DNA from: Actinoallomurus spadix
Lineage (GTDB): Bacteria; Actinomycetota; Actinomycetes; Streptosporangiales; Streptosporangiaceae
NCBI RefSeq assembly: GCF_024055725.1
Contig: NZ_JAMXMX010000006.1
Coordinates: forward strand, 1-64,000
Reading direction: 5' to 3'
DNA: 64,000 bases
How positions within the stretch are numbered: the first letter of the stretch is position 1; each line of letters opens with the position of its first letter. Below the pieces are notes generated by a model. That model searched no databases and was not told the origin of the DNA. It worked only from the letters and a program-made list of their open reading frames with translations. A program made the translations under genes and the position numbers. Positions 1 through 64,000 of this stretch are shown piece by piece.

Positions 1-124
1 GCTGCTGGCCATAACCGGGCTGCTGCTGACCGTAGCCCGGCTGCTGCTGGCCATAGCCCGGCTGCTGCTGACCGTACCCGGGCTGCTGCTGGCCCTGGCC
101 GTACGGGTCGTAGGGGGTGCTCAC
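1..124 (-). CDS. Gly/Tyr/Gln-repeat membrane protein, N-terminus only
   Basis: Only the first 41 codons are in the window; the gene runs off the left edge. GTG start at 124, preceded by a GAAGGAG ribosome site. After a short MSTPYDPYGQG head the protein is an uninterrupted heptad-type repeat of GYGQQQP, at least four copies, encoded by near-identical 21-nt units. Such low-complexity heads normally precede one or two membrane segments in actinobacterial DUF4190 or CD225/dispanin proteins; which one cannot be told from this fragment. It lies just downstream of a DUF2752 gene, the same order as the pair at 3622-4383. Confidence 0.7.
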   Translation of the reverse strand, partial: MSTPYDPYGQGQQQPGYGQQQPGYGQQQPGYGQQQPGYGQQ

Positions 125-196
125 GCTGTTACTCCTTCATTGAATGACGCCCGTCTGCCAAGCCGGGCTCGCTGTCGCCGTGACGAGATAGGGAAT

Positions 197-646
197 TCAC
201 CACTGCAGGAGCCCGAACCGGGCAAGCTGCCATAGCCAGGACAGGACAACCACGACCCCGAGCAGCGCCGCTCGGGCACGCGACTCGATCGCCCACCATC
301 GGTGCCCGATCCCCAGGGGCGCCGTGGCCAGGCCGAGCGCCCCCGCGAGAGCGAAGGGGTTCGCGAGGACCGCTCTGACCGGATGGGCGGCTCCCAGCTC
401 CATGAAGACGGTGGTACCGCCACAAAGAGGGCAGGGAACCCCGGTGAACCGCCGAAGCGGACACAGTATGCCGGGATCGTGGGCACGGTGCACGAGCGCC
501 GCGAGTACGGCCGCGACGGCCATGCTCCCCGTGCGGATCGCCACACCCCGTACCCCGTCCCCTGCGGCGGCGGTGAAGGAGGCGAGCATCCGCGCCGGTG
601 CGGTCGGCGCACCAGGGGTGACCCTCGTCCCCCGTGCGACGTCCAA
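197..646 (-). CDS. DUF2752 membrane protein
   Basis: 149-residue protein with the DUF2752 signature CPLCGGTT at about residues 91-98, followed by hydrophobic segments; function of the family is unknown. TTG start at 646 is preferred because a GGAGGG ribosome site lies 6 nt upstream; the internal ATG at 589 has none. The short C-terminal LWQLARFG motif is shared with the second DUF2752 copy at 3997-4383. Likely co-transcribed with the repeat protein that begins at 124. The two conserved Cys in CPLC may bind metal or be redox-active, which is inference. Confidence 0.8.
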   Translation of the reverse strand: MDVARGTRVTPGAPTAPARMLASFTAAAGDGVRGVAIRTGSMAVAAVLAALVHRAHDPGILCPLRRFTGVPCPLCGGTTVFMELGAAHPVRAVLANPFALAGALGLATAPLGIGHRWWAIESRARAALLGVVVVLSWLWQLARFGLLQW

Positions 647-902
647 ACTCCGCCCTCCAACCCCGTGCCGTTGTACGCCTGTGCGACCTATATCGCAATA
701 AGCCGGGCAACGGTCAAGTCAGATGCACCGACAGAGTTCAGAACGTGACCGCACGGAGACCTTCACGGCCGGTCGGCGACACCACCGGGCGACGTCCCCC
801 TGGGGCCGCCCCGCCCGGACGCCACCCGCCCGGCAGGTGCCATCCACCCGAAGCCGGCCGCCCGACCGATGCCGCCCGCCAGGTGCCGCCTCGTGGCGTA
901 CG

Positions 903-1652
903 TCAGTGCTGGGCGGCACCCACGACGACCGGAGGCGTCGCGTCCACACCCTCCGCGACGACGTCCACCACGATGACCGTGATGTTGTCCGGCCCGCCGG
1001 CCTGGTTGGCCAGGTCGATGAGCGTCTGAACGACCGCTTCGGGCTCCGGCCGGCTCGTCAGGACCTGGTGCAGCGTCTCCGCGCCGACCGGGCCGCTCAA
1101 ACCATCGGAGCACAGCAGGTAGCGGTCGCCCGGCAGCGCCTCGCGCAGGGACATGTCCGGCTTACGGTCCGGCTTGCCGTCGAGAACCCGGACGAGGCGG
1201 TTCGCCAGGTGGGGCGCCGCGCCGTCCTCGCCGGTGAGCATCTTCTCCAGCGTGTGGTCCTCGGTGATCTGGTAGAGGATGCTGTCCCGCAGCATGTACG
1301 CGCGGGAGTCCCCGATGTGCGCGAGGGCGAGCTGGGTGCCCGACCACAGCATCGCCGTGCAGGTGGTGCCCATCGACTGCAACGCGGGCTCCTGCTCGAC
1401 CCGCTGCGCGATCGCCTGGTTGGCGGACAGCACGGCGTGTTCGAGAGTGTCCACCAGCGCGGGCTGCGGGACCTCGGCGTCGGTCGGTGCGAGGGTCTCG
1501 ACGGCGAGAGAGCTTGCGATCTCCCCGCCGACGTGACCCCCCATCCCGTCGGCGACTGCGAGCAGCCATGGGCCCGCATACGCCGAGTCTTCGTTGTTCT
1601 CGCGGGTACGGCCGACGTCCGACCCCGCGGCGTAGCGAATGGCGACTCTCAT
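903..1652 (-). CDS. PP2C-type Ser/Thr protein phosphatase
   Basis: 249-residue soluble metal-dependent phosphatase, single PP2C domain without membrane anchor. Visible motifs: GRTRENNED near residues 14-22, ADGMGGHVGGE around 33-43 (metal-binding Asp and Gly pair), GDSRAY, LCSDGL and GGPDNITV near the C-terminus (last metal Asp). It should dephosphorylate Ser/Thr on proteins, the counterpart of Hanks-type kinases, none of which is in the window. ATG at 1652 is chosen because it opens the conserved domain and has GGAAG 4 nt upstream; an in-frame start at 1688 would add 12 unconserved residues. Confidence 0.9.
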   Translation of the reverse strand: MRVAIRYAAGSDVGRTRENNEDSAYAGPWLLAVADGMGGHVGGEIASSLAVETLAPTDAEVPQPALVDTLEHAVLSANQAIAQRVEQEPALQSMGTTCTAMLWSGTQLALAHIGDSRAYMLRDSILYQITEDHTLEKMLTGEDGAAPHLANRLVRVLDGKPDRKPDMSLREALPGDRYLLCSDGLSGPVGAETLHQVLTSRPEPEAVVQTLIDLANQAGGPDNITVIVVDVVAEGVDATPPVVVGAAQH

Positions 1653-1767
1653 GTGACTTCCGATGACGTCCTCGGCGATGCGGTTCACTCAGCCGACTAC
1701 TGAGGTTCATCAAGATATTCGACCGGCGCGGCTTACGCCTCCTGGATCCCACGCGAATGCTCGCGAG

Positions 1768-2394
1768 TCACCGATCGGCGAGGCCGTGACGGACGGCGTA
1801 CAGGGCCGCCTGGGTGCGATCCTGCAGCCCCAGCTTAAGCAGGATGTTCGAAACGTGCGTCTTGACGGTCTTCTCCGAAACGACCAGTGCGCGGGCGATC
1901 TCGCGGTTCGACCGGCCCCGGGCGATCTGGACGAGGACCTCGCGCTCGCGCTCGGTGAGCGCTCCCGCGCCCGGGTCCGCCTGCGCGGGCGCCAGCATCG
2001 CCTCGGCCGCCTCCGGCGCGAACAGCATGTGCCCGTCGTGGACGGCGCGGATCGCCTGCACCAGGGCGTGCGGGTCGACGTCCTTGTAGAGATACCCGGA
2101 GGCGCCGGCGCGTACGGCGGGCAGGACGTGCTCCCGCTCGCCGACGCTGGTGAGCACGATGACGCGGGACCCGACGCCGCGCGCGCGAAGCTCGCCCAGC
2201 GCGGTCGTGCCGTCGACGCCGGGCATTTTCAAATCGAGGAGGACGACGTCGGGCCGCAGTGCCTCCGCGCGGGAGACGGCCTCGGCACCGTCGGCCGCCT
2301 CGCCGACGACCTCGATGTCCTCCTGCACGCCGAGGAACGTGCGCAGGCCCTGACGCACGACGGGATGGTCGTCGACGATCAGCACGCGGATCAT
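1768..2394 (-). CDS. NarL/LuxR-type response regulator
   Basis: 208 residues: receiver domain (about 1-120) with acidic pocket D8/D9, phosphoacceptor D54 in LLDLKMP, conserved Thr in VLTS and the K of YLYKDV; then a LuxR-type helix-turn-helix with LTEREREVLVQIARGRSNREIA. DNA-binding transcription factor, phosphorylated by the kinase encoded just upstream; the kinase TGA and this ATG overlap by 4 nt, so the two are translationally coupled. Target genes are not evident. Confidence 0.95.
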   Translation of the reverse strand: MIRVLIVDDHPVVRQGLRTFLGVQEDIEVVGEAADGAEAVSRAEALRPDVVLLDLKMPGVDGTTALGELRARGVGSRVIVLTSVGEREHVLPAVRAGASGYLYKDVDPHALVQAIRAVHDGHMLFAPEAAEAMLAPAQADPGAGALTEREREVLVQIARGRSNREIARALVVSEKTVKTHVSNILLKLGLQDRTQAALYAVRHGLADR

Positions 2395-3497
2395 GCCGGC
2401 ACCTCCAGGCGTACGACCGTGCCGGCCGCGGACGAGTCGATGGTCAGGCGCCCGCCGATCGACTCGGCGCGTTCGCGCATGGACGCCAGCCCGAGGCCGT
2501 CGCGCGAACCGGCTCCGACGTCGAAGCCGGTCCCGTCGTCGCGGATCTCCAGCAGTCCGGCCGTGAGCCGCACCGTCACCTCCAAGGGATCACCGTGGCG
2601 GAGGGCGTTGTAGAGGGCCTCCTGGGCGACGCGGTACGCCACCGCCTCGACCTCGCCGGAGAAGGCGACGTCGTCGCCCTCGAACCGCACCCGCGGCCGA
2701 CGGCCGCGCCCCGAGCCCCAGGCGCGGTCCAGGACCCGCACGTGCTTGCGCAGCGACTCCGCGAGCCCATCGCCCTCCAGCTCCGCGGGGCGCAGCTCGA
2801 AGATGACCTCGCGCAGCTCCGCGAGGGCCTCCTTGGCGAGCGTCTGGACGCGTTCGAGCTCGGCACGGGGGTCCGCCGCGGACAGGGCCGCAGCGGCGGT
2901 CAAGCGGAGGGAGAACAGCTTCTGCGCCACCGCGTCGTGCAGCTCGCGCGCCAGCCGGGCACGCTCCTCGATCACCGTGAGCTCGCGATTCCGCTCGTAC
3001 AGCCGCGCGTTGGTCATCGCGATCGCGGCGTGCGCGGCGAAGAGGGTGAGCAGCTCCTCGTCGGCGGCCGTGAACCCGCCCGGGGTGCGCCGATTGGCGA
3101 GGAAGATGATGCCGAGCGTCTCGGTCCCGTCCTTGATGGGGACGCCGAGGAAGTCCTTGAGGACCGGGTGCGCCGCCGGCCAGCCTTCGAACTCCGGGGC
3201 CCGGCGCACGTCCGGCAGCCGCTGGACGCGGTCGTCGTGGAGCATCAGCGCGAGCAGCCCGTGCTGCCGGGGCAGCGGGCCGATCCGCCGCCACTCCTCA
3301 TCCGAGACGCCCTCGACGACGAACTCGGCGAACGACCCCTCGTCGTCGGGTACGCCGAGCGCGGCGTAGCGGGCGTCGAGGAGCTGCGCGGCGGCCCGGA
3401 CGATCACCTGCAGGACCTCGTGCACGGACAGGTGCCGCGTGACCGCGAGCACCGCCGTGCTGACGGCGTGCAGCGTCGCGTCCCGATCGGTGTCCAC
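2391..3497 (-). CDS. GAF-domain sensor histidine kinase (NarL-partner type)
   Basis: 368 residues, no membrane segment. GAF domain at about 20-165, HisKA_3 dimerisation helix with phosphoacceptor H187 in RELHDAV, then HATPase_c with N-box EALYNALRH and G-box RDDGTGFD and DGLGLASM. The soluble GAF architecture resembles DevS-like and other actinobacterial cytoplasmic sensors; the ligand is unknown. Overlaps the downstream regulator gene (ATGA), forming a two-gene two-component system. Confidence 0.93.
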   Translation of the reverse strand: MDTDRDATLHAVSTAVLAVTRHLSVHEVLQVIVRAAAQLLDARYAALGVPDDEGSFAEFVVEGVSDEEWRRIGPLPRQHGLLALMLHDDRVQRLPDVRRAPEFEGWPAAHPVLKDFLGVPIKDGTETLGIIFLANRRTPGGFTAADEELLTLFAAHAAIAMTNARLYERNRELTVIEERARLARELHDAVAQKLFSLRLTAAAALSAADPRAELERVQTLAKEALAELREVIFELRPAELEGDGLAESLRKHVRVLDRAWGSGRGRRPRVRFEGDDVAFSGEVEAVAYRVAQEALYNALRHGDPLEVTVRLTAGLLEIRDDGTGFDVGAGSRDGLGLASMRERAESIGGRLTIDSSAAGTVVRLEVPA

Positions 3498-3621
3498 GGC
3501 TCACGACCGTACCGCCGCGGGCTCCCGCCGCCGCAGGCCCCGGCTCCGGAACCCGGTCCCCTCCGGTGCCACCGCGGGTTCCCGCCCGGGCTGGGCCGGG
3601 CGGGAACCGCGCGGGAGGCCG

Positions 3622-3984
3622 TCAGGTGCCGGACTGCAGCCGGAGGAGCGTGACGAGGATTCCGAGCACCGCGGAGACCACGCCGCCGATCCAGGCCACC
3701 TTGGCGAGGGTGTCCGGCCGGCCCTGGGCGCGGAACTGATTCTGAGCGACGAGGCCGAGCACGATTCCCGCGAGGGGGCAGAAGAACCAGCAGATGATGC
3801 CGATGATCGACAGCACCTGCGGGGTGCTCGTCCGCGGCTGCGCCGGCTCCCCGTAGCCGCCGCCGTACCCGGGCGGCGGGGGTGGTGCGGACGGCGGGCC
3901 GTCACCGTAACCGGGCGGCGGGGGCGGGGCGGACGGCGGGCCGTCGTCGTGACCACCGGGTGGGCCCTCTGGCGGATGTACCAC
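3622..3984 (-). CDS. Pro/Gly-rich DUF4190 membrane protein
   Basis: 120 residues. The N-terminal 45 residues are a Pro-rich low-complexity tail with two copies of DGPPSAPPPPPGYG; the rest carries two membrane segments around a short loop (IIGIICWFFCPLAGIVLGLVA and a C-terminal hydrophobic helix), the DUF4190 layout. GTG start with GGGAGG 5 nt upstream. Located 12 nt downstream of a DUF2752 gene, mirroring the arrangement at the left end of the window. Function unknown; such proteins are often annotated only by fold. Confidence 0.8.
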   Translation of the reverse strand: MVHPPEGPPGGHDDGPPSAPPPPPGYGDGPPSAPPPPPGYGGGYGEPAQPRTSTPQVLSIIGIICWFFCPLAGIVLGLVAQNQFRAQGRPDTLAKVAWIGGVVSAVLGILVTLLRLQSGT

Positions 3985-3996
3985 GGTTCCTCCCTG

Positions 3997-4383
3997 TCAG
4001 ATGATGCCGAAGCGGGCGAGCTGCCAGATCTCGGAAGCGATCAACGGCGCGACGATGACCACGATCGGGACGACCTGCCGCGTCCTGCGGGACGATCTCC
4101 GCCAGAGCGCGCCCATCCGGGACCGCCGCGCGAGCGGGGCCACCAGGAACCCCGCGCACACCGCGACCGCCAGCGGAGACGCGTGCACGGCGCCGAGGAG
4201 ATCGGCGTGCCCGAGATGGACGGCCGCCGTCGTGAACCCGCACAGCGGGCAGGGGACGCCGGTGTACTGACGCAGGACGCACAGGGTCGGCGGGCGCGGG
4301 ACGCGCAGCGCGGCCAGGCCGGCGACGACGGCGACGAGCAGCGCCGCCCGGGCGGGCACTCCCCACGGCCGTCCGATCGCCAT
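3997..4383 (-). CDS. DUF2752 membrane protein, second copy
   Basis: 128 residues with the family signature CPLCGFTT and three or so hydrophobic segments; ends with EIWQLARFGII, close to the C-terminus of the copy at 197-646. ATG at 4383 is chosen because GAGG lies 8 nt upstream; a GTG at 4398 is possible. Probably an operon with the DUF4190 gene that follows. Biochemical role unknown. Confidence 0.8.
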   Translation of the reverse strand: MAIGRPWGVPARAALLVAVVAGLAALRVPRPPTLCVLRQYTGVPCPLCGFTTAAVHLGHADLLGAVHASPLAVAVCAGFLVAPLARRSRMGALWRRSSRRTRQVVPIVVIVAPLIASEIWQLARFGII

Positions 4384-4483
4384 CCGCCCGTACCTCACAG
4401 GTCAGGTTGTTCCCGGAGGACCTACGACCATCCGCCGGGCCGATCCCGGTCCCTTGGCCGATGTCGGTCACACGGTCGCTGCC

Positions 4484-4489
4484 TAGTGT
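4484..4489 (+). promoter_or_regulatory. -10 box of a leaderless SDR transcript
   Basis: TAGTGT ends 7 nt before the ATG at 4497 and there is no Shine-Dalgarno sequence. In actinobacteria this spacing places transcription start at or next to the A of the ATG. The same geometry recurs at several other genes in the window. No clear -35 was seen. Confidence 0.5.
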
Positions 4490-4496
4490 CGAGGCC

Positions 4497-5165
4497 ATGA
4501 AGGCACTGATCACCGGGGCGTCCCGTGGGCTCGGCCTGGCGCTGGCCCGCGCGCTCGCCCAGGACGGCTGGACCCTGATCCTCGACGCCCGGGGAGCGGC
4601 CGACCTGGACAGGGCCGCCGCCGGCCTCACCGCCGCGGGCGCGGACGTCACCGCCGTCCCCGGCGACATCGCCGACCCGGCCCACCGGGCGGCGCTCGTA
4701 CGAGCGTCGGACGGGCTCGACCTCCTCGTCAACAACGCGAGCACGCTCGGCGCGACGCCGCTGCCGCGCCTGGCCGACCACCCGCTGCCGGAGCTGGAAC
4801 GCGCGTTGGCGGTCAACGTGCTCGGGCCGCTCGCGCTCACCCAGGGCGTCCTGCCGTCCCTCCGGGCCCGCCGGGGCGCGATCGTCAACGTCAGTTCCGA
4901 CGCCGCCCGCGAGGCCTATGAGGGCTGGGGCGGATACGGCGCGACGAAGGCCGCCCTCGACCAGCTGTCCAACGTCCTGGCCGCAGAGGAGCCCGAGATC
5001 GCCGTATGGTCGGTCGACCCCGGCGAGATGCGCACGCGGATGCTCGCCGACGCCGGCGAGGACGCCGACGCGGCGCCTCTCCCCGAGGACGTCGCCGTCC
5101 CCGCCCTGCGCAGGCTGATCACCGAGCGCCTCCCGAGCGGCCGGTACACGGCAGGCGCCCTGTGA
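4497..5165 (+). CDS. SDR family oxidoreductase
   Basis: 222 residues, classical short-chain dehydrogenase: nucleotide-binding GASRGLG at residues 6-12, NNAS at about 80, catalytic S in NVSSDA and YGATK (Y and K of the YxxxK pair). NAD(P)(H)-dependent alcohol/ketone oxidoreductase of unknown substrate. The stop overlaps the GTG of the MFS gene (GTGA), so the SDR, transporter and QueA-like genes form one transcription unit. Start fixed by the leaderless -10 and by the domain beginning immediately. Confidence 0.9.
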   Translation: MKALITGASRGLGLALARALAQDGWTLILDARGAADLDRAAAGLTAAGADVTAVPGDIADPAHRAALVRASDGLDLLVNNASTLGATPLPRLADHPLPELERALAVNVLGPLALTQGVLPSLRARRGAIVNVSSDAAREAYEGWGGYGATKAALDQLSNVLAAEEPEIAVWSVDPGEMRTRMLADAGEDADAAPLPEDVAVPALRRLITERLPSGRYTAGAL

Positions 5166-6493
5166 GCGCACCGGCCGAGACGGCGGACACGGCCGCCCCC
5201 GCGCCGCGGACCGGGCTGCTGACCGGCCCGTACCGCACGACCACGATCGGCATCCTGCTCGTCATCACGCTCCTGGCCTTCGAGCAGATGGCCGTCGGCA
5301 CGACCATGCCGGTCGCGGCACGCGAACTGGGCGGTCTGTCGATGTACGCCTGGGGGTTCACCGCGGTGTTCATCAGCGGGCTGGTCGGCAACGTCCTGGC
5401 GGGCGGCTGGGCGGACGCGCGCGGTCCCGCCCTGCCGCTCGTGGCCGGGCTGGTGATCTTCGTGGCCGGGCTGGTCGTCGTGGGCACCGCCCCGGGGATG
5501 GCCTGGTTCGTCGCGGGCCGGGCCGTCCAGGGCCTCGGCTCCGGCCTGGCGGTCGTCCCGCTGTACGTGATCGTGGCGGGCGTCTACCCGGAGCCGGCCC
5601 GGCCGAGGGTGTTCGCCGCGATGTCGGCCGCCTGGGTCGTGCCGTCCCTGGTCGGCCCGTCCGTCGGCGGCCTCGTCGCCCAGCACCTCGGCTGGCGCTG
5701 GGTCTTCCTCGGCCTGATCCCCCTGGTGCTGCCCGCCGCCGCCATGCTCACCCCGGCGCTGCGCGGCTCCCGGACGCATGGCGCCCTCCCCCGCGGCCGT
5801 ACCCTCGCCGCCGTCGCGCTGGCCGTCGGCGCCGCCGTCCTGCTGTGGGGCATCGACCACCGCTCGCCGCTCGGGCTGCCCGGCCTGGCCGGCCTCGCGT
5901 ACGGCCTGCGGGTGCTGCTGCCGCGCGGCACGCTCCGCCTCGGCCGAGGGCTGCCGACCGCGATCGCCATGCGCGGCCTGCTGATGGGCACGATGGCCGG
6001 CACGGAGGCGTTCATCCCGCTCGCGTTGATCACCCGGCACGGCTTCAGCCCCACGGCCGCCGGAGTCGTGCTCACCGTCGGAGCCCTCGGCTGGAGCAGC
6101 GGATCCTGGCTCCAGGGCCGGTTCACCGGCATCTCACGGGTGCGGTTCGCGGTGCTGGGCCCGGCCCTCCTGACCGCCGGGGTCGCCGGGATCGCCGTCG
6201 CCCTGTACACCTCCGGCTGGGCCGCCGTCCCCGCCTGGATCGTCGCCGGGCTCGGGGTGGGCATGGCCTTCCCGACCCTCAGCGTCACGGTGCTCGCCCT
6301 GTCCGCGCCGGACGAGCAGGGCGCCAACTCCTCGGCCCTGCAGATCTCCGACACCCTCGGCTCGTCGCTCGGCGTCGGCGTGGCCGGCGCGCTCGTCAAC
6401 GCGGCGGGCCTGGGCGCCGGCCTCGCCTGGACCCTCGCCATCGCCCTCGTCGCGGCCGCGGCCGCGCACCGTGTGGAGGCCTCCCGTGCTTGA
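5162..6493 (+). CDS. MFS transporter (drug-efflux type)
   Basis: 443 residues with about 12 hydrophobic helices. The loop after helix 2 reads GGWADARGP, an MFS motif-A variant, and helix 5 carries the Pro/Gly-rich WVVPSLVGPSVGG typical of antiporter motif C. Probably proton-driven export of a small molecule across the plasma membrane; substrate unknown. GTG start overlaps the SDR stop, and its own end overlaps the next gene by 8 nt. Confidence 0.9.
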   Translation: MSAPAETADTAAPAPRTGLLTGPYRTTTIGILLVITLLAFEQMAVGTTMPVAARELGGLSMYAWGFTAVFISGLVGNVLAGGWADARGPALPLVAGLVIFVAGLVVVGTAPGMAWFVAGRAVQGLGSGLAVVPLYVIVAGVYPEPARPRVFAAMSAAWVVPSLVGPSVGGLVAQHLGWRWVFLGLIPLVLPAAAMLTPALRGSRTHGALPRGRTLAAVALAVGAAVLLWGIDHRSPLGLPGLAGLAYGLRVLLPRGTLRLGRGLPTAIAMRGLLMGTMAGTEAFIPLALITRHGFSPTAAGVVLTVGALGWSSGSWLQGRFTGISRVRFAVLGPALLTAGVAGIAVALYTSGWAAVPAWIVAGLGVGMAFPTLSVTVLALSAPDEQGANSSALQISDTLGSSLGVGVAGALVNAAGLGAGLAWTLAIALVAAAAAHRVEASRA

Positions 6494-7493
6494 CTTCACC
6501 CTTCCCGCCGCCCTGGAGGCGCACGAACCCCCGTCCCGCCGCGACGACGTCCGCCTGCTCGCGGCCACGCGGACCGGCGTGACGCACCACGCGTTCACCG
6601 ACCTGCCGGACCTGCTCCGGCCCGGCGACCTGCTCGTCGTGAACACCTCCGCCACCCTGCCCGCCGCCGTACGCCTCGACCGCCTGGCCGTCCACTTCTC
6701 CGGTCCGGTGCCGTCGGACCCCGGCTGCTGGCTCGTCGAGTTGCGGCGGCGGACCGGGCGGGCGTCGGAGCCGTACGCGGGCGGATGCCCCGGCGAATGG
6801 TTCCCCCTGCCCGGCGGCGCGACACTGACCCTCGTCGACCGGTACACGCCCCGGCTCTGGCGGGCGCGCCTCGACACCGACGTCGAGCCGTACCTGCGGC
6901 GCCACGGCGTGCCGATCCGGTACGGATACGTCCGCCACGACCAGCCCGCGGCGGCGTACCAGACCGTCTTCGCGGAGGCGGTGGCCCGCGAAGACGGTCC
7001 CGGCAGCGCCGAGATGCCCAGCGCCGGGCGTCCCTTCACGGCCGACCTCGTGACCCGGCTCGTCGCGCGCGGCGTCCTCCTCGCGCCGCTGACCCTGCAC
7101 ACGGGGGTGGCGTCGCCGGAGAAGGACGAGCCGCCCTACCCGGAGCGGTACGAGATCCCGGCCACCACGGCCGCGCTCCTCAACCATGTGAGATGGGAGG
7201 GCGGCCGGGTGATCGCCGTGGGGACGACCGTCGTACGCGCGCTGGAGAGCGCCGTCACCCGCGAGGGCCTCGTCCGGCCCTCGAACGGCTGGACCTCCCA
7301 CGTGGTCACCCCGGAGGAGGGCGTGCGGGTGGTGGACGGGCTGCTCACCGGACTCCACGAGCCGCGCTCCTCACACCTGCGGCTGCTGACCGCGATCGCC
7401 GGGGAGGACCTGCTCGAACGCGTCTACACCGAGGCCCTGGCGGGCGGCTACCGCTGGCACGAGTTCGGCGACGTGAACCTGCTGCTGCCGTGA
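6486..7493 (+). CDS. QueA-like S-adenosylmethionine:tRNA ribosyltransferase-isomerase family protein
   Basis: 335 residues, close to QueA length. QueA landmarks are present but altered: DLLVVNTSATLPA, YQTVFAEA, GSAEMPSAGRPFT where true QueA usually has a TAGLHFT-like loop, and LHTGV. GTG at 6486 has GGAGG 6 nt upstream and lies inside the end of the MFS gene. Classical QueA adds the cyclopentene ring in queuosine synthesis, but no other queuosine gene is here, and the altered loop makes substrate assignment uncertain. Best described as a QueA paralogue of the actinobacterial type. Confidence 0.75.
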   Translation: MLDFTLPAALEAHEPPSRRDDVRLLAATRTGVTHHAFTDLPDLLRPGDLLVVNTSATLPAAVRLDRLAVHFSGPVPSDPGCWLVELRRRTGRASEPYAGGCPGEWFPLPGGATLTLVDRYTPRLWRARLDTDVEPYLRRHGVPIRYGYVRHDQPAAAYQTVFAEAVAREDGPGSAEMPSAGRPFTADLVTRLVARGVLLAPLTLHTGVASPEKDEPPYPERYEIPATTAALLNHVRWEGGRVIAVGTTVVRALESAVTREGLVRPSNGWTSHVVTPEEGVRVVDGLLTGLHEPRSSHLRLLTAIAGEDLLERVYTEALAGGYRWHEFGDVNLLLP

Positions 7494-7533
7494 CGGCACG
7501 CTCCCGTCATGGCGCGGACGGCCGAGGTGTCGG

Positions 7534-7944
7534 TCAGTAGGGGAACGGTCGCGCAGCGTCCGTAGGTGACCTTCGCGGGCGGCGCAGTCGCCGCCGCAGC
7601 CGGTCGAGCCGCTCCCGGTCGGCCACGTCGCGCTCGTCTCGCCCGGCTCGACGCTCGAGAATCCTCTCGACCCACACCCCGAGCGGCATCTCGGGCGGTT
7701 TCTGCCAGTACTCCGGCCGGCGGGCGAGGAGACGCTCTTCGGCCGCGTACGCCGCGTCGGCGTCCGGCCGCCCCTTGGCGGCGAGCAGATCACGCCGGGC
7801 GCGACGCCGGTTCACGCGGTTGGCCCGCCGTTTCCTGGCGGGGACCCACCGGCGCGCGGGCTTGAAACTGTAGCCGCTGCTGCCACGCCGGTCCTTGGCA
7901 TAGCTCAGCCGTTTCTTCTCCTGTGGCGTGCGCCGCGACACCAC
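7534..7944 (-). CDS. Conserved basic hypothetical protein
   Basis: 136 residues, strongly basic with many Arg clusters; a middle segment PEYWQKPPEMPLGVWVERIL looks globular, the flanks look disordered. GTG start at 7944 (or 7941) with GGAG just upstream. No recognised family; charge suggests nucleic-acid or ribosome association, which is inference only. Converges with the QueA-like gene. Confidence 0.6.
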   Translation of the reverse strand: MVSRRTPQEKKRLSYAKDRRGSSGYSFKPARRWVPARKRRANRVNRRRARRDLLAAKGRPDADAAYAAEERLLARRPEYWQKPPEMPLGVWVERILERRAGRDERDVADRERLDRLRRRLRRPRRSPTDAARPFPY

Positions 7945-8094
7945 CGCACTCCATTTCCCCGGGCTGCCGATCCCAGGAGAATAGGAGTCCGGATAGAGGG
8001 CGTCGACCGGATTTCGCGGCGATGGTCCAACGGGTGAAGAACCCTCCCGGGCACGAGAACCGGTCCGGAGTCGACCACACCCGCCTGGAGCGGC

Positions 8095-8472
8095 TCACTC
8101 CAGCTGTTTCCAGCCCTGGCGTTCGCCGCCGATCTGTAGCGCGACGCACAGACCGACGAGCACCGCGAAGGTCAACACGTTCTCCCGCACGAGGTGACCG
8201 ACGATGGCCCGGCTGAAGCCGAGATCCGCCGCGCAGAGCAGTGCATACCCGTAGAAACCCCACTTCTTCCACCGACACAGCGCGAGGAGACACACGACAC
8301 CAATGACGTCGGATGCCATCGCCGCGAGACATATCCACTGGGCATGAAGCGGGATCCGCCCGGCGTTCCACAGCAGCACCACGACGTCATAGGCCAACCC
8401 GACGATGCTGAAAGTCAGCAACGTCCCCAGGTACACCACGAGAAATCCATGAGGAGGTTTCTGCGGATTCAC
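8095..8472 (-). CDS. Small four-helix integral membrane protein
   Basis: About 125 residues with four hydrophobic segments (FLVVYLGTLLTFSIVGLAYD, then WICLAAMASDVIGVVCLLAL, YGYALLCAADLGFS and VLTFAVLVGLCVAL). No catalytic motif. The GTG at 8472 directly precedes the hydrophobic core; an in-frame GTG at 8493 is possible. Function unknown. Confidence 0.6.
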   Translation of the reverse strand: MNPQKPPHGFLVVYLGTLLTFSIVGLAYDVVVLLWNAGRIPLHAQWICLAAMASDVIGVVCLLALCRWKKWGFYGYALLCAADLGFSRAIVGHLVRENVLTFAVLVGLCVALQIGGERQGWKQLE

Positions 8473-8601
8473 CCACGAATGGTCCCACGGCACTGCGCGG
8501 ACTCCCGGGGCACGGGAACCGGTCCGGACGGCGAAGGCTCGCGGAACGGCCGGTGTCCGGATGGTGGACCGCCGAGCGGGGCACGATGAGCGCCAAGTAC
8601 C

Positions 8602-9819
8602 GTGGTGAACAGCATGGATGCCAAGACGCGCACGCTGCTGATCACGCTGACCGGCCGTGACCGCCCCGGAGTCACGTCCCGCCTGTTCAGCGCACTCGCC
8701 GCCTTCCCCGTCACCGTCGCCGACGTCGAGCAGGTCGTGATCCGCGGCCGTCTCGTGCTCGGCGTGCTCGTCTCGTACGGTCCCGACACCGACATCGGCC
8801 GGGTCTGGGCCGCCGCCGAGAAGATCGCCGCCGACCTGGGCATGGAGATCGAGCTGGCCACCGGCACCGGGACCGGCGACCCGCGCCGCCGCCGGGGCCG
8901 GCTGCACGTCACGATCCTCGGCACTCCGCTGACCCCCGCCGCGATGGCCGGGATGGCGGGGCGCGTGGCGGCGCACGGCGCCAACATCGACCGCATCGAG
9001 CGGCTCGCCCACCACCCGGTGACCTGCATCGAGATGCACGTCTCCGGCGCCGACCCCGACGGCCTGCGCGCCGCGCTCGCCGCCGAGGCGGCCGAGCAGC
9101 ACGTCGACGTCGCGGTCCAGCGCGGCGGCCTCGCCCGGCGGGCGAAGCGGCTCATCGTGATGGACGTCGACTCGACCCTCATCCAGGGCGAGGTCATCGA
9201 GTTCATCGCCGCGCACGCCGGCCTGGAGGCCAAGGTCGCCGAGATCACCGAGGCCGCGATGCGCGGTGAGCTCGACTTCGAGGGCGCGCTGCGGGAGCGC
9301 GTCGCGATGCTCGCCGGGCTCGACGCGAGCGTCCTGGCGCAGGTGCGCGACCGCATCGAGTTCTCCCCGGGCGTCCGCACCCTCGTGCGGACGCTGAAGC
9401 GCCTCGACTACAAGTTCGCCATCGTCAGCGGCGGGTTCACGCAGATCACCGACGCGCTCGCCGCGGACCTCGGCATCGACTACACCGCCGCGAACGTCCT
9501 CGAGGTCGAGAACGGCCGGCTCACCGGCAACCTCGTCGGGCCCATCGTCGACCGGGCCGGCAAGGCGGAGGCCCTGCGCCGGTTCGCGGCCGCCGCCGGT
9601 GTGCCGATCAGCCAGACCGTCGCGATCGGGGACGGCGCGAACGACCTCGACATGCTCGCCGCCGCCGGGCTCGGCATCGCCTACAACGCCAAGCCCGTCG
9701 TCCGTGAGGCCGCCGACACGGCCCTCAACGTGCCGTACATGGACAGCATCGCCTTCCTGCTGGGCATCTCCCGTGACGAGATCGACGCCGCCGACGCGGA
9801 AGACGCCGGCCTGCTCTGA
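8602..9819 (+). CDS. serB: Phosphoserine phosphatase with N-terminal ACT domains
   Basis: 405 residues from the first GTG; an ATG at 8614 is equally possible. N-terminal ~170 residues are ACT-like (TLLITLTGRDRPGVTSRLFS), the rest is a HAD phosphatase: motif I VMDVDSTLIQGE (nucleophile Asp), motif II IVSGGFTQI, and motif III-IV with the conserved K of AGKAEAL and GDGANDLDML. Last step of serine biosynthesis, phosphoserine to serine; the ACT part is the usual site for serine feedback. Stands alone, with no other serine genes nearby. Confidence 0.93.
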   Translation: MVNSMDAKTRTLLITLTGRDRPGVTSRLFSALAAFPVTVADVEQVVIRGRLVLGVLVSYGPDTDIGRVWAAAEKIAADLGMEIELATGTGTGDPRRRRGRLHVTILGTPLTPAAMAGMAGRVAAHGANIDRIERLAHHPVTCIEMHVSGADPDGLRAALAAEAAEQHVDVAVQRGGLARRAKRLIVMDVDSTLIQGEVIEFIAAHAGLEAKVAEITEAAMRGELDFEGALRERVAMLAGLDASVLAQVRDRIEFSPGVRTLVRTLKRLDYKFAIVSGGFTQITDALAADLGIDYTAANVLEVENGRLTGNLVGPIVDRAGKAEALRRFAAAAGVPISQTVAIGDGANDLDMLAAAGLGIAYNAKPVVREAADTALNVPYMDSIAFLLGISRDEIDAADAEDAGLL

Positions 9820-9846
9820 CGCCCCGGTTCGGCGGTGAGCCGGCGG

Positions 9847-12015
9847 TCACGGCGCCGCGTCGCCCGGCGCGTCGCTCAGGACGGCGCGGCGGAGGCGTTC
9901 GGCGTCGGACGCGAGGCCGCGCAGCGCGTGCCGGGCGGCCGCGACCTGGACCAGTGAGCGCCGCAGCGTCGTGACCGCGTCCGTGCCCACGCCGTCGTCC
10001 AGTTCGGCGCGGCGGCGGCGCGTCAACGTCGCCAGGTGCCGGTCGAACTCCTCCAAGAGGTCGTCCAGCCGCAGCTCGGCGGCCTCGCCGTCGGGAGACA
10101 GCAGGGCGTCCGCGCTCTCATCGAGCTGGTCGGCGACCCGTTCGAGGATGGCGGGCAGCGGGCCGGCGTCCGTCCGGTCCTCCCACAGCACGCCGACGGC
10201 CTGCACGTCGTCGCGCAGCCGCCGCGCGATCGACGTGGCGTCGAGCAGCCGCCGTACGAGGTCCTCCGGGGGCGCCGGTTCCTGCCCGAGCCGGGTCGCC
10301 GACTCCTCGACGTCGGCGGCCGCCGCGGCGGCGTCCTCCATGCGCTTGCGGACCGACGCGCCGGCCTTGCCGTCGAAACGCGCCGCGACCGCCCGCGCCA
10401 GCCCGGCGTGCGTCCGCATCATGCGGGCCAGCCGCCCGGGCAGGAGGCCGATCGTGCCGGCCGGCCACAGCACCCGGGCCGCGGCCAGCGCGAACAGGCC
10501 GCCGACGACGGTGAGCCCGATCCGCCACGCGGCGGCGGGCCAGCTCAGCGGGGCGGAGTAGTCGATCAACAGCATGATCATCGGAGTGGCGATGGCCATC
10601 CAGTGGCCGTGGTTGACCGGCCGCACCGTGAACCCCAGGGCCGCTCCGGCGAAGACGAGAACGATCAGCGTGGCCTGGTGGGGTACGAGCGCGAGCGCCA
10701 GCGCGGCGACGATCGCGCCGATCGCCGTGCCGCCGATCCGTTTGACGACCCGCGACACCGTGTCGCCGTACGAGTCGCGCAGGCTGGCGACGACGGTGAT
10801 GGTCAGCCAGTGGCCGTGCGTCAGGTGCAGCCCGGTGGTGAGGGCCATGGCGACGGCGATCGCCACGCCCATGCGGGTCGAGTACCGGAAGCCGGGCGAC
10901 CGCGTGCGGACGCCCTCGACGAAGCGGCTCCAGCCGCCCGTCGGGCGTTCGGGGAGGCGTGGCGAGTCGATCCCGATCTTCAGTCCGGGAGCGATGATCT
11001 CCCGGGCGCCGTCGACCGTCGCGGCCATCCGGGAGACCGACTGCCGGACCTGCACGATGAGCGCCGTCCGTACCAGGTCGTCCGCGAGCCACGCCTGCCG
11101 GACCTCCTCGCTGACCCGGGCGAACCGGTGGAGGGCGACCGGCTGGTCGGCGCCCAGCGGGGTGCCGCCGCCCGCCTCGATGCCGCCGGCGACCAGCCGC
11201 AGCCGGGCCGCCAGCGCGGCGACGGCGACCCGTCGTTCGCGCTCCCACTCCTCGGGCGGTGACGCCTGCCTCACCGCGTCGAGGAGCGTCCGCAGCGCCA
11301 CGGCCTCGTCCATGACCCGGGCGAACGCCTCGATCAGCCGCCTCGGACGCTGCTCGTCGTCCCGGCCGCCCGACAGGTACAGCCCGTACGTCGCCCGGGC
11401 CTTCCTGATGTCGTCGTACGCCTGGCGCCGCCGCCGCTCCCACTCGCCGGCCCGCGGCTCGGGCTCGGCCAGGAGGTCCAGCGCGGAGGCCACGGATCCG
11501 CCCGCGTCCGCGAGTGCCGTCCGCAACGGCTGCAGGCGCCGGGTGAGCAGCGGGACGACCATGAGCAGGGAGACGTACAGCCCGCCGAGCATCTCCAGGA
11601 AGCCGTCGAACAGCACCGGGCTGCCCGCCGGCCGGACCGTCGCGGCGATCATGCACAGGGTCGCGGTCACGCCCAGCCACGGGACGGCCGCCGCCACCGC
11701 CGCGACGAGGGGCACGACGGCCACCGCGAGCGTGGGACGGCCGGCCAGCAGGCCGCCGAGCACGGAGAAGCCCGTCACGACCAGGACCGCCGCGAGCAGC
11801 GCCCGGGCGCGGGCGCCGTACGGGCCCTGGGGCGTGGTGTTGACCACGAAGAAGGCGCCGAGGGCCGCCACTCCGCCCTGGGCCGGATGCCCGGTCACCG
11901 TGCCGATCACCAGAGGGGTGGCGATGCCGATGGACGCCACCACGCCGTACATCGGCGACGCGCGCCCCTCGGACTCCGCGTACGTCTCCCGCAGCCAGGC
12001 AAGCGACGACCGCAA
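9847..12015 (-). CDS. FUSC family membrane protein (aromatic-acid-exporter type)
   Basis: About 722 residues: two blocks of membrane helices (roughly residues 20-170 and 355-510), each followed by long soluble helical regions, the FUSC/YccS layout. The second block contains HWLTITVVASLRDSYGDT and RIGGTAIGA, typical of the conserved FUSC core. Proposed efflux of small carboxylates or aromatic acids, by family only. TTG at 12015 is preferred because AAGGGG lies 7 nt upstream; the frame stays open another 59 codons with no conserved residues. Confidence 0.75.
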   Translation of the reverse strand: MRSSLAWLRETYAESEGRASPMYGVVASIGIATPLVIGTVTGHPAQGGVAALGAFFVVNTTPQGPYGARARALLAAVLVVTGFSVLGGLLAGRPTLAVAVVPLVAAVAAAVPWLGVTATLCMIAATVRPAGSPVLFDGFLEMLGGLYVSLLMVVPLLTRRLQPLRTALADAGGSVASALDLLAEPEPRAGEWERRRRQAYDDIRKARATYGLYLSGGRDDEQRPRRLIEAFARVMDEAVALRTLLDAVRQASPPEEWERERRVAVAALAARLRLVAGGIEAGGGTPLGADQPVALHRFARVSEEVRQAWLADDLVRTALIVQVRQSVSRMAATVDGAREIIAPGLKIGIDSPRLPERPTGGWSRFVEGVRTRSPGFRYSTRMGVAIAVAMALTTGLHLTHGHWLTITVVASLRDSYGDTVSRVVKRIGGTAIGAIVAALALALVPHQATLIVLVFAGAALGFTVRPVNHGHWMAIATPMIMLLIDYSAPLSWPAAAWRIGLTVVGGLFALAAARVLWPAGTIGLLPGRLARMMRTHAGLARAVAARFDGKAGASVRKRMEDAAAAAADVEESATRLGQEPAPPEDLVRRLLDATSIARRLRDDVQAVGVLWEDRTDAGPLPAILERVADQLDESADALLSPDGEAAELRLDDLLEEFDRHLATLTRRRRAELDDGVGTDAVTTLRRSLVQVAAARHALRGLASDAERLRRAVLSDAPGDAAP

Positions 12016-12128
12016 AATGTGCCCCTTCGTCCGGAACGTCCCCGCAATAAGCGTACGAAAGGCCCGCTGATCGGGATCACGACGAGAGGAGACGCGGCGG
12101 CCGGACCGGGCGGACCGCCCGGTGGGCG

Positions 12129-12599
12129 TCAGCGGGCGCGCGGAGTCCAGTACGAGGCGAGGCGCCCGGCGCCCGGCCACAGATCGGACCACTCTCCATC
12201 GAACTCGATGACCGCCGTGGCCGCCGTGGGGAACCCCTCGTCCCCGGCGCCCCCGAGATCGAGCACCAGCCGGTGCATCGAGGGGTTGTGGCCGACGAGG
12301 AGGAGCGTCCCCGGCTCGTCCGGCCGGGCGCGCAGGAGGTCGAGGATCGCCTCCGGGTCGTTGTCGTACACCCGGTCGTCGAACTCGACGGTCGCGCCGA
12401 ACCGGAGCTCCTCGAGGGTCTGCCGGGTGCGCAGGGCGGGCGAGCAGATCACGTGGTCCGGAACACGGCCGACCGCGCGCAGCTCGTCGCCGGCCGCCCG
12501 CGCGTCACTCCGGCCGCGGGCGGCGAGCGGGCGCTCGAAGTCCGGCGTGCCCAGGGGCGACTCGGCCTTGGCGTGCCGCAGCACGATCAGCGCGGGCAT
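12129..12599 (-). CDS. sixA: SixA-type phosphohistidine phosphatase
   Basis: 156 residues, histidine-phosphatase superfamily: catalytic RHAKAES (H9 is the phospho-acceptor), SPALRTRQT and GHNPSMH with the second catalytic His. Removes phosphate from protein histidine in E. coli SixA; the substrate here is unknown. ATG overlaps the TGA of the 39-residue membrane protein by one base, so the two genes are coupled. Confidence 0.88.
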   Translation of the reverse strand: MPALIVLRHAKAESPLGTPDFERPLAARGRSDARAAGDELRAVGRVPDHVICSPALRTRQTLEELRFGATVEFDDRVYDNDPEAILDLLRARPDEPGTLLLVGHNPSMHRLVLDLGGAGDEGFPTAATAVIEFDGEWSDLWPGAGRLASYWTPRAR

Positions 12600-12718
12600 C
12601 AGACGCGGTGGTGCGGCGAGAAGAGCACGGCGATCAGCATGATCGCCAGAACGATCGCGAACATCACGCCGACGAGGATCGCGAAACCCTTCGCACCGGA
12701 CGGCTGGGACTTCTGCAT
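12599..12718 (-). CDS. 39-residue single-pass membrane protein coupled to sixA
   Basis: Short gene reading MQKSQPSGAKGFAILVGVMF, then a continuous hydrophobic stretch and a basic SPHHRV tail. ATG at 12718 is preceded directly by a GGAGG ribosome site, and its TGA shares one base with the sixA ATG (TGATG). One membrane helix of about 22 residues with a charged Lys-containing N-terminus. Strong initiation signal plus coupling argue that it is real although very short. Function unknown; it may anchor or regulate SixA, which is inference. Confidence 0.75.
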   Translation of the reverse strand: MQKSQPSGAKGFAILVGVMFAIVLAIMLIAVLFSPHHRV

Positions 12719-12757
12719 GCCTCCAGTCTGCCGCCTCCCCGCAGTGCCCGGAACGCG

Positions 12758-12797
12758 GAGAGGGCCGGACGGTGATCCGTCCGGCCCCCTCTGCCTT
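12758..12797 (-). terminator. Hairpin after hppA
   Basis: GGCCGGACGG and CCGTCCGGCC face each other around a TGAT loop, extended by AGAGGG/CCCTCT with two unpaired C. It lies 20-60 nt beyond the hppA stop. No U-run, as is usual in high-G+C actinobacteria. Confidence 0.6.
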
Positions 12798-12819
12798 CCT
12801 CACAGGGTGGCTGTCGCGA

Positions 12820-15213
12820 TCAGGACGCCTTGGCCGCCGCGGCCTCCTCGTCGTCCGTGGGCTCCGGGCCGCCCGGCGCCTTCGCGCCGCTCTCGACGGC
12901 CGGCTCGGTCTCCCCGCCGATGGAGGAGGCCCGCCGCTTCGAGACGACGATCGCGCCGACGATGACGCCGACCGCGATGACCGTGACGATGATCCGCAGG
13001 GCGGTGTTCGCGGCGTACGTCACGACGGCCTGCGCGATCAGCAGCGACACGAGGTTCATCACCTTGATCAGCGGGTTGATCGCCGGGCCCGCGGTGTCCT
13101 TGAACGGGTCGCCGACCGTGTCACCGATGACCGTGGCCGCGTGCGCCTCCGAGCCCTTGCCGCCGAGGTTGCCCTCTTCGACGAGCTTCTTGGCGTTGTC
13201 CCAGGCGCCACCGGAGTTGGCCAGGAACACCGCCATCAACGCGCCGGCCGCGATCGCGCCCGCGAGGAACGCGCCGAGCGGCGCGTACCCGAGCGCGAAC
13301 CCGACGGCGATCGGCGTCATGATCGCCAGCAGGCCGGGCGTGGCGAGCTCGCGCTGCGCGTCGGCGGTGCAGATGCTGACCACCCGGTCGTAGTCGGGCT
13401 TCTCGGTGTAGTCCATGATCCCGGGCTTGGTGCGGAACTGCTCGCGCACCTCGACCACGACGCGACCGGCCGCGCGGCCGACCGCCATGATCGCCAGACC
13501 GGAGAACAGGAACACCACCGAGGCACCGATGATCAGGCCGATGAGGACGTTCGGGTTGTCGACGCCCAGGTTGAAGGTCTGGAACGTCGGGCCGAGCGCC
13601 TTCTTGACGCTGTCGCTCGCACCGGTCAGCTCGTTGACCACCGTCGTGCGGAACGAGCCGAACAGCGCGGTCGCCGCGAGCACGGCGGTGGCGATCGCGA
13701 TGCCCTTGGTGATCGCCTTCGTCGTGTTGCCGACCGCGTCGAGGCTCTCCAGCACGCCGGCCGCCTCGCCCTCGACGTCGCCGGACATCTCGGCGATGCC
13801 CTGCGCGTTGTCGGACACCGGGCCGAAGGTGTCCATCGAGACGATCACGCCGACCGTCGTCAGCAGGCCCGTGCCGGCCAGCGCCACCGCGAACAGCGCG
13901 ATGGTCGTGTTGCTGAAGCCGAGCAGGAACGCGGCGTACACGGCGGCGGCGATCACCAGCGCGGTGTAGACGGCCGACTCCAGGCCGAGCGAGATGCCCG
14001 ACAGGATGACGGTCGCCGGGCCCGTACGGGCGCTCTCGGTGGTCTCCCTGACCGGGCGGCGGTTCGTCTCGGTGAAGTAGCCGGTGAGCAACTGGATCGC
14101 GCTGGCGAGCACGATGCCGACCAGCACGGCGCCGAGCGCGACCCACCGCGGGTCGACGTCGGCCAGGTGCGAGTCGCCGCGGATGGAGTCGCTGGCCCCG
14201 TGCAGCTTGGCGAACGAGTCGGGCAGGTACAGGAACGTCGCCACGGCGACGGCGATCGCGGAGATGATCGCCGAGATGAAGAAGCCGCGGTTGATCGCGC
14301 TCATGCCCGACCGGTCCTTGGCGCGCGGCGCGACCGCGAAGATGCCGATCACCGCGGTGATCACGCCGATCATCGGCACGATCAGCGGGAAGACCAGGCC
14401 CTCGGTGCCGAACGCCACCCGGCCCAGGATGAGGCTGGCCACGAGCGTCACGGCGTACGACTCGAACAGGTCGGCGGCCATGCCGGCGCAGTCACCGACG
14501 TTGTCGCCGACGTTGTCGGCGATCGTCGCCGCGTTGCGCGGGTCGTCCTCCGGGATGCCCTGCTCGACCTTGCCGACCAGGTCCGCGCCGACGTCGGCCG
14601 CCTTGGTGAAGATGCCGCCGCCGACCCGCATGAACATGGCGAGCAGCGCGGCGCCGAATCCGAAGCCCTCGAGCACGCCCGGGGCCTTGCCCTTGTAGGC
14701 GAACACGACGACGGCGGCACCCAGCAGGCCCAGGCCGACGGTGAACATTCCGGCGACGCCGCCGGTGCGGAAGGCGATCCGCATCGCGAGCTTCTCGCCG
14801 CTCTCGCGCGCCGCCGCCGCGACCCGGACATTGCCCCGCACGGCGAGCCACATGCCGGTGAAGCCGGTGATGCCGGAGAACAACGCGCCGACGACGAAGA
14901 ATACCGATCTGCCGATCTTCACCCCGGTCGACTCCGCCGGAAGCAGGAGCAGCAGAAACGGAATGATGACCACGAAGATGCCGACCGTACGGAACTGGCG
15001 TTTGAGGTACGCGAGTGCGCCCTCTTGCACCGCCGTTGCGATGTTCTGCATCTTCTCGGTGCCCTGGCTCGCGGCGAGTACCTCGCGGACCAAGACGCCT
15101 GCGACGGCCAGTGCCAACAAGGCGATCACGCCGACAACGACCACCAGACTCAGGTCGCTGCCGCCGAGACTCACCTCCGCACCGGCCTGGGCGGGCGGGT
15201 GAAGCCCAGACAT
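12820..15213 (-). CDS. hppA: K+-independent H+-translocating membrane pyrophosphatase
   Basis: 797 residues with about 16 membrane helices. Pumps protons out of the cytoplasm using pyrophosphate hydrolysis. Substrate-site motifs: DVGADLVGKVEQGIPEDDPRN and DNVGDNVGDCAGM, with matching Asp/Lys clusters near the C-terminus (GGAWDNAKK, GDTVGDPFKDTAGPAINPL). The subclass marker reads GNTTKAITKG, with K499 and T502; the Lys marks K+-independent enzymes (Ala in the K+-dependent class). ATG has GAGGAGG upstream. Has a Ser/Glu/Ala-rich cytosolic tail. Monocistronic between two hairpins. Confidence 0.95.
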   Translation of the reverse strand: MSGLHPPAQAGAEVSLGGSDLSLVVVVGVIALLALAVAGVLVREVLAASQGTEKMQNIATAVQEGALAYLKRQFRTVGIFVVIIPFLLLLLPAESTGVKIGRSVFFVVGALFSGITGFTGMWLAVRGNVRVAAAARESGEKLAMRIAFRTGGVAGMFTVGLGLLGAAVVVFAYKGKAPGVLEGFGFGAALLAMFMRVGGGIFTKAADVGADLVGKVEQGIPEDDPRNAATIADNVGDNVGDCAGMAADLFESYAVTLVASLILGRVAFGTEGLVFPLIVPMIGVITAVIGIFAVAPRAKDRSGMSAINRGFFISAIISAIAVAVATFLYLPDSFAKLHGASDSIRGDSHLADVDPRWVALGAVLVGIVLASAIQLLTGYFTETNRRPVRETTESARTGPATVILSGISLGLESAVYTALVIAAAVYAAFLLGFSNTTIALFAVALAGTGLLTTVGVIVSMDTFGPVSDNAQGIAEMSGDVEGEAAGVLESLDAVGNTTKAITKGIAIATAVLAATALFGSFRTTVVNELTGASDSVKKALGPTFQTFNLGVDNPNVLIGLIIGASVVFLFSGLAIMAVGRAAGRVVVEVREQFRTKPGIMDYTEKPDYDRVVSICTADAQRELATPGLLAIMTPIAVGFALGYAPLGAFLAGAIAAGALMAVFLANSGGAWDNAKKLVEEGNLGGKGSEAHAATVIGDTVGDPFKDTAGPAINPLIKVMNLVSLLIAQAVVTYAANTALRIIVTVIAVGVIVGAIVVSKRRASSIGGETEPAVESGAKAPGGPEPTDDEEAAAAKAS

Positions 15214-15537
15214 GCATCCTCCTCGACAGCCGCGTTCGATCCGGTCGCCCCCGGGGGTGACCGGCCACCGCCACGCGTCGGGCGGGGCAATGGTGCCGGG
15301 AGTCTACGCAGGCGTAGCCGGAATTAGAAGCCTGCTCGGTTGCTTAACGATAATGCGACCGAGACGTGACACTCGCTGCACCAGGAATTAATACTACGCG
15401 GCTAGGCAGGCACATCTTCGCTGGTCAAAGCGGACTTACGCGGCGACCTACTTCTTGACCAAAGAGTCGCACATAAGCGGCGTATGCATGATTAGGGTGG
15501 CGAAAACTGGGAAAAGTGTACTGCCCGTATAAAGCAG
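15214..15537. other. Intergenic region upstream of hppA
   Basis: About 320 bp, more A+T-rich than its surroundings, with no supported gene. It should hold the hppA promoter on the minus strand; a TAGTAT box (complement of 15391-15396) is a possible -10 but no convincing -35 sits at the right distance. TTGACC occurs on the minus strand near 15423-15428 and on the plus strand near 15455, neither with a matching -10. Confidence 0.4.
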
Positions 15538-15574
15538 CACCCCCCGGGGATCGCATGCGCGATCCCCGGGGGGT
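15538..15574 (-). terminator. Strong hairpin after the bldG operon
   Basis: Near-perfect 17-bp inverted repeat, arms CACCCCCCGGGGATCGC and its complement around an ATGC loop, starting 17 nt past the stop of the anti-sigma factor gene. Read on the minus strand it is followed by CTTTAT. It is palindromic enough to work in both directions. Confidence 0.8.
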
Positions 15575-15590
15575 GGAAACCTCGGGCCGA

Positions 15591-16022
15591 TCAGTCCTTC
15601 TTGACCGGCCAGCTCATGGTGATCTCGACTCCGGACGGCGTCGAAGCGATGTCCACGTCGTCGGCCAGCCCCGCGATGACGGCGAACCCCAGATTGAGGT
15701 CGCCGTTCAACTCCGTGAGGTCGACCGGCTCCGTGCCGCCGCTCCGCGTCGGGTCGTCGTCGGGCACGCGGTCGGTGACCACGACCACGAATCGATCTCC
15801 GCCGTCCCGCAGTTCGACCCGGACGGGCTCTTCCGGGCACTGCTTCCGATGGGCCTCCACCGCACGGGAGCAGGCCTCACCGACCGCCAACCGCACCTCG
15901 TCGAGCAACGTCTCTTCGACCCCGCCCCGCCGGGCGACGGCGGTCGCGATCAACCGGGCGGTGCGAACGTGGGCCGGGAGGGGACTGAATGCGAGCTCGA
16001 CGGTGGCTGTCTCGGGCGCCAT
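15591..16022 (-). CDS. RsbW-like anti-sigma factor (BldG partner)
   Basis: 143 residues, HATPase_c fold of the GHKL type. The N-box reads VGEACSRAVEAH, where RsbW/SpoIIAB proteins normally have Asn at the fifth position of the E-x-x-x-N pattern, so ATP/Mg binding may be altered. A G1-like box follows (VVVVTDRVPDDDP) and the C-terminus ITMSWPVKKD is typical. Encoded 7 nt downstream of bldG, as in Streptomyces, where the partner binds BldG and may kinase it. Controls a sigma factor that is not in the window. Confidence 0.82.
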   Translation of the reverse strand: MAPETATVELAFSPLPAHVRTARLIATAVARRGGVEETLLDEVRLAVGEACSRAVEAHRKQCPEEPVRVELRDGGDRFVVVVTDRVPDDDPTRSGGTEPVDLTELNGDLNLGFAVIAGLADDVDIASTPSGVEITMSWPVKKD

Positions 16023-16029
16023 CCCGGCC

Positions 16030-16383
16030 CTACTTCTGCTTCTGACGGTGCTCTCGCGCGTCGTCGACCGAGTCGAAGATGCCGAAGACCTTGGTCAGAC
16101 CGGTGATCCGGAAGATCTTCAGGATGCGCTCCTGCGTGCAGACGAGCTCGAGCGAGCCGTCATGCGCCCGAACCCGCTTGAGCCCGCCGACCAGAACCCC
16201 GAGGCCGGTGGAGTCGAGGAACTCGACCTTCTCCATGTCGACGAGCAGGTGGTACTTGCCCTTGTTCACCAGGTCGATGAGCTTCTCGCGGAGTTTCGGC
16301 GCGGTGTAGACGTCGATCTCTCCCTCCACGTTGATGACGGTGAGGTCATCGTCGGTGGTGTAGTCGTTCACCTTCAGGTCCAC
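16030..16383 (-). CDS. bldG: BldG-type anti-anti-sigma factor (STAS domain)
   Basis: 117 residues, single STAS domain. Conserved phosphorylation site S58 in [14 protein letters not shown], and long identities with Streptomyces BldG as remembered ([30 protein letters not shown]). Unphosphorylated protein binds the anti-sigma partner and frees the sigma factor; BldG controls aerial development and antibiotic production in Streptomyces. GTG at 16383 with AGGAGG 5 nt upstream. First gene of a two-gene operon ending at the hairpin at 15538. Confidence 0.92.
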
Positions 16384-16561
16384 AGATCCTCCTGCGCCGT
16401 CCGCGTATGGAAGTCGGGGCCATGGAACCCCGCCGTGATTCAACCACGCTCCGCCATCGTGTCTACACGAAATCACCACAGAGGGCGACCCCGCCCAGCG
16501 TGGCGTACGCCTCGTGCGAGCAGGGGGTAGCACGGATGGCGGCCCAAGCGTTCTGCCCAGG

Positions 16562-18976
16562 ATGCCAGACTGGAAACCTCCGCATGGCGAACCACTTTCA
16601 ACCGAGAGGGTGACGCAGGCCATAGAGACGGACTCCGCCTTCCCCTCCGACCACGGCGCCCCATCGGCCGCCGACGGCCGTACCCGCTCGCACGGGCGCG
16701 CCCCGCTGATCCTGCGCCGGCTGCTCGACGATCCACGGCGCCGCGGCCGGATCACCCACGTGCAGAGCGTTCCCGCAGGCGACGGCCGTACGGCCGACTG
16801 GCCCGACTGGACGCCGCCGCTCCTGGTCGACCGGCTGCGCCTGGCCGGGGTCGACCGCCCCTGGGAACACCAGGTCAAGGCGGCCGAGCTCGCCCACGAG
16901 GGCAGGTCTGTGATCATCGCCACGGGTACCGCCTCGGGCAAGTCGCTGGCGTACCTCCTGCCCGCCCTCCGCGCCGTGTTCGACGGCGGCTCGGTGCTCT
17001 ACCTCGCGCCCACCAAGGCCCTGGCCGCCGACCAGCTCCGCTCGCTGCGCGGCCTGAAGCTCGCCCAGTTGCGGGCGGCGACGTTCGACGGTGACACGCC
17101 GGCCGACGAGCGCACCTGGGTCCGGCAGTACGCCGACTACGTCCTCACCAACCCCGACATGTTGCACCGCACGGTGCTGCCCGGCCACGCGCGCTGGGCG
17201 CCGTACCTGCGACGGCTCCGCTACGTCATCGTGGACGAGGCGCACGGCTACCGCGGGGTGTTCGGCTCCCACGTCGCGCAGATCCTGCGCCGTCTGCGGC
17301 GCGTCTGCGCACGGTACGGCGCCGATCCGGTGTTCATCCTCGCCTCGGCGACCGCGTCGGACCCGGGGATCTCGGCGTCCCGGCTGACCGGCGTGAACGT
17401 CGCGGAGGTCGCGGAGGACACCTCGCCGCGCGGCGCGACGTCGTTCGCGCTGTGGGAGCCGCCGCTGACCGACCTGCGCGGCGAGCAGGGCGCCCCCGTA
17501 CGCCGCACCGCCACCGCCGAGGCCGCCGACCTCCTCGCCGACCTCGTGGTCGAGGACGTGCAGACCCTGGCGTTCGTACGCTCGCGGCGCGGCGCGGAGG
17601 CCGTCGCGCTCGGCGCCAAACGGGCCCTCGAGGAGATCGCCCCGGACCTGCCCGCCCGCGTCGCCGCCTACCGCGCCGGCTACCTGCCGGAGGAGCGGCG
17701 CGCCTTGGAGAAGGCGCTGCGCGCCCGCGACCTCGTCGGCCTCGCCTCGACCAACGCCCTCGAACTCGGCGTCGACGTCTCCGGCCTCGACTCGGTGATC
17801 ATCTGCGGCTGGCCGGGCACGCGCGCGTCACTGTGGCAGCAGGCCGGCCGCGCGGGCCGCTCCGGCCAGGACGCCCTCGCCGTCCTCATCGCCCGCGACG
17901 ACCCGCTCGACACCTACCTCGTGCACCACCCATCGGCGATCTTCGGTACGCCCGTCGAGGCGACCGTCCTGGACCCGGACAACCCGTACGTCCTCGCCCC
18001 GCACCTGTGCGCCGCCGCCGCCGAACTCCCGCTGACCGAGAAGGACCTGCCGCTGTTCGGCCCGTCGGCCGCGGAGATCCTGCCCGATCTCGTACGCCGC
18101 GGGATGCTCCGCCACCGGCCCACCGGGTGGTACTGGACCAAGCGCGAACGCGCCACCGACCTCGCCGACATCCGCGGCGCCGGCGGCCCGCCCGTCCAGG
18201 TCGTCGAGGCCGCGACCGGGCGCCTGCTCGGCACCGTCGACGAGCCGTCCGCGCACACCACCGTCCACCAGGGCGCGGTCTACCTCCACCAGGGCGAGTC
18301 GTACGTCGTCCAGACCCTCGACCTGGACGACTCGGTGGCGCTCGTGGAGGCCGCCGACCCCGACTACACGACCACGGCCCGCGACGTCACCGACATCTCG
18401 ATCCTGGAGACCCTCCGCTCGACGTCCTGGGGCGAGGCGACCCTCTGCTTCGGCACCGTCGAGGTGACCCAGCAGGTCGTCTCGTACCAGATGCGCCGCC
18501 TGGCCAGCGGCGAGGTCCTCGGCGAACGCCCGCTCGAACTGCCGCCCCGTACGCTCCGCACCCGGGCCGTCTGGTGGACGCTGCCGGACGAGGCCCTGCG
18601 CGTCCTCGGCGACGCCGACGTCGGCGGGTCCGCGCACGCCGCCGAGCACGCCTCGATCGGCCTGCTGCCGCTGTTCGCGACCTGCGACCGCTGGGACATC
18701 GGCGGCGTCTCGACCGCGCTGCACCCCGACACCGGCCGCATGACCGTCTTCGTGTACGACGGCCACGACGGCGGCGCCGGTTTCGCCGAACGCGGCTACG
18801 AACAGGCCGGACGCTGGCTCCGCTCGACCCGCGAGGCAATCGCCGACTGCGAGTGCGAGCACGGCTGCCCCTCCTGCATCCAGTCCCCCAAGTGCGGGAA
18901 CGGGAACGACCCGCTCGACAAGCAGGGAGCCCTCGACCTCCTCGACGCCCTCCTGAAGCAGGCCCCGCGCCGCTGA
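16562..18976 (+). CDS. MrfA-like DEAH helicase with DUF1998 zinc domain
   Basis: About 804 residues. Helicase core: Walker A GTASGKS, motif II VDEAH, motif III SATASDP, motif [11 protein letters not shown]-terminal DUF1998 domain ends in a Cys cluster spaced CxxxCxxCx5C (CEHGCPSC...KC) as in B. subtilis MrfA/YprA, which works in a nucleotide-excision-independent repair of mitomycin lesions. Equivalent in position to M. tuberculosis Rv3649 next to the Tad locus. Start uncertain: ATG 16562 and GTG 16610 are both in frame ahead of the conserved region. Confidence 0.88.
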
Positions 18977-19002
18977 CCACGGCAGACGTAGAGGGAGACG
19001 AG

Positions 19003-20190
19003 ATGACCGAGAGGACTTCCCGGAACGCAGGGGGCGGGCGCACGGCCATCGTGATCGGCGGGGGCATCGGCGGCCTGGCGGCCGCGATCGCCCTGCGCCG
19101 ATGCGGCTGGCACGTGGAGGTCCTCGAACGGGCCGCGGCGTTCGGCGAGATCGGCGCCGGGCTGTCGCTGTGGCCCAACGGCGTACGCGCGCTGGACGCG
19201 CTCGGCGTGGGCGAGCAGCTCCGGGAACGGGCCCTCACCGAGACGGAGGGCGGCATCCGCGACGTCACCGGCCGCTGGTTGTCGCGAACGGACGTCCAGG
19301 AACTGGGCCGCCGGTACGGCCCGGTGGTCGCGGTCCACCGCGCCCACCTTCTCGAGATCCTGCGCGCGGCCCTGCCGGCCGCGGCCCTGCGCACGGACAC
19401 CGAGGTCACCGCGGTCGAAGCCGACGGTCCACAGGTCGAGGTACGGCACAGCGCGGGCACGTCACGGGGCGATCTCCTGGTCGGCGCCGACGGCATCCAC
19501 AGCGTCGTCCGGCGTTCCCTGTGGCCCGGCCACCCGGCTCCCCGCTACGCGGGATACACGGCCTGGCGCGTGATCGTCGACACGGGCCGCCCTCCCACGT
19601 CAGGCGGCGAGACCTGGGGACGCGGCGAGCGCATGGGGATCGTCCCCCTCGCCGACGGCACGACCTACCTGTTCGGCGCGGCGAACGCCCCCGAGGGCCA
19701 ACGCGGCCCCGACGGCGAACTGGCGGAGATGCGGCGGCGCTTCGACGGCTGGCACGCGCCCATCCCGGAGCTCCTGGCGGCCGCGTCCGAGGACGCGGTC
19801 ATGCGCCATGACATCTACGACCTGCCGCCGCTGCGCACCTTCGTCCACGGCGCCACGGCGCTGCTCGGCGACGCCGCACACGCGATGACCCCGGACCTGG
19901 GCCAGGGCGCCAACCAGGCCCTCGAGGACGCCGTCACCCTCGCCACGATGCTGTCCGCGCACCCGGCCATCGAGACCGCGCTGACCGCCTACGATCACGA
20001 CCGGCGCACCCGCACCCGAATGATCGCCCGCCGGTCCCGCCGGATCGGGAAGGTCGCGCAGTGGAGCTGGACTCCTGCCGCGGCGGCCCGAGACCTGGTC
20101 CTGCGCCTCAGCCCCTCGGCGTCCATGCTGAAGGCACTCGACCCGGCCCTGGCGTGGACCCCTCCCGAGCCGAGCCCCCGGCCGTCCTGA
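19003..20190 (+). CDS. FAD-dependent aromatic monooxygenase-type protein
   Basis: 395 residues of the PHBH-like flavin monooxygenase group: GGGIGGLAAAIALRR dinucleotide fold at residues 18-32, the DG motif in VGADGIHS, and the GD motif ALLGDAAHAMTPDLGQGANQ. No membrane anchor. Uses NAD(P)H and O2 to hydroxylate or epoxidise a small substrate, not deducible here. ATG follows AGGGAG. It sits 26 nt after the helicase gene. Confidence 0.88.
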   Translation: MTERTSRNAGGGRTAIVIGGGIGGLAAAIALRRCGWHVEVLERAAAFGEIGAGLSLWPNGVRALDALGVGEQLRERALTETEGGIRDVTGRWLSRTDVQELGRRYGPVVAVHRAHLLEILRAALPAAALRTDTEVTAVEADGPQVEVRHSAGTSRGDLLVGADGIHSVVRRSLWPGHPAPRYAGYTAWRVIVDTGRPPTSGGETWGRGERMGIVPLADGTTYLFGAANAPEGQRGPDGELAEMRRRFDGWHAPIPELLAAASEDAVMRHDIYDLPPLRTFVHGATALLGDAAHAMTPDLGQGANQALEDAVTLATMLSAHPAIETALTAYDHDRRTRTRMIARRSRRIGKVAQWSWTPAAAARDLVLRLSPSASMLKALDPALAWTPPEPSPRPS

Positions 20191-20255
20191 GAGCCGAGCC
20201 TCCTCGACCGCCGCCCCGGTCCCGGACGGCAGCTCCCGGCGTACGGCGTGCGGCG

Positions 20256-21233
20256 TCAGCCGCGACGGCGACGCCCGCGATAGCCGTTCCGCGCCGCCGT
20301 GGACTTCCCCGCGTCGCCGGTCCCGGCGGCTCCGGATGTCACGGTTGCCGTGGTGGCGAGCTCGGTGACCGGCGGCCTCCTACGGCGCCGCACGGACCCC
20401 GGCCCGCGACCGCCCGCCGGCTCGCCTGCGGAGCCGATCTGCGCCGCGCGAGCCTCCGCCGCGAGCCGCTGGCGGCGGGACCACATGCCGAAGTGCGCCG
20501 ACAGGAGCAGGAGCACCAGCGCTGCCGCGATGCTCTGTCCCCACTTGATGGGCGTGCTCGCGGACGCGTCGTCCGCCCTGACCCGCTTGGCGGCCGGCTC
20601 GGCGATCTGCGGGTCCGGGGTGGGGTACTGGAACCCGATGCCGGAGCCGTTCGGCGCCAGGGACGGCAGACTGAACGGGTTGCTGCCCAACGGCTGCGTC
20701 GTCGGAACCTCACCGGGGCCGATCCCGGCGCCGGCACCGGAACCGATGCCGCTGGGCAGGGTCGGACCGGATCCGGGGAGCGCGGTGTGGCCGCCGGGCT
20801 TGGGGCTCTTGCTGGGCGTCCTCTGATGCGTCGGCGTCGGCTTCGCTCCCGCCGACCGCGCGCTCACCGAGAACGAAGCACAGGCGTACGTGCGATGGGT
20901 GAGGTTCCCGACGAGGGTCAGGGTGACCTTTCCGACCTCGGAGACGGTCACGTCACCGTCGATCGTGTTCTTGAAGAGCGTCTGCTCGAGCTGTGTGTCA
21001 ACGCCACCGCCGGAAATTTGCAGGCGGGTCGAAAGCAGTCCTCTGACCGCAGCACTCACGTGGACACGTGAGCCGATCGTCACAGGCCCGGAAGGATAGG
21101 TGATCGTATACTTCGAACTATTCGTGCACCCAGACGTGGATTCAGCATGCGCGGAACCAGTGCTGCCGAGTGTCATGGCGGCGGCCAGGGGAGTCATCAG
21201 GGCGACTGCGGCGGCCTTGCCGACCTTCCTCAC
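20256..21233 (-). CDS. Secreted protein with C-terminal membrane anchor
   Basis: 325 residues. Signal peptide with positive head MRKVGKAAAVALM and cleavage after AHA (about residue 29); a beta-rich domain with two Cys (around 36 and 120) follows; then a Pro/Gly/Thr linker, one membrane helix near 235-252 and a basic cytoplasmic tail. GTG start with AAGGGA. No known family; surface-anchored layout. Precedes no obvious partner, though it lies just beyond the end of the Tad pilus operon and could be a surface accessory protein (inference). Confidence 0.7.
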   Translation of the reverse strand: MRKVGKAAAVALMTPLAAAMTLGSTGSAHAESTSGCTNSSKYTITYPSGPVTIGSRVHVSAAVRGLLSTRLQISGGGVDTQLEQTLFKNTIDGDVTVSEVGKVTLTLVGNLTHRTYACASFSVSARSAGAKPTPTHQRTPSKSPKPGGHTALPGSGPTLPSGIGSGAGAGIGPGEVPTTQPLGSNPFSLPSLAPNGSGIGFQYPTPDPQIAEPAAKRVRADDASASTPIKWGQSIAAALVLLLLSAHFGMWSRRQRLAAEARAAQIGSAGEPAGGRGPGSVRRRRRPPVTELATTATVTSGAAGTGDAGKSTAARNGYRGRRRRG

Positions 21234-21477
21234 GACGCCGTCCCTTCGTCGATAACACTTCCGTCGCCCCGGTCTGCCGGACTTCGAGGTGACGATGGAA
21301 CCTTGCGCACGAACGACCCGGCGATCACGCGTCTCGGCCGTTCCGAGTGACTGTAGGGCCTTCTGAGGCTGGCAGGGGTGATTGTTCGCAGCAGCTTATC
21401 GGACATTAGCTCCAATAGGGTCGCGGATCAATATCAGAACCTGCGCTTCCGGGAAAGCGGATCTCCTCGTGACGGGT

Positions 21478-21969
21478 TCAACGAGGAGATGCCCGGCGGG
21501 TGACGGGTGGGTCCTGAGAGTCTAGGACCGGCGCTGGAACGTCGTCGACCGGCCCGGCCCGTGCCCGCGCGGTGGCGATCAGCCGGCCGGTTCGCGCGGA
21601 ACCGCCGACGCGAGAGCTGACGATGACGTCGACGATCCGACCGCGGAAGATGCATCGCCGAAGTCGCCCGCCGGAGTCGCGGGCGACCTGTGCGGCCAAT
21701 CCGCAGGCGCGCTCGTCCCCCTCGGCCACGTGAGCCGCCGCCGCGAGGGCCGCCAAATCGGCGGCGGCGTGTGCGCGATGCCGTGCCACACGAGCCCCGC
21801 CGACCATCATGGCCATGGTGGCGACGGCCCACACGGCTCCGATCAACGCGACCATCCACACCGTCCCCGACCCACGGTCGCCGAAGTACGCACCGAGGGC
21901 GCGCCGACCGACCTGGCGACCAGTCCGGAGGAGACCGGCGCGTTCGTCATTCCCATCTGCCACCGCCAT
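21478..21969 (-). CDS. TadE-like protein of the Tad locus (Rv3654c type)
   Basis: Up to 163 residues; a GTG at 21963 has better ribosome spacing than the ATG at 21969. One N-terminal membrane helix (GTVWMVALIGAVWAVATMAMMV) after the GDRGSGT motif that marks TadE-like pseudopilins, followed by an alpha-helical, Ala-rich region. C-terminus divergent. Last gene of the Tad cluster, matching the position of M. tuberculosis Rv3654c. Probable minor pilin; role not established. Confidence 0.8.
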   Translation of the reverse strand: MAVADGNDERAGLLRTGRQVGRRALGAYFGDRGSGTVWMVALIGAVWAVATMAMMVGGARVARHRAHAAADLAALAAAAHVAEGDERACGLAAQVARDSGGRLRRCIFRGRIVDVIVSSRVGGSARTGRLIATARARAGPVDDVPAPVLDSQDPPVTRRASPR

Positions 21970-22145
21970 GCTCCCTTCTCGGTCGTCGGCCCCTCGGCGC
22001 CTTCATCGATCAGTCATCGCAGTGGCGACCGGCCCGCGGTCTGCGGCTGCCCCCTCAGGAGGATCTTTTCGGCTCTGGCTCAGATCTCGTGATGGGGGCT
22101 CGTCTTCGACGCCGCACACCCCCACGGCCCCGCCCGCTCGACTCC

Positions 22146-22670
22146 CTACGGATTCGCCCCCGCCGGACCGCTCACCGCCGGCCCGATCCCCGCCGGACCG
22201 CTCACCGCCGGATCGTTCCCCGGCGGACCGCTCACCGGCGGACCGGCTTCCTCCGTGCCTCCCTCCGGCTCGGTGGCGGCGACGGTCTGCGCCCGCAGCC
22301 GTAGCGGTGGGAACAAGTGCCGAACCGGAGGGTCGACGGCGGCTTCGACGAGCACGCGGATGAAGTGCGGATCACGGGTGATCGACACCTGCGCTCCCGG
22401 CGGTGCGGCGCGTCGTGCGGCTGCGCGGACTTCGTCGAGCGGCTCTCCCCTGGCGGCGGCGCGGGCGCCCGCTCGCGCGGCGTCCACGCACGCCACCTGC
22501 GCTGCCGCGGCGCTCACACCCCACAACGCCACCGCGAGGAGCAGGACGAGCGCGGGGAAGGCGACCGCCGTCTCGACCGTCACCGACCCTCGCTCTCCAC
22601 CCCGCCCGATCTTTCTCGAGCGCCCCCACACCTCACCCGCCGATGCTCGCTGCTCGGAGCGACCGGTCAC
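22146..22670 (-). CDS. tadE: TadE family pseudopilin
   Basis: 174 residues. Cytoplasmic basic head ending GGERGSVTVETAVAFP (prepilin-like cleavage region with Glu at +5-type position), then a membrane helix LVLLLAVALWGVSAAAA. A C-terminal Pro/Gly tail contains three 10-residue repeats of the type PAVSGPAGIG. Its GTG overlaps the stop of the pilin gene (GTGA). Minor pilin in the Tad/Flp system. Confidence 0.85.
   Translation of the reverse strand: MTGRSEQRASAGEVWGRSRKIGRGGERGSVTVETAVAFPALVLLLAVALWGVSAAAAQVACVDAARAGARAAARGEPLDEVRAAARRAAPPGAQVSITRDPHFIRVLVEAAVDPPVRHLFPPLRLRAQTVAATEPEGGTEEAGPPVSGPPGNDPAVSGPAGIGPAVSGPAGANP
22161..22250 (-). repeat. 30-bp in-frame tandem repeat in tadE
   Basis: Three copies with exact 30-nt period beginning at 22161, 22191 and 22221 (core CCGGACCGCTCACCG on the plus strand). 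They encode the SGPAG-type repeats of the TadE C-terminus. A likely slippage-prone, length-variable site. Confidence 0.85.
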
Positions 22671-22861
22671 CCGGCGAGGTTGAGCGCCTTGTGGATGATC
22701 GTTAAAAGCATCTGCCGGACCTCCGAACTGGTCACGATCTTGAACAGCAGGCCGGCGAACGCGGCGGCCGCCACGGTGCCCACGGCGTACTCGGCGGTGG
22801 ACATGCCGTCGTCGGCCTTGCGCGCCCGCCAGCGGCGTTTCAGCGCGGGAACGATGCGCAT
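22667..22861 (-). CDS. Flp-type pilin (DUF4244)
   Basis: 64 residues. Type IV prepilin layout: basic leader MRIVPALKRRWRARKADDG, cleavage expected between G19 and M20, Glu at mature position 5 in MSTAEY, then a hydrophobic helix of about 22 residues. This is the major pilin candidate of the Tad system. ATG has AAGGAAGGGA upstream and is separated from tadC by 142 bp, so the pilin and TadE genes may have an extra promoter. Prepilin peptidase is not encoded in the window. Confidence 0.85.
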   Translation of the reverse strand: MRIVPALKRRWRARKADDGMSTAEYAVGTVAAAAFAGLLFKIVTSSEVRQMLLTIIHKALNLAG

Positions 22862-23003
22862 GTGAATCCCTTCCTTCCTCTCGAACACGGAGACGGACAC
22901 GGACACGGACGTGAGCGCGCCCAGAACCCAGCGTCGCGGACCATCAGGCACGCCCAACACAGCCGAATCCCGTTCTGTGGATAACTCTCACGTGCGGCCG
23001 CCC

Positions 23004-23732
23004 TCAGGGCAGGAGGACGGTGGCGGCGATACCGGCGACCGCGGGCACGATGCCCAGCAGGATGAACGCCGGGAGGAAGCACAGACCGAGCGGCGCGACC
23101 GCCCGTACACCCGCTGACCTGGCCCGGGTCGCCGCGGCGACCCGGGCCACACGCCGCTGGTCCTTGGCGAGGCGGGTGAGCGTCGCGGCGAGCGGCGCGC
23201 CGCCGGACGCGGCCCGTGCCGCCGCCCGGCCCAGGGGAGCCAGCACGGGATCGCGCGCGAGGGTGAGCCACTCCGCGGCTGGGTCCGCTCCCAGGCGGAT
23301 ACGGGCCGCCACATGGGCCAGTTCGGCGCCGAGCGGACCGCCGACCGCGTCGGCCACGGCCTCGACGGACTCGTGCCACGCGCCACCGCCCCGAAGGCAC
23401 GCCGCGAGTAGGTCGATCGCGATGGGCAGGTCGGCGACCATACGGGCCCGTCGGGCGCGGAGGGCGCGTGGCTCGAGTCGCGCGAGGAAACGCATCAGGC
23501 CGACCGCCAGCAGCACCCCGACCACCCAGCCCGCCGGGCCGCCGACCACCAGCGCGCAGGCCAGACCGGCGGCGATGCTCACCGCGGGTCGGAGCCTGTC
23601 GCCGGTCGGGCCCCGGGCGGAGCCGCCGTCCGTGGGGAACAGCCTGCCGAGTCGCTTACTCGCGTCGTCACCCGAGACGGCGATGAGACCGGCGAGGCCG
23701 GCGCATCCGACGGCGGTCAGCTCAAGGAACAC
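23004..23732 (-). CDS. tadC: TadC inner-membrane platform protein
   Basis: 242 residues, type II secretion F domain with membrane helices near residues 50-80 and two at the C-terminus. The conserved core LPIAIDLLAACLRGGGAW and the VRAVAPLGLCFLPAFILLGIVP end are typical of TadC. GTG at 23732 is preferred because GGAGG lies 8 nt upstream; the frame is open 15 codons further. Pairs with TadB to form the platform on which TadA acts. Confidence 0.85.
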   Translation of the reverse strand: MFLELTAVGCAGLAGLIAVSGDDASKRLGRLFPTDGGSARGPTGDRLRPAVSIAAGLACALVVGGPAGWVVGVLLAVGLMRFLARLEPRALRARRARMVADLPIAIDLLAACLRGGGAWHESVEAVADAVGGPLGAELAHVAARIRLGADPAAEWLTLARDPVLAPLGRAAARAASGGAPLAATLTRLAKDQRRVARVAAATRARSAGVRAVAPLGLCFLPAFILLGIVPAVAGIAATVLLP

Positions 23733-23838
23733 CGGCGACGCCTCCGAAGGGCCGGATTCCGCGCGCGCTCGAGGCACCCGCCCGGTCGTGGAGCGCGTCG
23801 GGGCGACCCCGGCTCGTGGCGGCCCCGGCTCGGGGAGG

Positions 23839-24576
23839 TCACCGGAGCTCCTCGGCGGCGGTGGCCAGTCGTCTGGTCCACCACAGCCCGAGGGCGTCGA
23901 GGCCGATGCCGAGCACCAGGCACAGTCCTCCTGGGACCGTGCCGAACAGGAAGGCGAAGGGTCGAGCGCCCAGTGCGACCGCCATGCCCATGCCGAGGAT
24001 GGGCAGCCCTGCCAGCAGCCGCGCGGTCGTGCGGGGGCCGGCGAGTTGCATGGCGACCTCCTCGCGGTGGGTCTGCTCGTCGCGGAGCGCCTCGGCCAGC
24101 CCTTCGACGACGGAGGCGAGCATGCCGCCGCGGTCCATTCCGATGCGCCAGCAGCCGGCGAGCAGGCGGAGCCCCTCGCAGCCGGGCGCGACGGCCGCCC
24201 GTTCGAGGCTCACGGCGACGTCGTCACCCGACCGGGCGGCGGTCAGGACCGGATCGAGCCCCGGAATGGGCGACAGGCCCTCGGCCGCGCCGGTCAGCGC
24301 GGTGCCGGGTGGGCGGCCGGCGGCGAGCTCGACCGCGATCCCGTCGCACAACTCGATGACCGCGGCCCGCCGCGCCGTGGCGTCTCGTCGTCCACCGGGC
24401 AGCAGGCGCCGTACGCGGGCCGGCAGGCCGGTGAGGTGGGGCGCCGGTGGTCGCCCGGCGGCGTCGTCTGCCGGCCCGGTCCGCAGGATCGTGGCCAACC
24501 GCAGTGTGGTCGGCGAGGGCAGGGACAGCACCCAGACGCCCGCGAACACGCAGGCCACGGCCAGCGCGGCGATCAC
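23839..24576 (-). CDS. tadB: TadB inner-membrane platform protein
   Basis: 245 residues with an N-terminal helix, a cytoplasmic T2SSF region (GIAVELAAGRPPGTALTGAA and LAGCWRIGMDRGG) and two C-terminal helices. GTG start at 24576 sits inside the first unit of a 41-bp tandem repeat. Partner of TadC and TadA. Confidence 0.85.
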   Translation of the reverse strand: MIAALAVACVFAGVWVLSLPSPTTLRLATILRTGPADDAAGRPPAPHLTGLPARVRRLLPGGRRDATARRAAVIELCDGIAVELAAGRPPGTALTGAAEGLSPIPGLDPVLTAARSGDDVAVSLERAAVAPGCEGLRLLAGCWRIGMDRGGMLASVVEGLAEALRDEQTHREEVAMQLAGPRTTARLLAGLPILGMGMAVALGARPFAFLFGTVPGGLCLVLGIGLDALGLWWTRRLATAAEELR

Positions 24577-24641
24577 GGCAGCGGGCCTTCGAGGCGAGCC
24601 GCCAGCGCGGCGATCACGACGGCGGGCCTTCGAGGCGAGCG
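24560..24641 (-). repeat. 41-bp tandem duplication at the tadA/tadB junction
   Basis: Two adjacent 41-nt units, 24560-24600 and 24601-24641, differing at three positions, followed by a 12-nt start of a third. The minus-strand GTGA in unit 1 is the tadB start; the matching GTGA in unit 2 contains the tadA stop. The duplication therefore separated two genes that would otherwise overlap by GTGA. Confidence 0.85.
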
Positions 24642-25768
24642 GCCAGCGCGGCGGCTCCAGGACCCTCTCGGATCGCGCCGTCGGGCCCGCAGAACACGGC
24701 GGGGACCACCCCCACCAGGCCGTCCGAACGCCGCTGGAAGACGCAGATCTCGGCCACCCGGCGTCGTCCGCCGGGTGCCTCGCGGACGAGGTGCACGACG
24801 ACGTCGAGGGCCGCGGCGAGCTGGCTGTGGACGGCCTCCCGGCTCAGCCCGGCCGCGCAGGCGAGGGCCTCCAGACGGGCGGGCACGTCGGCGGGGGCGT
24901 TGGCGTGCAGGGTGGCGCAGCCGCCCTCGTGCCCGGTGTTCAGCGCGGCGAGCAGGTCCACCACCTCGCGGCCGCGAACCTCGCCCACGACCAGACGGTC
25001 CGGCCGCATCCGGAGAGCCTGGCGGACGAGGTCGTGCAGGGTCACCCCGCCCGTGCCCTCGATGTTCGGTGGGCGGGTCTCCAGGCCGATGACGTGGGGA
25101 TGTGCGGGCCTGAGCTCCGCCGAGTCCTCGACGAGGAGGATGCGCTCTCCCGGGTCCGCCAGTGACAGCAACGCCGACAGCACCGTCGTCTTGCCCGTCC
25201 CTGTGCCCCCGGTCACGAGGTACGCGAGCCGGGCGGCGACCAGGGCGTCGAGCAGCTCCGCGCCCTCCGGAGGGACGGTGCCGGCCGCGACCAGCTCGGT
25301 GAGCGTGAAGGCCCGGCGCCGCGGCAGGCGCAGTGACAGGGCGGTGCCGCCGGACGCGATCGGCGGCAGCACCGCGTGCAGGCGCGCTCCTCCGGGGAGC
25401 CGCGCGTCGGTGTACGGCGCGGTGTCGTCGAGCCGGCGGCCGGCCGCGGCGGCGAGCCGCTGGGCCAGTCGCCGCACGGCGGACTCGTCCGGGAACCGCA
25501 CGCGGGTGAGCCGCAGGCCGGCGTCCGTGTCGACCCAGACCTCCCCGGGGCCGTTCACCAGGACGTCGGTGACGCCGGGGTCCCGGAGGAGGGGCTCGAG
25601 CGGCCCCGCTCCGACCAGGTCGGCCCGGACCTCATCGGCCAGGGACAGCACCTCGGTGTCGCCGAGCACCGGCTCCTCGGCCCGTAGCGCGGCCGCCACC
25701 TGGGCCGCGGTCGGGACCGCGCCCGTGCCGACCAGCCTGCCGCGGACAGCTTCGGTGAGGTCGCTCAT
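24614..25768 (-). CDS. tadA: TadA/CpaF secretion ATPase
   Basis: 384 residues. N-terminal domain with LVGAGPLEPLLRDPGVTDVLVNGP, then the ATPase: Walker A GGTGTGKTT, Asp box ILLVEDSAEL, His-box-like GCATLHANAP and Walker B RPDRLVVGEVRG. Powers pilus assembly at the membrane. Start ATG overlaps the tadZ stop (ATGA). Confidence 0.93.
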   Translation of the reverse strand: MSDLTEAVRGRLVGTGAVPTAAQVAAALRAEEPVLGDTEVLSLADEVRADLVGAGPLEPLLRDPGVTDVLVNGPGEVWVDTDAGLRLTRVRFPDESAVRRLAQRLAAAAGRRLDDTAPYTDARLPGGARLHAVLPPIASGGTALSLRLPRRRAFTLTELVAAGTVPPEGAELLDALVAARLAYLVTGGTGTGKTTVLSALLSLADPGERILLVEDSAELRPAHPHVIGLETRPPNIEGTGGVTLHDLVRQALRMRPDRLVVGEVRGREVVDLLAALNTGHEGGCATLHANAPADVPARLEALACAAGLSREAVHSQLAAALDVVVHLVREAPGGRRRVAEICVFQRRSDGLVGVVPAVFCGPDGAIREGPGAAALAARLEGPPS

Positions 25769-26835
25769 CGGGGCTCTCCGCTCATCGGCCGGACCCGCCG
25801 GAGGTCGGTGATGAAGCGACGGCAGAAGCCGTCGAGGGCCCCGCCCCGGCCGGGGCGGTGACCGCGCTCGATCGCGGTGGCCAGGCGCCGGTCGGTGGCG
25901 ACCACTCCGGCCAGTGGGAGGCGCAGTGACTCCGCGATGACCGCGGGTTTGAGGCCGCCGGGAGCCGGACCGCGGACGACGACCCGCAGGTCGCGGGAGT
26001 AGGAGCGGACGAGATCGGCGACGCGGTCGGCCGCCACGGTGGCGCGCACCTCGGCGGGGACGACGAGCAACGTGGTGTCGGCGGCCGCCAGGACCTCCGC
26101 ACCGGCGTCGGTCGGCTGCCTGGGCAGGTCGGCCACGACGAGGTCATAGCCGCGGACGGCCGCGTCGAGCACCGACCGCATCGTCTCCGGCGAGACGGGC
26201 TCGGCCGCCCCGCGATGCCACGAGAGCACGGCGAGGCCGTCGCGCGCCGGCAGCGCGTCGTGGAGCGCGGTGGTGCTGAGCCGCCCGTGCCGGTCCGCGA
26301 AGTCGGACCACCTGGCCCCGGGCGTCCCCTCCGCGCCCAGGACCAGGTCGATCCCCCCACCGAGCGGGTCGCCGTCGAGCAGGAGGGTGCGCAGCCGGTG
26401 CCGGGCGGCGACACCGGCCAGCGCCGCGGCCAGGACGCTCGCGCCGGCGCCGCCGCGCCCGCCCATGACGGCGATCACGGCGGCGCGTCGGCCGGTCGGC
26501 TCGGCGGCCGCCGCCATCCGATCGACGAGCCAGGTCTCTCCCTCCGGCAGCGCGATCACCTGCTGCGCCCCGACCTCGACGGCGAGGCGGTAGACCTCGT
26601 CACCGTCGGGGTCCGCCATGGCGAGGATGACGCCCGGCCGTCGCTCGGGGGACGACCGGGCGAGCTCAGCGGCTAAGTCGGCGCCGACCACGATCAGCGC
26701 GGCATCGCGCCAGGCCGCCCGCGCGCTCGTCGGGTCGGTGGCGAGCCGGGTCCCGACGTCGGCGGCCGCGGCCAGGCGCAGCAGGTCGTCGATGATCGAT
26801 GAGTCGGCAGAGACGATCAGCACGGTCGCGGACAT
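25765..26835 (-). CDS. TadZ/CpaE-like (Ssd-type) ATPase-fold protein
   Basis: 356 residues: receiver-like N-terminal domain (about 1-110), then a MinD/ParA fold. The P-loop reads GGRGGAGAS, so both lysines of the normal KGGxGKT are replaced, as in the degenerate TadZ/CpaE group; ATP hydrolysis is doubtful. In Tad systems this protein localises the apparatus; the mycobacterial relative (Rv3660c, Ssd) affects septation. ATG at 26835 has GAGGAG 5 nt upstream. First gene of the seven-gene Tad operon running leftward. Confidence 0.87.
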   Translation of the reverse strand: MSATVLIVSADSSIIDDLLRLAAAADVGTRLATDPTSARAAWRDAALIVVGADLAAELARSSPERRPGVILAMADPDGDEVYRLAVEVGAQQVIALPEGETWLVDRMAAAAEPTGRRAAVIAVMGGRGGAGASVLAAALAGVAARHRLRTLLLDGDPLGGGIDLVLGAEGTPGARWSDFADRHGRLSTTALHDALPARDGLAVLSWHRGAAEPVSPETMRSVLDAAVRGYDLVVADLPRQPTDAGAEVLAAADTTLLVVPAEVRATVAADRVADLVRSYSRDLRVVVRGPAPGGLKPAVIAESLRLPLAGVVATDRRLATAIERGHRPGRGGALDGFCRRFITDLRRVRPMSGEPR

Positions 26836-27975
26836 GGCATCTCCTCGCTTTCGCGAGGTCAACGATGCGCTCCGGCCGGCCCACACCGGAAGGAGTTTGC
26901 GCGAGGCTGTGGATAACTTCGGCTCGTCGGCGGAGCGCGGAGGTGAGCGGCCCCGGACACGAGACGACCCCCGCCGGGGGGGAGAGCGGGGGTCGCCGGA
27001 CGGTCCGGCTCCGGGGGGGTAGAGCCGGTCCCGTTTCCCGGAAGGGTCTCGAAGGCCAAGCCAAGGCCGGGCGTTCGTCAGCGCACCGTAAACCCGGCGC
27101 CCCCAGTGTATGCAGGTTCTACATAAACGTGCCCGATCACTCGGAGTTCTGTCGAGTGGCGACCATTTCGTGATCATTGGTCGACCACCCAGAACGGGAG
27201 TATTCGGGCGTCTGCCACTCGGGGGGTGCGACAAGAACGCCTGTCCTAAGTGACTGCAGCGTAGCGGAAGCAGGCGAGATCGTTCTGCTCTCGGCCATGG
27301 TTGATTGAATCCAAGGTAGATCACGCTATGTGATCACATCGGCCGAAGCCCGGCGATCGTGATCGGCCCGGGCACGCGCCCCGAGAGTCGATCGACCACT
27401 CGCCCGCACACCGCGCGGCCGGAACGAGATCCTTCATCGGACACCCGTTTACCTCGCCAGAGGGCTTGCCATCTGGGCTGATTCGGCGTAGACAGAATGC
27501 ACGGACCAAGTGTCCGAGCACGGCAGCCGGGCACCCACGCGCGACCAGCCGCGGGAGGCGCGTCGAGACGGGCTTGACCCGATCCGACGATTATGAGGTG
27601 CACGCTTGGTAACCCGGTGTGACGTGCCGGCGGCGGCGTTCCTCCGGGAACGCCGTTCGCTTTGTCGCACGCAGCTACCCGTTATGGACCGGCCGATACC
27701 CGGATCTCATGCAATGATCTTCTGGCATTCGGCGGTGCGTGGGACCGGCGTCCGCGCCTCTGCGTAACGGATGCCCCACGTCGACGAATCGCCACGAGGA
27801 GGACAAAGCGCGCACCAACGGCGATTCTGCGGCATGGCGGGCGCCATTCTCGCGGATCGACCAGTGAACGCCCGCCCTATGAGCCACGCCTCGGGTGCCA
27901 CGCCTCGCTGCCCACCACGGCTGTGGCACGGCTCCGGTACGCCCAAGAACGGCCGGACCGCGTGGCCTCGGCCGC
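26836..27975. other. 1.1-kb gene-free region upstream of the Tad operon
   Basis: No supported coding sequence. It holds two stem-loops close to tadZ (26965-26995, 10-bp stem CGACCCCCGC; about 27005-27027, CCGGCTC/GAGCCGG), the palindrome GATCAC-GCTAT-GTGATC at 27319-27335, and a GGCGTTCC/GGAACGCC stem with TCCG loop at 27635-27654. G+C is somewhat lower than in the flanking genes. The operon promoter must be here, but no unambiguous -10/-35 pair was found, and no known riboswitch consensus was recognised. Confidence 0.5.
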
Positions 27976-28073
27976 CGCTGGTACGCCTTCGTCGGCGCTG
28001 GTACGGCTCAGCCGCACTGGAACGCTTCAGGCGTGCTGGAACGGCTCAGCCGCGCTGGAACGCCTCGCAGACG
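27976..28073 (-). repeat. Five-unit 19-20-nt degenerate tandem array
   Basis: The tetramer CTGG recurs at 27978, 27998, 28017, 28036 and 28055, each within a unit of the type CGCTGGAACGGCTCAGCCG. The last units overlap the 3' end of the Fic-like gene: its stop TGA (28046-28048) lies in unit 4 and its final residues EAFQRG in unit 5. Not a CRISPR, because there are no spacers. Confidence 0.8.
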
Positions 28074-28831
28074 GCGAGCGCCTCGCGCGCGCCGAGTTCG
28101 ACGGCCTCGGCGCAGTGGCGTACCCACCGCCCCACGCCCTCGGGCGTGCCGGTCGCGTACCCGCGCAGCGCGTCGCCGTACTCCGCACGCAGTTCGAGAT
28201 GGCCGACCTCGGGGGCGGTCAGCGACTTCGGGTCGAGGCCACGGTCGACGAGGGTCAGCCGTGCCGCCGCGCGGGCCACGATGCCGTCGCCCCACCCGAA
28301 CGGCCGCAGGGTGAGCAGCTCCCCCTGCACGATGGCCGCCACGATCATCGCCGGTGCCTTCGTCGGCGCGGTCAGCAGGTCGCTGAGCACGTCGAGCCGC
28401 GTGGCGACGTCCGCGGGAGACGGAGGGGCGCCGAGGGCGAGCGGGTCGGTCGCCTCGCCGCCCGGGCGGGGCCGGCCGAGCGCGTCGGGGTCGACGGCGT
28501 CCGCCGCCGCCAGCACGTGCAGCCGGGCGAGCGCCTGGCGGGGCGCCTTGTGCCAAGTGTCCGCCAGCGCGCCGAGTTCGGCGGACACGCGCAGCGTCCC
28601 CTGCACGACCGGGTCGTTCGTCAGGCCGCCGCGAACCTCCTCCAGAGGGACGGCGACACCCTCCAGGGCCGCCGAGGCGCGGGCGCCCCGCAGCGCGGAC
28701 TCCGCGGAGACCTCGGCGCTGCGCCGCCGCAGGATCCGGTGACCGAGCAGCCGGTCGACGGCCTCCCGGGCCCGTGCGACGGCCTCGGGAACTTCAGGCA
28801 GGCCTGCGACGTTGGCAAATGGGTCGCTCAT
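28046..28831 (-). CDS. Fic-like protein with degenerate catalytic motif
   Basis: 261 residues. Residues 53-58 SAALEG fit the Fic inhibitory-helix pattern (S/T)xxxE(G/N). The catalytic region reads [12 protein letters not shown] at 176-187, where active Fic enzymes have HPFxxGNGRxxR: the catalytic His is Arg, the Asn is Asp and the first Arg is Ile, while the last Arg remains. AMP-transfer activity is therefore unlikely; a binding or regulatory role fits better. Same position as an uncharacterised gene between the Tad locus and acs in mycobacteria (Rv3662c, from memory). Start ATG 28831 has no clear ribosome site. Confidence 0.7.
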
Positions 28832-29072
28832 CGAAAGCGCGACGTCCGGTGAACGTCCCGGCGGCGGGCCGGTTCGGGAACGCCGCTCCCTCCTTGGAAG
28901 TCGTGGCCGAACACGGCATGACGCGGGCGGATGCGGGCGCGGATCTTCGTCCCGGGACGGAGACGGCGCCATCGCACGACCCTACGCGGCATGCACCCCT
29001 TGTAACGACACGTGCGAAGCTGCTGAAGTTGGCTTGGACCGTCCTGACCTCCCGACCCCGAAGGAGTGCGCC

Positions 29073-31043
29073 GTGACGCAGGAAACCCCACACGAGACCC
29101 TCTCCAACCTCCTCCAGGAGAGTCGGCGGTTCGCTCCCCCGGAAGACCTCGCCGCGGCGGCCAACGTCACCTCGGCGGCGTATGACGAGGCGGCGGCCGA
29201 CCGGCTGGCGTTCTGGGAGCAACAGGCCCGGCGCCTGCATTGGAACACCGGGTGGGACACCGTCCTGGACTGGTCGAACCCGCCGTTCGCCAAGTGGTTC
29301 GTCGGCGGCAGGCTGAACGCCGCGTACAACTGCGTCGACCGGCACGTCGAGGCGGGCATCGGCGACCGGGTGGCGTACCACTGGGAGGGCGAGCCGGGTG
29401 ACACCCGCACGATCACGTACGCCGACCTGAAGCGTGAGGTCTCCAAGGCCGCGAACGCCCTCCTCGAGCTCGGCGTCCAGAAGGGCGACCGCGTCGCGAT
29501 CTACATGCCGATGATCCCCGAGACGGTGTTCGCGATGCTGGCCTGCGCCCGCATCGGCGCTCCGCACACGGTGGTCTTCGGCGGGTTCTCCGCCGACGCG
29601 CTGCGCGGGCGCATCGAGGACTGTGACGCGCACGTCGTCATCACCGCGGACGGCGGCTACCGCCGGGGCGCGCCGAGCGCGCTCAAGCCGAACGTCGACG
29701 AGGCCATCGAGGGCATCGACCACGTGCGCAACGTCCTCGTCGTGCGCCGTACCGGCCAGAACGTCGCCTGGACCGAGGGCCGCGACGTCTGGTGGCACGA
29801 CCTCGTCGACCGGCAGAGCGAGGAGCACGAGGCGGAGCCGCACGACGCGGAGCACCCGCTGTACGTCATGTACACCTCGGGCACGACGGCCAAGCCGAAG
29901 GGCATCCTGCACACGACCGGCGGCTACCTGACGCAGGTGTCCTGGACGCACCACGCGGTGTTCGACCTGAAGCCGGAGACCGACGTCTACTGGACCGCGG
30001 CCGACATCGGCTGGGTGACCGGCCACTCGTACATCGTGTACGGGCCGCTGTCCAACGGCGCGACCAGCGTCATGTACGAGGGCACGCCCGACACCCCGCA
30101 CAAGGGCCGCTGGTGGGAGCTGGTCGCCAAGTACAAGGTCTCGATCCTGTACTGCGCGCCGACCGCGATCCGCACGTTCATGAAGTGGGGCGAGGACATC
30201 CCCGCTCAGCACGACCTGTCGTCGCTGCGGCTGCTCGGCTCGGTGGGCGAGCCGATCAACCCGGAGGCGTACGTCTGGTACCGCAAGAACATCGGCGCCG
30301 ACCGTACGCCGGTGGTCGACACGTGGTGGCAGACCGAGACCGGCGCGATCATGGTCAGTCCGCTGCCGGGTGTCACGCACGGCAAGCCCGGCGCGGCGAT
30401 GCGGCCGCTGCCCGGCATCGAGGCCGACGTGGTCGACGACCAGGGCACGCCGGTGCCGAACGGCGGCGGTGGCTTCCTCGTCGTCAAGGAGCCGTGGCCG
30501 TCGATGCTGCGCACGATCTGGGGCGACGACGAGCGGTTCCTCAAGACGTACTGGTCGCGCTTTGACGGGCTGTACTTCGCGGGCGACGGCGCGAAGAAGG
30601 ACGACGACGGCGACATCTGGCTGCTCGGCCGGGTCGACGACGTCATGCTCGTATCCGGCCACAACATCTCGACGACGGAGGTCGAGTCGGCGCTCGTGTC
30701 GAACCCGAAGGTCGCCGAGGCGGCCGTGGTCGGCTCGACCGACCCGGTCACCGGGCAGGCGATCGTCGCGTTCGTCATCCTGCGCGGGGAGGTCGCCGAC
30801 GACGGCGAGAAGCTCGTCGCCGAGCTGCGCGACCACGTCGCCAAGCACCTCGGCCCGATCGCCAAGCCCCGGCAGATCATGATCGTGCCGGAGCTGCCGA
30901 AGACCCGGTCCGGGAAGATCATGCGGCGGCTGCTCCGCGACGTGGCGGAGAACCGCTCGCTCGGTGACGTCACCACGCTGACGGACAGCACGGTGATGGA
31001 CCTCATCAAGGACAAGATGCCCGCCGCCTCCGGCGACGAGTGA
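29073..31043 (+). CDS. acsA: Acetyl-CoA synthetase
   Basis: 656 residues, AMP-forming acyl-CoA synthetase. P-loop-like [18 protein letters not shown], and the C-terminal [11 protein letters not shown] whose Lys is the site of regulatory acetylation in this family. Converts acetate, ATP and CoA to acetyl-CoA. GTG with AAGGAG 6 nt upstream. Gene order acs-holin-hydrolase matches M. tuberculosis Rv3667-Rv3670. The stop lies at the start of a TGACGAG triple repeat (about 31034-31058). Confidence 0.96.
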
Positions 31044-31304
31044 CGAGTGACGAGTGACGACCGCGAACGGATGAGCGCGGCCCTCTGGGGCCGCGCTCGC
31101 CTCGTGTGGAGCCGATGGCGGGCCCGCGGCGATACCGGCCCGCCGCCGAAGGCGACGGAACCCGCCCCCGGTAACCTCGGACAGTCGCGTGCCGATAAGC
31201 CGTTCTTTCGCCGGGACTTCGCCGGTTCACTCCTCATCGGCGATTCGGCCTATTCGGATCCCGCGCGATCCGAAAGAGTGGCGACCTGCGCTGAGAGGAG
31301 AAAC

Positions 31305-31739
31305 ATGACCGAGGTACGGCCGAACGGCCAGTATGACGAGAAAACACTCGGCGAGCTGGTCGCCATCGCCACCGGCAGCGTCTCCCGTCTCGTCAAGTCG
31401 GAGCTCGAGCTGGCCAAGCTCGAGCTCAAGGGGGACGCGAAGAAGGCCGCCCTCGGGAGCACCCTGTTCGCCGTCGCCGGTGTGATCGGCGGAGTCGTCG
31501 TCATCCTGTTGTCGATCGCGTTCGCGTACGGTCTGGTGGCGCTCGGCATCTGGCGGTGGGCCGCGTTCCTCATCGTCGCCGGGGTCTACGTCCTGCTGGC
31601 GGCCGTGTTGATCCTCATCGGCCTGTGGCGGATGAAGAAGATGAGCGGTGCCAAGCGGTCCCGGCAGTCCGTCAAGGAGGACCTCGCCATGCTCCGCCGG
31701 GGCGGCGACTCCGAGGACAAGCCCGCACTCACCGAGTGA
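31305..31739 (+). CDS. Holin-X family (DUF1469-like) membrane protein
   Basis: 144 residues: soluble helical head rich in Leu/Lys (LGELVAIATGSVSRLVKSELELAKLELKG), two membrane helices (about 55-77 and 85-107), and a basic-acidic tail. Actinobacterial holin superfamily III by appearance; not part of a prophage here, and the name does not imply lysis. GAGAGGAG ribosome site. Its TGA overlaps the GTG of the hydrolase gene. Confidence 0.8.
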   Translation: MTEVRPNGQYDEKTLGELVAIATGSVSRLVKSELELAKLELKGDAKKAALGSTLFAVAGVIGGVVVILLSIAFAYGLVALGIWRWAAFLIVAGVYVLLAAVLILIGLWRMKKMSGAKRSRQSVKEDLAMLRRGGDSEDKPALTE

Positions 31740-32677
31740 ATCCCCCCGACGAGTCCATCGTCCAGATCGACGGCCCGTGGCGGCACCGGTCGGTGAGCGC
31801 GGGCGGTACGCGCTTCCACGTCGTCGAGCTCGGCGAGGGGCCGCTCGTCCTGCTCCTCCACGGGTTCCCGCAGTTCTGGTGGTCCTGGCATCACCAGCTG
31901 ACGTCACTAGCCGAGGCCGGATTCCGTGCCGCGGCCGTCGACCTGCGCGGGTACGGCGGCAGTGACAAGCCGCCGCGCGGATACGACCTGATCACGCTGG
32001 CCCGGGACGCCGCCGGGCTGATCCGCGCGCTCGGCGAGGCGAGCGCGACCGTCGTCGGCCACGACTGGGGCGGCCTGCTGGCCTGGACGATGGGCGTCTA
32101 CCAGCCGAGGGTCGTCCAGCGACTCGTCGTGGTCTCGGCACCGCACCCGCTGCGCATCCGCACCGCGATGGCGACGGACCTGCGCGGCCAGGCGTGGGCG
32201 GCCCGGCACACCTTCGGTTTCCAGCTCCCGGTGGGACCGGAACGCCTTCTCCTGCGGGACGACGCCGCCCAGGTGGGCCGGATGCTGCGCGCCTGGGCGG
32301 CCCCGGGCTGGCCCGACTCCGGCAGCGAGCGGCTGTACCGCTCGGCCTTCCAGATCCCCGGCGTCGCGCACTGCGCGCTGGAGTACCACCGCTGGGCGGT
32401 CCGGTCGGTGCTGCGCCCGGACGGCCTGCGGTACGCCCGTCGGATGCGCACGCCCATCCGTGTTCCGACGCTCCAGTTGCACGGCTCGCTGGATCCTTGC
32501 GTCCTGCCCCGCAGCGCGCAGGGAACGGGCCGGTACGTCGAGGCGCCGTACCGGTGGCGGCTGATCGAGGGCGTCGGCCACTTCCCGCAGGAGGAAGGCC
32601 CGGACGCCTTCGATGCCGAACTCTTCCCCTGGCTCGCCGAGCCCCGCCCTGCGTCCCAGGGCCACCGGTCCGGCTGA
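31736..32677 (+). CDS. Alpha/beta hydrolase, epoxide-hydrolase type (EphE-like)
   Basis: 313 residues: oxyanion segment HGFPQFWWSW, nucleophile elbow GHDWGG with Asp, and the catalytic His in GVGHFPQEE near the C-terminus. Asp nucleophile points to epoxide hydrolase or dehalogenase rather than esterase. GTG start overlaps the preceding stop. Matches the position of M. tuberculosis ephE (Rv3670). Substrate unknown. Confidence 0.88.
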   Translation: MNPPDESIVQIDGPWRHRSVSAGGTRFHVVELGEGPLVLLLHGFPQFWWSWHHQLTSLAEAGFRAAAVDLRGYGGSDKPPRGYDLITLARDAAGLIRALGEASATVVGHDWGGLLAWTMGVYQPRVVQRLVVVSAPHPLRIRTAMATDLRGQAWAARHTFGFQLPVGPERLLLRDDAAQVGRMLRAWAAPGWPDSGSERLYRSAFQIPGVAHCALEYHRWAVRSVLRPDGLRYARRMRTPIRVPTLQLHGSLDPCVLPRSAQGTGRYVEAPYRWRLIEGVGHFPQEEGPDAFDAELFPWLAEPRPASQGHRSG

Positions 32678-32815
32678 GCCCTCCTCTCGAACCCAACAGC
32701 CCGCATCCCAGGGCCACCGTTCCGTCGCGTAGGACCACGGCGCGGGCCGAGCCCAGCGAACCGGAACGCCCGAGGTTCCGGTGAAAGCCGCCGTTCCGGG
32801 GCGGACAATGAGGGC

Positions 32816-33331
32816 ATGCGCGATCGGGATGAGGCGGGACGGGCGCGTAACGCGCGGCCACGTGACGCATACGGCCGGCCGCTGCCGCACGGCGCGACCG
32901 GGGAGGAGCGCGTCCCGGACGACTACGCAGCCGAGCCGGCCGAGGCCCTGGCCGAGGCGCAGCGGCTCCTCGACGCGGACCGGCCCTTCCACGCCCATGA
33001 GGTGCTCGAGGCGGCCTGGAAGGCCGCTCCCGAGGCCGAGCGCGCCCTGTGGCAGGGGCTCGCGCAGATGGCGGTCGGCTTCACGCACGTACGGCGCGGG
33101 AACGCGCGCGGGGCCTGCACGCTGCTACGCCGCGCCGCCGACCGCATCGCCCCCTATGCGAACGCCGCCGCCCCGCACACGGACGCCGCGGCGCCGCACG
33201 GCATCGCGGTGGCCGACCTGGCGGCGTCGGCCCGCGGGCTGGCCGACCGCATCCAGCGCGCCGGCCTGGAGACGGTCGCGGACGCGGACCTGGCCCCTCG
33301 CCTCTGCACCCGGCCGACCAGGTCGATGTAA
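32816..33331 (+). CDS. DUF309 protein
   Basis: 171 residues. The DUF309 core AQRLLDADRPFHAHEVLEAAWK with the conserved HAHEVLE, then GLAQMAVGFTHVRRGN; all-helical. Near 133-148 an insert carries an A-P-H/A-A repeat. Function unknown. A GACAAT box lies 6 nt before the ATG, so this may be another leaderless message. Confidence 0.8.
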   Translation: MRDRDEAGRARNARPRDAYGRPLPHGATGEERVPDDYAAEPAEALAEAQRLLDADRPFHAHEVLEAAWKAAPEAERALWQGLAQMAVGFTHVRRGNARGACTLLRRAADRIAPYANAAAPHTDAAAPHGIAVADLAASARGLADRIQRAGLETVADADLAPRLCTRPTRSM

Positions 33332-34177
33332 AAGGGCGGCTTGGTGACGAACGGTGAGTCGGCCACGCTCGGATACGCGCACAGCGCGCAAGCAGTTGGC
33401 GCGGAGAGGCTGGGCCCTCAGTTCATGTTATTACCGCTCCGTGGTCGTGTCGCCTGTGCTCGAACTGATCCGACAACGTCTTACATAGAGCTCTGAGGGC
33501 GCAACGCGGCCTGTGGAATAGGAAAAATCGGAGACAGGGTAGCTCCTGGCACGCCCATCTGCCTTATCCCAAGTCGCCGGTCCGCCGTTTTCGCGTGATC
33601 ATCTCATGATGTCTACGCCATGAAGCCCTTGGCCGTCAAGAGCTGAGGGCTTAAGCAATGGCTACCGCGTCGGCGTGACCGTCAAACTCGCATCGTAGCC
33701 TGCAGGGCGGGGCCGGATCGAGCGTGAAGCGCCGCTCGAAGGCATGGATCCGTGCTCCAGACCTACCGCCGGCGGGTATCGGTATGCCATACTCCGTCAC
33801 TAGTTGGGACATGCGCCCGCCGCCAGGATTGCAGCTTGATTTCGGCGCGCGTCACACCATATATTTCGGGAGGTGCCGTGGGATCGCGTTTACCGCACCT
33901 CGGACCTTTAATTTCCTGCGCCTGGCATAGGGGCCACCACATGGGGTCTTACGACATACCGTGACAAGGTGGAATGCCAATTGCGCGACTTGGTCGCCAG
34001 TGGCGGACTCCCCTCAGCACCACTGACGTGTATGTAATCGACGGGCGAGCCGTAGAAATCATCTAAGCCCTGCGCGGTGTTGTCCGTCGTACGGAGATCG
34101 CCCCGTGCAATCAAAGTAACTGGGATTATGGAACGTTCCATCGTGCCGGCCATCGAATACCCCGAGCGGAGCTTCAA
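33332..34177. other. Lower-G+C gene-free stretch at the start of an insertion
   Basis: 850 bp clearly less G+C-rich than the neighbouring genes, with many stops in all frames. Short open frames exist but none has codon use or a ribosome site like a gene. This is the left part of foreign-looking DNA inserted between the EphE/DUF309 genes and marP, which are close neighbours in M. tuberculosis. No terminal repeat was detected. Confidence 0.6.
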
Positions 34178-35413
34178 ATGACGACTACTGTTCAAGAACG
34201 CGTATTGGCCGCAACCCTTGAATCCCCGATGAAACTGATCACCAGGGATTTCATGCATGATCCATATCCCATCCTCCGGCTCATCCAAGAAATCTCCCCG
34301 GCGGTGCCCGTAGTCGTCAACGGCTTCCGCATGTGGGTGGTGACCCGTTACGACGATGTCATCCGAATTCTCGACGAACCCGGCCTTGGCAAGGACCTTG
34401 TCGGGCGAGCAAGACAGGTGCTACAGCAGTCCGTGGTCCGGCCCGAACGGAGGCCACGCTTCCCCCCACAGTCGCGGCGAGGTGTACTGGACCGGGACGG
34501 TGAGGACCACCGCCGGTTGCGCACAGTCCTTGGGCCCATGTTCAGTCCAAGGCGACTCGCCGAGTACGGTCGGCTGTTCGAGCGCACCGCCGGGGAGCTG
34601 GTGACCCGCTTCCAGGAGAACGAGACGATCGACGCCGTGGGGCAGTTCGCCAGGCGGCTCTCAGCCACCTTCGCGGGAGAATTGCTGGGGATTCCGGAAG
34701 AGGAGCGGGATGGCTTCCCGATATGGGAGACCGAAATGCTCACCGCCCCGACGATCGAGCGGATCGAGGCTGCGGCGCAACACCTCTACGACTTTTCGCT
34801 GAAGATGATTGATGTCAAACGTGCCAACCCAGGTGACGACCTCTTCACCTGGCTGCTGAGAATGCACGATATTGATGGCTCTATCGATGGCGATGAACTG
34901 GCTTCGACGATCATCATGCTGATAGTGGCCGCCTCGGAGCCGGCCGCGGCGATCGGCAACGCACTCCTCCTGCTGCTCAGCCATCCTGATCAGCTGGCGA
35001 AGGCCCGGGCCTGTGACTACGCAGGCTGCGTAGACGAGGTCATGCGCTTCGAGTCGCCGTTCCGAATGCTCCCTCCCCGTTTTCTTGACCAGCCTCTTCG
35101 GTTCGGTGATCTGACCATTCCTTCAGGGGAATTGCTACTGCTGTCGCTGGCAGCCGCGAATCGAGACCCTAAGCGATTCCCCGACCCCGATATCTTTGAC
35201 GTCACAAGGTCAACGAAAGGCCATTTGGGGTTCGGCTATGGACCGCACCGATGTATAGGTGCACAGCTCGGTCGTATGGCCACGGAGATCGGCATACGGT
35301 CACTGCTTAATCGTTTCCCTCACAGCGAATTGGCGATCCCTGCAGAGCAGGCCGATTGGCGACTCGGGACATACATGCGTCGACTGGAGAATCTTCCGGT
35401 AACCCTGGGCTGA
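34178..35413 (+). CDS. Cytochrome P450 with atypical I-helix
   Basis: 411 residues, class I bacterial P450. Heme-binding loop GFGYGPHRCIG with ligand C359; K-helix E287-V-M-R290. The I-helix reads AASEPA at 251-256 in place of the usual AGHETT/AGxDT: the acid E254 remains but the proton-relay Thr is Pro (P255). Such changes go with non-standard oxygen chemistry in some P450s. GGAG 7 nt before the ATG. Lower G+C than the backbone and no adjacent ferredoxin gene, so it was probably acquired laterally. Substrate unknown. Confidence 0.9.
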   Translation: MTTTVQERVLAATLESPMKLITRDFMHDPYPILRLIQEISPAVPVVVNGFRMWVVTRYDDVIRILDEPGLGKDLVGRARQVLQQSVVRPERRPRFPPQSRRGVLDRDGEDHRRLRTVLGPMFSPRRLAEYGRLFERTAGELVTRFQENETIDAVGQFARRLSATFAGELLGIPEEERDGFPIWETEMLTAPTIERIEAAAQHLYDFSLKMIDVKRANPGDDLFTWLLRMHDIDGSIDGDELASTIIMLIVAASEPAAAIGNALLLLLSHPDQLAKARACDYAGCVDEVMRFESPFRMLPPRFLDQPLRFGDLTIPSGELLLLSLAAANRDPKRFPDPDIFDVTRSTKGHLGFGYGPHRCIGAQLGRMATEIGIRSLLNRFPHSELAIPAEQADWRLGTYMRRLENLPVTLG

Positions 35414-35538
35414 CGGTCCACTCGCCCTCAGCCGGACGGCCGTTCCCCGGACTGGTCGGAGCGTCCGTCGGCCGCCGCGCGTAATGCCGTCCACGAGCGT
35501 GAGGAGAGATCCACCCCGGCACGTTAGACAGGGCCTGG

Positions 35539-36735
35539 CTAGTCCGAGCAGGACTGGGTGGAGACGTTACCGGTCGCGTTGATGCCCGCCTCGGCGTCGG
35601 GGGCGACCTCGTGGGCGGTGAGGGCGTACCCGGTGTCCTTGTTGTCCAGGGCGGCGGCGAAGACGACGCCGTACACCTTGCCGGCGGGGGACAGCAGCGG
35701 GCCGCCGGAGTTGCCCTGCTCGACCAGTGCGCGGATCGCGTAGATCTCGCGGGTGACCTGGCCCGAGTGGTAGATATCGGGGCCCTTGGCCTTCTGCTTG
35801 GCGCGGATCCGAGCCGCCCGGGCGGTAAACGGGTGGTTCTTCGGGAAGCCGGCGACGACGGCGTCGTCGCGGCTCTGGGCGTCCTCGTCGAACTTCAGGG
35901 ACGGCAGGTCGAGGCCGGGCACGTCAAGGACGGCGATGTCGCGCTTGTCGTCGTACAGCACGACCTTGGCGTGGTAGTTGCCGTCGCTCATCGTGTACAC
36001 GGTCGGGCCGGAGTCCACGCCCGCGACGACGTGCGCGTTCGTCATGACACGGCCGGGCGCGTACACGAAGCCGGTGCCCTCGATCCGGCGCTGACAGCTG
36101 TGCGCCGTTCCCATGATCTTCACGATGCTCTTGCGGGCGCCGACCAGCGCGGGGGTGTTGAGGATGCGGGTGTCCGGGGGCGGCACCTCGGCGATGGGCT
36201 CACCGCCGAGCCCGCCGAACACCTGCGGGAACTCCGTCTTCGACACGAAGCCGCGGAAGGAGGAGAACCAGGTGGTCGCCTGCTGCGGCATGAAGGCGTC
36301 GACGCCGTGCAGGACCTGGGAGTTCTTGACCTGGGTGCGCAGCCAGACGATCGGCGAGGTGACCAGGGCGCTGCCGATGAACCACGAGACGACGAGCAGC
36401 GCGACCGCGCTGACGCAGGCGCCGCCGACGGCGTCCACGCTCCGGGCCGACTCCCAGGTCACGCGGCTCCGCAGCGCGGAGCCGACGGAGGAGGCGATGA
36501 GCTGCCCGAGCGTCGCGGCCAGGAAGGCGATGACCACGGCGAGCAGCGCCTGTTGTGCGGCTCCGCTGACCACCGCTTTGACCAGTGGAGGGGCGATGAG
36601 CATGCCGAGGACGACACCGCCGACGAAGCCGACGAAGCTGAGCACGCCCACGATGAAGCCCTGCCGGTACCCCGAGATGGCGAAGAGCACGACGAGCACC
36701 AGCAGGATGAGGTCAAGAACGTGATCGCCCAGCAC
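35539..36735 (-). CDS. marP: MarP-like membrane serine protease
   Basis: 398 residues. Four membrane helices of the colicin V-production type (about 6-26, 30-50, 62-82, 104-126) then a trypsin-like periplasmic protease: H235 in NAHVV, D266 in RDIAVLDV, S343 in GNSGGPL. C214 and C396 are placed like the disulfide in M. tuberculosis MarP (Rv3671c), where the protease protects against acid and oxidative stress by activating peptidoglycan hydrolases. GTG start. Followed in synteny by the CoA-Nudix and nth genes. Confidence 0.92.
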   Translation of the reverse strand: MLGDHVLDLILLVLVVLFAISGYRQGFIVGVLSFVGFVGGVVLGMLIAPPLVKAVVSGAAQQALLAVVIAFLAATLGQLIASSVGSALRSRVTWESARSVDAVGGACVSAVALLVVSWFIGSALVTSPIVWLRTQVKNSQVLHGVDAFMPQQATTWFSSFRGFVSKTEFPQVFGGLGGEPIAEVPPPDTRILNTPALVGARKSIVKIMGTAHSCQRRIEGTGFVYAPGRVMTNAHVVAGVDSGPTVYTMSDGNYHAKVVLYDDKRDIAVLDVPGLDLPSLKFDEDAQSRDDAVVAGFPKNHPFTARAARIRAKQKAKGPDIYHSGQVTREIYAIRALVEQGNSGGPLLSPAGKVYGVVFAAALDNKDTGYALTAHEVAPDAEAGINATGNVSTQSCSD

Positions 36736-36816
36736 CGGTCAACCGTATAGCGCGAACGTGGCCAAGGACGTCCCCTCCCCGGACCAGATCCGGTACGGGA
36801 GGGTACGAATCAAGGA

Positions 36817-37524
36817 CTACTCGCGCCGCCCGAGGTCGATGACCTCGGCGGGAAGGTCCTCGACCCGCGTGGTGTCCCAAGGACGATCCCAGCCGCCCGC
36901 TTCGAGCACCGCGTGCAGAATCCCGGCGGTGAACCCCCATACGAGCATCCCCTGGACGCGGAACGCTGGTCCGAGGTGCCCGGAGGGTCCTCGGATGCGC
37001 AGCCGGTTCGCCGGGTCGGTCAGCTCTGCCAGCGGGACCCGGGCGACCGAGGCCACCTCGCCGGGGTCGGTCGCGTGTACTGCGGACGGCTCCCGCCACC
37101 ACGCGACGACCGGGGTGACGCGGTACTCGCTGTGCGCGACGTACAGCTCCGGCATGGTGGCCAGGACGGTCACGCCGGAGGGGTCGAGGCCGGTCTCCTC
37201 GGCCGCCTCGCGCAGGGCCGCCCCCACGGGCCCGTCGTCGGTGGGGTCGATGCCGCCGCCGGGGAACGCCGGCTGCCCGGCGTGCTTGCGCAGGGTGTCC
37301 GCGCGCTGGAGGAGCAGGAGGTCGGGGCCGTCGGGGCCCTCGCCGAACAAGATGAGCACCGCGGCGGCGCGGGCGCCGTTCGCGGGGGGGCGCAGCAGTG
37401 CGGAAACCTGCATCCGGGGGGCCTTGGCCGCGAACCCACGCAGCCACTCCGGGCAGTCCGTTCCAAGGTCGACCGTCATCATTGAAGGTTCAACCGCGCC
37501 GGCCCCGTGATCCTTCCCGTTCAC
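36817..37524 (-). CDS. Nudix hydrolase, CoA-pyrophosphatase type
   Basis: 235 residues with the CoA-Nudix signature RADTLRKHAGQPAFPGGG directly ahead of the Nudix box, which reads GIDPTDDGPVGAALREAAEETGL (one Glu is Asp). Expected to hydrolyse CoA-type pyrophosphates. GTG start; position equals M. tuberculosis Rv3672c. The thioredoxin-like gene between this and nth in mycobacteria is absent here. Confidence 0.88.
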   Translation of the reverse strand: MNGKDHGAGAVEPSMMTVDLGTDCPEWLRGFAAKAPRMQVSALLRPPANGARAAAVLILFGEGPDGPDLLLLQRADTLRKHAGQPAFPGGGIDPTDDGPVGAALREAAEETGLDPSGVTVLATMPELYVAHSEYRVTPVVAWWREPSAVHATDPGEVASVARVPLAELTDPANRLRIRGPSGHLGPAFRVQGMLVWGFTAGILHAVLEAGGWDRPWDTTRVEDLPAEVIDLGRRE

Positions 37525-37543
37525 GCGACCTGATCCTGCCAGG

Positions 37544-38251
37544 TCACGAGAAGGGACCGGGCCGCACCAGCTTGCGCGCGGTCTCCTCGTCCGTCGGGCC
37601 CTCGCCGTACGACGGGCAGAGCCGGGCGAGCGGACAGGCGCCGCAGGCCGGGCGCCGCGCGTGGCAGATACGCCGGCCGTGCCAGATCAGCCGGTGGGAC
37701 AGGATCGTCCAGTCCTTGCGCGGGATCAGCTCCCCGACCTCGTACTCGACCTTCACCGGGTCGGTGTCGGTGGTCCAGCCGAACCGCCTGCTCAGCCGCC
37801 CGAAGTGGGTGTCGACCGTGATGCCGGGCACGTCGAAGGCGTTGCCGAGCACGACGTTGGCGGTCTTGCGCCCCACGCCGGGCAGGGTCACGAGCTCCTC
37901 AAGCGTGTGCGGCACCTCGCCGCCGAACCGCTCGCACAGCTCCTGGCCGAGCTTGAGCAGGCTGTTGGTCTTGGCCCGGAAGAACCCCGTCGACTGGATG
38001 ATCTTTTCGACCTCCTCGCGGTCCGCCGCGGCGAGGTCGGCGGCGGTCGGGAAGCGGGCGAAGAGGTCCGGGGTGACCATGTTGACTCGCTTGTCCGTCG
38101 TCTGCGCGGACAAGATCGTCGCAACCAGGAGCTGGAACGGGTTGCCGAAATCAAGCTCACAGTGCGCATCCGGGTAAACTTCCGCCAGCTCTCGATTGAT
38201 CCGGCGAGCCCGGCGTACGAGGGCGAGACGCGACTCCGGTTTGCGTGGCAC
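37544..38251 (-). CDS. nth: Endonuclease III
   Basis: 235 residues. Helix-hairpin-helix LPGVGRKTA with catalytic Lys, catalytic Asp in VDTHFGRL, and a [4Fe-4S] ligand set C-x6-C-x2-C-x5-C ([11 protein letters not shown]...LC). Removes oxidised pyrimidines and nicks the AP site. GTG 38251 is preferred: TACCCT (complement of 38259-38264) lies 7 nt before it and no ribosome site is visible, a leaderless arrangement. An in-frame TTG at 38281 would add ten residues. Confidence 0.92.
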
Positions 38252-38335
38252 GAACGCAAGGGTAACGGGGGGGTCGACCAAAACTCATCCTGCGATGTGC
38301 GTCACACTGTGGTGGTACGTCAGCAAGGAGGAAAC

Positions 38336-39022
38336 GTGAACGACCGCGACGTGGAGGTTCTGGGACGGGCCCCACTGTTCGAAGCACTCGATGAGGAAGG
38401 GGCGAAGGCGCTTCGCGCCATCGTGTCAGAGGTCCACCTCTCACGCGGTCAGACGCTGTTCTCCGAAGACCAGGAGGGCGACCGGCTCTACGTCGTCCTC
38501 GACGGCAAGATCAAGCTCACCCGGACCGCGCCCGATGGCCGGGAGAACCTCCTGAGCGTGCTCGGCCCCAGCGAGATGTTCGGCGAGCTGTCCCTGTTCG
38601 ACCCGAGGCCGCGTACGGCCAGCGCCATCGCCGTGACCGAGTCGCGGCTGGCCGCGGTGGGGCACAGCGACCTGTGGCCGTTCCTCAAGGGCCACCCGGA
38701 GATCAGCATCCACCTGCTGCGCGCCCTCGCCCAGCGCCTGCGCCGGACCAACGAGAACATGGCCGACCTCGTCTTCACGGACGTGCCCGGCCGGGTCGCC
38801 AAGGCCCTCCTCGACCTCGCCGAGCGCTTCGGCCAGCCGAGCGAGAGCGGCCTACACGTCCACCACGACCTGACGCAGGAGGAGCTCGCCCAGCTCGTCG
38901 GCGCATCCCGGGAGACGGTGAACAAGGCCCTCGCCGACTTCGCCCAGCGCGGCTGGCTGCGCATCGAGGCCCGCGCCGTGCAGGTCCTCGACATCGAGCG
39001 GCTCCGCAAGCGCTCCCGTTAG
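38336..39022 (+). CDS. crp: Crp/Fnr-family regulator
   Basis: 228 residues, close to M. tuberculosis Crp (Rv3676). Cyclic-nucleotide domain with FGELSLFDPRPRTASA (phosphate-binding cassette), then a winged helix with DLTQEELAQLVGASRETVNKAL as the recognition helix. Responds to cAMP by family. GTG with AAGGAGG. Diverges from nth with 84 bp between starts. Tail-to-tail with the MBL gene: the two stop codons overlap (39019-39022). Confidence 0.94.
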   Translation: MNDRDVEVLGRAPLFEALDEEGAKALRAIVSEVHLSRGQTLFSEDQEGDRLYVVLDGKIKLTRTAPDGRENLLSVLGPSEMFGELSLFDPRPRTASAIAVTESRLAAVGHSDLWPFLKGHPEISIHLLRALAQRLRRTNENMADLVFTDVPGRVAKALLDLAERFGQPSESGLHVHHDLTQEELAQLVGASRETVNKALADFAQRGWLRIEARAVQVLDIERLRKRSR

Positions 39023-39789
39023 ATCCCTCTGAGGTAGTCGAGCTGGGCCTGTACGGCCCACTCGGCGACCTGCCACAGCGACCGGTCGACGTCGGCGTAG
39101 GCGCGTTCGACGACCTCCCGAGCCGTGCGCGCGCCGGCCGCGAGGGCGTCCTCGACCTGCCGAAGGCGTTCGCGCCGGTGGGCGATGTAATGGTCGAGCG
39201 CGCCGACGGGGTCGTCGAGGCGGGGGCCGTGGCCGGGCAGGATCACACTCGTGCCCTCGGCCATCGCCCGCAGCCGGTCGAGTGAGGTCAGGTAGTCCCC
39301 GAGCCGGTCGACGATCGTAGAGCCGTAGCCCAGCACGGTGTCGCCGGTGAGCAAGGCCCGGTCGCCCGGCAGCCAGAAGCACAGCGAGTCGTGCGTGTGA
39401 CCCGGGGTCTCCATGACGTGCACCTCGAGGCCGTCCACCTCGATGACGTCGCCCTCGCCCAGACCCTCCTCACCCAGCCGCAGGGTCGGATCGAGCGCCC
39501 GGATCGGAACGGGCCGGGAGCCGTCGGCGGCCAGCTCGACGAACCGCCGTGCGCCTTCGGCATGGTCGTGATGGCCGTGCGTGAGCAGGACCACGGCGAC
39601 GTGCCGCGCCTCGGCGGCGACCCGGCGCAGATGCTCCTCGTGCTCCGGTCCGGGGTCGACGACGATCGAGCGCTCGGCGCCCGGCTCGCGCAGCACCCAG
39701 GTGTTCGTGCCGTCCAGCCTCATCGGCGAGGGGTTCGGCGCGAGCACGCACCGGGCCCGGTCGGTGTGCATACCATCGATTGCGCTCAC
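39019..39789 (-). CDS. Metallo-beta-lactamase fold hydrolase (LACTB2-like)
   Basis: 256 residues, di-zinc THGHHDHAEG motif, second His in ETPGHTHDS and Asp in LLTGDTVLG. Related to Rv3677c and human LACTB2, an RNA-processing hydrolase, but the substrate here is unproven. GTG at 39789 has AGGAGG 6 nt upstream and overlaps the preceding Nudix gene by GTGA, so the two are co-translated. Confidence 0.88.
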   Translation of the reverse strand: MSAIDGMHTDRARCVLAPNPSPMRLDGTNTWVLREPGAERSIVVDPGPEHEEHLRRVAAEARHVAVVLLTHGHHDHAEGARRFVELAADGSRPVPIRALDPTLRLGEEGLGEGDVIEVDGLEVHVMETPGHTHDSLCFWLPGDRALLTGDTVLGYGSTIVDRLGDYLTSLDRLRAMAEGTSVILPGHGPRLDDPVGALDHYIAHRRERLRQVEDALAAGARTAREVVERAYADVDRSLWQVAEWAVQAQLDYLRGI

Positions 39790-40685
39790 GGTCGGCCTCC
39801 TGTGACATTTCCGTCGACGGCGCTCACGGCCCGGCCTCCGGGCAGGTGGCCGTCGAGCTCCGGCGGCAGGACGAGGTAGGCGCCGTCCCCGGTCACCCGC
39901 GTCTCGGGCAGCCAGGGTCGTACGGCGCGTTCGGCGGCGAGCACGGCGGCGACCGAGTCGTACGCCGTCAGCTCGGTGAGGGTGACCATGGTCGGCGGCA
40001 GCAGCGCCATCTCGCCGCGCCGGGCGGCCTCGACCGCGGCCTGCGGGCGGACCCACGTCACCCGGTCGGACTCGGTGCTCACGTCACGGGCGCGCTGGCC
40101 TTCGGGCAGGGCCGCGACGAAGAACCGCGTGTCGTACCGGCGTTCCTCGATGACGGGCGTGATCCAGTGCGCCCACGGGCGCAGCAGGTCGCCGCGCAGC
40201 ACGAGGCCGCGCCGACCGAGCAGCGCGGCCAGCGACAGCGACCGGTCAAGCAGCGCCCGCCGGTCGGCCTCCCAGTCGTCTCCGCCGAGGTCGCCGACGA
40301 TCGTGTCCGCCGTCGGGCCGGCGAGGAGCACGCCCGACTCCTCGAACGTCTCACGGACGGCCGCGCACACCAGCTCGCGGGCGAGGGTGTCCCCGGCGCC
40401 GAACGCCGCGCCCCACTCCGCGGGCGACGGCCCGGCCCAGCCCAGCGTACGGTCGCCGTCCCGCGCGTCCACCGAACCGCCGGGGAAGACGTACGCGCCG
40501 GGCGCGAACGGCATCGACGTCACCCGGCGCAGCATGTAGACCTCGATGCCGCCGCCCGCGGTGTCGCGGAGCAGGACGACCGTCGAGGCGTCCCGTGGCG
40601 CGGCCGGCTCCGCCCGGCCCTCCTCGAGGTCGCGGACGCGTTCGGCGACGTAGTCGGGCAGCCGAAGGCCGGGGAGTTCCGGCAC
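39786..40685 (-). CDS. Nudix hydrolase, NUDT19-like
   Basis: 299 residues. Nudix box VFPGGSVD followed by AAVRETFEESGVLL; long insertion between strands as in NUDT19/acyl-CoA-type hydrolases. Soluble. Likely hydrolysis of CoA derivatives, inferred. First gene of the pair with the MBL hydrolase. Confidence 0.8.
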   Translation of the reverse strand: MPELPGLRLPDYVAERVRDLEEGRAEPAAPRDASTVVLLRDTAGGGIEVYMLRRVTSMPFAPGAYVFPGGSVDARDGDRTLGWAGPSPAEWGAAFGAGDTLARELVCAAVRETFEESGVLLAGPTADTIVGDLGGDDWEADRRALLDRSLSLAALLGRRGLVLRGDLLRPWAHWITPVIEERRYDTRFFVAALPEGQRARDVSTESDRVTWVRPQAAVEAARRGEMALLPPTMVTLTELTAYDSVAAVLAAERAVRPWLPETRVTGDGAYLVLPPELDGHLPGGRAVSAVDGNVTGGRP

Positions 40686-40804
40686 CGGGGCCTCCTCGTT
40701 CGCGCTGGGGCGGGACGCCGTCCGACGGCACAGGACGGCGTCCCGTGGGCCTCGTCAAGCCGAACGTCATTCCCTCGGCCGTACGTTACTCGATTCGTTG
40801 GTCG

Positions 40805-41266
40805 TTATTCGACCTCGGCGATGAGTTCTATTTCGACCGGCGCGTCCTTCGGCAGCACCGCGACGCCGACCGCGCTGCGCGCGTGCCGTCCCGCGTCGCC
40901 GAACACCTCGCCGAGCAGGTCGCTCGCCCCGTTGATCACCTGGGGCTGGCCGTGGAAGTCCGGGGCACTGGCCACGAACCCGACGACCTTGACGATCCGG
41001 CGGACCCGCGACAGCTCACCGACCTCGGCCTTGAGCGCGGCGATGGCGTTCAGCGCGGCCGTACGGGCCAGCTCGGCGGCCTGCTCCTCGGTGACCTCCG
41101 CGCCGACCTTGCCGGTCGCCGGCAGCTTGCCGTCGACGATCGGCAGCTGGCCCGACGTGTAGACCAGGTTCCCGGTGCGCGCGGTCGGGACGTACGACGC
41201 CAGCGGCGCCACGACGTCCGGAACCTCCAACCCGAGCTCCTCGATCCTCTCCTCCGGCGTGCTCAC
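40805..41266 (-). CDS. RidA family protein
   Basis: 153 residues, RidA/YjgF fold: GNLVYTSGQLP, and NGASDLLGEVFGDAGRHARSAVGVAVLP near the C-terminus with the conserved Arg. Deaminates reactive enamine/imine intermediates in typical RidA; this sub-branch (mycobacterial Rv3678c type) has not been well characterised. GTG start overlaps the DUF4177 stop. Confidence 0.88.
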   Translation of the reverse strand: MSTPEERIEELGLEVPDVVAPLASYVPTARTGNLVYTSGQLPIVDGKLPATGKVGAEVTEEQAAELARTAALNAIAALKAEVGELSRVRRIVKVVGFVASAPDFHGQPQVINGASDLLGEVFGDAGRHARSAVGVAVLPKDAPVEIELIAEVE

Positions 41267-41418
41267 TGCTTCTCTCGCTTGAGGTAGGCCACGAGGTTCT
41301 CGGGGTTCGGGCCGGGGATGACGGTGACGAGCTCCCACCCGTCCTCGCCCCAGTTATCGAGGATCTGCTTCGTCGCGTGCACGAGCAGTGGAACGGTCGC
41401 GTACTCCCACTTCTTCAT
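41263..41418 (-). CDS. DUF4177 small protein
   Basis: 51 residues: MKKWEYATVPLLVHATKQIL then NWGEDGWELVTV, the DUF4177 pattern. Overlaps RidA by 4 nt (GTGA), as Rv3678A with Rv3678c. A TAGAGT box (complement of 41426-41431) lies exactly 7 nt before the ATG with no ribosome site, so it likely starts a leaderless message for the DUF4177-ridA pair. Function unknown. Confidence 0.85.
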   Translation of the reverse strand: MKKWEYATVPLLVHATKQILDNWGEDGWELVTVIPGPNPENLVAYLKREKQ

Positions 41419-41425
41419 GCGGGGA

Positions 41426-41431
41426 ACTCTA
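41426..41431 (-). promoter_or_regulatory. -10 box of leaderless DUF4177-ridA transcript
   Basis: TAGAGT on the minus strand, 7 nt before the ATG at 41418. It abuts the end of the SPFH gene (stop at 41432), so DUF4177-ridA probably has its own promoter inside the spacer. Confidence 0.5.
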
Positions 41432-42424
41432 TTACCGCTGGGCGGGCGGCTCCTCGTGTCGCGCGGCGATGCCCGGCTGCTCCTTGGTCTCCAGGCCGGG
41501 CACCGGCGGCACCTTGTCGGCGGAGTCGATCGACACCGGCTCGCCGGCCTCGGCCAGCTCCTCCTCGGCCTTGGCGAGGCGCTCGGCGAGGTCGGGCCGG
41601 TGGGAGCCCTCGGGCGGTGTACGGTCCCCGCCCGCGGCGCGGTCGAAGAAGCGCAGCAGCTCCACGGGGAACGGCATGACGAGCGTGCTGTTCTTCTCCG
41701 CGGCGACCTCCACGACCGTCTGCAGCAGCCGCAGCTGGAGGGAGGCGGGGTCCTGCGCCATGACCTCGGCCGCGGCGGCGAGCCGCTTCGACGCCTGGAA
41801 CTCACCGTCGGCGGCGATGATGCGCGCCCGGCGCTCCCGCTCCGCCTCGGCCTGCCGCGCCATCGACCGCTTCATGCCCTCGGGCAGCGAGACGTCCTTG
41901 ATCTCGACGCGCTCGATCTTGACGCCCCAGGGCGCCTCGGTCATGCCGTCCATGATCTGGCGGAGCTCGGCGTTGATCGTCTCGCGGTCGGACAGGAGCT
42001 GCTGCATGTCGGCCCGGCCGATGACCGCGCGCAGCGAGGTCTGCGCCACCTGCGAGATGGCCCAGTTGTAGTTCTGCACGTTGACGATCGCCTTCACCGG
42101 GTCGATCACCCGGAAGTAGACGACCGCGTCGACGCGGACGCTGACGTTGTCCTGGGTGATGCCCTCCTGCGCGGGCACGCCCATCGCCACCGTCTGCATG
42201 TTGACCTTCGTCATCCGGTCGATCACGGGGAAGATCAGCGTCAGGCCCGGCGGCCGGAAGTGCGGCTGCACCTGGCCGAGACGGAAGACCACGCCGCGTT
42301 CGACCTGCTGCACGACCTTGATCGACGACAGGATGACCAGCAGGATCACGAAGCCGATGACGCCTAGGAGCACGAATGCCGCTTCAGCCACGGCGCTCAC
42401 CTTTCTGACGGCCGATTCCCTCAT
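41432..42424 (-). CDS. SPFH/slipin-type membrane protein
   Basis: About 330 residues. One N-terminal membrane helix (AAFVLLGVIGFVILLVILSSI), the band-7 domain with VERGVVFRLG, then a long helical Arg/Ala-rich segment (ALPEGMKRSMARQAEAERER). Slipin-like; may organise membrane domains. Start uncertain: ATG 42424 or GTG 42433 (which overlaps the TAGTGT that looks like a -10). Pro/Glu-rich acidic tail. Confidence 0.83.
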   Translation of the reverse strand: MRESAVRKVSAVAEAAFVLLGVIGFVILLVILSSIKVVQQVERGVVFRLGQVQPHFRPPGLTLIFPVIDRMTKVNMQTVAMGVPAQEGITQDNVSVRVDAVVYFRVIDPVKAIVNVQNYNWAISQVAQTSLRAVIGRADMQQLLSDRETINAELRQIMDGMTEAPWGVKIERVEIKDVSLPEGMKRSMARQAEAERERRARIIAADGEFQASKRLAAAAEVMAQDPASLQLRLLQTVVEVAAEKNSTLVMPFPVELLRFFDRAAGGDRTPPEGSHRPDLAERLAKAEEELAEAGEPVSIDSADKVPPVPGLETKEQPGIAARHEEPPAQR

Positions 42425-42503
42425 GTCCGACACTAGTCGCCAGATCCCCTGAGGTGGCAGACGTCACTTTGCGGGCGCTGCGAACGCGTCGCCGGACGGA
42501 CGA

Positions 42504-42509
42504 TAACCT
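42504..42509 (+). promoter_or_regulatory. -10 box of leaderless ArsA-pair transcript
   Basis: TAACCT, 7 nt before the GTG at 42517; no Shine-Dalgarno sequence. Identical hexamer and spacing to that of ponA2. Confidence 0.5.
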
Positions 42510-42516
42510 CACAAGA

Positions 42517-43512
42517 GTGAGCGCGAGAGACACCGACTGGGACGGTGTACGGCTGCACGTCGTCACTGGTAAGGGCGGCACCGGCAAGACCACGGTGGCC
42601 GCCTCTCTGGCGCTCGCCCTGGCCGCGGGCGGCCGGCGGGTCCTGCTCATCGAGGTGGAGGGCCGGCAGGGCATCGCGCAGCTCTTCGACTGCCCGCCGC
42701 TGCCGTACGAAGAGCGCAAGGTCGCGGTGGCGCCGGACGGCGGCGACGTGTACGCCCTCGCCGTCGACCCCGAAGAGGCCATGCTCGAGTACCTCGAGAT
42801 GTTCTACAACATCAAACGGGCGGGCAAGGCGCTCAACAAGATCGGCCTGATCGACTTCGCGACCACGATCGCGCCGGGCCTGCGCGACGTCCTCCTCACC
42901 GGCAAGGCGAGCGAGGCCGTGCGCCGCCGCGACAGGAGCGGCCGCTTCATCTACGACGCGGTGGTGATGGACGCGCCGCCGACCGGCCGCATCGGCCGGT
43001 TCCTCAACGTCAACGCCGAGGTCGCGGGGCTGGCGAAGGTCGGCCCGGTCCGCAACCACGCCGACACGGTCATGCGGGTGATCCGCAGCCCGGAGACCGC
43101 CGTCCACTTCGTCACGCTCCTGGAGGAGATGCCGGTCCAGGAGACCCTCGACGGGATCACGGAGCTGCGGGAGATCGGCCTGCCCGTCGGCGGCCTGATG
43201 GTCAACATGGTCCGGCCGCCGCTGCTGCCCGCGGAGGAGCTGGCCCTGGCCGCCCGCGACGAGCTCGACGTCGAGGCGATCCGCATGGGCATCAAGGCGG
43301 CCGGCATCGAGGACCGCACCGCCGAGATCGCCGACGCCCTCGCCGAGGAGGCCGCCGACCACGCGCGGCGCACCGCCCTGCAGGAGCGGGAGAAGGCCCG
43401 CCTGACCGACGCGCACGTACCCCGGTACGAGCTGCCGCAGCTCAGCGACGGGATGGACCTCGCCGGGCTGTACGAACTGGCCGCCGAGCTGAGGAGGCAG
43501 GGAGCAGCGTGA
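42517..43512 (+). CDS. ArsA/Get3-like ATPase, first of pair
   Basis: 331 residues with deviant Walker A GKGGTGKTT (signature Lys present) and Switch-type DAPPTGRIGRFL. GTG at 42517; TAACCT lies 7 nt upstream with no ribosome site, a leaderless start. Equivalent to Rv3679, which forms a pair with Rv3680; proposed to extrude or shield against metabolites, and Get3-like folds. The stop overlaps the next GTG. No ArsB or arsenic-ligand Cys cluster seen. Confidence 0.88.
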   Translation: MSARDTDWDGVRLHVVTGKGGTGKTTVAASLALALAAGGRRVLLIEVEGRQGIAQLFDCPPLPYEERKVAVAPDGGDVYALAVDPEEAMLEYLEMFYNIKRAGKALNKIGLIDFATTIAPGLRDVLLTGKASEAVRRRDRSGRFIYDAVVMDAPPTGRIGRFLNVNAEVAGLAKVGPVRNHADTVMRVIRSPETAVHFVTLLEEMPVQETLDGITELREIGLPVGGLMVNMVRPPLLPAEELALAARDELDVEAIRMGIKAAGIEDRTAEIADALAEEAADHARRTALQEREKARLTDAHVPRYELPQLSDGMDLAGLYELAAELRRQGAA

Positions 43513-44663
43513 TCACCGCAGCCGAGAAGACCCCGCCGGACTTCTGCATCGACGACCTGATCGACGACCCCGACACGAAGATCATCGTCTGCTGCGGGTC
43601 GGGCGGCGTGGGCAAGACCACGACCGCCGCCGCCGTCGGCGTCCGCGCCGCCGAACGCGGCCGCGACGTCGTCGTGCTGACCGTCGACCCCGCCCGCAGG
43701 CTCGCGCAGGCGCTCGGCCTCACCGAGCTGGACAACACCCCGCGCCTCGTCGAGGGCGTCGACGGCGAACTCCACGCCATGATGCTCGACATGAAGCGCA
43801 CCTTCGACGAGATCGTCGAGGCGCACGCCGAGCCCGAACGCGCCCGGCAGATCCTCGCCAACCCCTTCTACCAGTCGCTGTCGTCCAGCCTGTCGGGTAC
43901 GCAGGAGTACATGGCGATGGAGAAGCTGGGCCAGCTGCACCGGTCCGGTGCCTGGGACCTCATCGTCGTCGACACGCCGCCGTCCCGGTCGGCGCTGGAC
44001 TTCCTCGACGCGCCGGAGCGGATGGGCCGGTTCCTCGACGGCCGATTGATCAAAATCCTCATGGCCCCCGCCAAGGCGGGCGGGCGGTTCGGGCTGAAGG
44101 TCGTGACCGCCGGCTTCGGCATGTTCACCAACGCGATCACGAAGGTGCTCGGCGGTCAGCTGCTGAAGGACGTCCAGACGTTCGTGCTGGCCTTCGACAC
44201 GATGTTCGGCGGGTTCCGGGAGCGGGCGGAGCAGACGTACCGCCTGCTGCAGGCGCCCGGTACGGCGTTCCTCGTCGTCGCCGCCCCGGAGCCGGACGCG
44301 CTCCGCGAGGCGTCCTACTTCGTCGAGCGTCTCGCCGAGGAGCGGATGCCGCTGGCGGGGATGGTCCTCAACCGGGTGCACCGGTCCGACGCCTCGCACC
44401 TGTCGGCCGTACGCAGCGAGGCCGCCGCGGAGACGCTGGAGGACCGCGGCGCGCATCCCCTGGCCGCCGCGCTGTTGCGCCTGCACGCCGAGCGGATGCA
44501 CGTCACCGCGCGCGAGGCGCGGCTGTGCGAGAGCTTCACGTCCTCGCACCCGGCCGTTCCCCGGGCCACCGTCGCGGCCATGGCCGAGGACGTGCACGAC
44601 CTGGACGGGCTGCGGTGCATCGCGCGGGATCTCGCGGGCGAACACGAGGAATCAGCGGCCTGA
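43509..44663 (+). CDS. ArsA/Get3-like ATPase, second of pair
   Basis: 384 residues. Walker A GSGGVGKTT: the signature Lys of GKGG is Ser, so this subunit differs from its partner and may depend on it. VDTPPSRSALDFLD is the switch II region. GTG overlaps the first ATPase gene by GTGA. Corresponds to Rv3680. Works with the first subunit as a likely heterodimer; function inferred. Confidence 0.87.
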   Translation: MITAAEKTPPDFCIDDLIDDPDTKIIVCCGSGGVGKTTTAAAVGVRAAERGRDVVVLTVDPARRLAQALGLTELDNTPRLVEGVDGELHAMMLDMKRTFDEIVEAHAEPERARQILANPFYQSLSSSLSGTQEYMAMEKLGQLHRSGAWDLIVVDTPPSRSALDFLDAPERMGRFLDGRLIKILMAPAKAGGRFGLKVVTAGFGMFTNAITKVLGGQLLKDVQTFVLAFDTMFGGFRERAEQTYRLLQAPGTAFLVVAAPEPDALREASYFVERLAEERMPLAGMVLNRVHRSDASHLSAVRSEAAAETLEDRGAHPLAAALLRLHAERMHVTAREARLCESFTSSHPAVPRATVAAMAEDVHDLDGLRCIARDLAGEHEESAA

Positions 44664-44823
44664 TCGCCGTACCGGTCCCTCCGCACCCGGCCCCTCCGCA
44701 CGGAGCCGCGGTGTCGTACGGGATCGGGCCGGATGAATCGGCGACCTGATCGTTCCGGAGCTCCATGAGGGAGCCTGGCCGGCCGGGCGCGGCCAGGCGG
44801 TCGATCAGTGGCGACTCGCCGGA

Positions 44824-45132
44824 TCAGCTCGCGACGAGCTCTTCGTCCGGGTCCTGCGACCGCTCGTACCGCTCCTTGGCGGTCTCCAGCAGCTCCCGCC
44901 ACGATGAGACGTCCGGGCGCCGGCGAAGCAGCGCACGACGCTCGCGCTCCGTCATGCCGCCCCAGACGCCGAACTCGATGCGGTTGTCGAGAGCGTCGGC
45001 GAGACACTCCGTGCGCACTGGGCAGCCGCGGCAGATCAGCTTGGCCCGGTTCTGAGCCGCCCCCTGCACGAACAACGCGTCGGGATCCGCGTTACGGCAG
45101 GCGGCGCGGGCGGTCCAATCCGTGATCCACAT
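44824..45132 (-). CDS. whiB4: WhiB-family iron-sulfur regulator
   Basis: 102 residues from ATG 45132; the frame is open further upstream (a GTG at 45144 is adjacent). Cluster ligands C12, C34, C37 and C43 (C-x21-C-x2-C-x5-C) and the GVWGGMTERERR turn typical of Wbl proteins, followed by a basic helix. Oxidant-sensing Fe-S transcription factor; the whiB4 name rests on gene order between the ArsA pair and ponA2 as in mycobacteria. Confidence 0.9.
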   Translation of the reverse strand: MWITDWTARAACRNADPDALFVQGAAQNRAKLICRGCPVRTECLADALDNRIEFGVWGGMTERERRALLRRRPDVSSWRELLETAKERYERSQDPDEELVAS

Positions 45133-45358
45133 CTTGGCCCCACTCCCCTTGGGTCGGTTGTCGTTTGCGAGCCCCGGCCGGACGGGCGCGGACGTCAGGC
45201 CGCCATACGAAAGCCGTGGGGAGAAACTTACGGAAGACCGCGCCGCTTCAACAGCCCCCGATGGGTCCATTCTTGAGATAGCCCCTACGGGCCATGGCAA
45301 GGCAACGAACTAGTCATCCGACTCGGCGGGGTGTCCCATATGCACCTCTCGTCCCGCG

Positions 45359-45364
45359 TAACCT
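45359..45364 (+). promoter_or_regulatory. -10 box of leaderless ponA2 transcript
   Basis: TAACCT ends 7 nt before the GTG at 45372, without a ribosome site. No matching -35 evident. Confidence 0.5.
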
Positions 45365-45371
45365 ATGTCGC

Positions 45372-47681
45372 GTGACTGATGAGAAAGCAGACCGGGAACA
45401 CGCCATCGTCAAGTTGCTACGTCTCCTAGGGGCGGCGCTCGTGGCCGGAGTCCTGGTCAGCTTCCTCGCCCTGCCGGCCGTCGGCAGCGCGGGAATGGCG
45501 ACCCGGGACGCCGCCGACGGTTTCAAGAACCTCCCGGCCGACTTCAGCATCCAGCCGCCGCCGGAGCGTACGACGGTCTACTCGGCGGACGGCCAGGTCA
45601 TCGCGACCTTCTACCACCACAACCGCGAGTCCGTCCGCCTCGACCAGGTCGCCCCGATCATGCAGAAGGCGGTCGTCGCGATCGAGGACTCGCGCTTCTA
45701 CCAGCACGGTCCCCTCGACATGAAGGGCTCCGCACGCGCGCTGGTCACCAACGCCCAGGAGGGCGGGGTCAAGCAGGGTGGTTCGACGCTCACCCAGCAG
45801 TACGTCAAGAATTTGCTGGTCGAGAGCGCCGACAACGACAAGGAGATCGCGGAGGCCAAGGCCCCGACCTTCGGCCGGAAGCTGCGCGAGCTGCGGTACG
45901 CCGTCAACGTCGAGAAGCGGCTCACCAAGGACCAGATCCTGCAGGGCTACCTCAACATCGCCTACTTCGGCGCCGGCGCGTACGGCGTGCAGGCCGCGGC
46001 CCAGCGCTACTTCAGCAAGGACGCCACCGAGCTGACCCTGCCGGAGGCGGCGCTGCTGGCCGGCATCACCAACAGCCCCAGCTACTACGACCCGACGGTC
46101 TTCCCGGACCACGCGCGGGAGCGCCGCAACACCGTGCTGTACCGCATGGCCGAGCTGAAGATCATCACGAAGCAGCAGGCCGACCAGGCCGCCGCGCTGC
46201 CGATCAAGCTGCACCCCAAGCTGCCCAAGAGCGACTGCAGCGCCAGCAAGGTGCCGTTCTTCTGCCAGTACGTGAAGAACGAGATCCTCGGCAACCCGGC
46301 CTTCGGCAAGACGCAGACGGACCGAGAGCACCTGCTGTACCGCGGCGGCCTGACGATCCGCACGACGATCGACATGAAGGCGCAGAAGGCCGCGCAGCAG
46401 GCGCTCAGCAGGCGACCCAACCACGACAGGACCGCCACCGAGGCCATGGTCAAGCCTGGCACCGGTGAGATCAAGGCCATGGTGGTCAGCCGAAAGTACG
46501 GCGCCAACGTCAAGAAGGGCCAGACCCAGCTCAACCTCGCCGCCGACTACGCGCACGGCGGCAACATGGGCTACTCCGCCGGGTCCACCTTCAAGATCTT
46601 CACGCTGGCCGCCGCCCTCGACAAGGGCATCAGCCCCGGCGCCTCCTACCCGGCGCCCGAGAGCACCACGGTGTCGGGCTACCGGGACTGCAAGGGCGGC
46701 GGCTCCGAGCCCTGGCCCGTCCAGAACGCCGAGAAGTCCAAGGGCAAGTCCGCCAACCTGCAGACCGGGACGTGGGAGTCGATCAACACCTTCTACGCCT
46801 ACCTCGAGAAGGACGTCGGTCTCTGCAACGCCGTCAAGATGGCGGAGAACTTCGGCATGAAGCGCGCGGACGGCAAGCCGCTCCAGCAGAACCCGGCCCA
46901 GGTCCTCGGTACGAACGAGATCGACGTCACCCACCTCGCCGCCGCGTACGCCGGCTTCGCCGCCCGCGGCCAGTACTGCACGCCGATCGCGATCACCGAG
47001 GTGACCGACTCGACCGGCAAGAAGATCAAGGTGCCCAAGGCCAAGTGCACCCAGGCGGTCGACCACGAGATCGCCGACGAGGTCACGAGCATCCTGCAGG
47101 GCGTCCTCACCCGGGGCACCGCGCGAGGCGAGGGGCTGGGCCGGCCCGCCGCGGGCAAGACCGGCACCTGTGAGAGCTTCACCTGCGCCGTCTTCGCCGG
47201 CTACACCCCCGACCTCGCGGCCGCCGTCTGGTACGGCAGCCCGGAGGCGCCCTGGGGCAACCGCAACTACAACGTCTTCGGCGCGGACATCGCGCCGATC
47301 TGGCGCGCCTCGATGCTCGGCGCGCTGCGGGGAACGAAGGCCTCGTCGTTCCACACGCCGCTGAAGGACTTCGCGACGCTCGACCAGCAGAAGATCCCCA
47401 ACGTCCAGGGCATGCCGGTCCAGCAGGCCAAGAAGAAGATCGAGAATGCCGGCTTCGACGTACAGATCTCCCCGCGCGCCGTCGACTCCAACCAGCCGGC
47501 GAACACCGTCGTCTACACCTCGCCGAGCGGCGGCAGCCAGGTCGACCAGAACACCACCGTCATGCTGTTCGTGAGCAACGGCAGCGGCGCGGTCGGCGCG
47601 AACGACAACGGCACCGGCAAGGGCAAGCGCGGCAACGGCAGGAAGGGCAAAGGCTTCGGCTGGCCGTTCGGCGGCCGTTGA
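45372..47681 (+). CDS. ponA2: Bifunctional class A penicillin-binding protein with PASTA domain
   Basis: 769 residues. Short cytoplasmic head, one membrane helix (about 15-35), glycosyltransferase-51 domain with EDSRFYQHGPLD and KQGGSTLTQQYVKN, transpeptidase with S405-T-F-K408, S470-I-N472 and K596-T-G598, one C-terminal PASTA domain (IPNVQGMPVQQAKKKIENAG) and a Gly/Lys tail. Polymerises and cross-links peptidoglycan. GTG start, leaderless. Followed by a strong terminator. Confidence 0.95.
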   Translation: MTDEKADREHAIVKLLRLLGAALVAGVLVSFLALPAVGSAGMATRDAADGFKNLPADFSIQPPPERTTVYSADGQVIATFYHHNRESVRLDQVAPIMQKAVVAIEDSRFYQHGPLDMKGSARALVTNAQEGGVKQGGSTLTQQYVKNLLVESADNDKEIAEAKAPTFGRKLRELRYAVNVEKRLTKDQILQGYLNIAYFGAGAYGVQAAAQRYFSKDATELTLPEAALLAGITNSPSYYDPTVFPDHARERRNTVLYRMAELKIITKQQADQAAALPIKLHPKLPKSDCSASKVPFFCQYVKNEILGNPAFGKTQTDREHLLYRGGLTIRTTIDMKAQKAAQQALSRRPNHDRTATEAMVKPGTGEIKAMVVSRKYGANVKKGQTQLNLAADYAHGGNMGYSAGSTFKIFTLAAALDKGISPGASYPAPESTTVSGYRDCKGGGSEPWPVQNAEKSKGKSANLQTGTWESINTFYAYLEKDVGLCNAVKMAENFGMKRADGKPLQQNPAQVLGTNEIDVTHLAAAYAGFAARGQYCTPIAITEVTDSTGKKIKVPKAKCTQAVDHEIADEVTSILQGVLTRGTARGEGLGRPAAGKTGTCESFTCAVFAGYTPDLAAAVWYGSPEAPWGNRNYNVFGADIAPIWRASMLGALRGTKASSFHTPLKDFATLDQQKIPNVQGMPVQQAKKKIENAGFDVQISPRAVDSNQPANTVVYTSPSGGSQVDQNTTVMLFVSNGSGAVGANDNGTGKGKRGNGRKGKGFGWPFGGR

Positions 47682-47698
47682 CCGCCCCGAACGACACG

Positions 47699-47736
47699 AG
47701 GCCCCGTACCCGGCGCGAGCCGGGTACGGGGCCTTT
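47699..47736 (+). terminator. Terminator between ponA2 and GatB/YqeY gene
   Basis: 15-bp perfect stem AGGCCCCGTACCCGG, loop CGCGAG, followed by TTT. It sits between two converging genes and may end both. Confidence 0.85.
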
Positions 47737-47756
47737 CCCGTAGGCGAGGGGACCGG

Positions 47757-48206
47757 TCAGCCGGCGAGCTGACGCTTGACCTCTCCCGAGACCCGCCTGC
47801 CGTCGGCGCGGCCGGCGACCTTCGGCGTGACCGCCTTCATCACCTGCCCCATGGCGCGCGGCCCCTCCGCGCCGAGCTCCGCGATCGTCGCGGCCACCAG
47901 GTCGGTCAGCTCCGCGTCGGACAGCTGGGCCGGCAGGTACTCGTCCAGGACCACCCCCTCGGCCCGCTCCGCCTCCGCCTGCTGCGTACGGCCCGCGTCC
48001 GCGAACGCCTCGGCCGCCTCACGGCGCTTCTTGGCCTCCCGCTGCAGCACCTTGACGATCTCGTCGTCGGAGAGCTCGCGCGCCCGCTCGCCCGCGACCT
48101 CCTCGTTGGTGACGGCCGTCAGCGCCATGCGGAGGGTACGGGTGCGCACCTCGTCGCGTGCCTTCATCGCGGCCGACAGGTCGGCCTGCAGCTTCTCCTT
48201 CAACAT
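47757..48206 (-). CDS. GatB/YqeY domain protein
   Basis: 149 residues, all-helical, starting MLKEKLQADLSAAMKARDE and carrying EEVAGERARELSDDEIVKVL and GQVMKAVTPKVAGRADGRRV. Related to the tail of the GatB amidotransferase subunit; binds tRNA in relatives. Alone here. Role in the cell not settled. Confidence 0.9.
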   Translation of the reverse strand: MLKEKLQADLSAAMKARDEVRTRTLRMALTAVTNEEVAGERARELSDDEIVKVLQREAKKRREAAEAFADAGRTQQAEAERAEGVVLDEYLPAQLSDAELTDLVAATIAELGAEGPRAMGQVMKAVTPKVAGRADGRRVSGEVKRQLAG

Positions 48207-48272
48207 GAGGACAATCTTGCCCTGCGTACGGGCTTCGGCGCCCGGCAATAAACGGTGCGTCGTTCTGGCACG

Positions 48273-49181
48273 ATGGGGAGGGTGCGAAAGAGATACGCGG
48301 TTCCCCTCGGGGTCCTCGGCACCGGGGTCGCCGGCATCGGTTACGCGTCGGTCATCGAGCGGAACTGGTTCCGGCTCCGCCGCTACGACGTGCCGGTCCT
48401 CGCCCCCGGCCAGCGGCCCATCAAGATCCTGCACATCTCCGACACGCACCTGACACCGGGCCGCCGTCGGATGATCAAGTGGGTCAGCGCCCTCGACGCC
48501 CTCGAACCCGACCTGGTCGTCAACACCGGCGACTCGATCTCGCACCGCGACGCCATCGGCCCGTTCCTCGACCTGCTCGGCCCGCTCCTGGACCGCCCGG
48601 GCGTCTTCGTGTACGGCTCGAACGACATGTACTCCCCGGTCCCGAAGAACCCCGCCCGCTACCTCTGGCGCACGAGCCAGAAGGACTACAGCAAGCGGCG
48701 GACCGTCCCCGACCTGCCGTACCGCGAGCTCGGCGCCGCGATGACCGCCGCCGGCTGGCTCGACCTCAACAACGCCACCGGCACGATCAAGGCCGGCGAC
48801 ACCGAGATCTGGCTCGGCGGCATCAACGACTCCCACATCAACAAGGACCGGTACGACGAGATCGCCGGCCCGGCCCGCGGCCCGCTCAACATCGGCGTCA
48901 TGCACTCGCCCGAGCCGCGCAACCTCGACCGCTTCGCCGCCGACGGCTACCAGCTGCTCCTGGCCGGCCACACACACGGCGGCCAGCTGTGCGTCCCGCT
49001 GTTCGGCGCCCTGGTCACCAACTGCGGCATCGACCGCGCCCGCGTCAGCGGCCTCAACCGGCACGGTGACGCCTGGCTGCACGTCTCCGCCGGCCTCGGC
49101 ACCTCCCCGTACGCCCCGGTCCGCTTCTGCTGCCCCCCAGAGGCCTCACTGCTGACCTTGGTCCCGTCGGCGTCGGCGTGA
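48273..49181 (+). CDS. Metallophosphoesterase
   Basis: 302 residues, N-terminal hydrophobic segment then calcineurin-like fold: DTH in HISDTH, GD in NTGDS, then GSND where many relatives have GNH(D/E), and GHTHGG near the C-terminus. One usual metal His is therefore replaced. Position equals M. tuberculosis Rv3683. Substrate unknown. Start ATG 48273 or GTG 48282. Confidence 0.85.
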   Translation: MGRVRKRYAVPLGVLGTGVAGIGYASVIERNWFRLRRYDVPVLAPGQRPIKILHISDTHLTPGRRRMIKWVSALDALEPDLVVNTGDSISHRDAIGPFLDLLGPLLDRPGVFVYGSNDMYSPVPKNPARYLWRTSQKDYSKRRTVPDLPYRELGAAMTAAGWLDLNNATGTIKAGDTEIWLGGINDSHINKDRYDEIAGPARGPLNIGVMHSPEPRNLDRFAADGYQLLLAGHTHGGQLCVPLFGALVTNCGIDRARVSGLNRHGDAWLHVSAGLGTSPYAPVRFCCPPEASLLTLVPSASA

Positions 49182-49328
49182 GCCCCACGCGTGTCCCTGG
49201 CACTCGTTGCCGTAAGAGAGCCAGTCGACACCAGGGATCACGTTCCAAACGGTGACGATGGCGCGGGCAGGGTCAAAAGTCCGCTAGACTCGTCGAGGCG
49301 CAGGCGTTGAAAGACGACCTGCAGCCAC

Positions 49329-49402
49329 CGGGGTGTAGCGCAGCTTGGCAGCGCGCTTCGTTCGGGACGAAGAGGTCGTGGGTTCAAATCCCGCCACCCC
49401 GA
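49329..49402 (+). tRNA. tRNA-Pro (CGG anticodon)
   Basis: Acceptor stem CGGGGTG pairs with CACCCCG (49395-49401), discriminator A402; anticodon stem CTTCG/CGAAG around loop TTCGGGA gives anticodon CGG; T-arm GGTTCAAATCC. 74 nt, CCA not encoded. Followed by a strong terminator and then by integrase remnants, so its 3' end is a likely attachment site. Confidence 0.93.
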
Positions 49403-49410
49403 CCCAGGTG

Positions 49411-49446
49411 AAGGGCCACTTCCGATCATCGGAAGTGGCCCTTTTT
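49411..49446 (+). terminator. Rho-independent terminator after tRNA-Pro
   Basis: 14-bp stem AAGGGCCACTTCCG, loop ATCAT, complementary arm followed by TTTTT. A classic intrinsic terminator, rare in form for high-G+C DNA. Confidence 0.92.
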
Positions 49447-49478
49447 CATGCCTGTACAGCAGCGAAGTACAGCAACGC

Positions 49479-49915
49479 CTACGAACCGAGCTGTTCGCCG
49501 AGGCTCTTGAGCGCCTTGAGCGTCTTCTTGCGGAGACCCAGAACAAGGATCAGAACGTACGCCGCGTAGAACGGATCACCGTCCCGCTTCGCCGACTCCG
49601 GGAACCGCCGGGCTTCATCGACCGTCCAGGGCTTCACCTTGCGCCTACGCGGCTTGGAGACCTTGAGCAGGCCGGCCACGTTCTCAGCGATCAGCTCCTC
49701 AGTGACCGCGTTCGTCAGCGCACTGCACAGCACCGTCCAGGCATCCCGAATGGTCCGGTCAGAGGCGATCTGCTGGCAGCAGTACCGCTTGAGCCACTTG
49801 GCGTGGGTCTCCTCGCGGCTTTTGCCGTACGCCCACTTGCGCTTACGGGTACCGTCCGGCGTGGTCACCCACACGTAAGCCGCGTAGCCGTTGCGGTAGG
49901 GGAAGCAGTTCCGGT
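49479..49915 (-). pseudogene. Decayed tyrosine integrase next to tRNA-Pro
   Basis: Three recognisable pieces of one actinomycete integrase: an N-terminal arm FPYRNGYAAYVWVTTPDGTR and GKSREETHAKWLK; then, joined in frame with the core-binding region missing (about 100 residues), IASDRTIRDAW...SALTNAVTEELI; then WTVDEARR, YAAYVLILVLGLRK, after which catalytic-domain sequence is lost and the frame ends LKALKSLGEQLGS. Catalytic Tyr and Arg/His motifs are absent. The N-terminal reading frame is open upstream to about 49915. An integrated element once used this tRNA. Confidence 0.85.
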
Positions 49916-49926
49916 GAGTCGTCGGA

Positions 49927-50274
49927 TCAGAGCTTGATCTCGGCGACCTTGTTGTTGAGGGTCATGACGCTCTCGCCCACGGCCCCCAGGAGCTGATAGG
50001 TGGCCTTCAGCTCCTCGTCCGTGAGCGCGCGGACGTCCTCGGTGCTGAGGCCGCCCAGCTCGGCGAAGACCTTCGTGATCTCACGGAGGGTGGTCGCCAG
50101 ACCCTTGGCGGCGACAGGGACCATCTCCGCCATGAGCTGGCGCATCGGCTCCTCGGCGGCCGTGTTGCCGGCCTTGGCCAGTGCTGCCATGGACTCCAGA
50201 AGCTGCACCTTGTCCTGCAGTTCCTTCGGCAGGCCGGTGAGCATCGGCTCCGGGATGGGAACCACGCCGAGCAA
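49927..50274 (-). CDS. Hypothetical helical protein in the tRNA-Pro island
   Basis: Up to 115 residues from a TTG at 50274; a GTG at 50265 and an ATG at about 50244 also fit. All-helical, rich in Ala/Leu/Glu with heptad-like spacing (KELQDKVQLLESMAALAKAG). No family recognised. It ends 12 nt before the integrase remnant. Confidence 0.5.
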   Translation of the reverse strand: MLGVVPIPEPMLTGLPKELQDKVQLLESMAALAKAGNTAAEEPMRQLMAEMVPVAAKGLATTLREITKVFAELGGLSTEDVRALTDEELKATYQLLGAVGESVMTLNNKVAEIKL

Positions 50275-50363
50275 AGATTCATTGGTGGCTGGTCATGCCG
50301 CAGCCAAGGTCAGCGCCCATGACAGCCCCAAAACCAGACGATCCCCAAGCTGAGAGCGTGGCT

Positions 50364-50678
50364 TCAACGTTCACTCGTGCCGTGGAGCCAGCGGTCGTCC
50401 TGGAACTCAGCAGGGATTTCGTCTTCCCACGGATCGATCCCGCGCCCTTCCAGTTCCTCGAACCAGCGATCCCGCTGCGACGTGGGCAGCCGCTGCCCAC
50501 ACCAAGGACAGAAGCCGATCCCGATGCTCGATGTGCCGCCGTCATGGATGATCAGCCCGTACTCCAGGAACCTGGCGCTGAACAGAACCACTGCGTCCGG
50601 GCAGTCGGACGGGTCATCGTGTTGATCACAGTGCCAGTTCACCTGGCGCGCCATCGCTTCGCAGCAGTGCCGGGTCAT
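50364..50678 (-). CDS. DUF6980-like protein
   Basis: About 104 residues from ATG 50678 (50684 also fits). Conserved core, remembered from actinomycete homologues: HCCEAMARQVNWHC, GTSSIGIGFCPWCGQRLP with a CPWC zinc-type pair, then RDRWFEELEGRGIDPWEDEIPAEF. Cys/His pattern suggests a zinc site. Function unknown. Cargo of the element after tRNA-Pro. Confidence 0.7.
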   Translation of the reverse strand: MTRHCCEAMARQVNWHCDQHDDPSDCPDAVVLFSARFLEYGLIIHDGGTSSIGIGFCPWCGQRLPTSQRDRWFEELEGRGIDPWEDEIPAEFQDDRWLHGTSER

Positions 50679-50739
50679 GGGCATCGGCTTCGCGTAACGC
50701 GGCTGGATGCAAGAGCGCGTGAAAGTCCCTGAGATCACC

Positions 50740-51102
50740 TCATTGAATAGTCAGGTGGTTCGTCGCCATCGGACGGTTGGGGTAGGTTACGATGTTCCAC
50801 CGCGAGATGTAAACATCGGTTCTGTTATCGTCATGGATTATCACGTCGTTATTGCCGGTGGACACCTTGTCGATCCACCGGATCGTGTTGTGGCCCCATG
50901 GGAAGATGGTCCCCGAATTCGCGAAGCACAACGACTCGTAAGAATGCTCGCCGTCGTGGTACCAGATCTGCAAGAAATCAGAACTAACGCAATCAACATC
51001 GTTGATTGCAAATGCTGGCCCTGAAAAAAGGGACATGAACAGTGTGGCTGCTCCGGCGATGATTCCGGCGCACTTGATCGGCTTTCGACTGACGGAAATC
51101 AC
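50740..51102 (-). CDS. Secreted protein, possible beta/gamma-crystallin fold
   Basis: 120 residues. Signal peptide MISVSRKPIKCAGIIAGAAT... with cleavage after AFA (about residue 32), then a small beta-rich domain with two Cys (C38, C59) and STGNNDVIIHDD, ISRWNIVTYPN, resembling Ca-binding crystallin-type proteins of actinomycetes. GTG start with AGGTGG. Lower G+C than neighbours, as expected of acquired DNA. Fold assignment tentative. Confidence 0.65.
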   Translation of the reverse strand: MISVSRKPIKCAGIIAGAATLFMSLFSGPAFAINDVDCVSSDFLQIWYHDGEHSYESLCFANSGTIFPWGHNTIRWIDKVSTGNNDVIIHDDNRTDVYISRWNIVTYPNRPMATNHLTIQ

Positions 51103-51389
51103 TTGACCACCTTACCTTGATATAGATCGGCCTAACCTGACGATCCTCCCATCGCCGCGTCGTAACCGGCGGGGAATTCCAAGTGATCCGGGTCGTCGAG
51201 CGAGCGCAGTAGCTGCCAGAGCTGGGGGTCATCGGCGGGCATCCGGTCATTCTGGCCGCTGAGCACATCGACGGCCACTGAGCGCATCGACGGCCGCGCG
51301 GCACCGGACGGCCGGAGCCGCCCGAGCCGGCCGCCCACCGTGAACGTCCACCATCGCTGGCGCGACCAGGCTGGTGGGAGGCGCTGCCG
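51103..51389. other. Spacer with a possible short frame
   Basis: An open frame on the minus strand (51132-51338) ends with LWQLLRSLDDPDHLEFPAGYDAA, which looks protein-like, but has no ribosome site and no recognised family. Could be the remnant of a longer gene. Nothing else seen. Confidence 0.3.
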
Positions 51390-52262
51390 TCAGCCTGCCG
51401 CCGGTTCCTTCATGTCCTCCCACAGGTCGCGCAGCAGGTCTTCGAGGCGGAGTTCGCCGTCAGGCGTCTGGGCGCCGCGCTCCAGACCGCCGCGGATGAG
51501 CCTCCCGGCCGCGGGGCGGGCGATCAGGCCCGCCCAGGCGTCGTGTTCGCGTATGAAGCCCTCGGTGAGGTCCGCCGGTGGTACGGCCAGCTTGGCGGCT
51601 TCGATGACGCCGTCAGGGAGTGCCGCGATATGGCGGGCGAGCCGGTCGACGAAGGCGTCGAGTTCGGCGGCGGGCAGGGCGCGGTTGATCCAGCCGTAGC
51701 GCTCGGCGGTCGATGCGTCGAACAGGTCGGCGCCGAGCACGACCTCGAGGGCGCGGTTCCGGCCCAGGCGGTGCGTGAGGTACTGCGTGCCGGCGCCGCC
51801 GGGCGTGATGCCCATCAGTGCCTCACACTGGGCGAGTCCCGCCGTCTCGATCGCCGCGAAGCTCATGTCGGCCGCCGTGACGAACTCGGCTCCGCCACCA
51901 CGGGCGATGCCGGCGAGTTTCACGATGGTCACCTGAGGCTGGTTTCGTACGGCCTCGGAGACCGACTGGAAGACGTTGAGACCTTCCGGTGCCGCCTTCA
52001 TCAGCTCGACGAAGGCCGTGGACTCCGGATTGAGCGTCATGTCCACATGGGCGATGAAGAAGTCCGGGATGGCGCTGCCGAATACGATCACTCTGATCGA
52101 AGGGACGTCGCGAACTGTTCTGAGGAAGTGAAGCAACTCGGTCATTAGTTCAACGCTGAGGACATTGACCGGCGGGTTGTCGAGGGTGACTTTCGCGACC
52201 CCGTGCTCGACCGAGACTCGCAGAGTCGCGTAGTCCTCCGCCGGAGGGAAATAGTCGGCCAT
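51390..52262 (-). CDS. Enoyl-CoA hydratase/isomerase family protein
   Basis: 290 residues of the crotonase fold: PPVNVLSVELMTELLHFL, the oxyanion stretch GIARGGGAEFVTAADM, and GITPGGAGTQYLTHRLGR. The usual Glu catalytic position in the second loop is not obvious, so chemistry is uncertain. ATG 52262 with AGGAGA 7 nt upstream. Divergent from a broken HxlR regulator that may once have controlled it. Confidence 0.85.
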   Translation of the reverse strand: MADYFPPAEDYATLRVSVEHGVAKVTLDNPPVNVLSVELMTELLHFLRTVRDVPSIRVIVFGSAIPDFFIAHVDMTLNPESTAFVELMKAAPEGLNVFQSVSEAVRNQPQVTIVKLAGIARGGGAEFVTAADMSFAAIETAGLAQCEALMGITPGGAGTQYLTHRLGRNRALEVVLGADLFDASTAERYGWINRALPAAELDAFVDRLARHIAALPDGVIEAAKLAVPPADLTEGFIREHDAWAGLIARPAAGRLIRGGLERGAQTPDGELRLEDLLRDLWEDMKEPAAG

Positions 52263-52395
52263 GCCCGCTCTCCTATCGCCTGGCACTCCCGCTACGCTGG
52301 CGAGACAGCTGGTTGAGTGCCCCTAGGCTCCTGATTCCTACCTAGGCTATGGCGAGCAAAAATCCAGCGTCAATTACGCACTTCAACCATCCCAG

Positions 52396-52726
52396 GTATG
52401 CTCCCGGATACCGCCATGGACGATCCTGATCCTGGCGGTCCTGCTCGACGAGCCTCGCCGGTTCAATGACATCGAACGACGCCTTGAAGGCATCACCCAA
52501 CGGGTGCTGACCCAGAACCCTGCGCCGCCTTGAACGCAGCGGGATGATCACACGTCGTGTCCTGTCCGGACGGATGCTCGGAGTGGAATACGCCCTCACG
52601 CCGCTGGGCCGTTCCCTGCATGGACCCCTCAGCCAGGTCTACGACTGGACGGTGGCGAACATGGACGTCATCCAGTCGCGGCAGCACGCCTACGACGAGG
52701 AGCTCCGCGGCGAGTCCGTCGCCTGA
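52396..52726 (+). pseudogene. HxlR-family regulator broken by a frameshift
   Basis: Frame 1 reads WTILILAVLLDEPRRFNDIE, RRLEGITQRVLTQN and then runs into a stop; after one extra C at about 52520-52524 (aaccctgcg instead of aacctgcg) frame 2 continues LRRLERSGMITRRVLS and on to EYALTPLGRSLHGPL to 52726. Both halves match HxlR winged-helix proteins. The N-terminal Cys region is also missing. A single-base insertion is the simplest explanation; sequencing error cannot be excluded. Confidence 0.85.
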
Positions 52727-52852
52727 TACGGCGGTGGCCGCCGTACGCGCCTGCCGGAAAGGAACCGGTGGGCGACGTGGCCGGTGGCCGGCCACCGGGA
52801 CGAGCGTGTTCGCCCGCCTCGTCGGTGGCGGGCGAACGCGCTCGGCGGCGGC

Positions 52853-53803
52853 TCAGATCGACGTGAGCACCCGGATGCGGTCGGCGATGGCGCGCCGGGC
52901 GACGTCGGACTCGAAGGCGATCGAGTCGAACTCGTGCGGGGCACCGGGGTGCAGGTGGAACTCCACCGGCACACCGGCGCGGCTGAGCTTCATCGCGTAG
53001 GCGAGGTCCTCGTCGCGGAAGACGTCGAGCTGGCCGACCTCGATGTAGGCCGGTGGCAGGCCGGTCGCGTCCTCGAGCCGGGCCGGAGCCGCCGTGGCCG
53101 GGACGTCGGGCCCGCCGGCGGCCTCGCCGAGCAGTGCCGGCCACGCGGTGAGGCTGTCGTCGTACGACCACAGCACGTAGGGCGCGATGTGGGGGTCCGG
53201 CGTGGTGGTGCGGTCGTCGAGCATCGGCATGAGCAGGATCTGACGGGCGATCTTCGGGCCTCCGCGCTCGCGCGTGAGGATCGTCAGCGCCGCCGCCATG
53301 CCGCCGCCGGCGCTGTCGCCCATCACGCCGATCCGGTCGGGGTCGACGCCCAGCTCGGAGGCGTGCTCGTGCAGCCAGCGCAGCGCGGCGTAGGCGTCCT
53401 CGAGCGGGGTCGGGAAGGGGTGCTCGGGCGCACGGCGGTACTCGACCGACAGCATCGGCACGCCGCTGGCGGACACGTAGCGGGAGACCGGCCCGTCGAA
53501 GAGGTCGATGCGGCCGAAGATGTACCCCCCTCCGTGGAAGAAGAGCACGGCCGGGCCCGGCGTCGCGCCGTCCTTGACGTACCAGCGCATCCTGATCTGC
53601 GCGCCGTCGTCCGCGGTCGCGTGGTGCTCGCTGGTCGTCACGTCGGCCGGAATCGGCTGGGCGGTGCCCGCGGCGCCGATGATCGGCTCCCAGAGGGCGC
53701 GGCGCGCGGCGACATCGCCCACCGCCGGAGGGGTGGCGTCCGCCATCGCGCCGGCCATCGGGGCCAGTGCCTCGGCGATCTCGGGGTCCAGGTTCAGCGA
53801 CAT
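52853..53803 (-). CDS. HSL-family alpha/beta hydrolase (carboxylesterase)
   Basis: 316 residues. HGGGYIFG oxyanion motif, GDSAGGG nucleophile Ser, catalytic Asp in GQLDVFRDE and His in PGAPHEFD. Hydrolyses short-chain esters by family. ATG with GAAGG; lies 47 nt after the oxidoreductase gene, so both are probably read from the MarR-box promoter at 54851-54879. Confidence 0.9.
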   Translation of the reverse strand: MSLNLDPEIAEALAPMAGAMADATPPAVGDVAARRALWEPIIGAAGTAQPIPADVTTSEHHATADDGAQIRMRWYVKDGATPGPAVLFFHGGGYIFGRIDLFDGPVSRYVSASGVPMLSVEYRRAPEHPFPTPLEDAYAALRWLHEHASELGVDPDRIGVMGDSAGGGMAAALTILTRERGGPKIARQILLMPMLDDRTTTPDPHIAPYVLWSYDDSLTAWPALLGEAAGGPDVPATAAPARLEDATGLPPAYIEVGQLDVFRDEDLAYAMKLSRAGVPVEFHLHPGAPHEFDSIAFESDVARRAIADRIRVLTSI

Positions 53804-53850
53804 GACTACCTTCTCGTTGGGGATCGTCGGGGTGGCGGTGGGCGACGGCG

Positions 53851-54792
53851 TCAGGCGCCGGGGAGGACGATGACCTTGCCGGAGATCGCGCCGGTGGCGG
53901 CTCGGGCGTGGAGGGCCGGCAGCTCGGCCAGCGGTACCCGCTCGGCGACGTCGACGCGCAGCTCACCGCGGTCGATCTGTGCCACCATCTGCGACAGCTG
54001 TTCGGCGTCGCTGCGGACGAACAGGTCGACGCCGCGTACGCCGCGCTCCTCGTCCGAAGGCGCGGGCATCCATACCGTGGTGTTCACGAGGGCACCGCCC
54101 GGGCGGATCAGGCCGACCAGCGCGGCCAGCTGCGCCGGGTCGACCGGCGCGAGGTTGAGGGCCAGGTCCACCGGCTCGGTGACCGCCGCGGTCACCTCGG
54201 TGGTGGTGTGGTCGATGACCTCGTCGGCGCCCGAGGCCCTGACGCGCTCACCGCTGCGGGGGCCGGCCGTGGCGATCACGTACGCACCGGCGTTCTTGGC
54301 CAGTTGCACGGCGTAGCCGCCGACCGCTCCGCCCGCGCCGTTGATCAGCACGCGTTGTCCGGCCGTCAGCGTGCCGTGGTCGAAGAGCGCCTGCCACGCG
54401 GTGAGGCCCACCAGCGGCAGCGCGGCGGCGTCCGCCAGCGGGACGCTCTTGGGTGCCGGCGTGAGGATCTCGGCCGGCGCGAGGACGTATTCCGCCGAGG
54501 CGCCGGTCCCCGTCATCGGCAGGAAGCCGATGACCTCGTCACCGACCGCGATGCCGTCCACACCGTCGCCCAGCGCGTCGACCGTGCCGGAGACGTCGAG
54601 GCCGGGCGTGTGCGGCAGCGTCACCGGGATGGGGCCCTGCATGAAGCCGGCGCGGATGTTGCCGTCGACCGAGTTGAACGATGTCGCGGCGACGCGGATC
54701 CGGACCTCGCCGGCTCCGGGGACGGGCTGCTCCGCGTCCTCGTAGCGCAGGACGCCGGGGTCGCCGTACTCGTGGAAACGCACTGCCTTCAT
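53851..54792 (-). CDS. NADPH:quinone oxidoreductase-type MDR protein
   Basis: 313 residues, zinc-free medium-chain reductase: GDPGVLRYEDAEQPVPGAGEV start, PHTPGLDVSG, cofactor fold INGAGGAVGGYAVQLAK. Reduces quinones or enals with NADPH; often part of electrophile detoxification. Its promoter carries two MarR-type palindromes. Confidence 0.9.
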   Translation of the reverse strand: MKAVRFHEYGDPGVLRYEDAEQPVPGAGEVRIRVAATSFNSVDGNIRAGFMQGPIPVTLPHTPGLDVSGTVDALGDGVDGIAVGDEVIGFLPMTGTGASAEYVLAPAEILTPAPKSVPLADAAALPLVGLTAWQALFDHGTLTAGQRVLINGAGGAVGGYAVQLAKNAGAYVIATAGPRSGERVRASGADEVIDHTTTEVTAAVTEPVDLALNLAPVDPAQLAALVGLIRPGGALVNTTVWMPAPSDEERGVRGVDLFVRSDAEQLSQMVAQIDRGELRVDVAERVPLAELPALHARAATGAISGKVIVLPGA

Positions 54793-54821
54793 GTCAGATC
54801 TCGCTCTCGCTTGGTTCGGAT

Positions 54822-54841
54822 TTGCTTCGAACTTGAAGCAA
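54822..54841. promoter_or_regulatory. MarR-type operator, downstream half of the pair
   Basis: TTGCTTCGAACTTGAAGCAA: 7-nt arms TTGCTTC/GAAGCAA are perfect. It follows the -10 and covers the presumed transcription start of the oxidoreductase gene. Same arms as the sites at 54861 and 58859. Confidence 0.75.
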
Positions 54842-54850
54842 CCGTGGATG

Positions 54851-54879
54851 ACACTACACCTGCTTCAAATTCGAAGCAA
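54851..54879 (-). promoter_or_regulatory. Promoter of the oxidoreductase-hydrolase operon
   Basis: On the minus strand TTGCTT (complement of 54874-54879) and TAGTGT (complement of 54851-54856) are separated by exactly 17 bp, a good actinobacterial sigma-70-type pair. The second MarR-type palindrome overlaps the -35 and fills most of the spacer. Confidence 0.7.
54861..54878. promoter_or_regulatory. MarR-type operator, upstream half of the pair
   Basis: TGCTTCAAATTCGAAGCA: arms TGCTTC/GAAGCA. Centre is 38 bp from that of the other site. Lies within the -35/-10 interval, so binding should block RNA polymerase. Confidence 0.75.
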
Positions 54880-54924
54880 GTGGCGTACGACACTCGATCC
54901 CGGGCCACCACGCCCTTCGCCGGA

Positions 54925-55488
54925 TCAGCCGGGGCGGCGCGAAGGGCCCACCGCCGCGACGAGCTCGGCGGCGGCCTGGTCGATGCGCTCGCGCAGTCGC
55001 CCCGAGCCGCCGTACGGCGAGCCCTCCCAGTCCTCCGGGCCGGCGACGACGACGGTGGGCACGGGCTCCGCGTGCAGGCAGGTGAGGCGGCCCCGCATTA
55101 CCTGGCCGAGGTCAGGTGGGCGCCGACGCGAGCCGCTGCTGGCCGCGAGCAGGACGGGCGTACCGGACAGGACATCCTCCTCGAGGACGTCGAAGAACGA
55201 TGCGAACACGGCGCTCGGGGAGGTGACGACCACCGGTGTCGCCACCACGAGCCCGTCGGCCACCGCCACCGCGGCGATCGCCTCCCGCAGGTCGAGGCTG
55301 GCGCCCTGGGTGGCGCACTGAGCGAGGTCGGCCGCCAGCCGGCACAGCTCCAGCACCTCCAGCTCGACCCTCACTCCACTGGCCGTGAGCGAGCCGCAGA
55401 CGGACCTCGTGATCTGGTCCGCGAGCAGGCGGGTGGGGCGCGGGTAACCGGCGCCGGCACTGACGACGGCCAGGGACACGGGGCTCAC
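54925..55488 (-). CDS. NADPH-dependent FMN reductase
   Basis: 187 residues of the flavodoxin-like reductase group (MsuE/CE1759-type): VVSAGAGYPRPTRLLADQIT at the N-terminus, ATPVVVTSPSAVFASFFDVL, and GSRRRPPDLGQ. Supplies reduced FMN to a monooxygenase in other clusters; none is next to it here. Runs 31 nt after the cupin gene, so the two are probably co-transcribed. Confidence 0.8.
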   Translation of the reverse strand: MSPVSLAVVSAGAGYPRPTRLLADQITRSVCGSLTASGVRVELEVLELCRLAADLAQCATQGASLDLREAIAAVAVADGLVVATPVVVTSPSAVFASFFDVLEEDVLSGTPVLLAASSGSRRRPPDLGQVMRGRLTCLHAEPVPTVVVAGPEDWEGSPYGGSGRLRERIDQAAAELVAAVGPSRRPG

Positions 55489-55519
55489 CGGTCCTCCCTA
55501 CAGCCGGGCCGTGATGCCG

Positions 55520-55987
55520 TCAGCGGGGAGGGCCGAGGACGACGTTGCCGGACAGTTCGGCGGCTTCGGCGAGCAGCTCCATCGAGATCTCGAAGCCCTC
55601 CGGGCGCGGCTCGCGCAGGTCGCGGCCCGCGTGGCGGAACATCTTCTCCAGCCCGGCCGGGGTCGCCATGAGCAGCAGGTCGGCCTTCTCGGAGGTGATG
55701 CGGTAGCCGTGCGGGATGCCCCGGGGCAGGAAGACGATGCCGCCCTCCCGCAGCTCGTGCTCCTCGTCGCCGACCCACACCAGCGCCGAGCCGGAGATGA
55801 GCAGGAAGACCTCGTCCTCCTTCTTGTGCATGTGGAACGGCGGCGCCTCTCCCTTACTGACGTCGAAGCGTCCGACGGTCAGCCGCCCATCGGTCGCCTC
55901 GGCGTCGAGCAGGACGCTGAAGGTGCTTCCGGCGATCCACTCGAGCTGCTGCTGGTCCTCTCGCTGGGCGAGGTAGGGGATGCTCAT
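55520..55987 (-). CDS. Cupin-domain protein
   Basis: 155 residues, single cupin: PPFHMHKKEDEVF (metal-type His pair, Glu) and LPRGIPHGYRI in the second motif. Metal-binding is likely; function (dioxygenase, isomerase or sensor) not defined. ATG with GAGGAC upstream. Divergent from the ATPase-HTH regulator. Confidence 0.85.
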   Translation of the reverse strand: MSIPYLAQREDQQQLEWIAGSTFSVLLDAEATDGRLTVGRFDVSKGEAPPFHMHKKEDEVFLLISGSALVWVGDEEHELREGGIVFLPRGIPHGYRITSEKADLLLMATPAGLEKMFRHAGRDLREPRPEGFEISMELLAEAAELSGNVVLGPPR

Positions 55988-56175
55988 GGTCGGTCCTCGA
56001 TGCCCGTGGACGGCGGCGCCGTCCTCCTACCAGCGATCCTGCGCCGTACCGCTGCCCGTTCTCCACGCCCGCCGGTGCTCACCCGGGCCCAGCGCTGCTC
56101 ACGCCGAGGCGCTCGCCCATCTATCTGGCGGACACCTCGACACGGCAGGATGGGCCACGGCGGGAGGAGCTTTGC

Positions 56176-58245
56176 GTGGGTTTGACGGGATTGGCGGGCA
56201 GGCTGGCCGCGGCACGAGCCGATGCGCTGGTCGGCAGGGAGCCGGAGCGGAAGGTGCTCGACCGGATGCTGTCGGGAGCGGCGGACGCTCCGCTCGTGGC
56301 ATACGTCCATGGTCCCGGTGGCATCGGCAAGTCCTCGCTGTTGCGCTACGCAGGCCGCCAGGCGGAGCTCGCCGGCCGCGGTGTGGTGCACATCGACGCG
56401 CGGTTCCTCGACGTGGATCCGCGTCGTCTCGAGGAGGCCGCGGCCCTGGCGTGCTCCGAGCCCGGCACCGTCCTGCTCCTCGACACCTTCGAGCGCTGCC
56501 AGCCGCTCGAGCCGTGGCTGCGCGACACCTTCCTGCTCCGGCTCGCGGAGGACGCCCTCGTCGTGGTCGCGAGCAGAGTCGCCCCGGACGTCGAGTGGTC
56601 ACTGGATCCAGGCTGGGCGCAGCTCTTCGCCGAACTGGCCGTACGACCGCTCGACGCCGCCCAGTCCGACGCCCTGCTCGCCGCGCGCGGCGTCCCCGCC
56701 GAGCAGCGCAGCCCCTTCATCGCCTTCGCCGGGGGCAGCCCCCTCGCCCTCTCGCTCGCCGCCTCCCTGCCCGCCGCGGCGCCGGGCGCGCCGTGGGAGC
56801 CCACCGGCGACGTGCTGACGACCCTGGTCGAGCGGCTGGTGGGCGACCTGCCGAGCGCCGCGCACCGACGCGCCCTCGAGGTCGTCGCGCAGGCCTACGT
56901 CACGCGCGAACCGCTGCTGCGCGCGGTGCTGGGTGACGAGGACACCGCGACGGTGTTCTCCTGGCTGCGTCAGCTGCCCTACGTCGAGGCCACGCCCGAA
57001 GGGCTGCATCCGCACGACGCGGTGCGGGCGACGCTCGAGGCCGACCTGCGCTGGCGGGATCCCGAGCGCTACGACGACGTACGCGCCCGCGTCTCGACCG
57101 CGGGCCTGCAGGCGGTGCGCGGCGCCTCCGAGGACGACGCCCCGCTGCGCGTCGCGGAGTGGATGTTCCTCTTCCGCGACCAGGACGGCATGGACGACCT
57201 GCATGACTGGCAGGCGCACCCCCACGTCGAGGACGCTCCCCTCCGGCCCGCCGACGTGCCCGAGGTGCTGCGCATGGCGGAGGAGGCGGAGGGCCGCGAG
57301 TCCGCCGCCACGGTCGCGTACTGGGTGCGCCGCCGTCCGGAGGCCTTCCGTGTCCACCGCTACGCGGGCTCCTCCGCGCCCGTCGCGTTCATGGCCATCC
57401 TGCGGCTGGAGGCACCGCTGCCCGAGGACCGGGCCGGGGATCCGGTGATCGCGGCGCTCTGGGACCATGTAGAGGCGACCGCCCCCTTGCGGGAGGGCGA
57501 GCACCTGGGCGTCCGCCGTTTCGCGATGCAGCCCGGCTGGCACCAGCGACCCTCGCCCCTCATGGACCTCATGAGCCGGCGCGCCATCGCGGACGAGATG
57601 AGGGCCCGCGGGCGCGCGCTGACCTTCACCGTCTTCGAGGACACCGACCGGTGGAAGGGCTATCTCGCCAAGGCCGGGATGCTGGAGGTCACGGCCGTGG
57701 ACGTCGGAGGGCGGGTACAGCACCTCTTCGGCAGGGACTGGCGGCGGCAGTCGGTGGACCAGTGGGTGGAGGACAGGGCCCGCGCCGTGGCCGTGCCCGT
57801 GGCCGGGGAGACCGGTTCTCCGTCCGCCGCCGGCTCGGACGACGAGCGCGGCGGCGACCTGCCGCGCGCCGCGTTCGAGGAGGGCGTGCTCGAGGCGCTG
57901 CGGACGTGGCGCGCTCCCCGGGAGTTCGCCACCAGCGTCCTGCTGCACTCGCGCCTCGTGCCGCGGGGTTCCGCCGACCCCGTGGCGGACCTGCGCGGCG
58001 CGATCACGACCGCCCTCGACGCGCTGCAGGTCGACCCCGCGGGCGTGAAGGCGCACGACGCGCTCACCGCCACGTACATCGCGGCCTCGCGCACCCACAA
58101 GGCCGCCGCTCGACGGCTGGGGGTGCCGTACGGCACCTACCGGCGCCATCTCACCCTGGCCAAGGAGCGGCTCATCGAACAGCTGCTGCGGCAGGCGGCC
58201 ACGGCGCCCGTGCCGTCCCCGCCGCGCTCGTCACCGGAGGGGTGA
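56176..58245 (+). CDS. Large ATPase-regulator with C-terminal HTH
   Basis: 689 residues. N-terminal P-loop GPGGIGKSS (residues 46-54) and LLLDTFERC Walker B, a STAND/AAA-type signalling ATPase; a middle region (about 350-545) of unclear fold; then an HTH near the C-terminus with ASRTHKAAARRLGVPYGTYRRHL, a Fis/sigma-like recognition helix. GTG 56176 with GGAGGAG 7 nt upstream. Divergent from cupin-FMN reductase, which are its probable targets. Ligand unknown; resembles other actinobacterial ATPase-regulators only in outline. Confidence 0.8.
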   Translation: MGLTGLAGRLAAARADALVGREPERKVLDRMLSGAADAPLVAYVHGPGGIGKSSLLRYAGRQAELAGRGVVHIDARFLDVDPRRLEEAAALACSEPGTVLLLDTFERCQPLEPWLRDTFLLRLAEDALVVVASRVAPDVEWSLDPGWAQLFAELAVRPLDAAQSDALLAARGVPAEQRSPFIAFAGGSPLALSLAASLPAAAPGAPWEPTGDVLTTLVERLVGDLPSAAHRRALEVVAQAYVTREPLLRAVLGDEDTATVFSWLRQLPYVEATPEGLHPHDAVRATLEADLRWRDPERYDDVRARVSTAGLQAVRGASEDDAPLRVAEWMFLFRDQDGMDDLHDWQAHPHVEDAPLRPADVPEVLRMAEEAEGRESAATVAYWVRRRPEAFRVHRYAGSSAPVAFMAILRLEAPLPEDRAGDPVIAALWDHVEATAPLREGEHLGVRRFAMQPGWHQRPSPLMDLMSRRAIADEMRARGRALTFTVFEDTDRWKGYLAKAGMLEVTAVDVGGRVQHLFGRDWRRQSVDQWVEDRARAVAVPVAGETGSPSAAGSDDERGGDLPRAAFEEGVLEALRTWRAPREFATSVLLHSRLVPRGSADPVADLRGAITTALDALQVDPAGVKAHDALTATYIAASRTHKAAARRLGVPYGTYRRHLTLAKERLIEQLLRQAATAPVPSPPRSSPEG

Positions 58246-58339
58246 GGTCGCGGACCGCGGACACGACCTTGGCGGCGCCCGGCCCGGTCCGCCGCGCACC
58301 CGCTGCGGCCGGCCGTCCGGCGCGAGCCGGGCTACGTCG

Positions 58340-58843
58340 TCACGCTCCGCCTTTGCGGCGGCGAGGCGCGGCCGAGCGAGGCGGTGTGGCGCGCATGTGG
58401 TCGCGTACCGGCGCCAGCAGGCCGGCGAGGGCCTTCACGTCATCGCGCGAGAGCGGCTCGAAGAGCAGGCCGCGGACGACCTCGATATGACCGGGCAGCA
58501 CCTTCGCGAGCAGCGCGCGTCCGGCGTCGGTGATGGTGACCGTGATGCTCCGCTCGTCGTCCGGAGAGGGAGCGCGCACGACCAGGCCCGCCTTCTCCAG
58601 CAGACCCGCCTGGTAGGTCAGACCGCTGCGGCTGTAGACGACGCCGTCGGCCAGGTCGGTCATGCGGTGGCTGCCCGTCGGGGAGTCTCCGAGCCGGGCC
58701 AGCAGCTGGAACTGCACATAGCTGAGATCACCGGCCTCGCGCAGCTGTTGCTCGACCGCGTGCCGGAGCAGGCTGGTCACCTCGATGAGGTCGAAGTAGG
58801 CGCCGAGCTGCACGGGGTCGAGCGACGGCGGTGAATCAGGCAT
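58340..58843 (-). CDS. MarR-family repressor
   Basis: 167 residues with the winged helix of MarR (DLSYVQFQLLARLGDSP, then TDLADGVVYSRSGLTYQAGLLEKAGLV, wing SPDDERSITVTIT). ATG preceded by TAGACT 6 nt away, without a ribosome site, so leaderless. The perfect palindrome CTTCGAATTCGAAG (58859-58872) lies 3 nt beyond that -10. Likely represses itself and the oxidoreductase operon at 54.8 kb. Confidence 0.9.
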   Translation of the reverse strand: MPDSPPSLDPVQLGAYFDLIEVTSLLRHAVEQQLREAGDLSYVQFQLLARLGDSPTGSHRMTDLADGVVYSRSGLTYQAGLLEKAGLVVRAPSPDDERSITVTITDAGRALLAKVLPGHIEVVRGLLFEPLSRDDVKALAGLLAPVRDHMRATPPRSAAPRRRKGGA

Positions 58844-58849
58844 GACCGG

Positions 58850-58855
58850 AGTCTA
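58850..58855 (-). promoter_or_regulatory. -10 of the marR gene
   Basis: TAGACT on the minus strand, 6 nt before the ATG at 58843; the operator begins 3 nt further upstream, in the -35/-10 spacer. Confidence 0.6.
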
Positions 58856-58858
58856 CTG

Positions 58859-58872
58859 CTTCGAATTCGAAG
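58859..58872. promoter_or_regulatory. MarR-type operator at marR
   Basis: CTTCGAATTCGAAG, a perfect 14-bp palindrome, extended by TG on the left. Shares GCTTC...GAAG arms with both sites at 54.8 kb. Confidence 0.78.
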
Positions 58873-58987
58873 GGCATGGCACGACGCTGCCGTGGTGATC
58901 GTGTTGCCGTCGTCCGCGCGACCGGCGCGTCATCGCGAGAAGGCCACCGTCGGCACCGGAACTCGGCGCCGACGGTGTTCCCTCCGG

Positions 58988-59752
58988 TCACTTCCCGTGC
59001 GGGTCGGAGGCGTTGACGGTGGCGACGACCTGGTCGTACTCCCCGCGGGCCTCGGCGTAGCGCAGGAACTTGACCCGCTCGACCTGGATCTCCTTCGCGT
59101 CCGGCCGGGTCTCGAACAGCTCCATGACCTCCGCGACGTATTCGTCGAGCGGCATGGCGAACTCGCTCTCCTCCTGTCCGGGCAGCAGCGACGTGCGGAC
59201 CGCCGGCGGCTCGAGCTCCACGATCTTCACGTTCGTGTCGGCGAGCTGCAGCCGGATCGACTCGCTCAGCATGTGGATGGCGGCCTTCGACGCGTTGTAG
59301 CTCGGCGTGACCTTGAGCGGTATGAACGCCAGGCCCGAGGAGACGGTGACGATCGTGGCGTCCGGCTGCGCCCGCAGGTGCTCGATGAACGCGGCGATGA
59401 GCCGGATCGGGCCGAGCACGTTGGTCGTCACGATGGACTCGGCCGAGGCCAGGAACGACTCGGGCCGGTGCCAGTCCTCGACGCGCATGATGCCGGCCAT
59501 CGTGATCAGGACGTTGAGGTCCGGGTGCCTGGCCAGGACCTGCTTGGCGGCGGCCTCGATGCTCGCGGCGTCCGCCGTGTCGATCTGCACGGTGTCGATG
59601 CCGGGATGCTCGGCGGCGATCTGGTCGAGGAGTTCCGTACGGCGGCCGCCGACGATCACGGTGTTGCCCTTGGCCTGAAGTTCCAGGGCGAGAGCAAGGC
59701 CGATGCCGCTGGTGGAGCCGGGGATGAAGATGGTGTTTCCGGTGATGTCCAT
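58988..59752 (-). CDS. SDR family oxidoreductase
   Basis: 254 residues. Cofactor motif GSTSGIG near residue 12, AGIM, catalytic Ser in VSSGLAF, YNASK. ATG at 59752 opens the domain. Resembles DltE-like uncharacterised SDRs. Divergent from the XRE regulator with a palindrome between. Confidence 0.88.
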   Translation of the reverse strand: MDITGNTIFIPGSTSGIGLALALELQAKGNTVIVGGRRTELLDQIAAEHPGIDTVQIDTADAASIEAAAKQVLARHPDLNVLITMAGIMRVEDWHRPESFLASAESIVTTNVLGPIRLIAAFIEHLRAQPDATIVTVSSGLAFIPLKVTPSYNASKAAIHMLSESIRLQLADTNVKIVELEPPAVRTSLLPGQEESEFAMPLDEYVAEVMELFETRPDAKEIQVERVKFLRYAEARGEYDQVVATVNASDPHGK

Positions 59753-59802
59753 GGCTTCAGCCTCGCCCATCGCCCCGCGGAGGTGCAGAGACCGCTCATC
59801 GG

Positions 59803-59817
59803 GGGATCGGCGATCCC
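59803..59817. promoter_or_regulatory. Palindrome between the SDR and XRE regulator genes
   Basis: GGGATCG-G-CGATCCC, perfect with a one-base centre. It lies just upstream of the presumed -35 of the regulator (AATAAT -10 at 59841-59846, 7 nt before its ATG) and 50 bp before the SDR start, so is placed to control both. Confidence 0.55.
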
Positions 59818-59853
59818 TGGTTCGCCGGGGGCGTGGGCCGAATAATTGAACGC

Positions 59854-60696
59854 ATGGATCGTGCAGCACTCGCGGACTTCCTGCGGCGCCGCCGCGACGC
59901 CCTGCGGCCCGGGGACGTCGGGCTCCCCGAGGGCACGCGCCGCCGGGCCCCGGGCCTGCGGCGGGAGGAGGTCGCGGCCCTCGCCGTGATGTCGACCGAC
60001 TATTACACGCGGCTGGAGCAGCAACGCGGTCCGCAGCCGAGCGAGCAGATGCTCGCGTCGCTCGCCCGGGCGCTACGGCTGACGAGCGACGAACGCGACT
60101 ATCTCTTCCAGGTGGCGGGGCAGAACCCGCCGGCCGCGATGTCGGCCGCGACGCATGTCGCGCCCGCGCTGCTGAGAGTGCTGGACCGCCTCTCCGACAC
60201 CCCGGCGCTCATCCTGTCGAACCTGGGCGAGACGCTCGTGCAGAACCGGATGGCCGAGGCGCTGTTCGGCGACAGATCGGGCTACACGGGCCTCGCCCGC
60301 AGCGAGACCTATCGGTGGTTCACCGATCCCGCGGAGCGGCTGCACTACCCCGAAGACGACCGTGACCGGCAGAGCCGCGCCCACGTCGCGAACCTGCGCG
60401 CGGCGTACGGCTCGATGGGCCCGCACTCACCCGCGGGCGACCTCGTACGGGCGCTGCAGAAGGAGAGCACGGAGTTCGCCGAACTCTGGGAGCGGCACGA
60501 GGTGGCCAAGCGCTTCGAGGATCACAAGACGCTCATCCATCCCGAGCTCGGCGAGATCGAGGTGGACTGCCAAGTGCTGTTCACCGAGGATCAGTCGCAG
60601 GCGCTGCTCGTGCTCACCGCCGCCCCGAACACCGAGGGGTATGAGAAGCTGCGGCTCCTCGGGGTGCTGGGGCACCACCGCTTCGCCGAGACCTGA
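59854..60696 (+). CDS. XRE-type regulator with MmyB-like ligand domain
   Basis: 280 residues. N-terminal HTH_XRE (RRAPGLRREEVAALAVMSTDYYTRLEQQR) and a C-terminal MmyB-like region (about 105-275) with LSDTPALILSNLGETLVQNRMAEALFGD. Family members typically control a divergent SDR or oxidoreductase gene, as here. ATG 59854; AATAAT lies 7 nt before it with no ribosome site. Confidence 0.9.
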   Translation: MDRAALADFLRRRRDALRPGDVGLPEGTRRRAPGLRREEVAALAVMSTDYYTRLEQQRGPQPSEQMLASLARALRLTSDERDYLFQVAGQNPPAAMSAATHVAPALLRVLDRLSDTPALILSNLGETLVQNRMAEALFGDRSGYTGLARSETYRWFTDPAERLHYPEDDRDRQSRAHVANLRAAYGSMGPHSPAGDLVRALQKESTEFAELWERHEVAKRFEDHKTLIHPELGEIEVDCQVLFTEDQSQALLVLTAAPNTEGYEKLRLLGVLGHHRFAET

Positions 60697-61013
60697 GACG
60701 CCCGCCCGCGCGAAAGGACCTACGAGGCGATTTCCCTTCGCCGGCATTGTCCGGGTCAGGTCGTGGGGGTCGCCGTCCAGGTGCCTTTCGGCTCCTGTAG
60801 AGGCCCATCGGTCTCTTCCGGCCTCTCAGCCCTTCCTTGCGGATCCCGTCCAGGCGGTCCGTTCGGTCGAGCTCCCTCGCACGTCTCGTAGGCCACTTCC
60901 CACACTGCCTCGGCGCACCTGCTCCCTCAAGGGACCAAAGTCCCTGCTCACGGGACCATGGTCCCCTGCGGCCGTCTGGACGAGGCCGCCGCCGCCCCGG
61001 CCGGGGCGGCGGC
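60697..61013. other. Spacer with two related palindromes and a 26-nt hairpin
   Basis: No gene. It holds AGGGAC-CAAA-GTCCCT (60930-60945), the perfect palindrome GGGACCATGGTCCC (60952-60965) and a self-complementary GC hairpin at 60988-61013 touching the stop of the IclR gene. The hairpin is a likely terminator; the paired GGGAC...GTCCC sites look like a protein binding site but lie between the ends of two genes. Confidence 0.5.
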
Positions 61014-61793
61014 TCAGCAGGGGCCGAGCAGGTCGGCGCCCTGCCGCACGGCCTCGATCATCCGGTCGCGATGGGCACTGAAGTACGGTGCCGGAGCCGA
61101 CGCGGCCACCGCCCCGACGACCGTGCCGCGATCGTCGCGGACCGGCGCCGCCACGCAGGCCAGGTCCGGGCGGAACTCCTCGATCTCGTCGGCGACTCCG
61201 GTGGCGCGGACCCGCGCCAGCTGCTCCTCCAGGTCCGCGAGCCGGGTGATGGTCCGGCCCGTCAGCCGGTGCAGTCCGGCGCCCGCCAGGTAGTCACGGC
61301 GCCGGTCGGCCGGGAGGAAGGCCAGCAGGACCTTGCCGAACGCCGTCGCGTGTGCCGCCTCGTGGAATCCCACGTCCAGCGGCCGGACCCGGGGTGCACG
61401 CGGTGAGTCGACGACGTCGGCGACCACGAGGTGCGCGTCGCGCAGCACGCTGAAGTACACCGCCGTGCCGCCGACCCGGTGCGCGTGGCGGAGCGCGTCG
61501 GTCACGCCGGGGCTCGGCAGCAACTGCTCGTGCAGCCGCTGGTGGAGGCCGGCCACCTGGTAGCCCAGGCCGTACCCGCGGGCGTTCGGCAGCCGGACGA
61601 GATAGCCCTCGTGGACGAGCGTGCCCAGGAGGTGGTACGTCGTCGACAGCTTGAAACCGCACCGGCGGGCGACCGCCTTGGCGGTGACGCCGTCGCCGGC
61701 CGACGCGACCGCTTCGAGGACGCGGAGGGCGCGTTGCACCGAGCCCACCAGGCCGCCGGGCACCGGCCGGCACTCATCGGTCTCCACGGTCAT
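61014..61793 (-). CDS. IclR-family transcription regulator
   Basis: 259 residues. N-terminal winged helix (VQRALRVLEAVAS, then AVARRCGFKLSTTYHLLGTLVHEGYL) and IclR ligand domain with FHEAAHATAFGKVLLAFLP. ATG with AAGGGGAGG upstream. No catabolic operon lies next to it; the DJ-1/PfpI gene upstream is on the same strand. Confidence 0.9.
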   Translation of the reverse strand: MTVETDECRPVPGGLVGSVQRALRVLEAVASAGDGVTAKAVARRCGFKLSTTYHLLGTLVHEGYLVRLPNARGYGLGYQVAGLHQRLHEQLLPSPGVTDALRHAHRVGGTAVYFSVLRDAHLVVADVVDSPRAPRVRPLDVGFHEAAHATAFGKVLLAFLPADRRRDYLAGAGLHRLTGRTITRLADLEEQLARVRATGVADEIEEFRPDLACVAAPVRDDRGTVVGAVAASAPAPYFSAHRDRMIEAVRQGADLLGPC

Positions 61794-61910
61794 CGCGGCA
61801 CCTCCCCTTCGGGCGTGTCCGCAGCGTAGGGCACCCGAGCGGCGGCGTCATCTCCCCGGCCGCGCACCGCGCCGGTGCCGTACGGCGCGCGGTCCGGGAG
61901 GGGTGTCCCG

Positions 61911-62474
61911 TCAGCCGGCGGGGGCGGCGACCCGCAGGATCTTGAGGAACTCGCGCATCCAGGCGGGGTGATCCGGCCAGGCGCGGCCGGTGACGATCGA
62001 GCCGTCGATGTGCGCCTCGCTGTCCACGAACGAACCACCGGCCGCCTCGACGTCGGGCGCGAGCGCCGGGTAGGCGCTGGAGGATCGGTTGCCCAGGACA
62101 CCCGCCGCGGCGAGGATGAGCGGCCCGTGGCACAGCGCCGCGATCGGCTTGCCCTCGTCGGCGAAGTGCCGGACGATCCGGAGGCACTCGGCGTCGCCGC
62201 GGATGTACTCGGGCGCACGACCGCCGGGGATCACGAGCGCGACGTAGTCCGCCGGGTCGACGTCCGCGAACGCCACGTCGGCCGGCCACATGCGACCGAA
62301 CTTCTCGGTGTAGGTGTCGAAGCCGTCGACGAAGTCGTGCACGACGAACTGCAGCTTCTTCGCCGTCGGGGCGGCGATGTGCACGTCGTACCCCTCCTCC
62401 AGCAGCCGCTGGTAGGGGTACATGACCTCGAGGTCCTCGGCCGCGTCGCCTGTGACGATCAGCACCTTCGGCAT
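61911..62474 (-). CDS. DJ-1/PfpI family protein
   Basis: 187 residues: MPKVLIVTGDAAEDLEVMYP start, IPGGRAPEYIR, and nucleophile C in ALCHGPLIL. Glutamine-amidotransferase-like fold; PfpI relatives act as proteases, glyoxalases or chaperones. A GGAGG lies about 9 nt before the ATG. Confidence 0.88.
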   Translation of the reverse strand: MPKVLIVTGDAAEDLEVMYPYQRLLEEGYDVHIAAPTAKKLQFVVHDFVDGFDTYTEKFGRMWPADVAFADVDPADYVALVIPGGRAPEYIRGDAECLRIVRHFADEGKPIAALCHGPLILAAAGVLGNRSSSAYPALAPDVEAAGGSFVDSEAHIDGSIVTGRAWPDHPAWMREFLKILRVAAPAG

Positions 62475-62606
62475 GGTGCAGCACCTCCGTGACTGTGGGG
62501 AAACACCGTACGACCGATCGTGTACGGCCCAGCTCACAGCGTCAACACCGGAGTTTCCACCCGCCGGAAAAAAGGACATTCCGCACCCAGATGGCGCTAC
62601 GGGGCG

Positions 62607-62966
62607 TCACACGATGACCAGATCACGCGCTTTGGTCATCTCCACGTGGTCAGGCTGCTCGTTGACGGTCGGCCACCCTGGCGTGGCCCCACCGGCAGCA
62701 TGGATCGCGGTGCGGGTGATGTCCAACGCACGCTGCAGCACCTTCGCCGGCTCAACCGCGTCCAGGATGAGCAGGTCGACTGTGAGGGTGCCCGCCGTCG
62801 CGTCGGTGCTGACGGTCGAGTCGGTGAAGTCAGCGTTGCACTGCTCCAGATCGAGCAGCGCTCCCATCAACTGCTCCCCATGGGCGTGCAACTCGTCCTG
62901 GCCGGTCCCTGGCGCCAGGTCCAGCGTGAACAGGAGGGAGAGGAAAGTAGCTCGCCTCGCGCTCAT
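62607..62966 (-). CDS. Conserved hypothetical protein
   Basis: 119 residues, no membrane segment; a repeated beta-helix pattern (VDLLILDAVEPAKVLQRALDITRTAIHAAGG) and GWPTVNEQPDHVEMTKARDLVIV at the end. GGAGGAG ribosome site. No recognised family. Confidence 0.6.
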   Translation of the reverse strand: MSARRATFLSLLFTLDLAPGTGQDELHAHGEQLMGALLDLEQCNADFTDSTVSTDATAGTLTVDLLILDAVEPAKVLQRALDITRTAIHAAGGATPGWPTVNEQPDHVEMTKARDLVIV

Positions 62967-63125
62967 GACTCCTCCCGCACCCGTCGCTTGAGTGTACGTA
63001 CCCGGCTCAGGGGTTGCTCAGCCCTCACCGCAGGGCCAACGCCCAGGACACGTTCTTAGCACCGATAGTCGGTGAGTGACTGATCCACCACTGACCGCAA
63101 TCGGTCAGGTTGCAGGTGGATGAAG

Positions 63126-64000
63126 TCAGAGGGGGTCGGTGAAGGTCCAGCCCTTGTCGAGAAGGGCGTCGACGGCGGCGACGGCGGTGGCGAGGCGGTC
63201 CTCGTGGGGCCCGGTCGCGACGACGTACGGCAGGCCACGCCGGTCGAGCTCCTCGCGGAACCGTGCCGCCATCGCCTCCCGGATCGACTCGCCGTCACGC
63301 CAGCCGTCCTGTTCGAACGGCACGCCGGCGGTGTCCGTGAGGATCCACAGGTCGTGGCGGGCGCGCTCGTGCAGGCGTTCGACGTCGGGAGACGGCGCGC
63401 CGAGGTAGCGCTCGTGCCACAAGGACGTGGCGAACGCGTCGGTGTCGCAGATGAGCAACGGCGAGCCCGAACGGGCGGCCGCGTCCTCCAGGGCGAGATG
63501 CCGCTCGGCGATCAGGGTGAACTCCTCCGGTGACCAGCCGAGGTCGCCGATCCACAGCTCCGGGTCGGTCCGCCGGGCAGCGGCCAGCTTCTCCTCGCAG
63601 TACAGGCGCCCGTACTCCGGCACCCACCGGGTCGCCGCCCACACGCCGCCGCGCGCGGAGTAGTGCGCGGCCAGGGCCCGGCTGAGCGTCGTGGTGCCGG
63701 AGGACTCGGCGCCGAGGACGACGACGCGCCGGGCGAGGTACGCGCGCACGGCGGGCGTGAGCCACTCCCAGCAGGCGACGGGGTCACGGCGCACGGCGGT
63801 GCCGCTCACGGGGAACCGGTCGCGCGGCGGGTCGACGGGGACGTGCGCGGCGGAGAACCGGCGGGCGAGTTCGGGGCCGTACTCCTCGGAGCTGAACACC
63901 GCGTCGACCGGCGGCAGGCCGAGCGCGCCGACGCCGTGCCCGGACGCCGCGTCCAGCGCCGTACGGAACGCGGCCACGTGCGCCGCCCAGATCTCGTCGG
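63126..64000 (-). CDS. NadR-like NMN adenylyltransferase/kinase, 5' part cut off
   Basis: 291 residues visible; the start is beyond the right edge (the frame is open to 64000, with DEIWAAHVAAFR first). Nucleotidyltransferase end with VSGTAVRRDPVACW, then a P-loop domain whose Walker A reads GAESSGTTTL, Thr in place of the usual Lys, and CDTDAFATSLWHERYLG. NadR makes NAD from NMN and phosphorylates ribosylnicotinamide; the kinase domain of this actinobacterial type has the altered P-loop. Downstream end is 30 nt short of nothing else recognised. Confidence 0.82.
   Translation of the reverse strand, partial: DEIWAAHVAAFRTALDAASGHGVGALGLPPVDAVFSSEEYGPELARRFSAAHVPVDPPRDRFPVSGTAVRRDPVACWEWLTPAVRAYLARRVVVLGAESSGTTTLSRALAAHYSARGGVWAATRWVPEYGRLYCEEKLAAARRTDPELWIGDLGWSPEEFTLIAERHLALEDAAARSGSPLLICDTDAFATSLWHERYLGAPSPDVERLHERARHDLWILTDTAGVPFEQDGWRDGESIREAMAARFREELDRRGLPYVVATGPHEDRLATAVAAVDALLDKGWTFTDPL

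Follow-up and report, generated by a model that had tools for sequence, protein, structure and literature searches.

The window, a 64,000-nt stretch of one contig of Actinoallomurus spadix, contains a gene encoding a predicted MarR-family repressor (marR, 167 aa; 58340..58843, minus strand; Pfam MarR_2, E 3.4e-11). Two Pfam models recognized the winged-helix domain, PF12802 with 43.6 bits against a cut-off of 27 and PF01047 with 33.1 bits against one of 24.6. The AlphaFold model of the protein has a pLDDT of 88.1, and a fold search with this model returned the SCO3205-DNA structure 3zpl as the best match (E 4.2e-12), followed by AbsC (3zmd).

At a distance of 3.5 kb from marR, the window harbors a gene for a quinone-oxidoreductase-like enzyme of the MDR type (313 aa; 53851..54792, minus strand; ADH_N and ADH_zinc_N_2), which is the predicted core target of the regulator. 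Its nearest solved sequence is a chloroplast quinone-oxidoreductase homologue (5a3j, E 5e-38), and enzymes of this kind prefer enones. Assignment to the PIG3-type quinone oxidoreductases (TIGR02824) was rejected in favor of the broader MDR/QOR-like description, because the score was 151.3 bits against a cut-off of 296.8. A gene encoding an alpha/beta hydrolase of the hormone-sensitive-lipase type follows 47 nt 3' of the oxidoreductase gene (52853..53803, minus strand; Abhydrolase_3, E 4.7e-59). The upstream neighbours encode an NADPH-dependent FMN reductase (54925..55488, minus strand; FMN_red, E 6.2e-15) and a cupin protein (55520..55987, minus strand; Cupin_2, E 5e-15).

Palindromic sites and promoters in the window

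Three palindromes were read directly from the sequence, two at the oxidoreductase promoter (proximal, 54822-54841, TTGCTTCGAACTTGAAGCAA; distal, 54861-54878, TGCTTCAAATTCGAAGCA) and one at marR (58859-58872, CTTCGAATTCGAAG). A single 16-bp motif, GCTTCRAATTYGAAGC, covers all of them with no more than one mismatch each and delimits three predicted operators: O1 at marR (58858..58873, GCTTCGAATTCGAAGG), O2 over the -35 element and spacer of the oxidoreductase promoter (54862..54877, GCTTCAAATTCGAAGC), and O3 a few bases 3' of the predicted start (54824..54839, GCTTCGAACTTGAAGC). All three are supported by a motif scan against shuffles, O1 also by its conservation upstream of marR, and O2 and O3 also by their conservation as a pair, with centres 38 bp apart in the window.

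The 16-mer consensus matched the window three times at up to one mismatch; the average over 100 dinucleotide shuffles was 0.00. The arms-only form with an N6 centre matched five times at the same threshold, against 2.04 expected, and 3 of 100 shuffles reached five; by itself, the arms-only motif is weak and near chance level in the window. Throughout the 8.0-Mb genome, these three sites were the only ones with at most one mismatch. Four further sites had two mismatches and 28 had three, and a control scan with the reversed pattern gave 14 matches in all at up to three mismatches. Twelve of these 32 further sites (L008-L019) were inspected for a wider regulon, and 11 lay inside open frames of at least 240 nt, a test that discriminates poorly since the three operators also lie inside such frames. 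No further site with up to three mismatches was found by the genome scan near the FMN reductase and cupin genes, which we do not claim as targets. Judged from these matches, the regulon in this genome looks limited to the predicted marR and oxidoreductase promoters.

The oxidoreductase promoter reads, on the minus strand, TTGCTT (-35, 54879-54874), 17 nt, and TAGTGT (-10, 54856-54851). The -35 element is common to the left arm of O2, and the -10 element lies between O2 and O3. In 27 non-redundant sequences with 38-bp spacing, both TTGCTT and a TAnnnT pattern at the place of the -10 element were invariant. In front of marR, the palindrome is followed by CAG, TAGACT (-10, 58855-58850, minus strand), 6 nt, and ATG (58843). 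Because the -10 element ends only 6 nt before the ATG, the marR transcript is probably leaderless. An earlier note had described the same three palindromes as matching sites with a centre of 5 or 6 nt; the positions and the match hold, but the centre needs correction, both promoter sites being GCTTC-N6-GAAGC. Its promoter details, namely the TTGCTT-17-TAGTGT core, the site over the -35 element and spacer, and the 3-nt gap between the marR palindrome and TAGACT, were all confirmed.

Conservation of the sites with MarR and the oxidoreductase

A search of GTDB species genomes with the MarR protein yielded 283 relatives; the comparison used the 80 best loci, with MarR identities of 76-96% and a range from Streptomyces to Solirubrobacter. 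An oxidoreductase relative with at least 58% identity was present in 71 of these 80 loci, and the other nine had no match. The marR and oxidoreductase genes diverge in 62 loci; in seven they point the same way, with the oxidoreductase gene downstream, and two loci have another arrangement. The count of site pairs covered 69 loci, leaving out the nine without a match and two at contig ends, one with an oxidoreductase gene lacking its start (L088) and one lacking upstream sequence (L087). Counting the window, all 70 sequences had the pair ahead of the oxidoreductase gene (up to two mismatches per site, 35-39 bp apart), although the 69 loci are not 69 independent events, since they were found through MarR and many are close relatives. 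The same criterion gave 0 of 14,000 in order-1 Markov shuffles. The spacing was 38 bp in 50 sequences, 37 in 11, 36 in six, 39 in two, and 35 in one; two of the six values of 36 (L044 and L045) reflect mispairing with the marR site, the true spacing being 38.

Upstream of marR, a site with up to three mismatches was identified in 72 of 77 sequences (76 loci plus the window), and none was found at this threshold in the other five; four loci whose match did not start at residue 1 (L076, L081, L096, L097) were left out of the count. In 60 of the 77, the start of the site lies exactly 30 nt ahead of the ATG. Among 33 non-redundant marR upstream sequences in one register, the T, A, and final T of the -10 element were invariant. 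In these sequences, the columns of CTTCGAATTCGAAGCAGTAnnnT carry 1.2-2 bits each and most columns of the 30 nt upstream of it carry less than 0.5 bits, a contrast that is partly due to construction, since the redundancy filters were set on the flanks (for marR, those 30 nt) and the marR set comprises one register. The unfiltered counts of 70/70 and 72/77 are independent of these filters.

As for horizontal spread, nine of ten marR relatives had a third-position identity of 0.76-0.84 to the gene in the window, the tenth (L086) being dropped as misaligned through a length difference; these values were considered uninformative on this point. With respect to plasmids, the MarR was found at 94% on a 1.03-Mb record of Streptomyces mirabilis.

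The hydrolase gene lies directly 3' of the oxidoreductase gene in 26 of the 67 loci with room for one, and none of the neighbour genes tested accompanies the oxidoreductase in most loci. The cupin gene is divergent from marR in several relatives, but not in the window. In Actinoallomurus soli, an ORF resembling an aldo/keto reductase occupies the place of the hydrolase downstream of the oxidoreductase.

We also carried out the comparison from the motif itself, by searching 394 genomes of the class for the pair at 38 bp with up to three mismatches in total. The pair was found in five genomes, including that of the window, and the reversed control in none of the 394. A MarR match (E <=1e-35) was present in 27 of the 394 genomes and in all five with the pair, which adjoined the oxidoreductase in each of the five. 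The 27 MarR loci of this sample besides the window form a diverged set (47-93% identity). Within 32-39 bp, 15 of these loci had the pair at up to two mismatches and 21 at up to three, six had no pair even at up to three, and the reversed consensus matched none of the 27.

The pair was additionally sought in the ten genomes behind the eleven loci without a usable oxidoreductase upstream region. Five of these genomes had a 38-bp pair, in every case ahead of an oxidoreductase gene. Two candidates for unlinked genes were rejected: in S. diastatochromogenes the pair is one already counted in another locus (L025), and in A. rifamycinica the gene is cut by a contig end. Five genomes have regulator and target apart, each with one close MarR (88-95%). 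In L. albida, MarR and the best oxidoreductase are on the same contig at a distance of 190 kb; in Actinoallomurus soli, A. xanthii, K. persicum, and U. beigongshangensis, they are on different contigs. All five genomes still have the pair upstream of the oxidoreductase, with a spacing of 34 bp in K. persicum and U. beigongshangensis, where the oxidoreductase has 58-65% identity, and of 38 bp in the other three (A. xanthii, A. soli, and L. albida). A 37-bp pattern gave no match in nine genomes, and the 34-bp pairs, in two of these nine, were found by reading the oxidoreductase upstream sequences. The unlinked status of A. xanthii is partly historical, because a marR remnant still adjoins its oxidoreductase gene.

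Exceptions were also observed. In Streptomyces scabichelini, which has the MarR, a single degraded site and no pair was found at an oxidoreductase gene of 81% identity; as both marR copies lie near contig ends, a linked oxidoreductase gene may be absent from the assembly. In Kineococcus vitellinus, no site was found at marR or at the full-length oxidoreductase gene, and the copy adjoining marR is cut. S. cellulosae has the MarR and no oxidoreductase match at E <=1e-60. No pair at 38 or 37 bp was found in four genomes of the window's genus that lack the MarR (one has only a 35% relative), and the site was found at none of five oxidoreductase paralogues of 50-52% identity in this genus (G001, G003, G004).

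Taken together, these comparisons make it highly likely that the three palindromes serve as operators of the nearby MarR, for marR itself and for the oxidoreductase/hydrolase operon. The regulon reading of the earlier note is supported by the pair in 70/70, the marR site in 72/77, the motif-first genomes (5/5), and the unlinked genomes. Its proposal of the operon as target stands for the oxidoreductase as the predicted core target; the hydrolase is better placed as a predicted accessory member.

Proposed mechanism and alternative readings

From these observations, repression of marR and of the nearby detoxification gene pair by the MarR protein is very probable, and many soil actinobacteria keep this layout. 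We favor, with high confidence, a model in which a ligand-sensing MarR repressor that lacks cysteine controls a local regulon comprising its own gene and the oxidoreductase operon. A MarR dimer would bind GCTTCRAATTYGAAGC, a motif that, by sequence and conservation, fits the 16-20 bp pseudo-palindromes expected of autoregulating MarR repressors at their own and their target promoters. The single site directly 5' of the -10 element, at the probably leaderless marR promoter, would mediate self-repression. Two sites bracket the oxidoreductase promoter, the distal one over the -35 element and spacer and the proximal one from a few bases after the predicted start; from these positions, two dimers would block both binding and escape of the polymerase. 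The repressor would be released from DNA, without a cysteine switch, when its aromatic/His pocket binds a small molecule, for which a quinone, a phenolic, or an alpha,beta-unsaturated carbonyl is most likely, and the oxidoreductase, here with the hydrolase, would then be produced and clear the compound.

The window MarR has no cysteine, and among 35 aligned sequences 33 have none and two have one; a thiol switch is thus unlikely. Membership in the OhrR or thiol-switch MarR class, which has a redox-active cysteine, was rejected for the same window protein. His119 was invariant and Tyr16 nearly so in the 35 sequences. Release by a reactive carbonyl, quinone, or phenolic is suggested by the MDR target together with the MhqR-like layout, and an enone or quinone as ligand has an even chance of being correct.

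The nature of the ligand is where an alternative carries the most weight. Instead of an electrophile or quinone, MarR might sense an ordinary pathway metabolite, such as a phenolic acid or an acyl-CoA, in which case the enzyme pair would be catabolic, a reading to which we give a substantial probability that stays below even. The salicylate-binding pocket of AbsC contains a Trp/His pair that SCO3205 also has (PMC3737563, available text), and CouR senses p-coumaroyl-CoA (PMC4737184, available text). The inconstancy of the hydrolase (26/67 loci) would also fit a catabolic role, whereas the target that stays constant belongs to the quinone/enone type of MDR reductases, and the lack of any tested neighbour gene that goes with it in most loci speaks against a pathway.

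Regulators of the MarR family that act as activators exist, and RrpA is described, in the available part of its account, as regulating a quinone reductase gene positively. Activation or dual regulation by MarR at the oxidoreductase promoter is nevertheless improbable here, as the sites occupy polymerase-blocking positions over the -35 element and spacer and just past the predicted start, and the promoter has a recognizable -35 and -10 of its own.

The sites might instead belong to another regulator of the neighbourhood, such as the AAA-ATPase/HTH-like protein (56176-58245) or the XRE-type protein (59833-60696), which we regard as very improbable. A relative of the former (at least 55% identity) occurs in 23 of the 71 fetched loci with an oxidoreductase match, but the stretches fetched for the remaining 48 showed none, although the sites are retained in many of these loci, and relatives of the XRE-type protein (at least 60% identity) occur in only two of the 71. 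MarR, in contrast, is the constant partner of the sites and was recovered in 5/5 by the motif-first search, and a site at marR itself is typical of autoregulation. Finally, chance or structural repeats without a regulatory role can practically be dismissed, since the near-chance frequency of the arms-only motif in the window is outweighed by the full motif (3 against 0.00 expected) and by the conserved spaced pair (70/70).

Autoregulating MarR repressors beside a detoxifying enzyme are a well-known kind. No description of this regulator, with its conserved bracketing pair of predicted operators, or of its operator was found in the open-access literature among the matches listed. For the ligand-sensing repressor that we favor, these results assign a DNA motif, a two-promoter regulon, and an enzyme target, all predicted, to a widely kept actinobacterial MarR. 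With a clean operator and a small predicted regulon, it is also a candidate biosensor for electrophiles.

Comparison with known regulators

QorR and YodB (DUF24/HxlR-type) are regulators of quinone oxidoreductases, and they belong to a different winged-helix family with thiol sensing. Unlike them, the window protein matches the MarR models of Pfam and contains no cysteine.

The nearest solved structures, by both sequence and fold, are SCO3205 and AbsC of Streptomyces coelicolor (about 30% identity), SCO3205 being the nearest. The residues with which SCO3205 reads bases (PMC3737563, available text), Arg72 and Ser73, were invariant in the 35 aligned MarR sequences, and both residues are conserved between SCO3205 and the window MarR, as is the ligand-pocket residue His119. 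According to the same source, His119 is a pocket residue of AbsC and SCO3205, accompanied by Trp16, in place of which the window MarR has Tyr16. The SCO3205 operator, as given there, has the same 12-bp frame with TT...AA ends, and the consensus differs (TTnAAnnnTCAA in SCO3205, TTCRAATTYGAA in the family of the window's MarR). In the available text, His77 of SCO3205 contacts G8, whereas the family of the window's MarR has Tyr77, present in more than 90% of the 35 sequences, and C at position 8. Two of these sequences (L124 and L130) have His77, and the operators of L130 retain C at the contacted position. A specificity relation between residue 77 and operator position 8 (Tyr77/C8 versus His77/G8) may thus be taken as a lead only, and the comparison bears on operator choice by MarR proteins. 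The function of SCO3205 is given as unknown by its authors in the available text (PMC3737563).

The nearest analogue is MhqR of Bacillus subtilis and Staphylococcus aureus, a MarR-type quinone repressor with a thiol-independent mechanism and a 9-9 palindrome, TATCTCGAA-ATCGAAATA, as operator (PMC6798810, available text). Compared by eye with this published operator, the central 12 bp agree with TTCGAATTCGAA of the family of the window's MarR at 10 of 12 positions, and the outer arms differ. Close kinship was rejected, since MhqR (9qdr) was only the 13th-listed sequence match (phmmer E 3.4e-6) and the 12th in the fold search, with 21% identity. The quinone pocket of MhqR is formed by F11/F39/E43/H111, H111 being common to MhqR and AbsC in the part of the account available, and in the window MarR only His119 of the pocket was aligned, to AbsC and SCO3205. 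Among the MhqR targets are a carboxylesterase-type hydrolase and, in B. subtilis, an azoreductase (PMC6798810, PMC12893000, available text). For S. aureus, the available descriptions give an operon of a ring-cleavage dioxygenase and a hydrolase and name no MDR oxidoreductase, unlike the locus described here, and report one inverted repeat at the promoter, compared with the two sites at the oxidoreductase promoter. Furthermore, MhqR is from Firmicutes, whereas the window's MarR is actinobacterial. With a probability that we place slightly short of even, this MarR, with its bracketed-promoter pair mostly at 38 bp and kept when the genes are unlinked, may be an actinobacterial counterpart of MhqR that senses enones or quinones without a cysteine.

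The 689-residue protein and the orientation of its unit with marR

Between the cupin gene (55520-55987, minus strand) and marR (58340-58843, minus strand), the window encodes a protein of 689 amino acids (56176-58245) that starts with an AAA-ATPase region, the AAA_16 match lying slightly below its cut-off. Near its end, only a weak match resembling sigma region 4 was found, and no NCBIfam model matched the protein at E up to 0.001. Relatives (at least 55% identity) were identified at 23 of the 71 fetched marR loci with an oxidoreductase match. Within the stretch 55520-58873, the unit comprising marR and this gene is oriented as in Amycolatopsis bartoniae (L023), but it runs the other way round in the Saccharothrix and Kibdelosporangium loci (L028 and L032), which points to an inversion between the cupin gene and marR.

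marR copies and a remnant in other genomes

The Streptomyces scabichelini genome contained two marR copies (L024 and L026), each with its own sites. With E limited to 1e-60, a single oxidoreductase was matched in this genome, at another locus (L145, 81%), where the operator is degraded.

In Actinophytocola xanthii, a marR remnant (L137:1168-1314) adjoins the oxidoreductase gene; residues 1-25 and 135-163 were matched and the middle is absent. A palindromic site persists there at position 1330, and a full marR is located on a separate contig (L072).

Genes adjoining the module

Downstream of the oxidoreductase gene in Actinoallomurus soli, the place occupied by the hydrolase gene (52853-53803, minus strand) in the window is taken by an ORF (L155:7674-8825) that, on visual inspection, resembles an aldo/keto reductase gene. 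Additionally, the window carries two divergent genes at 58988-60696, one encoding a short-chain dehydrogenase and the other an MmyB-like XRE regulator, and both are also close to the module in L023 and L065 (79-80% identity).
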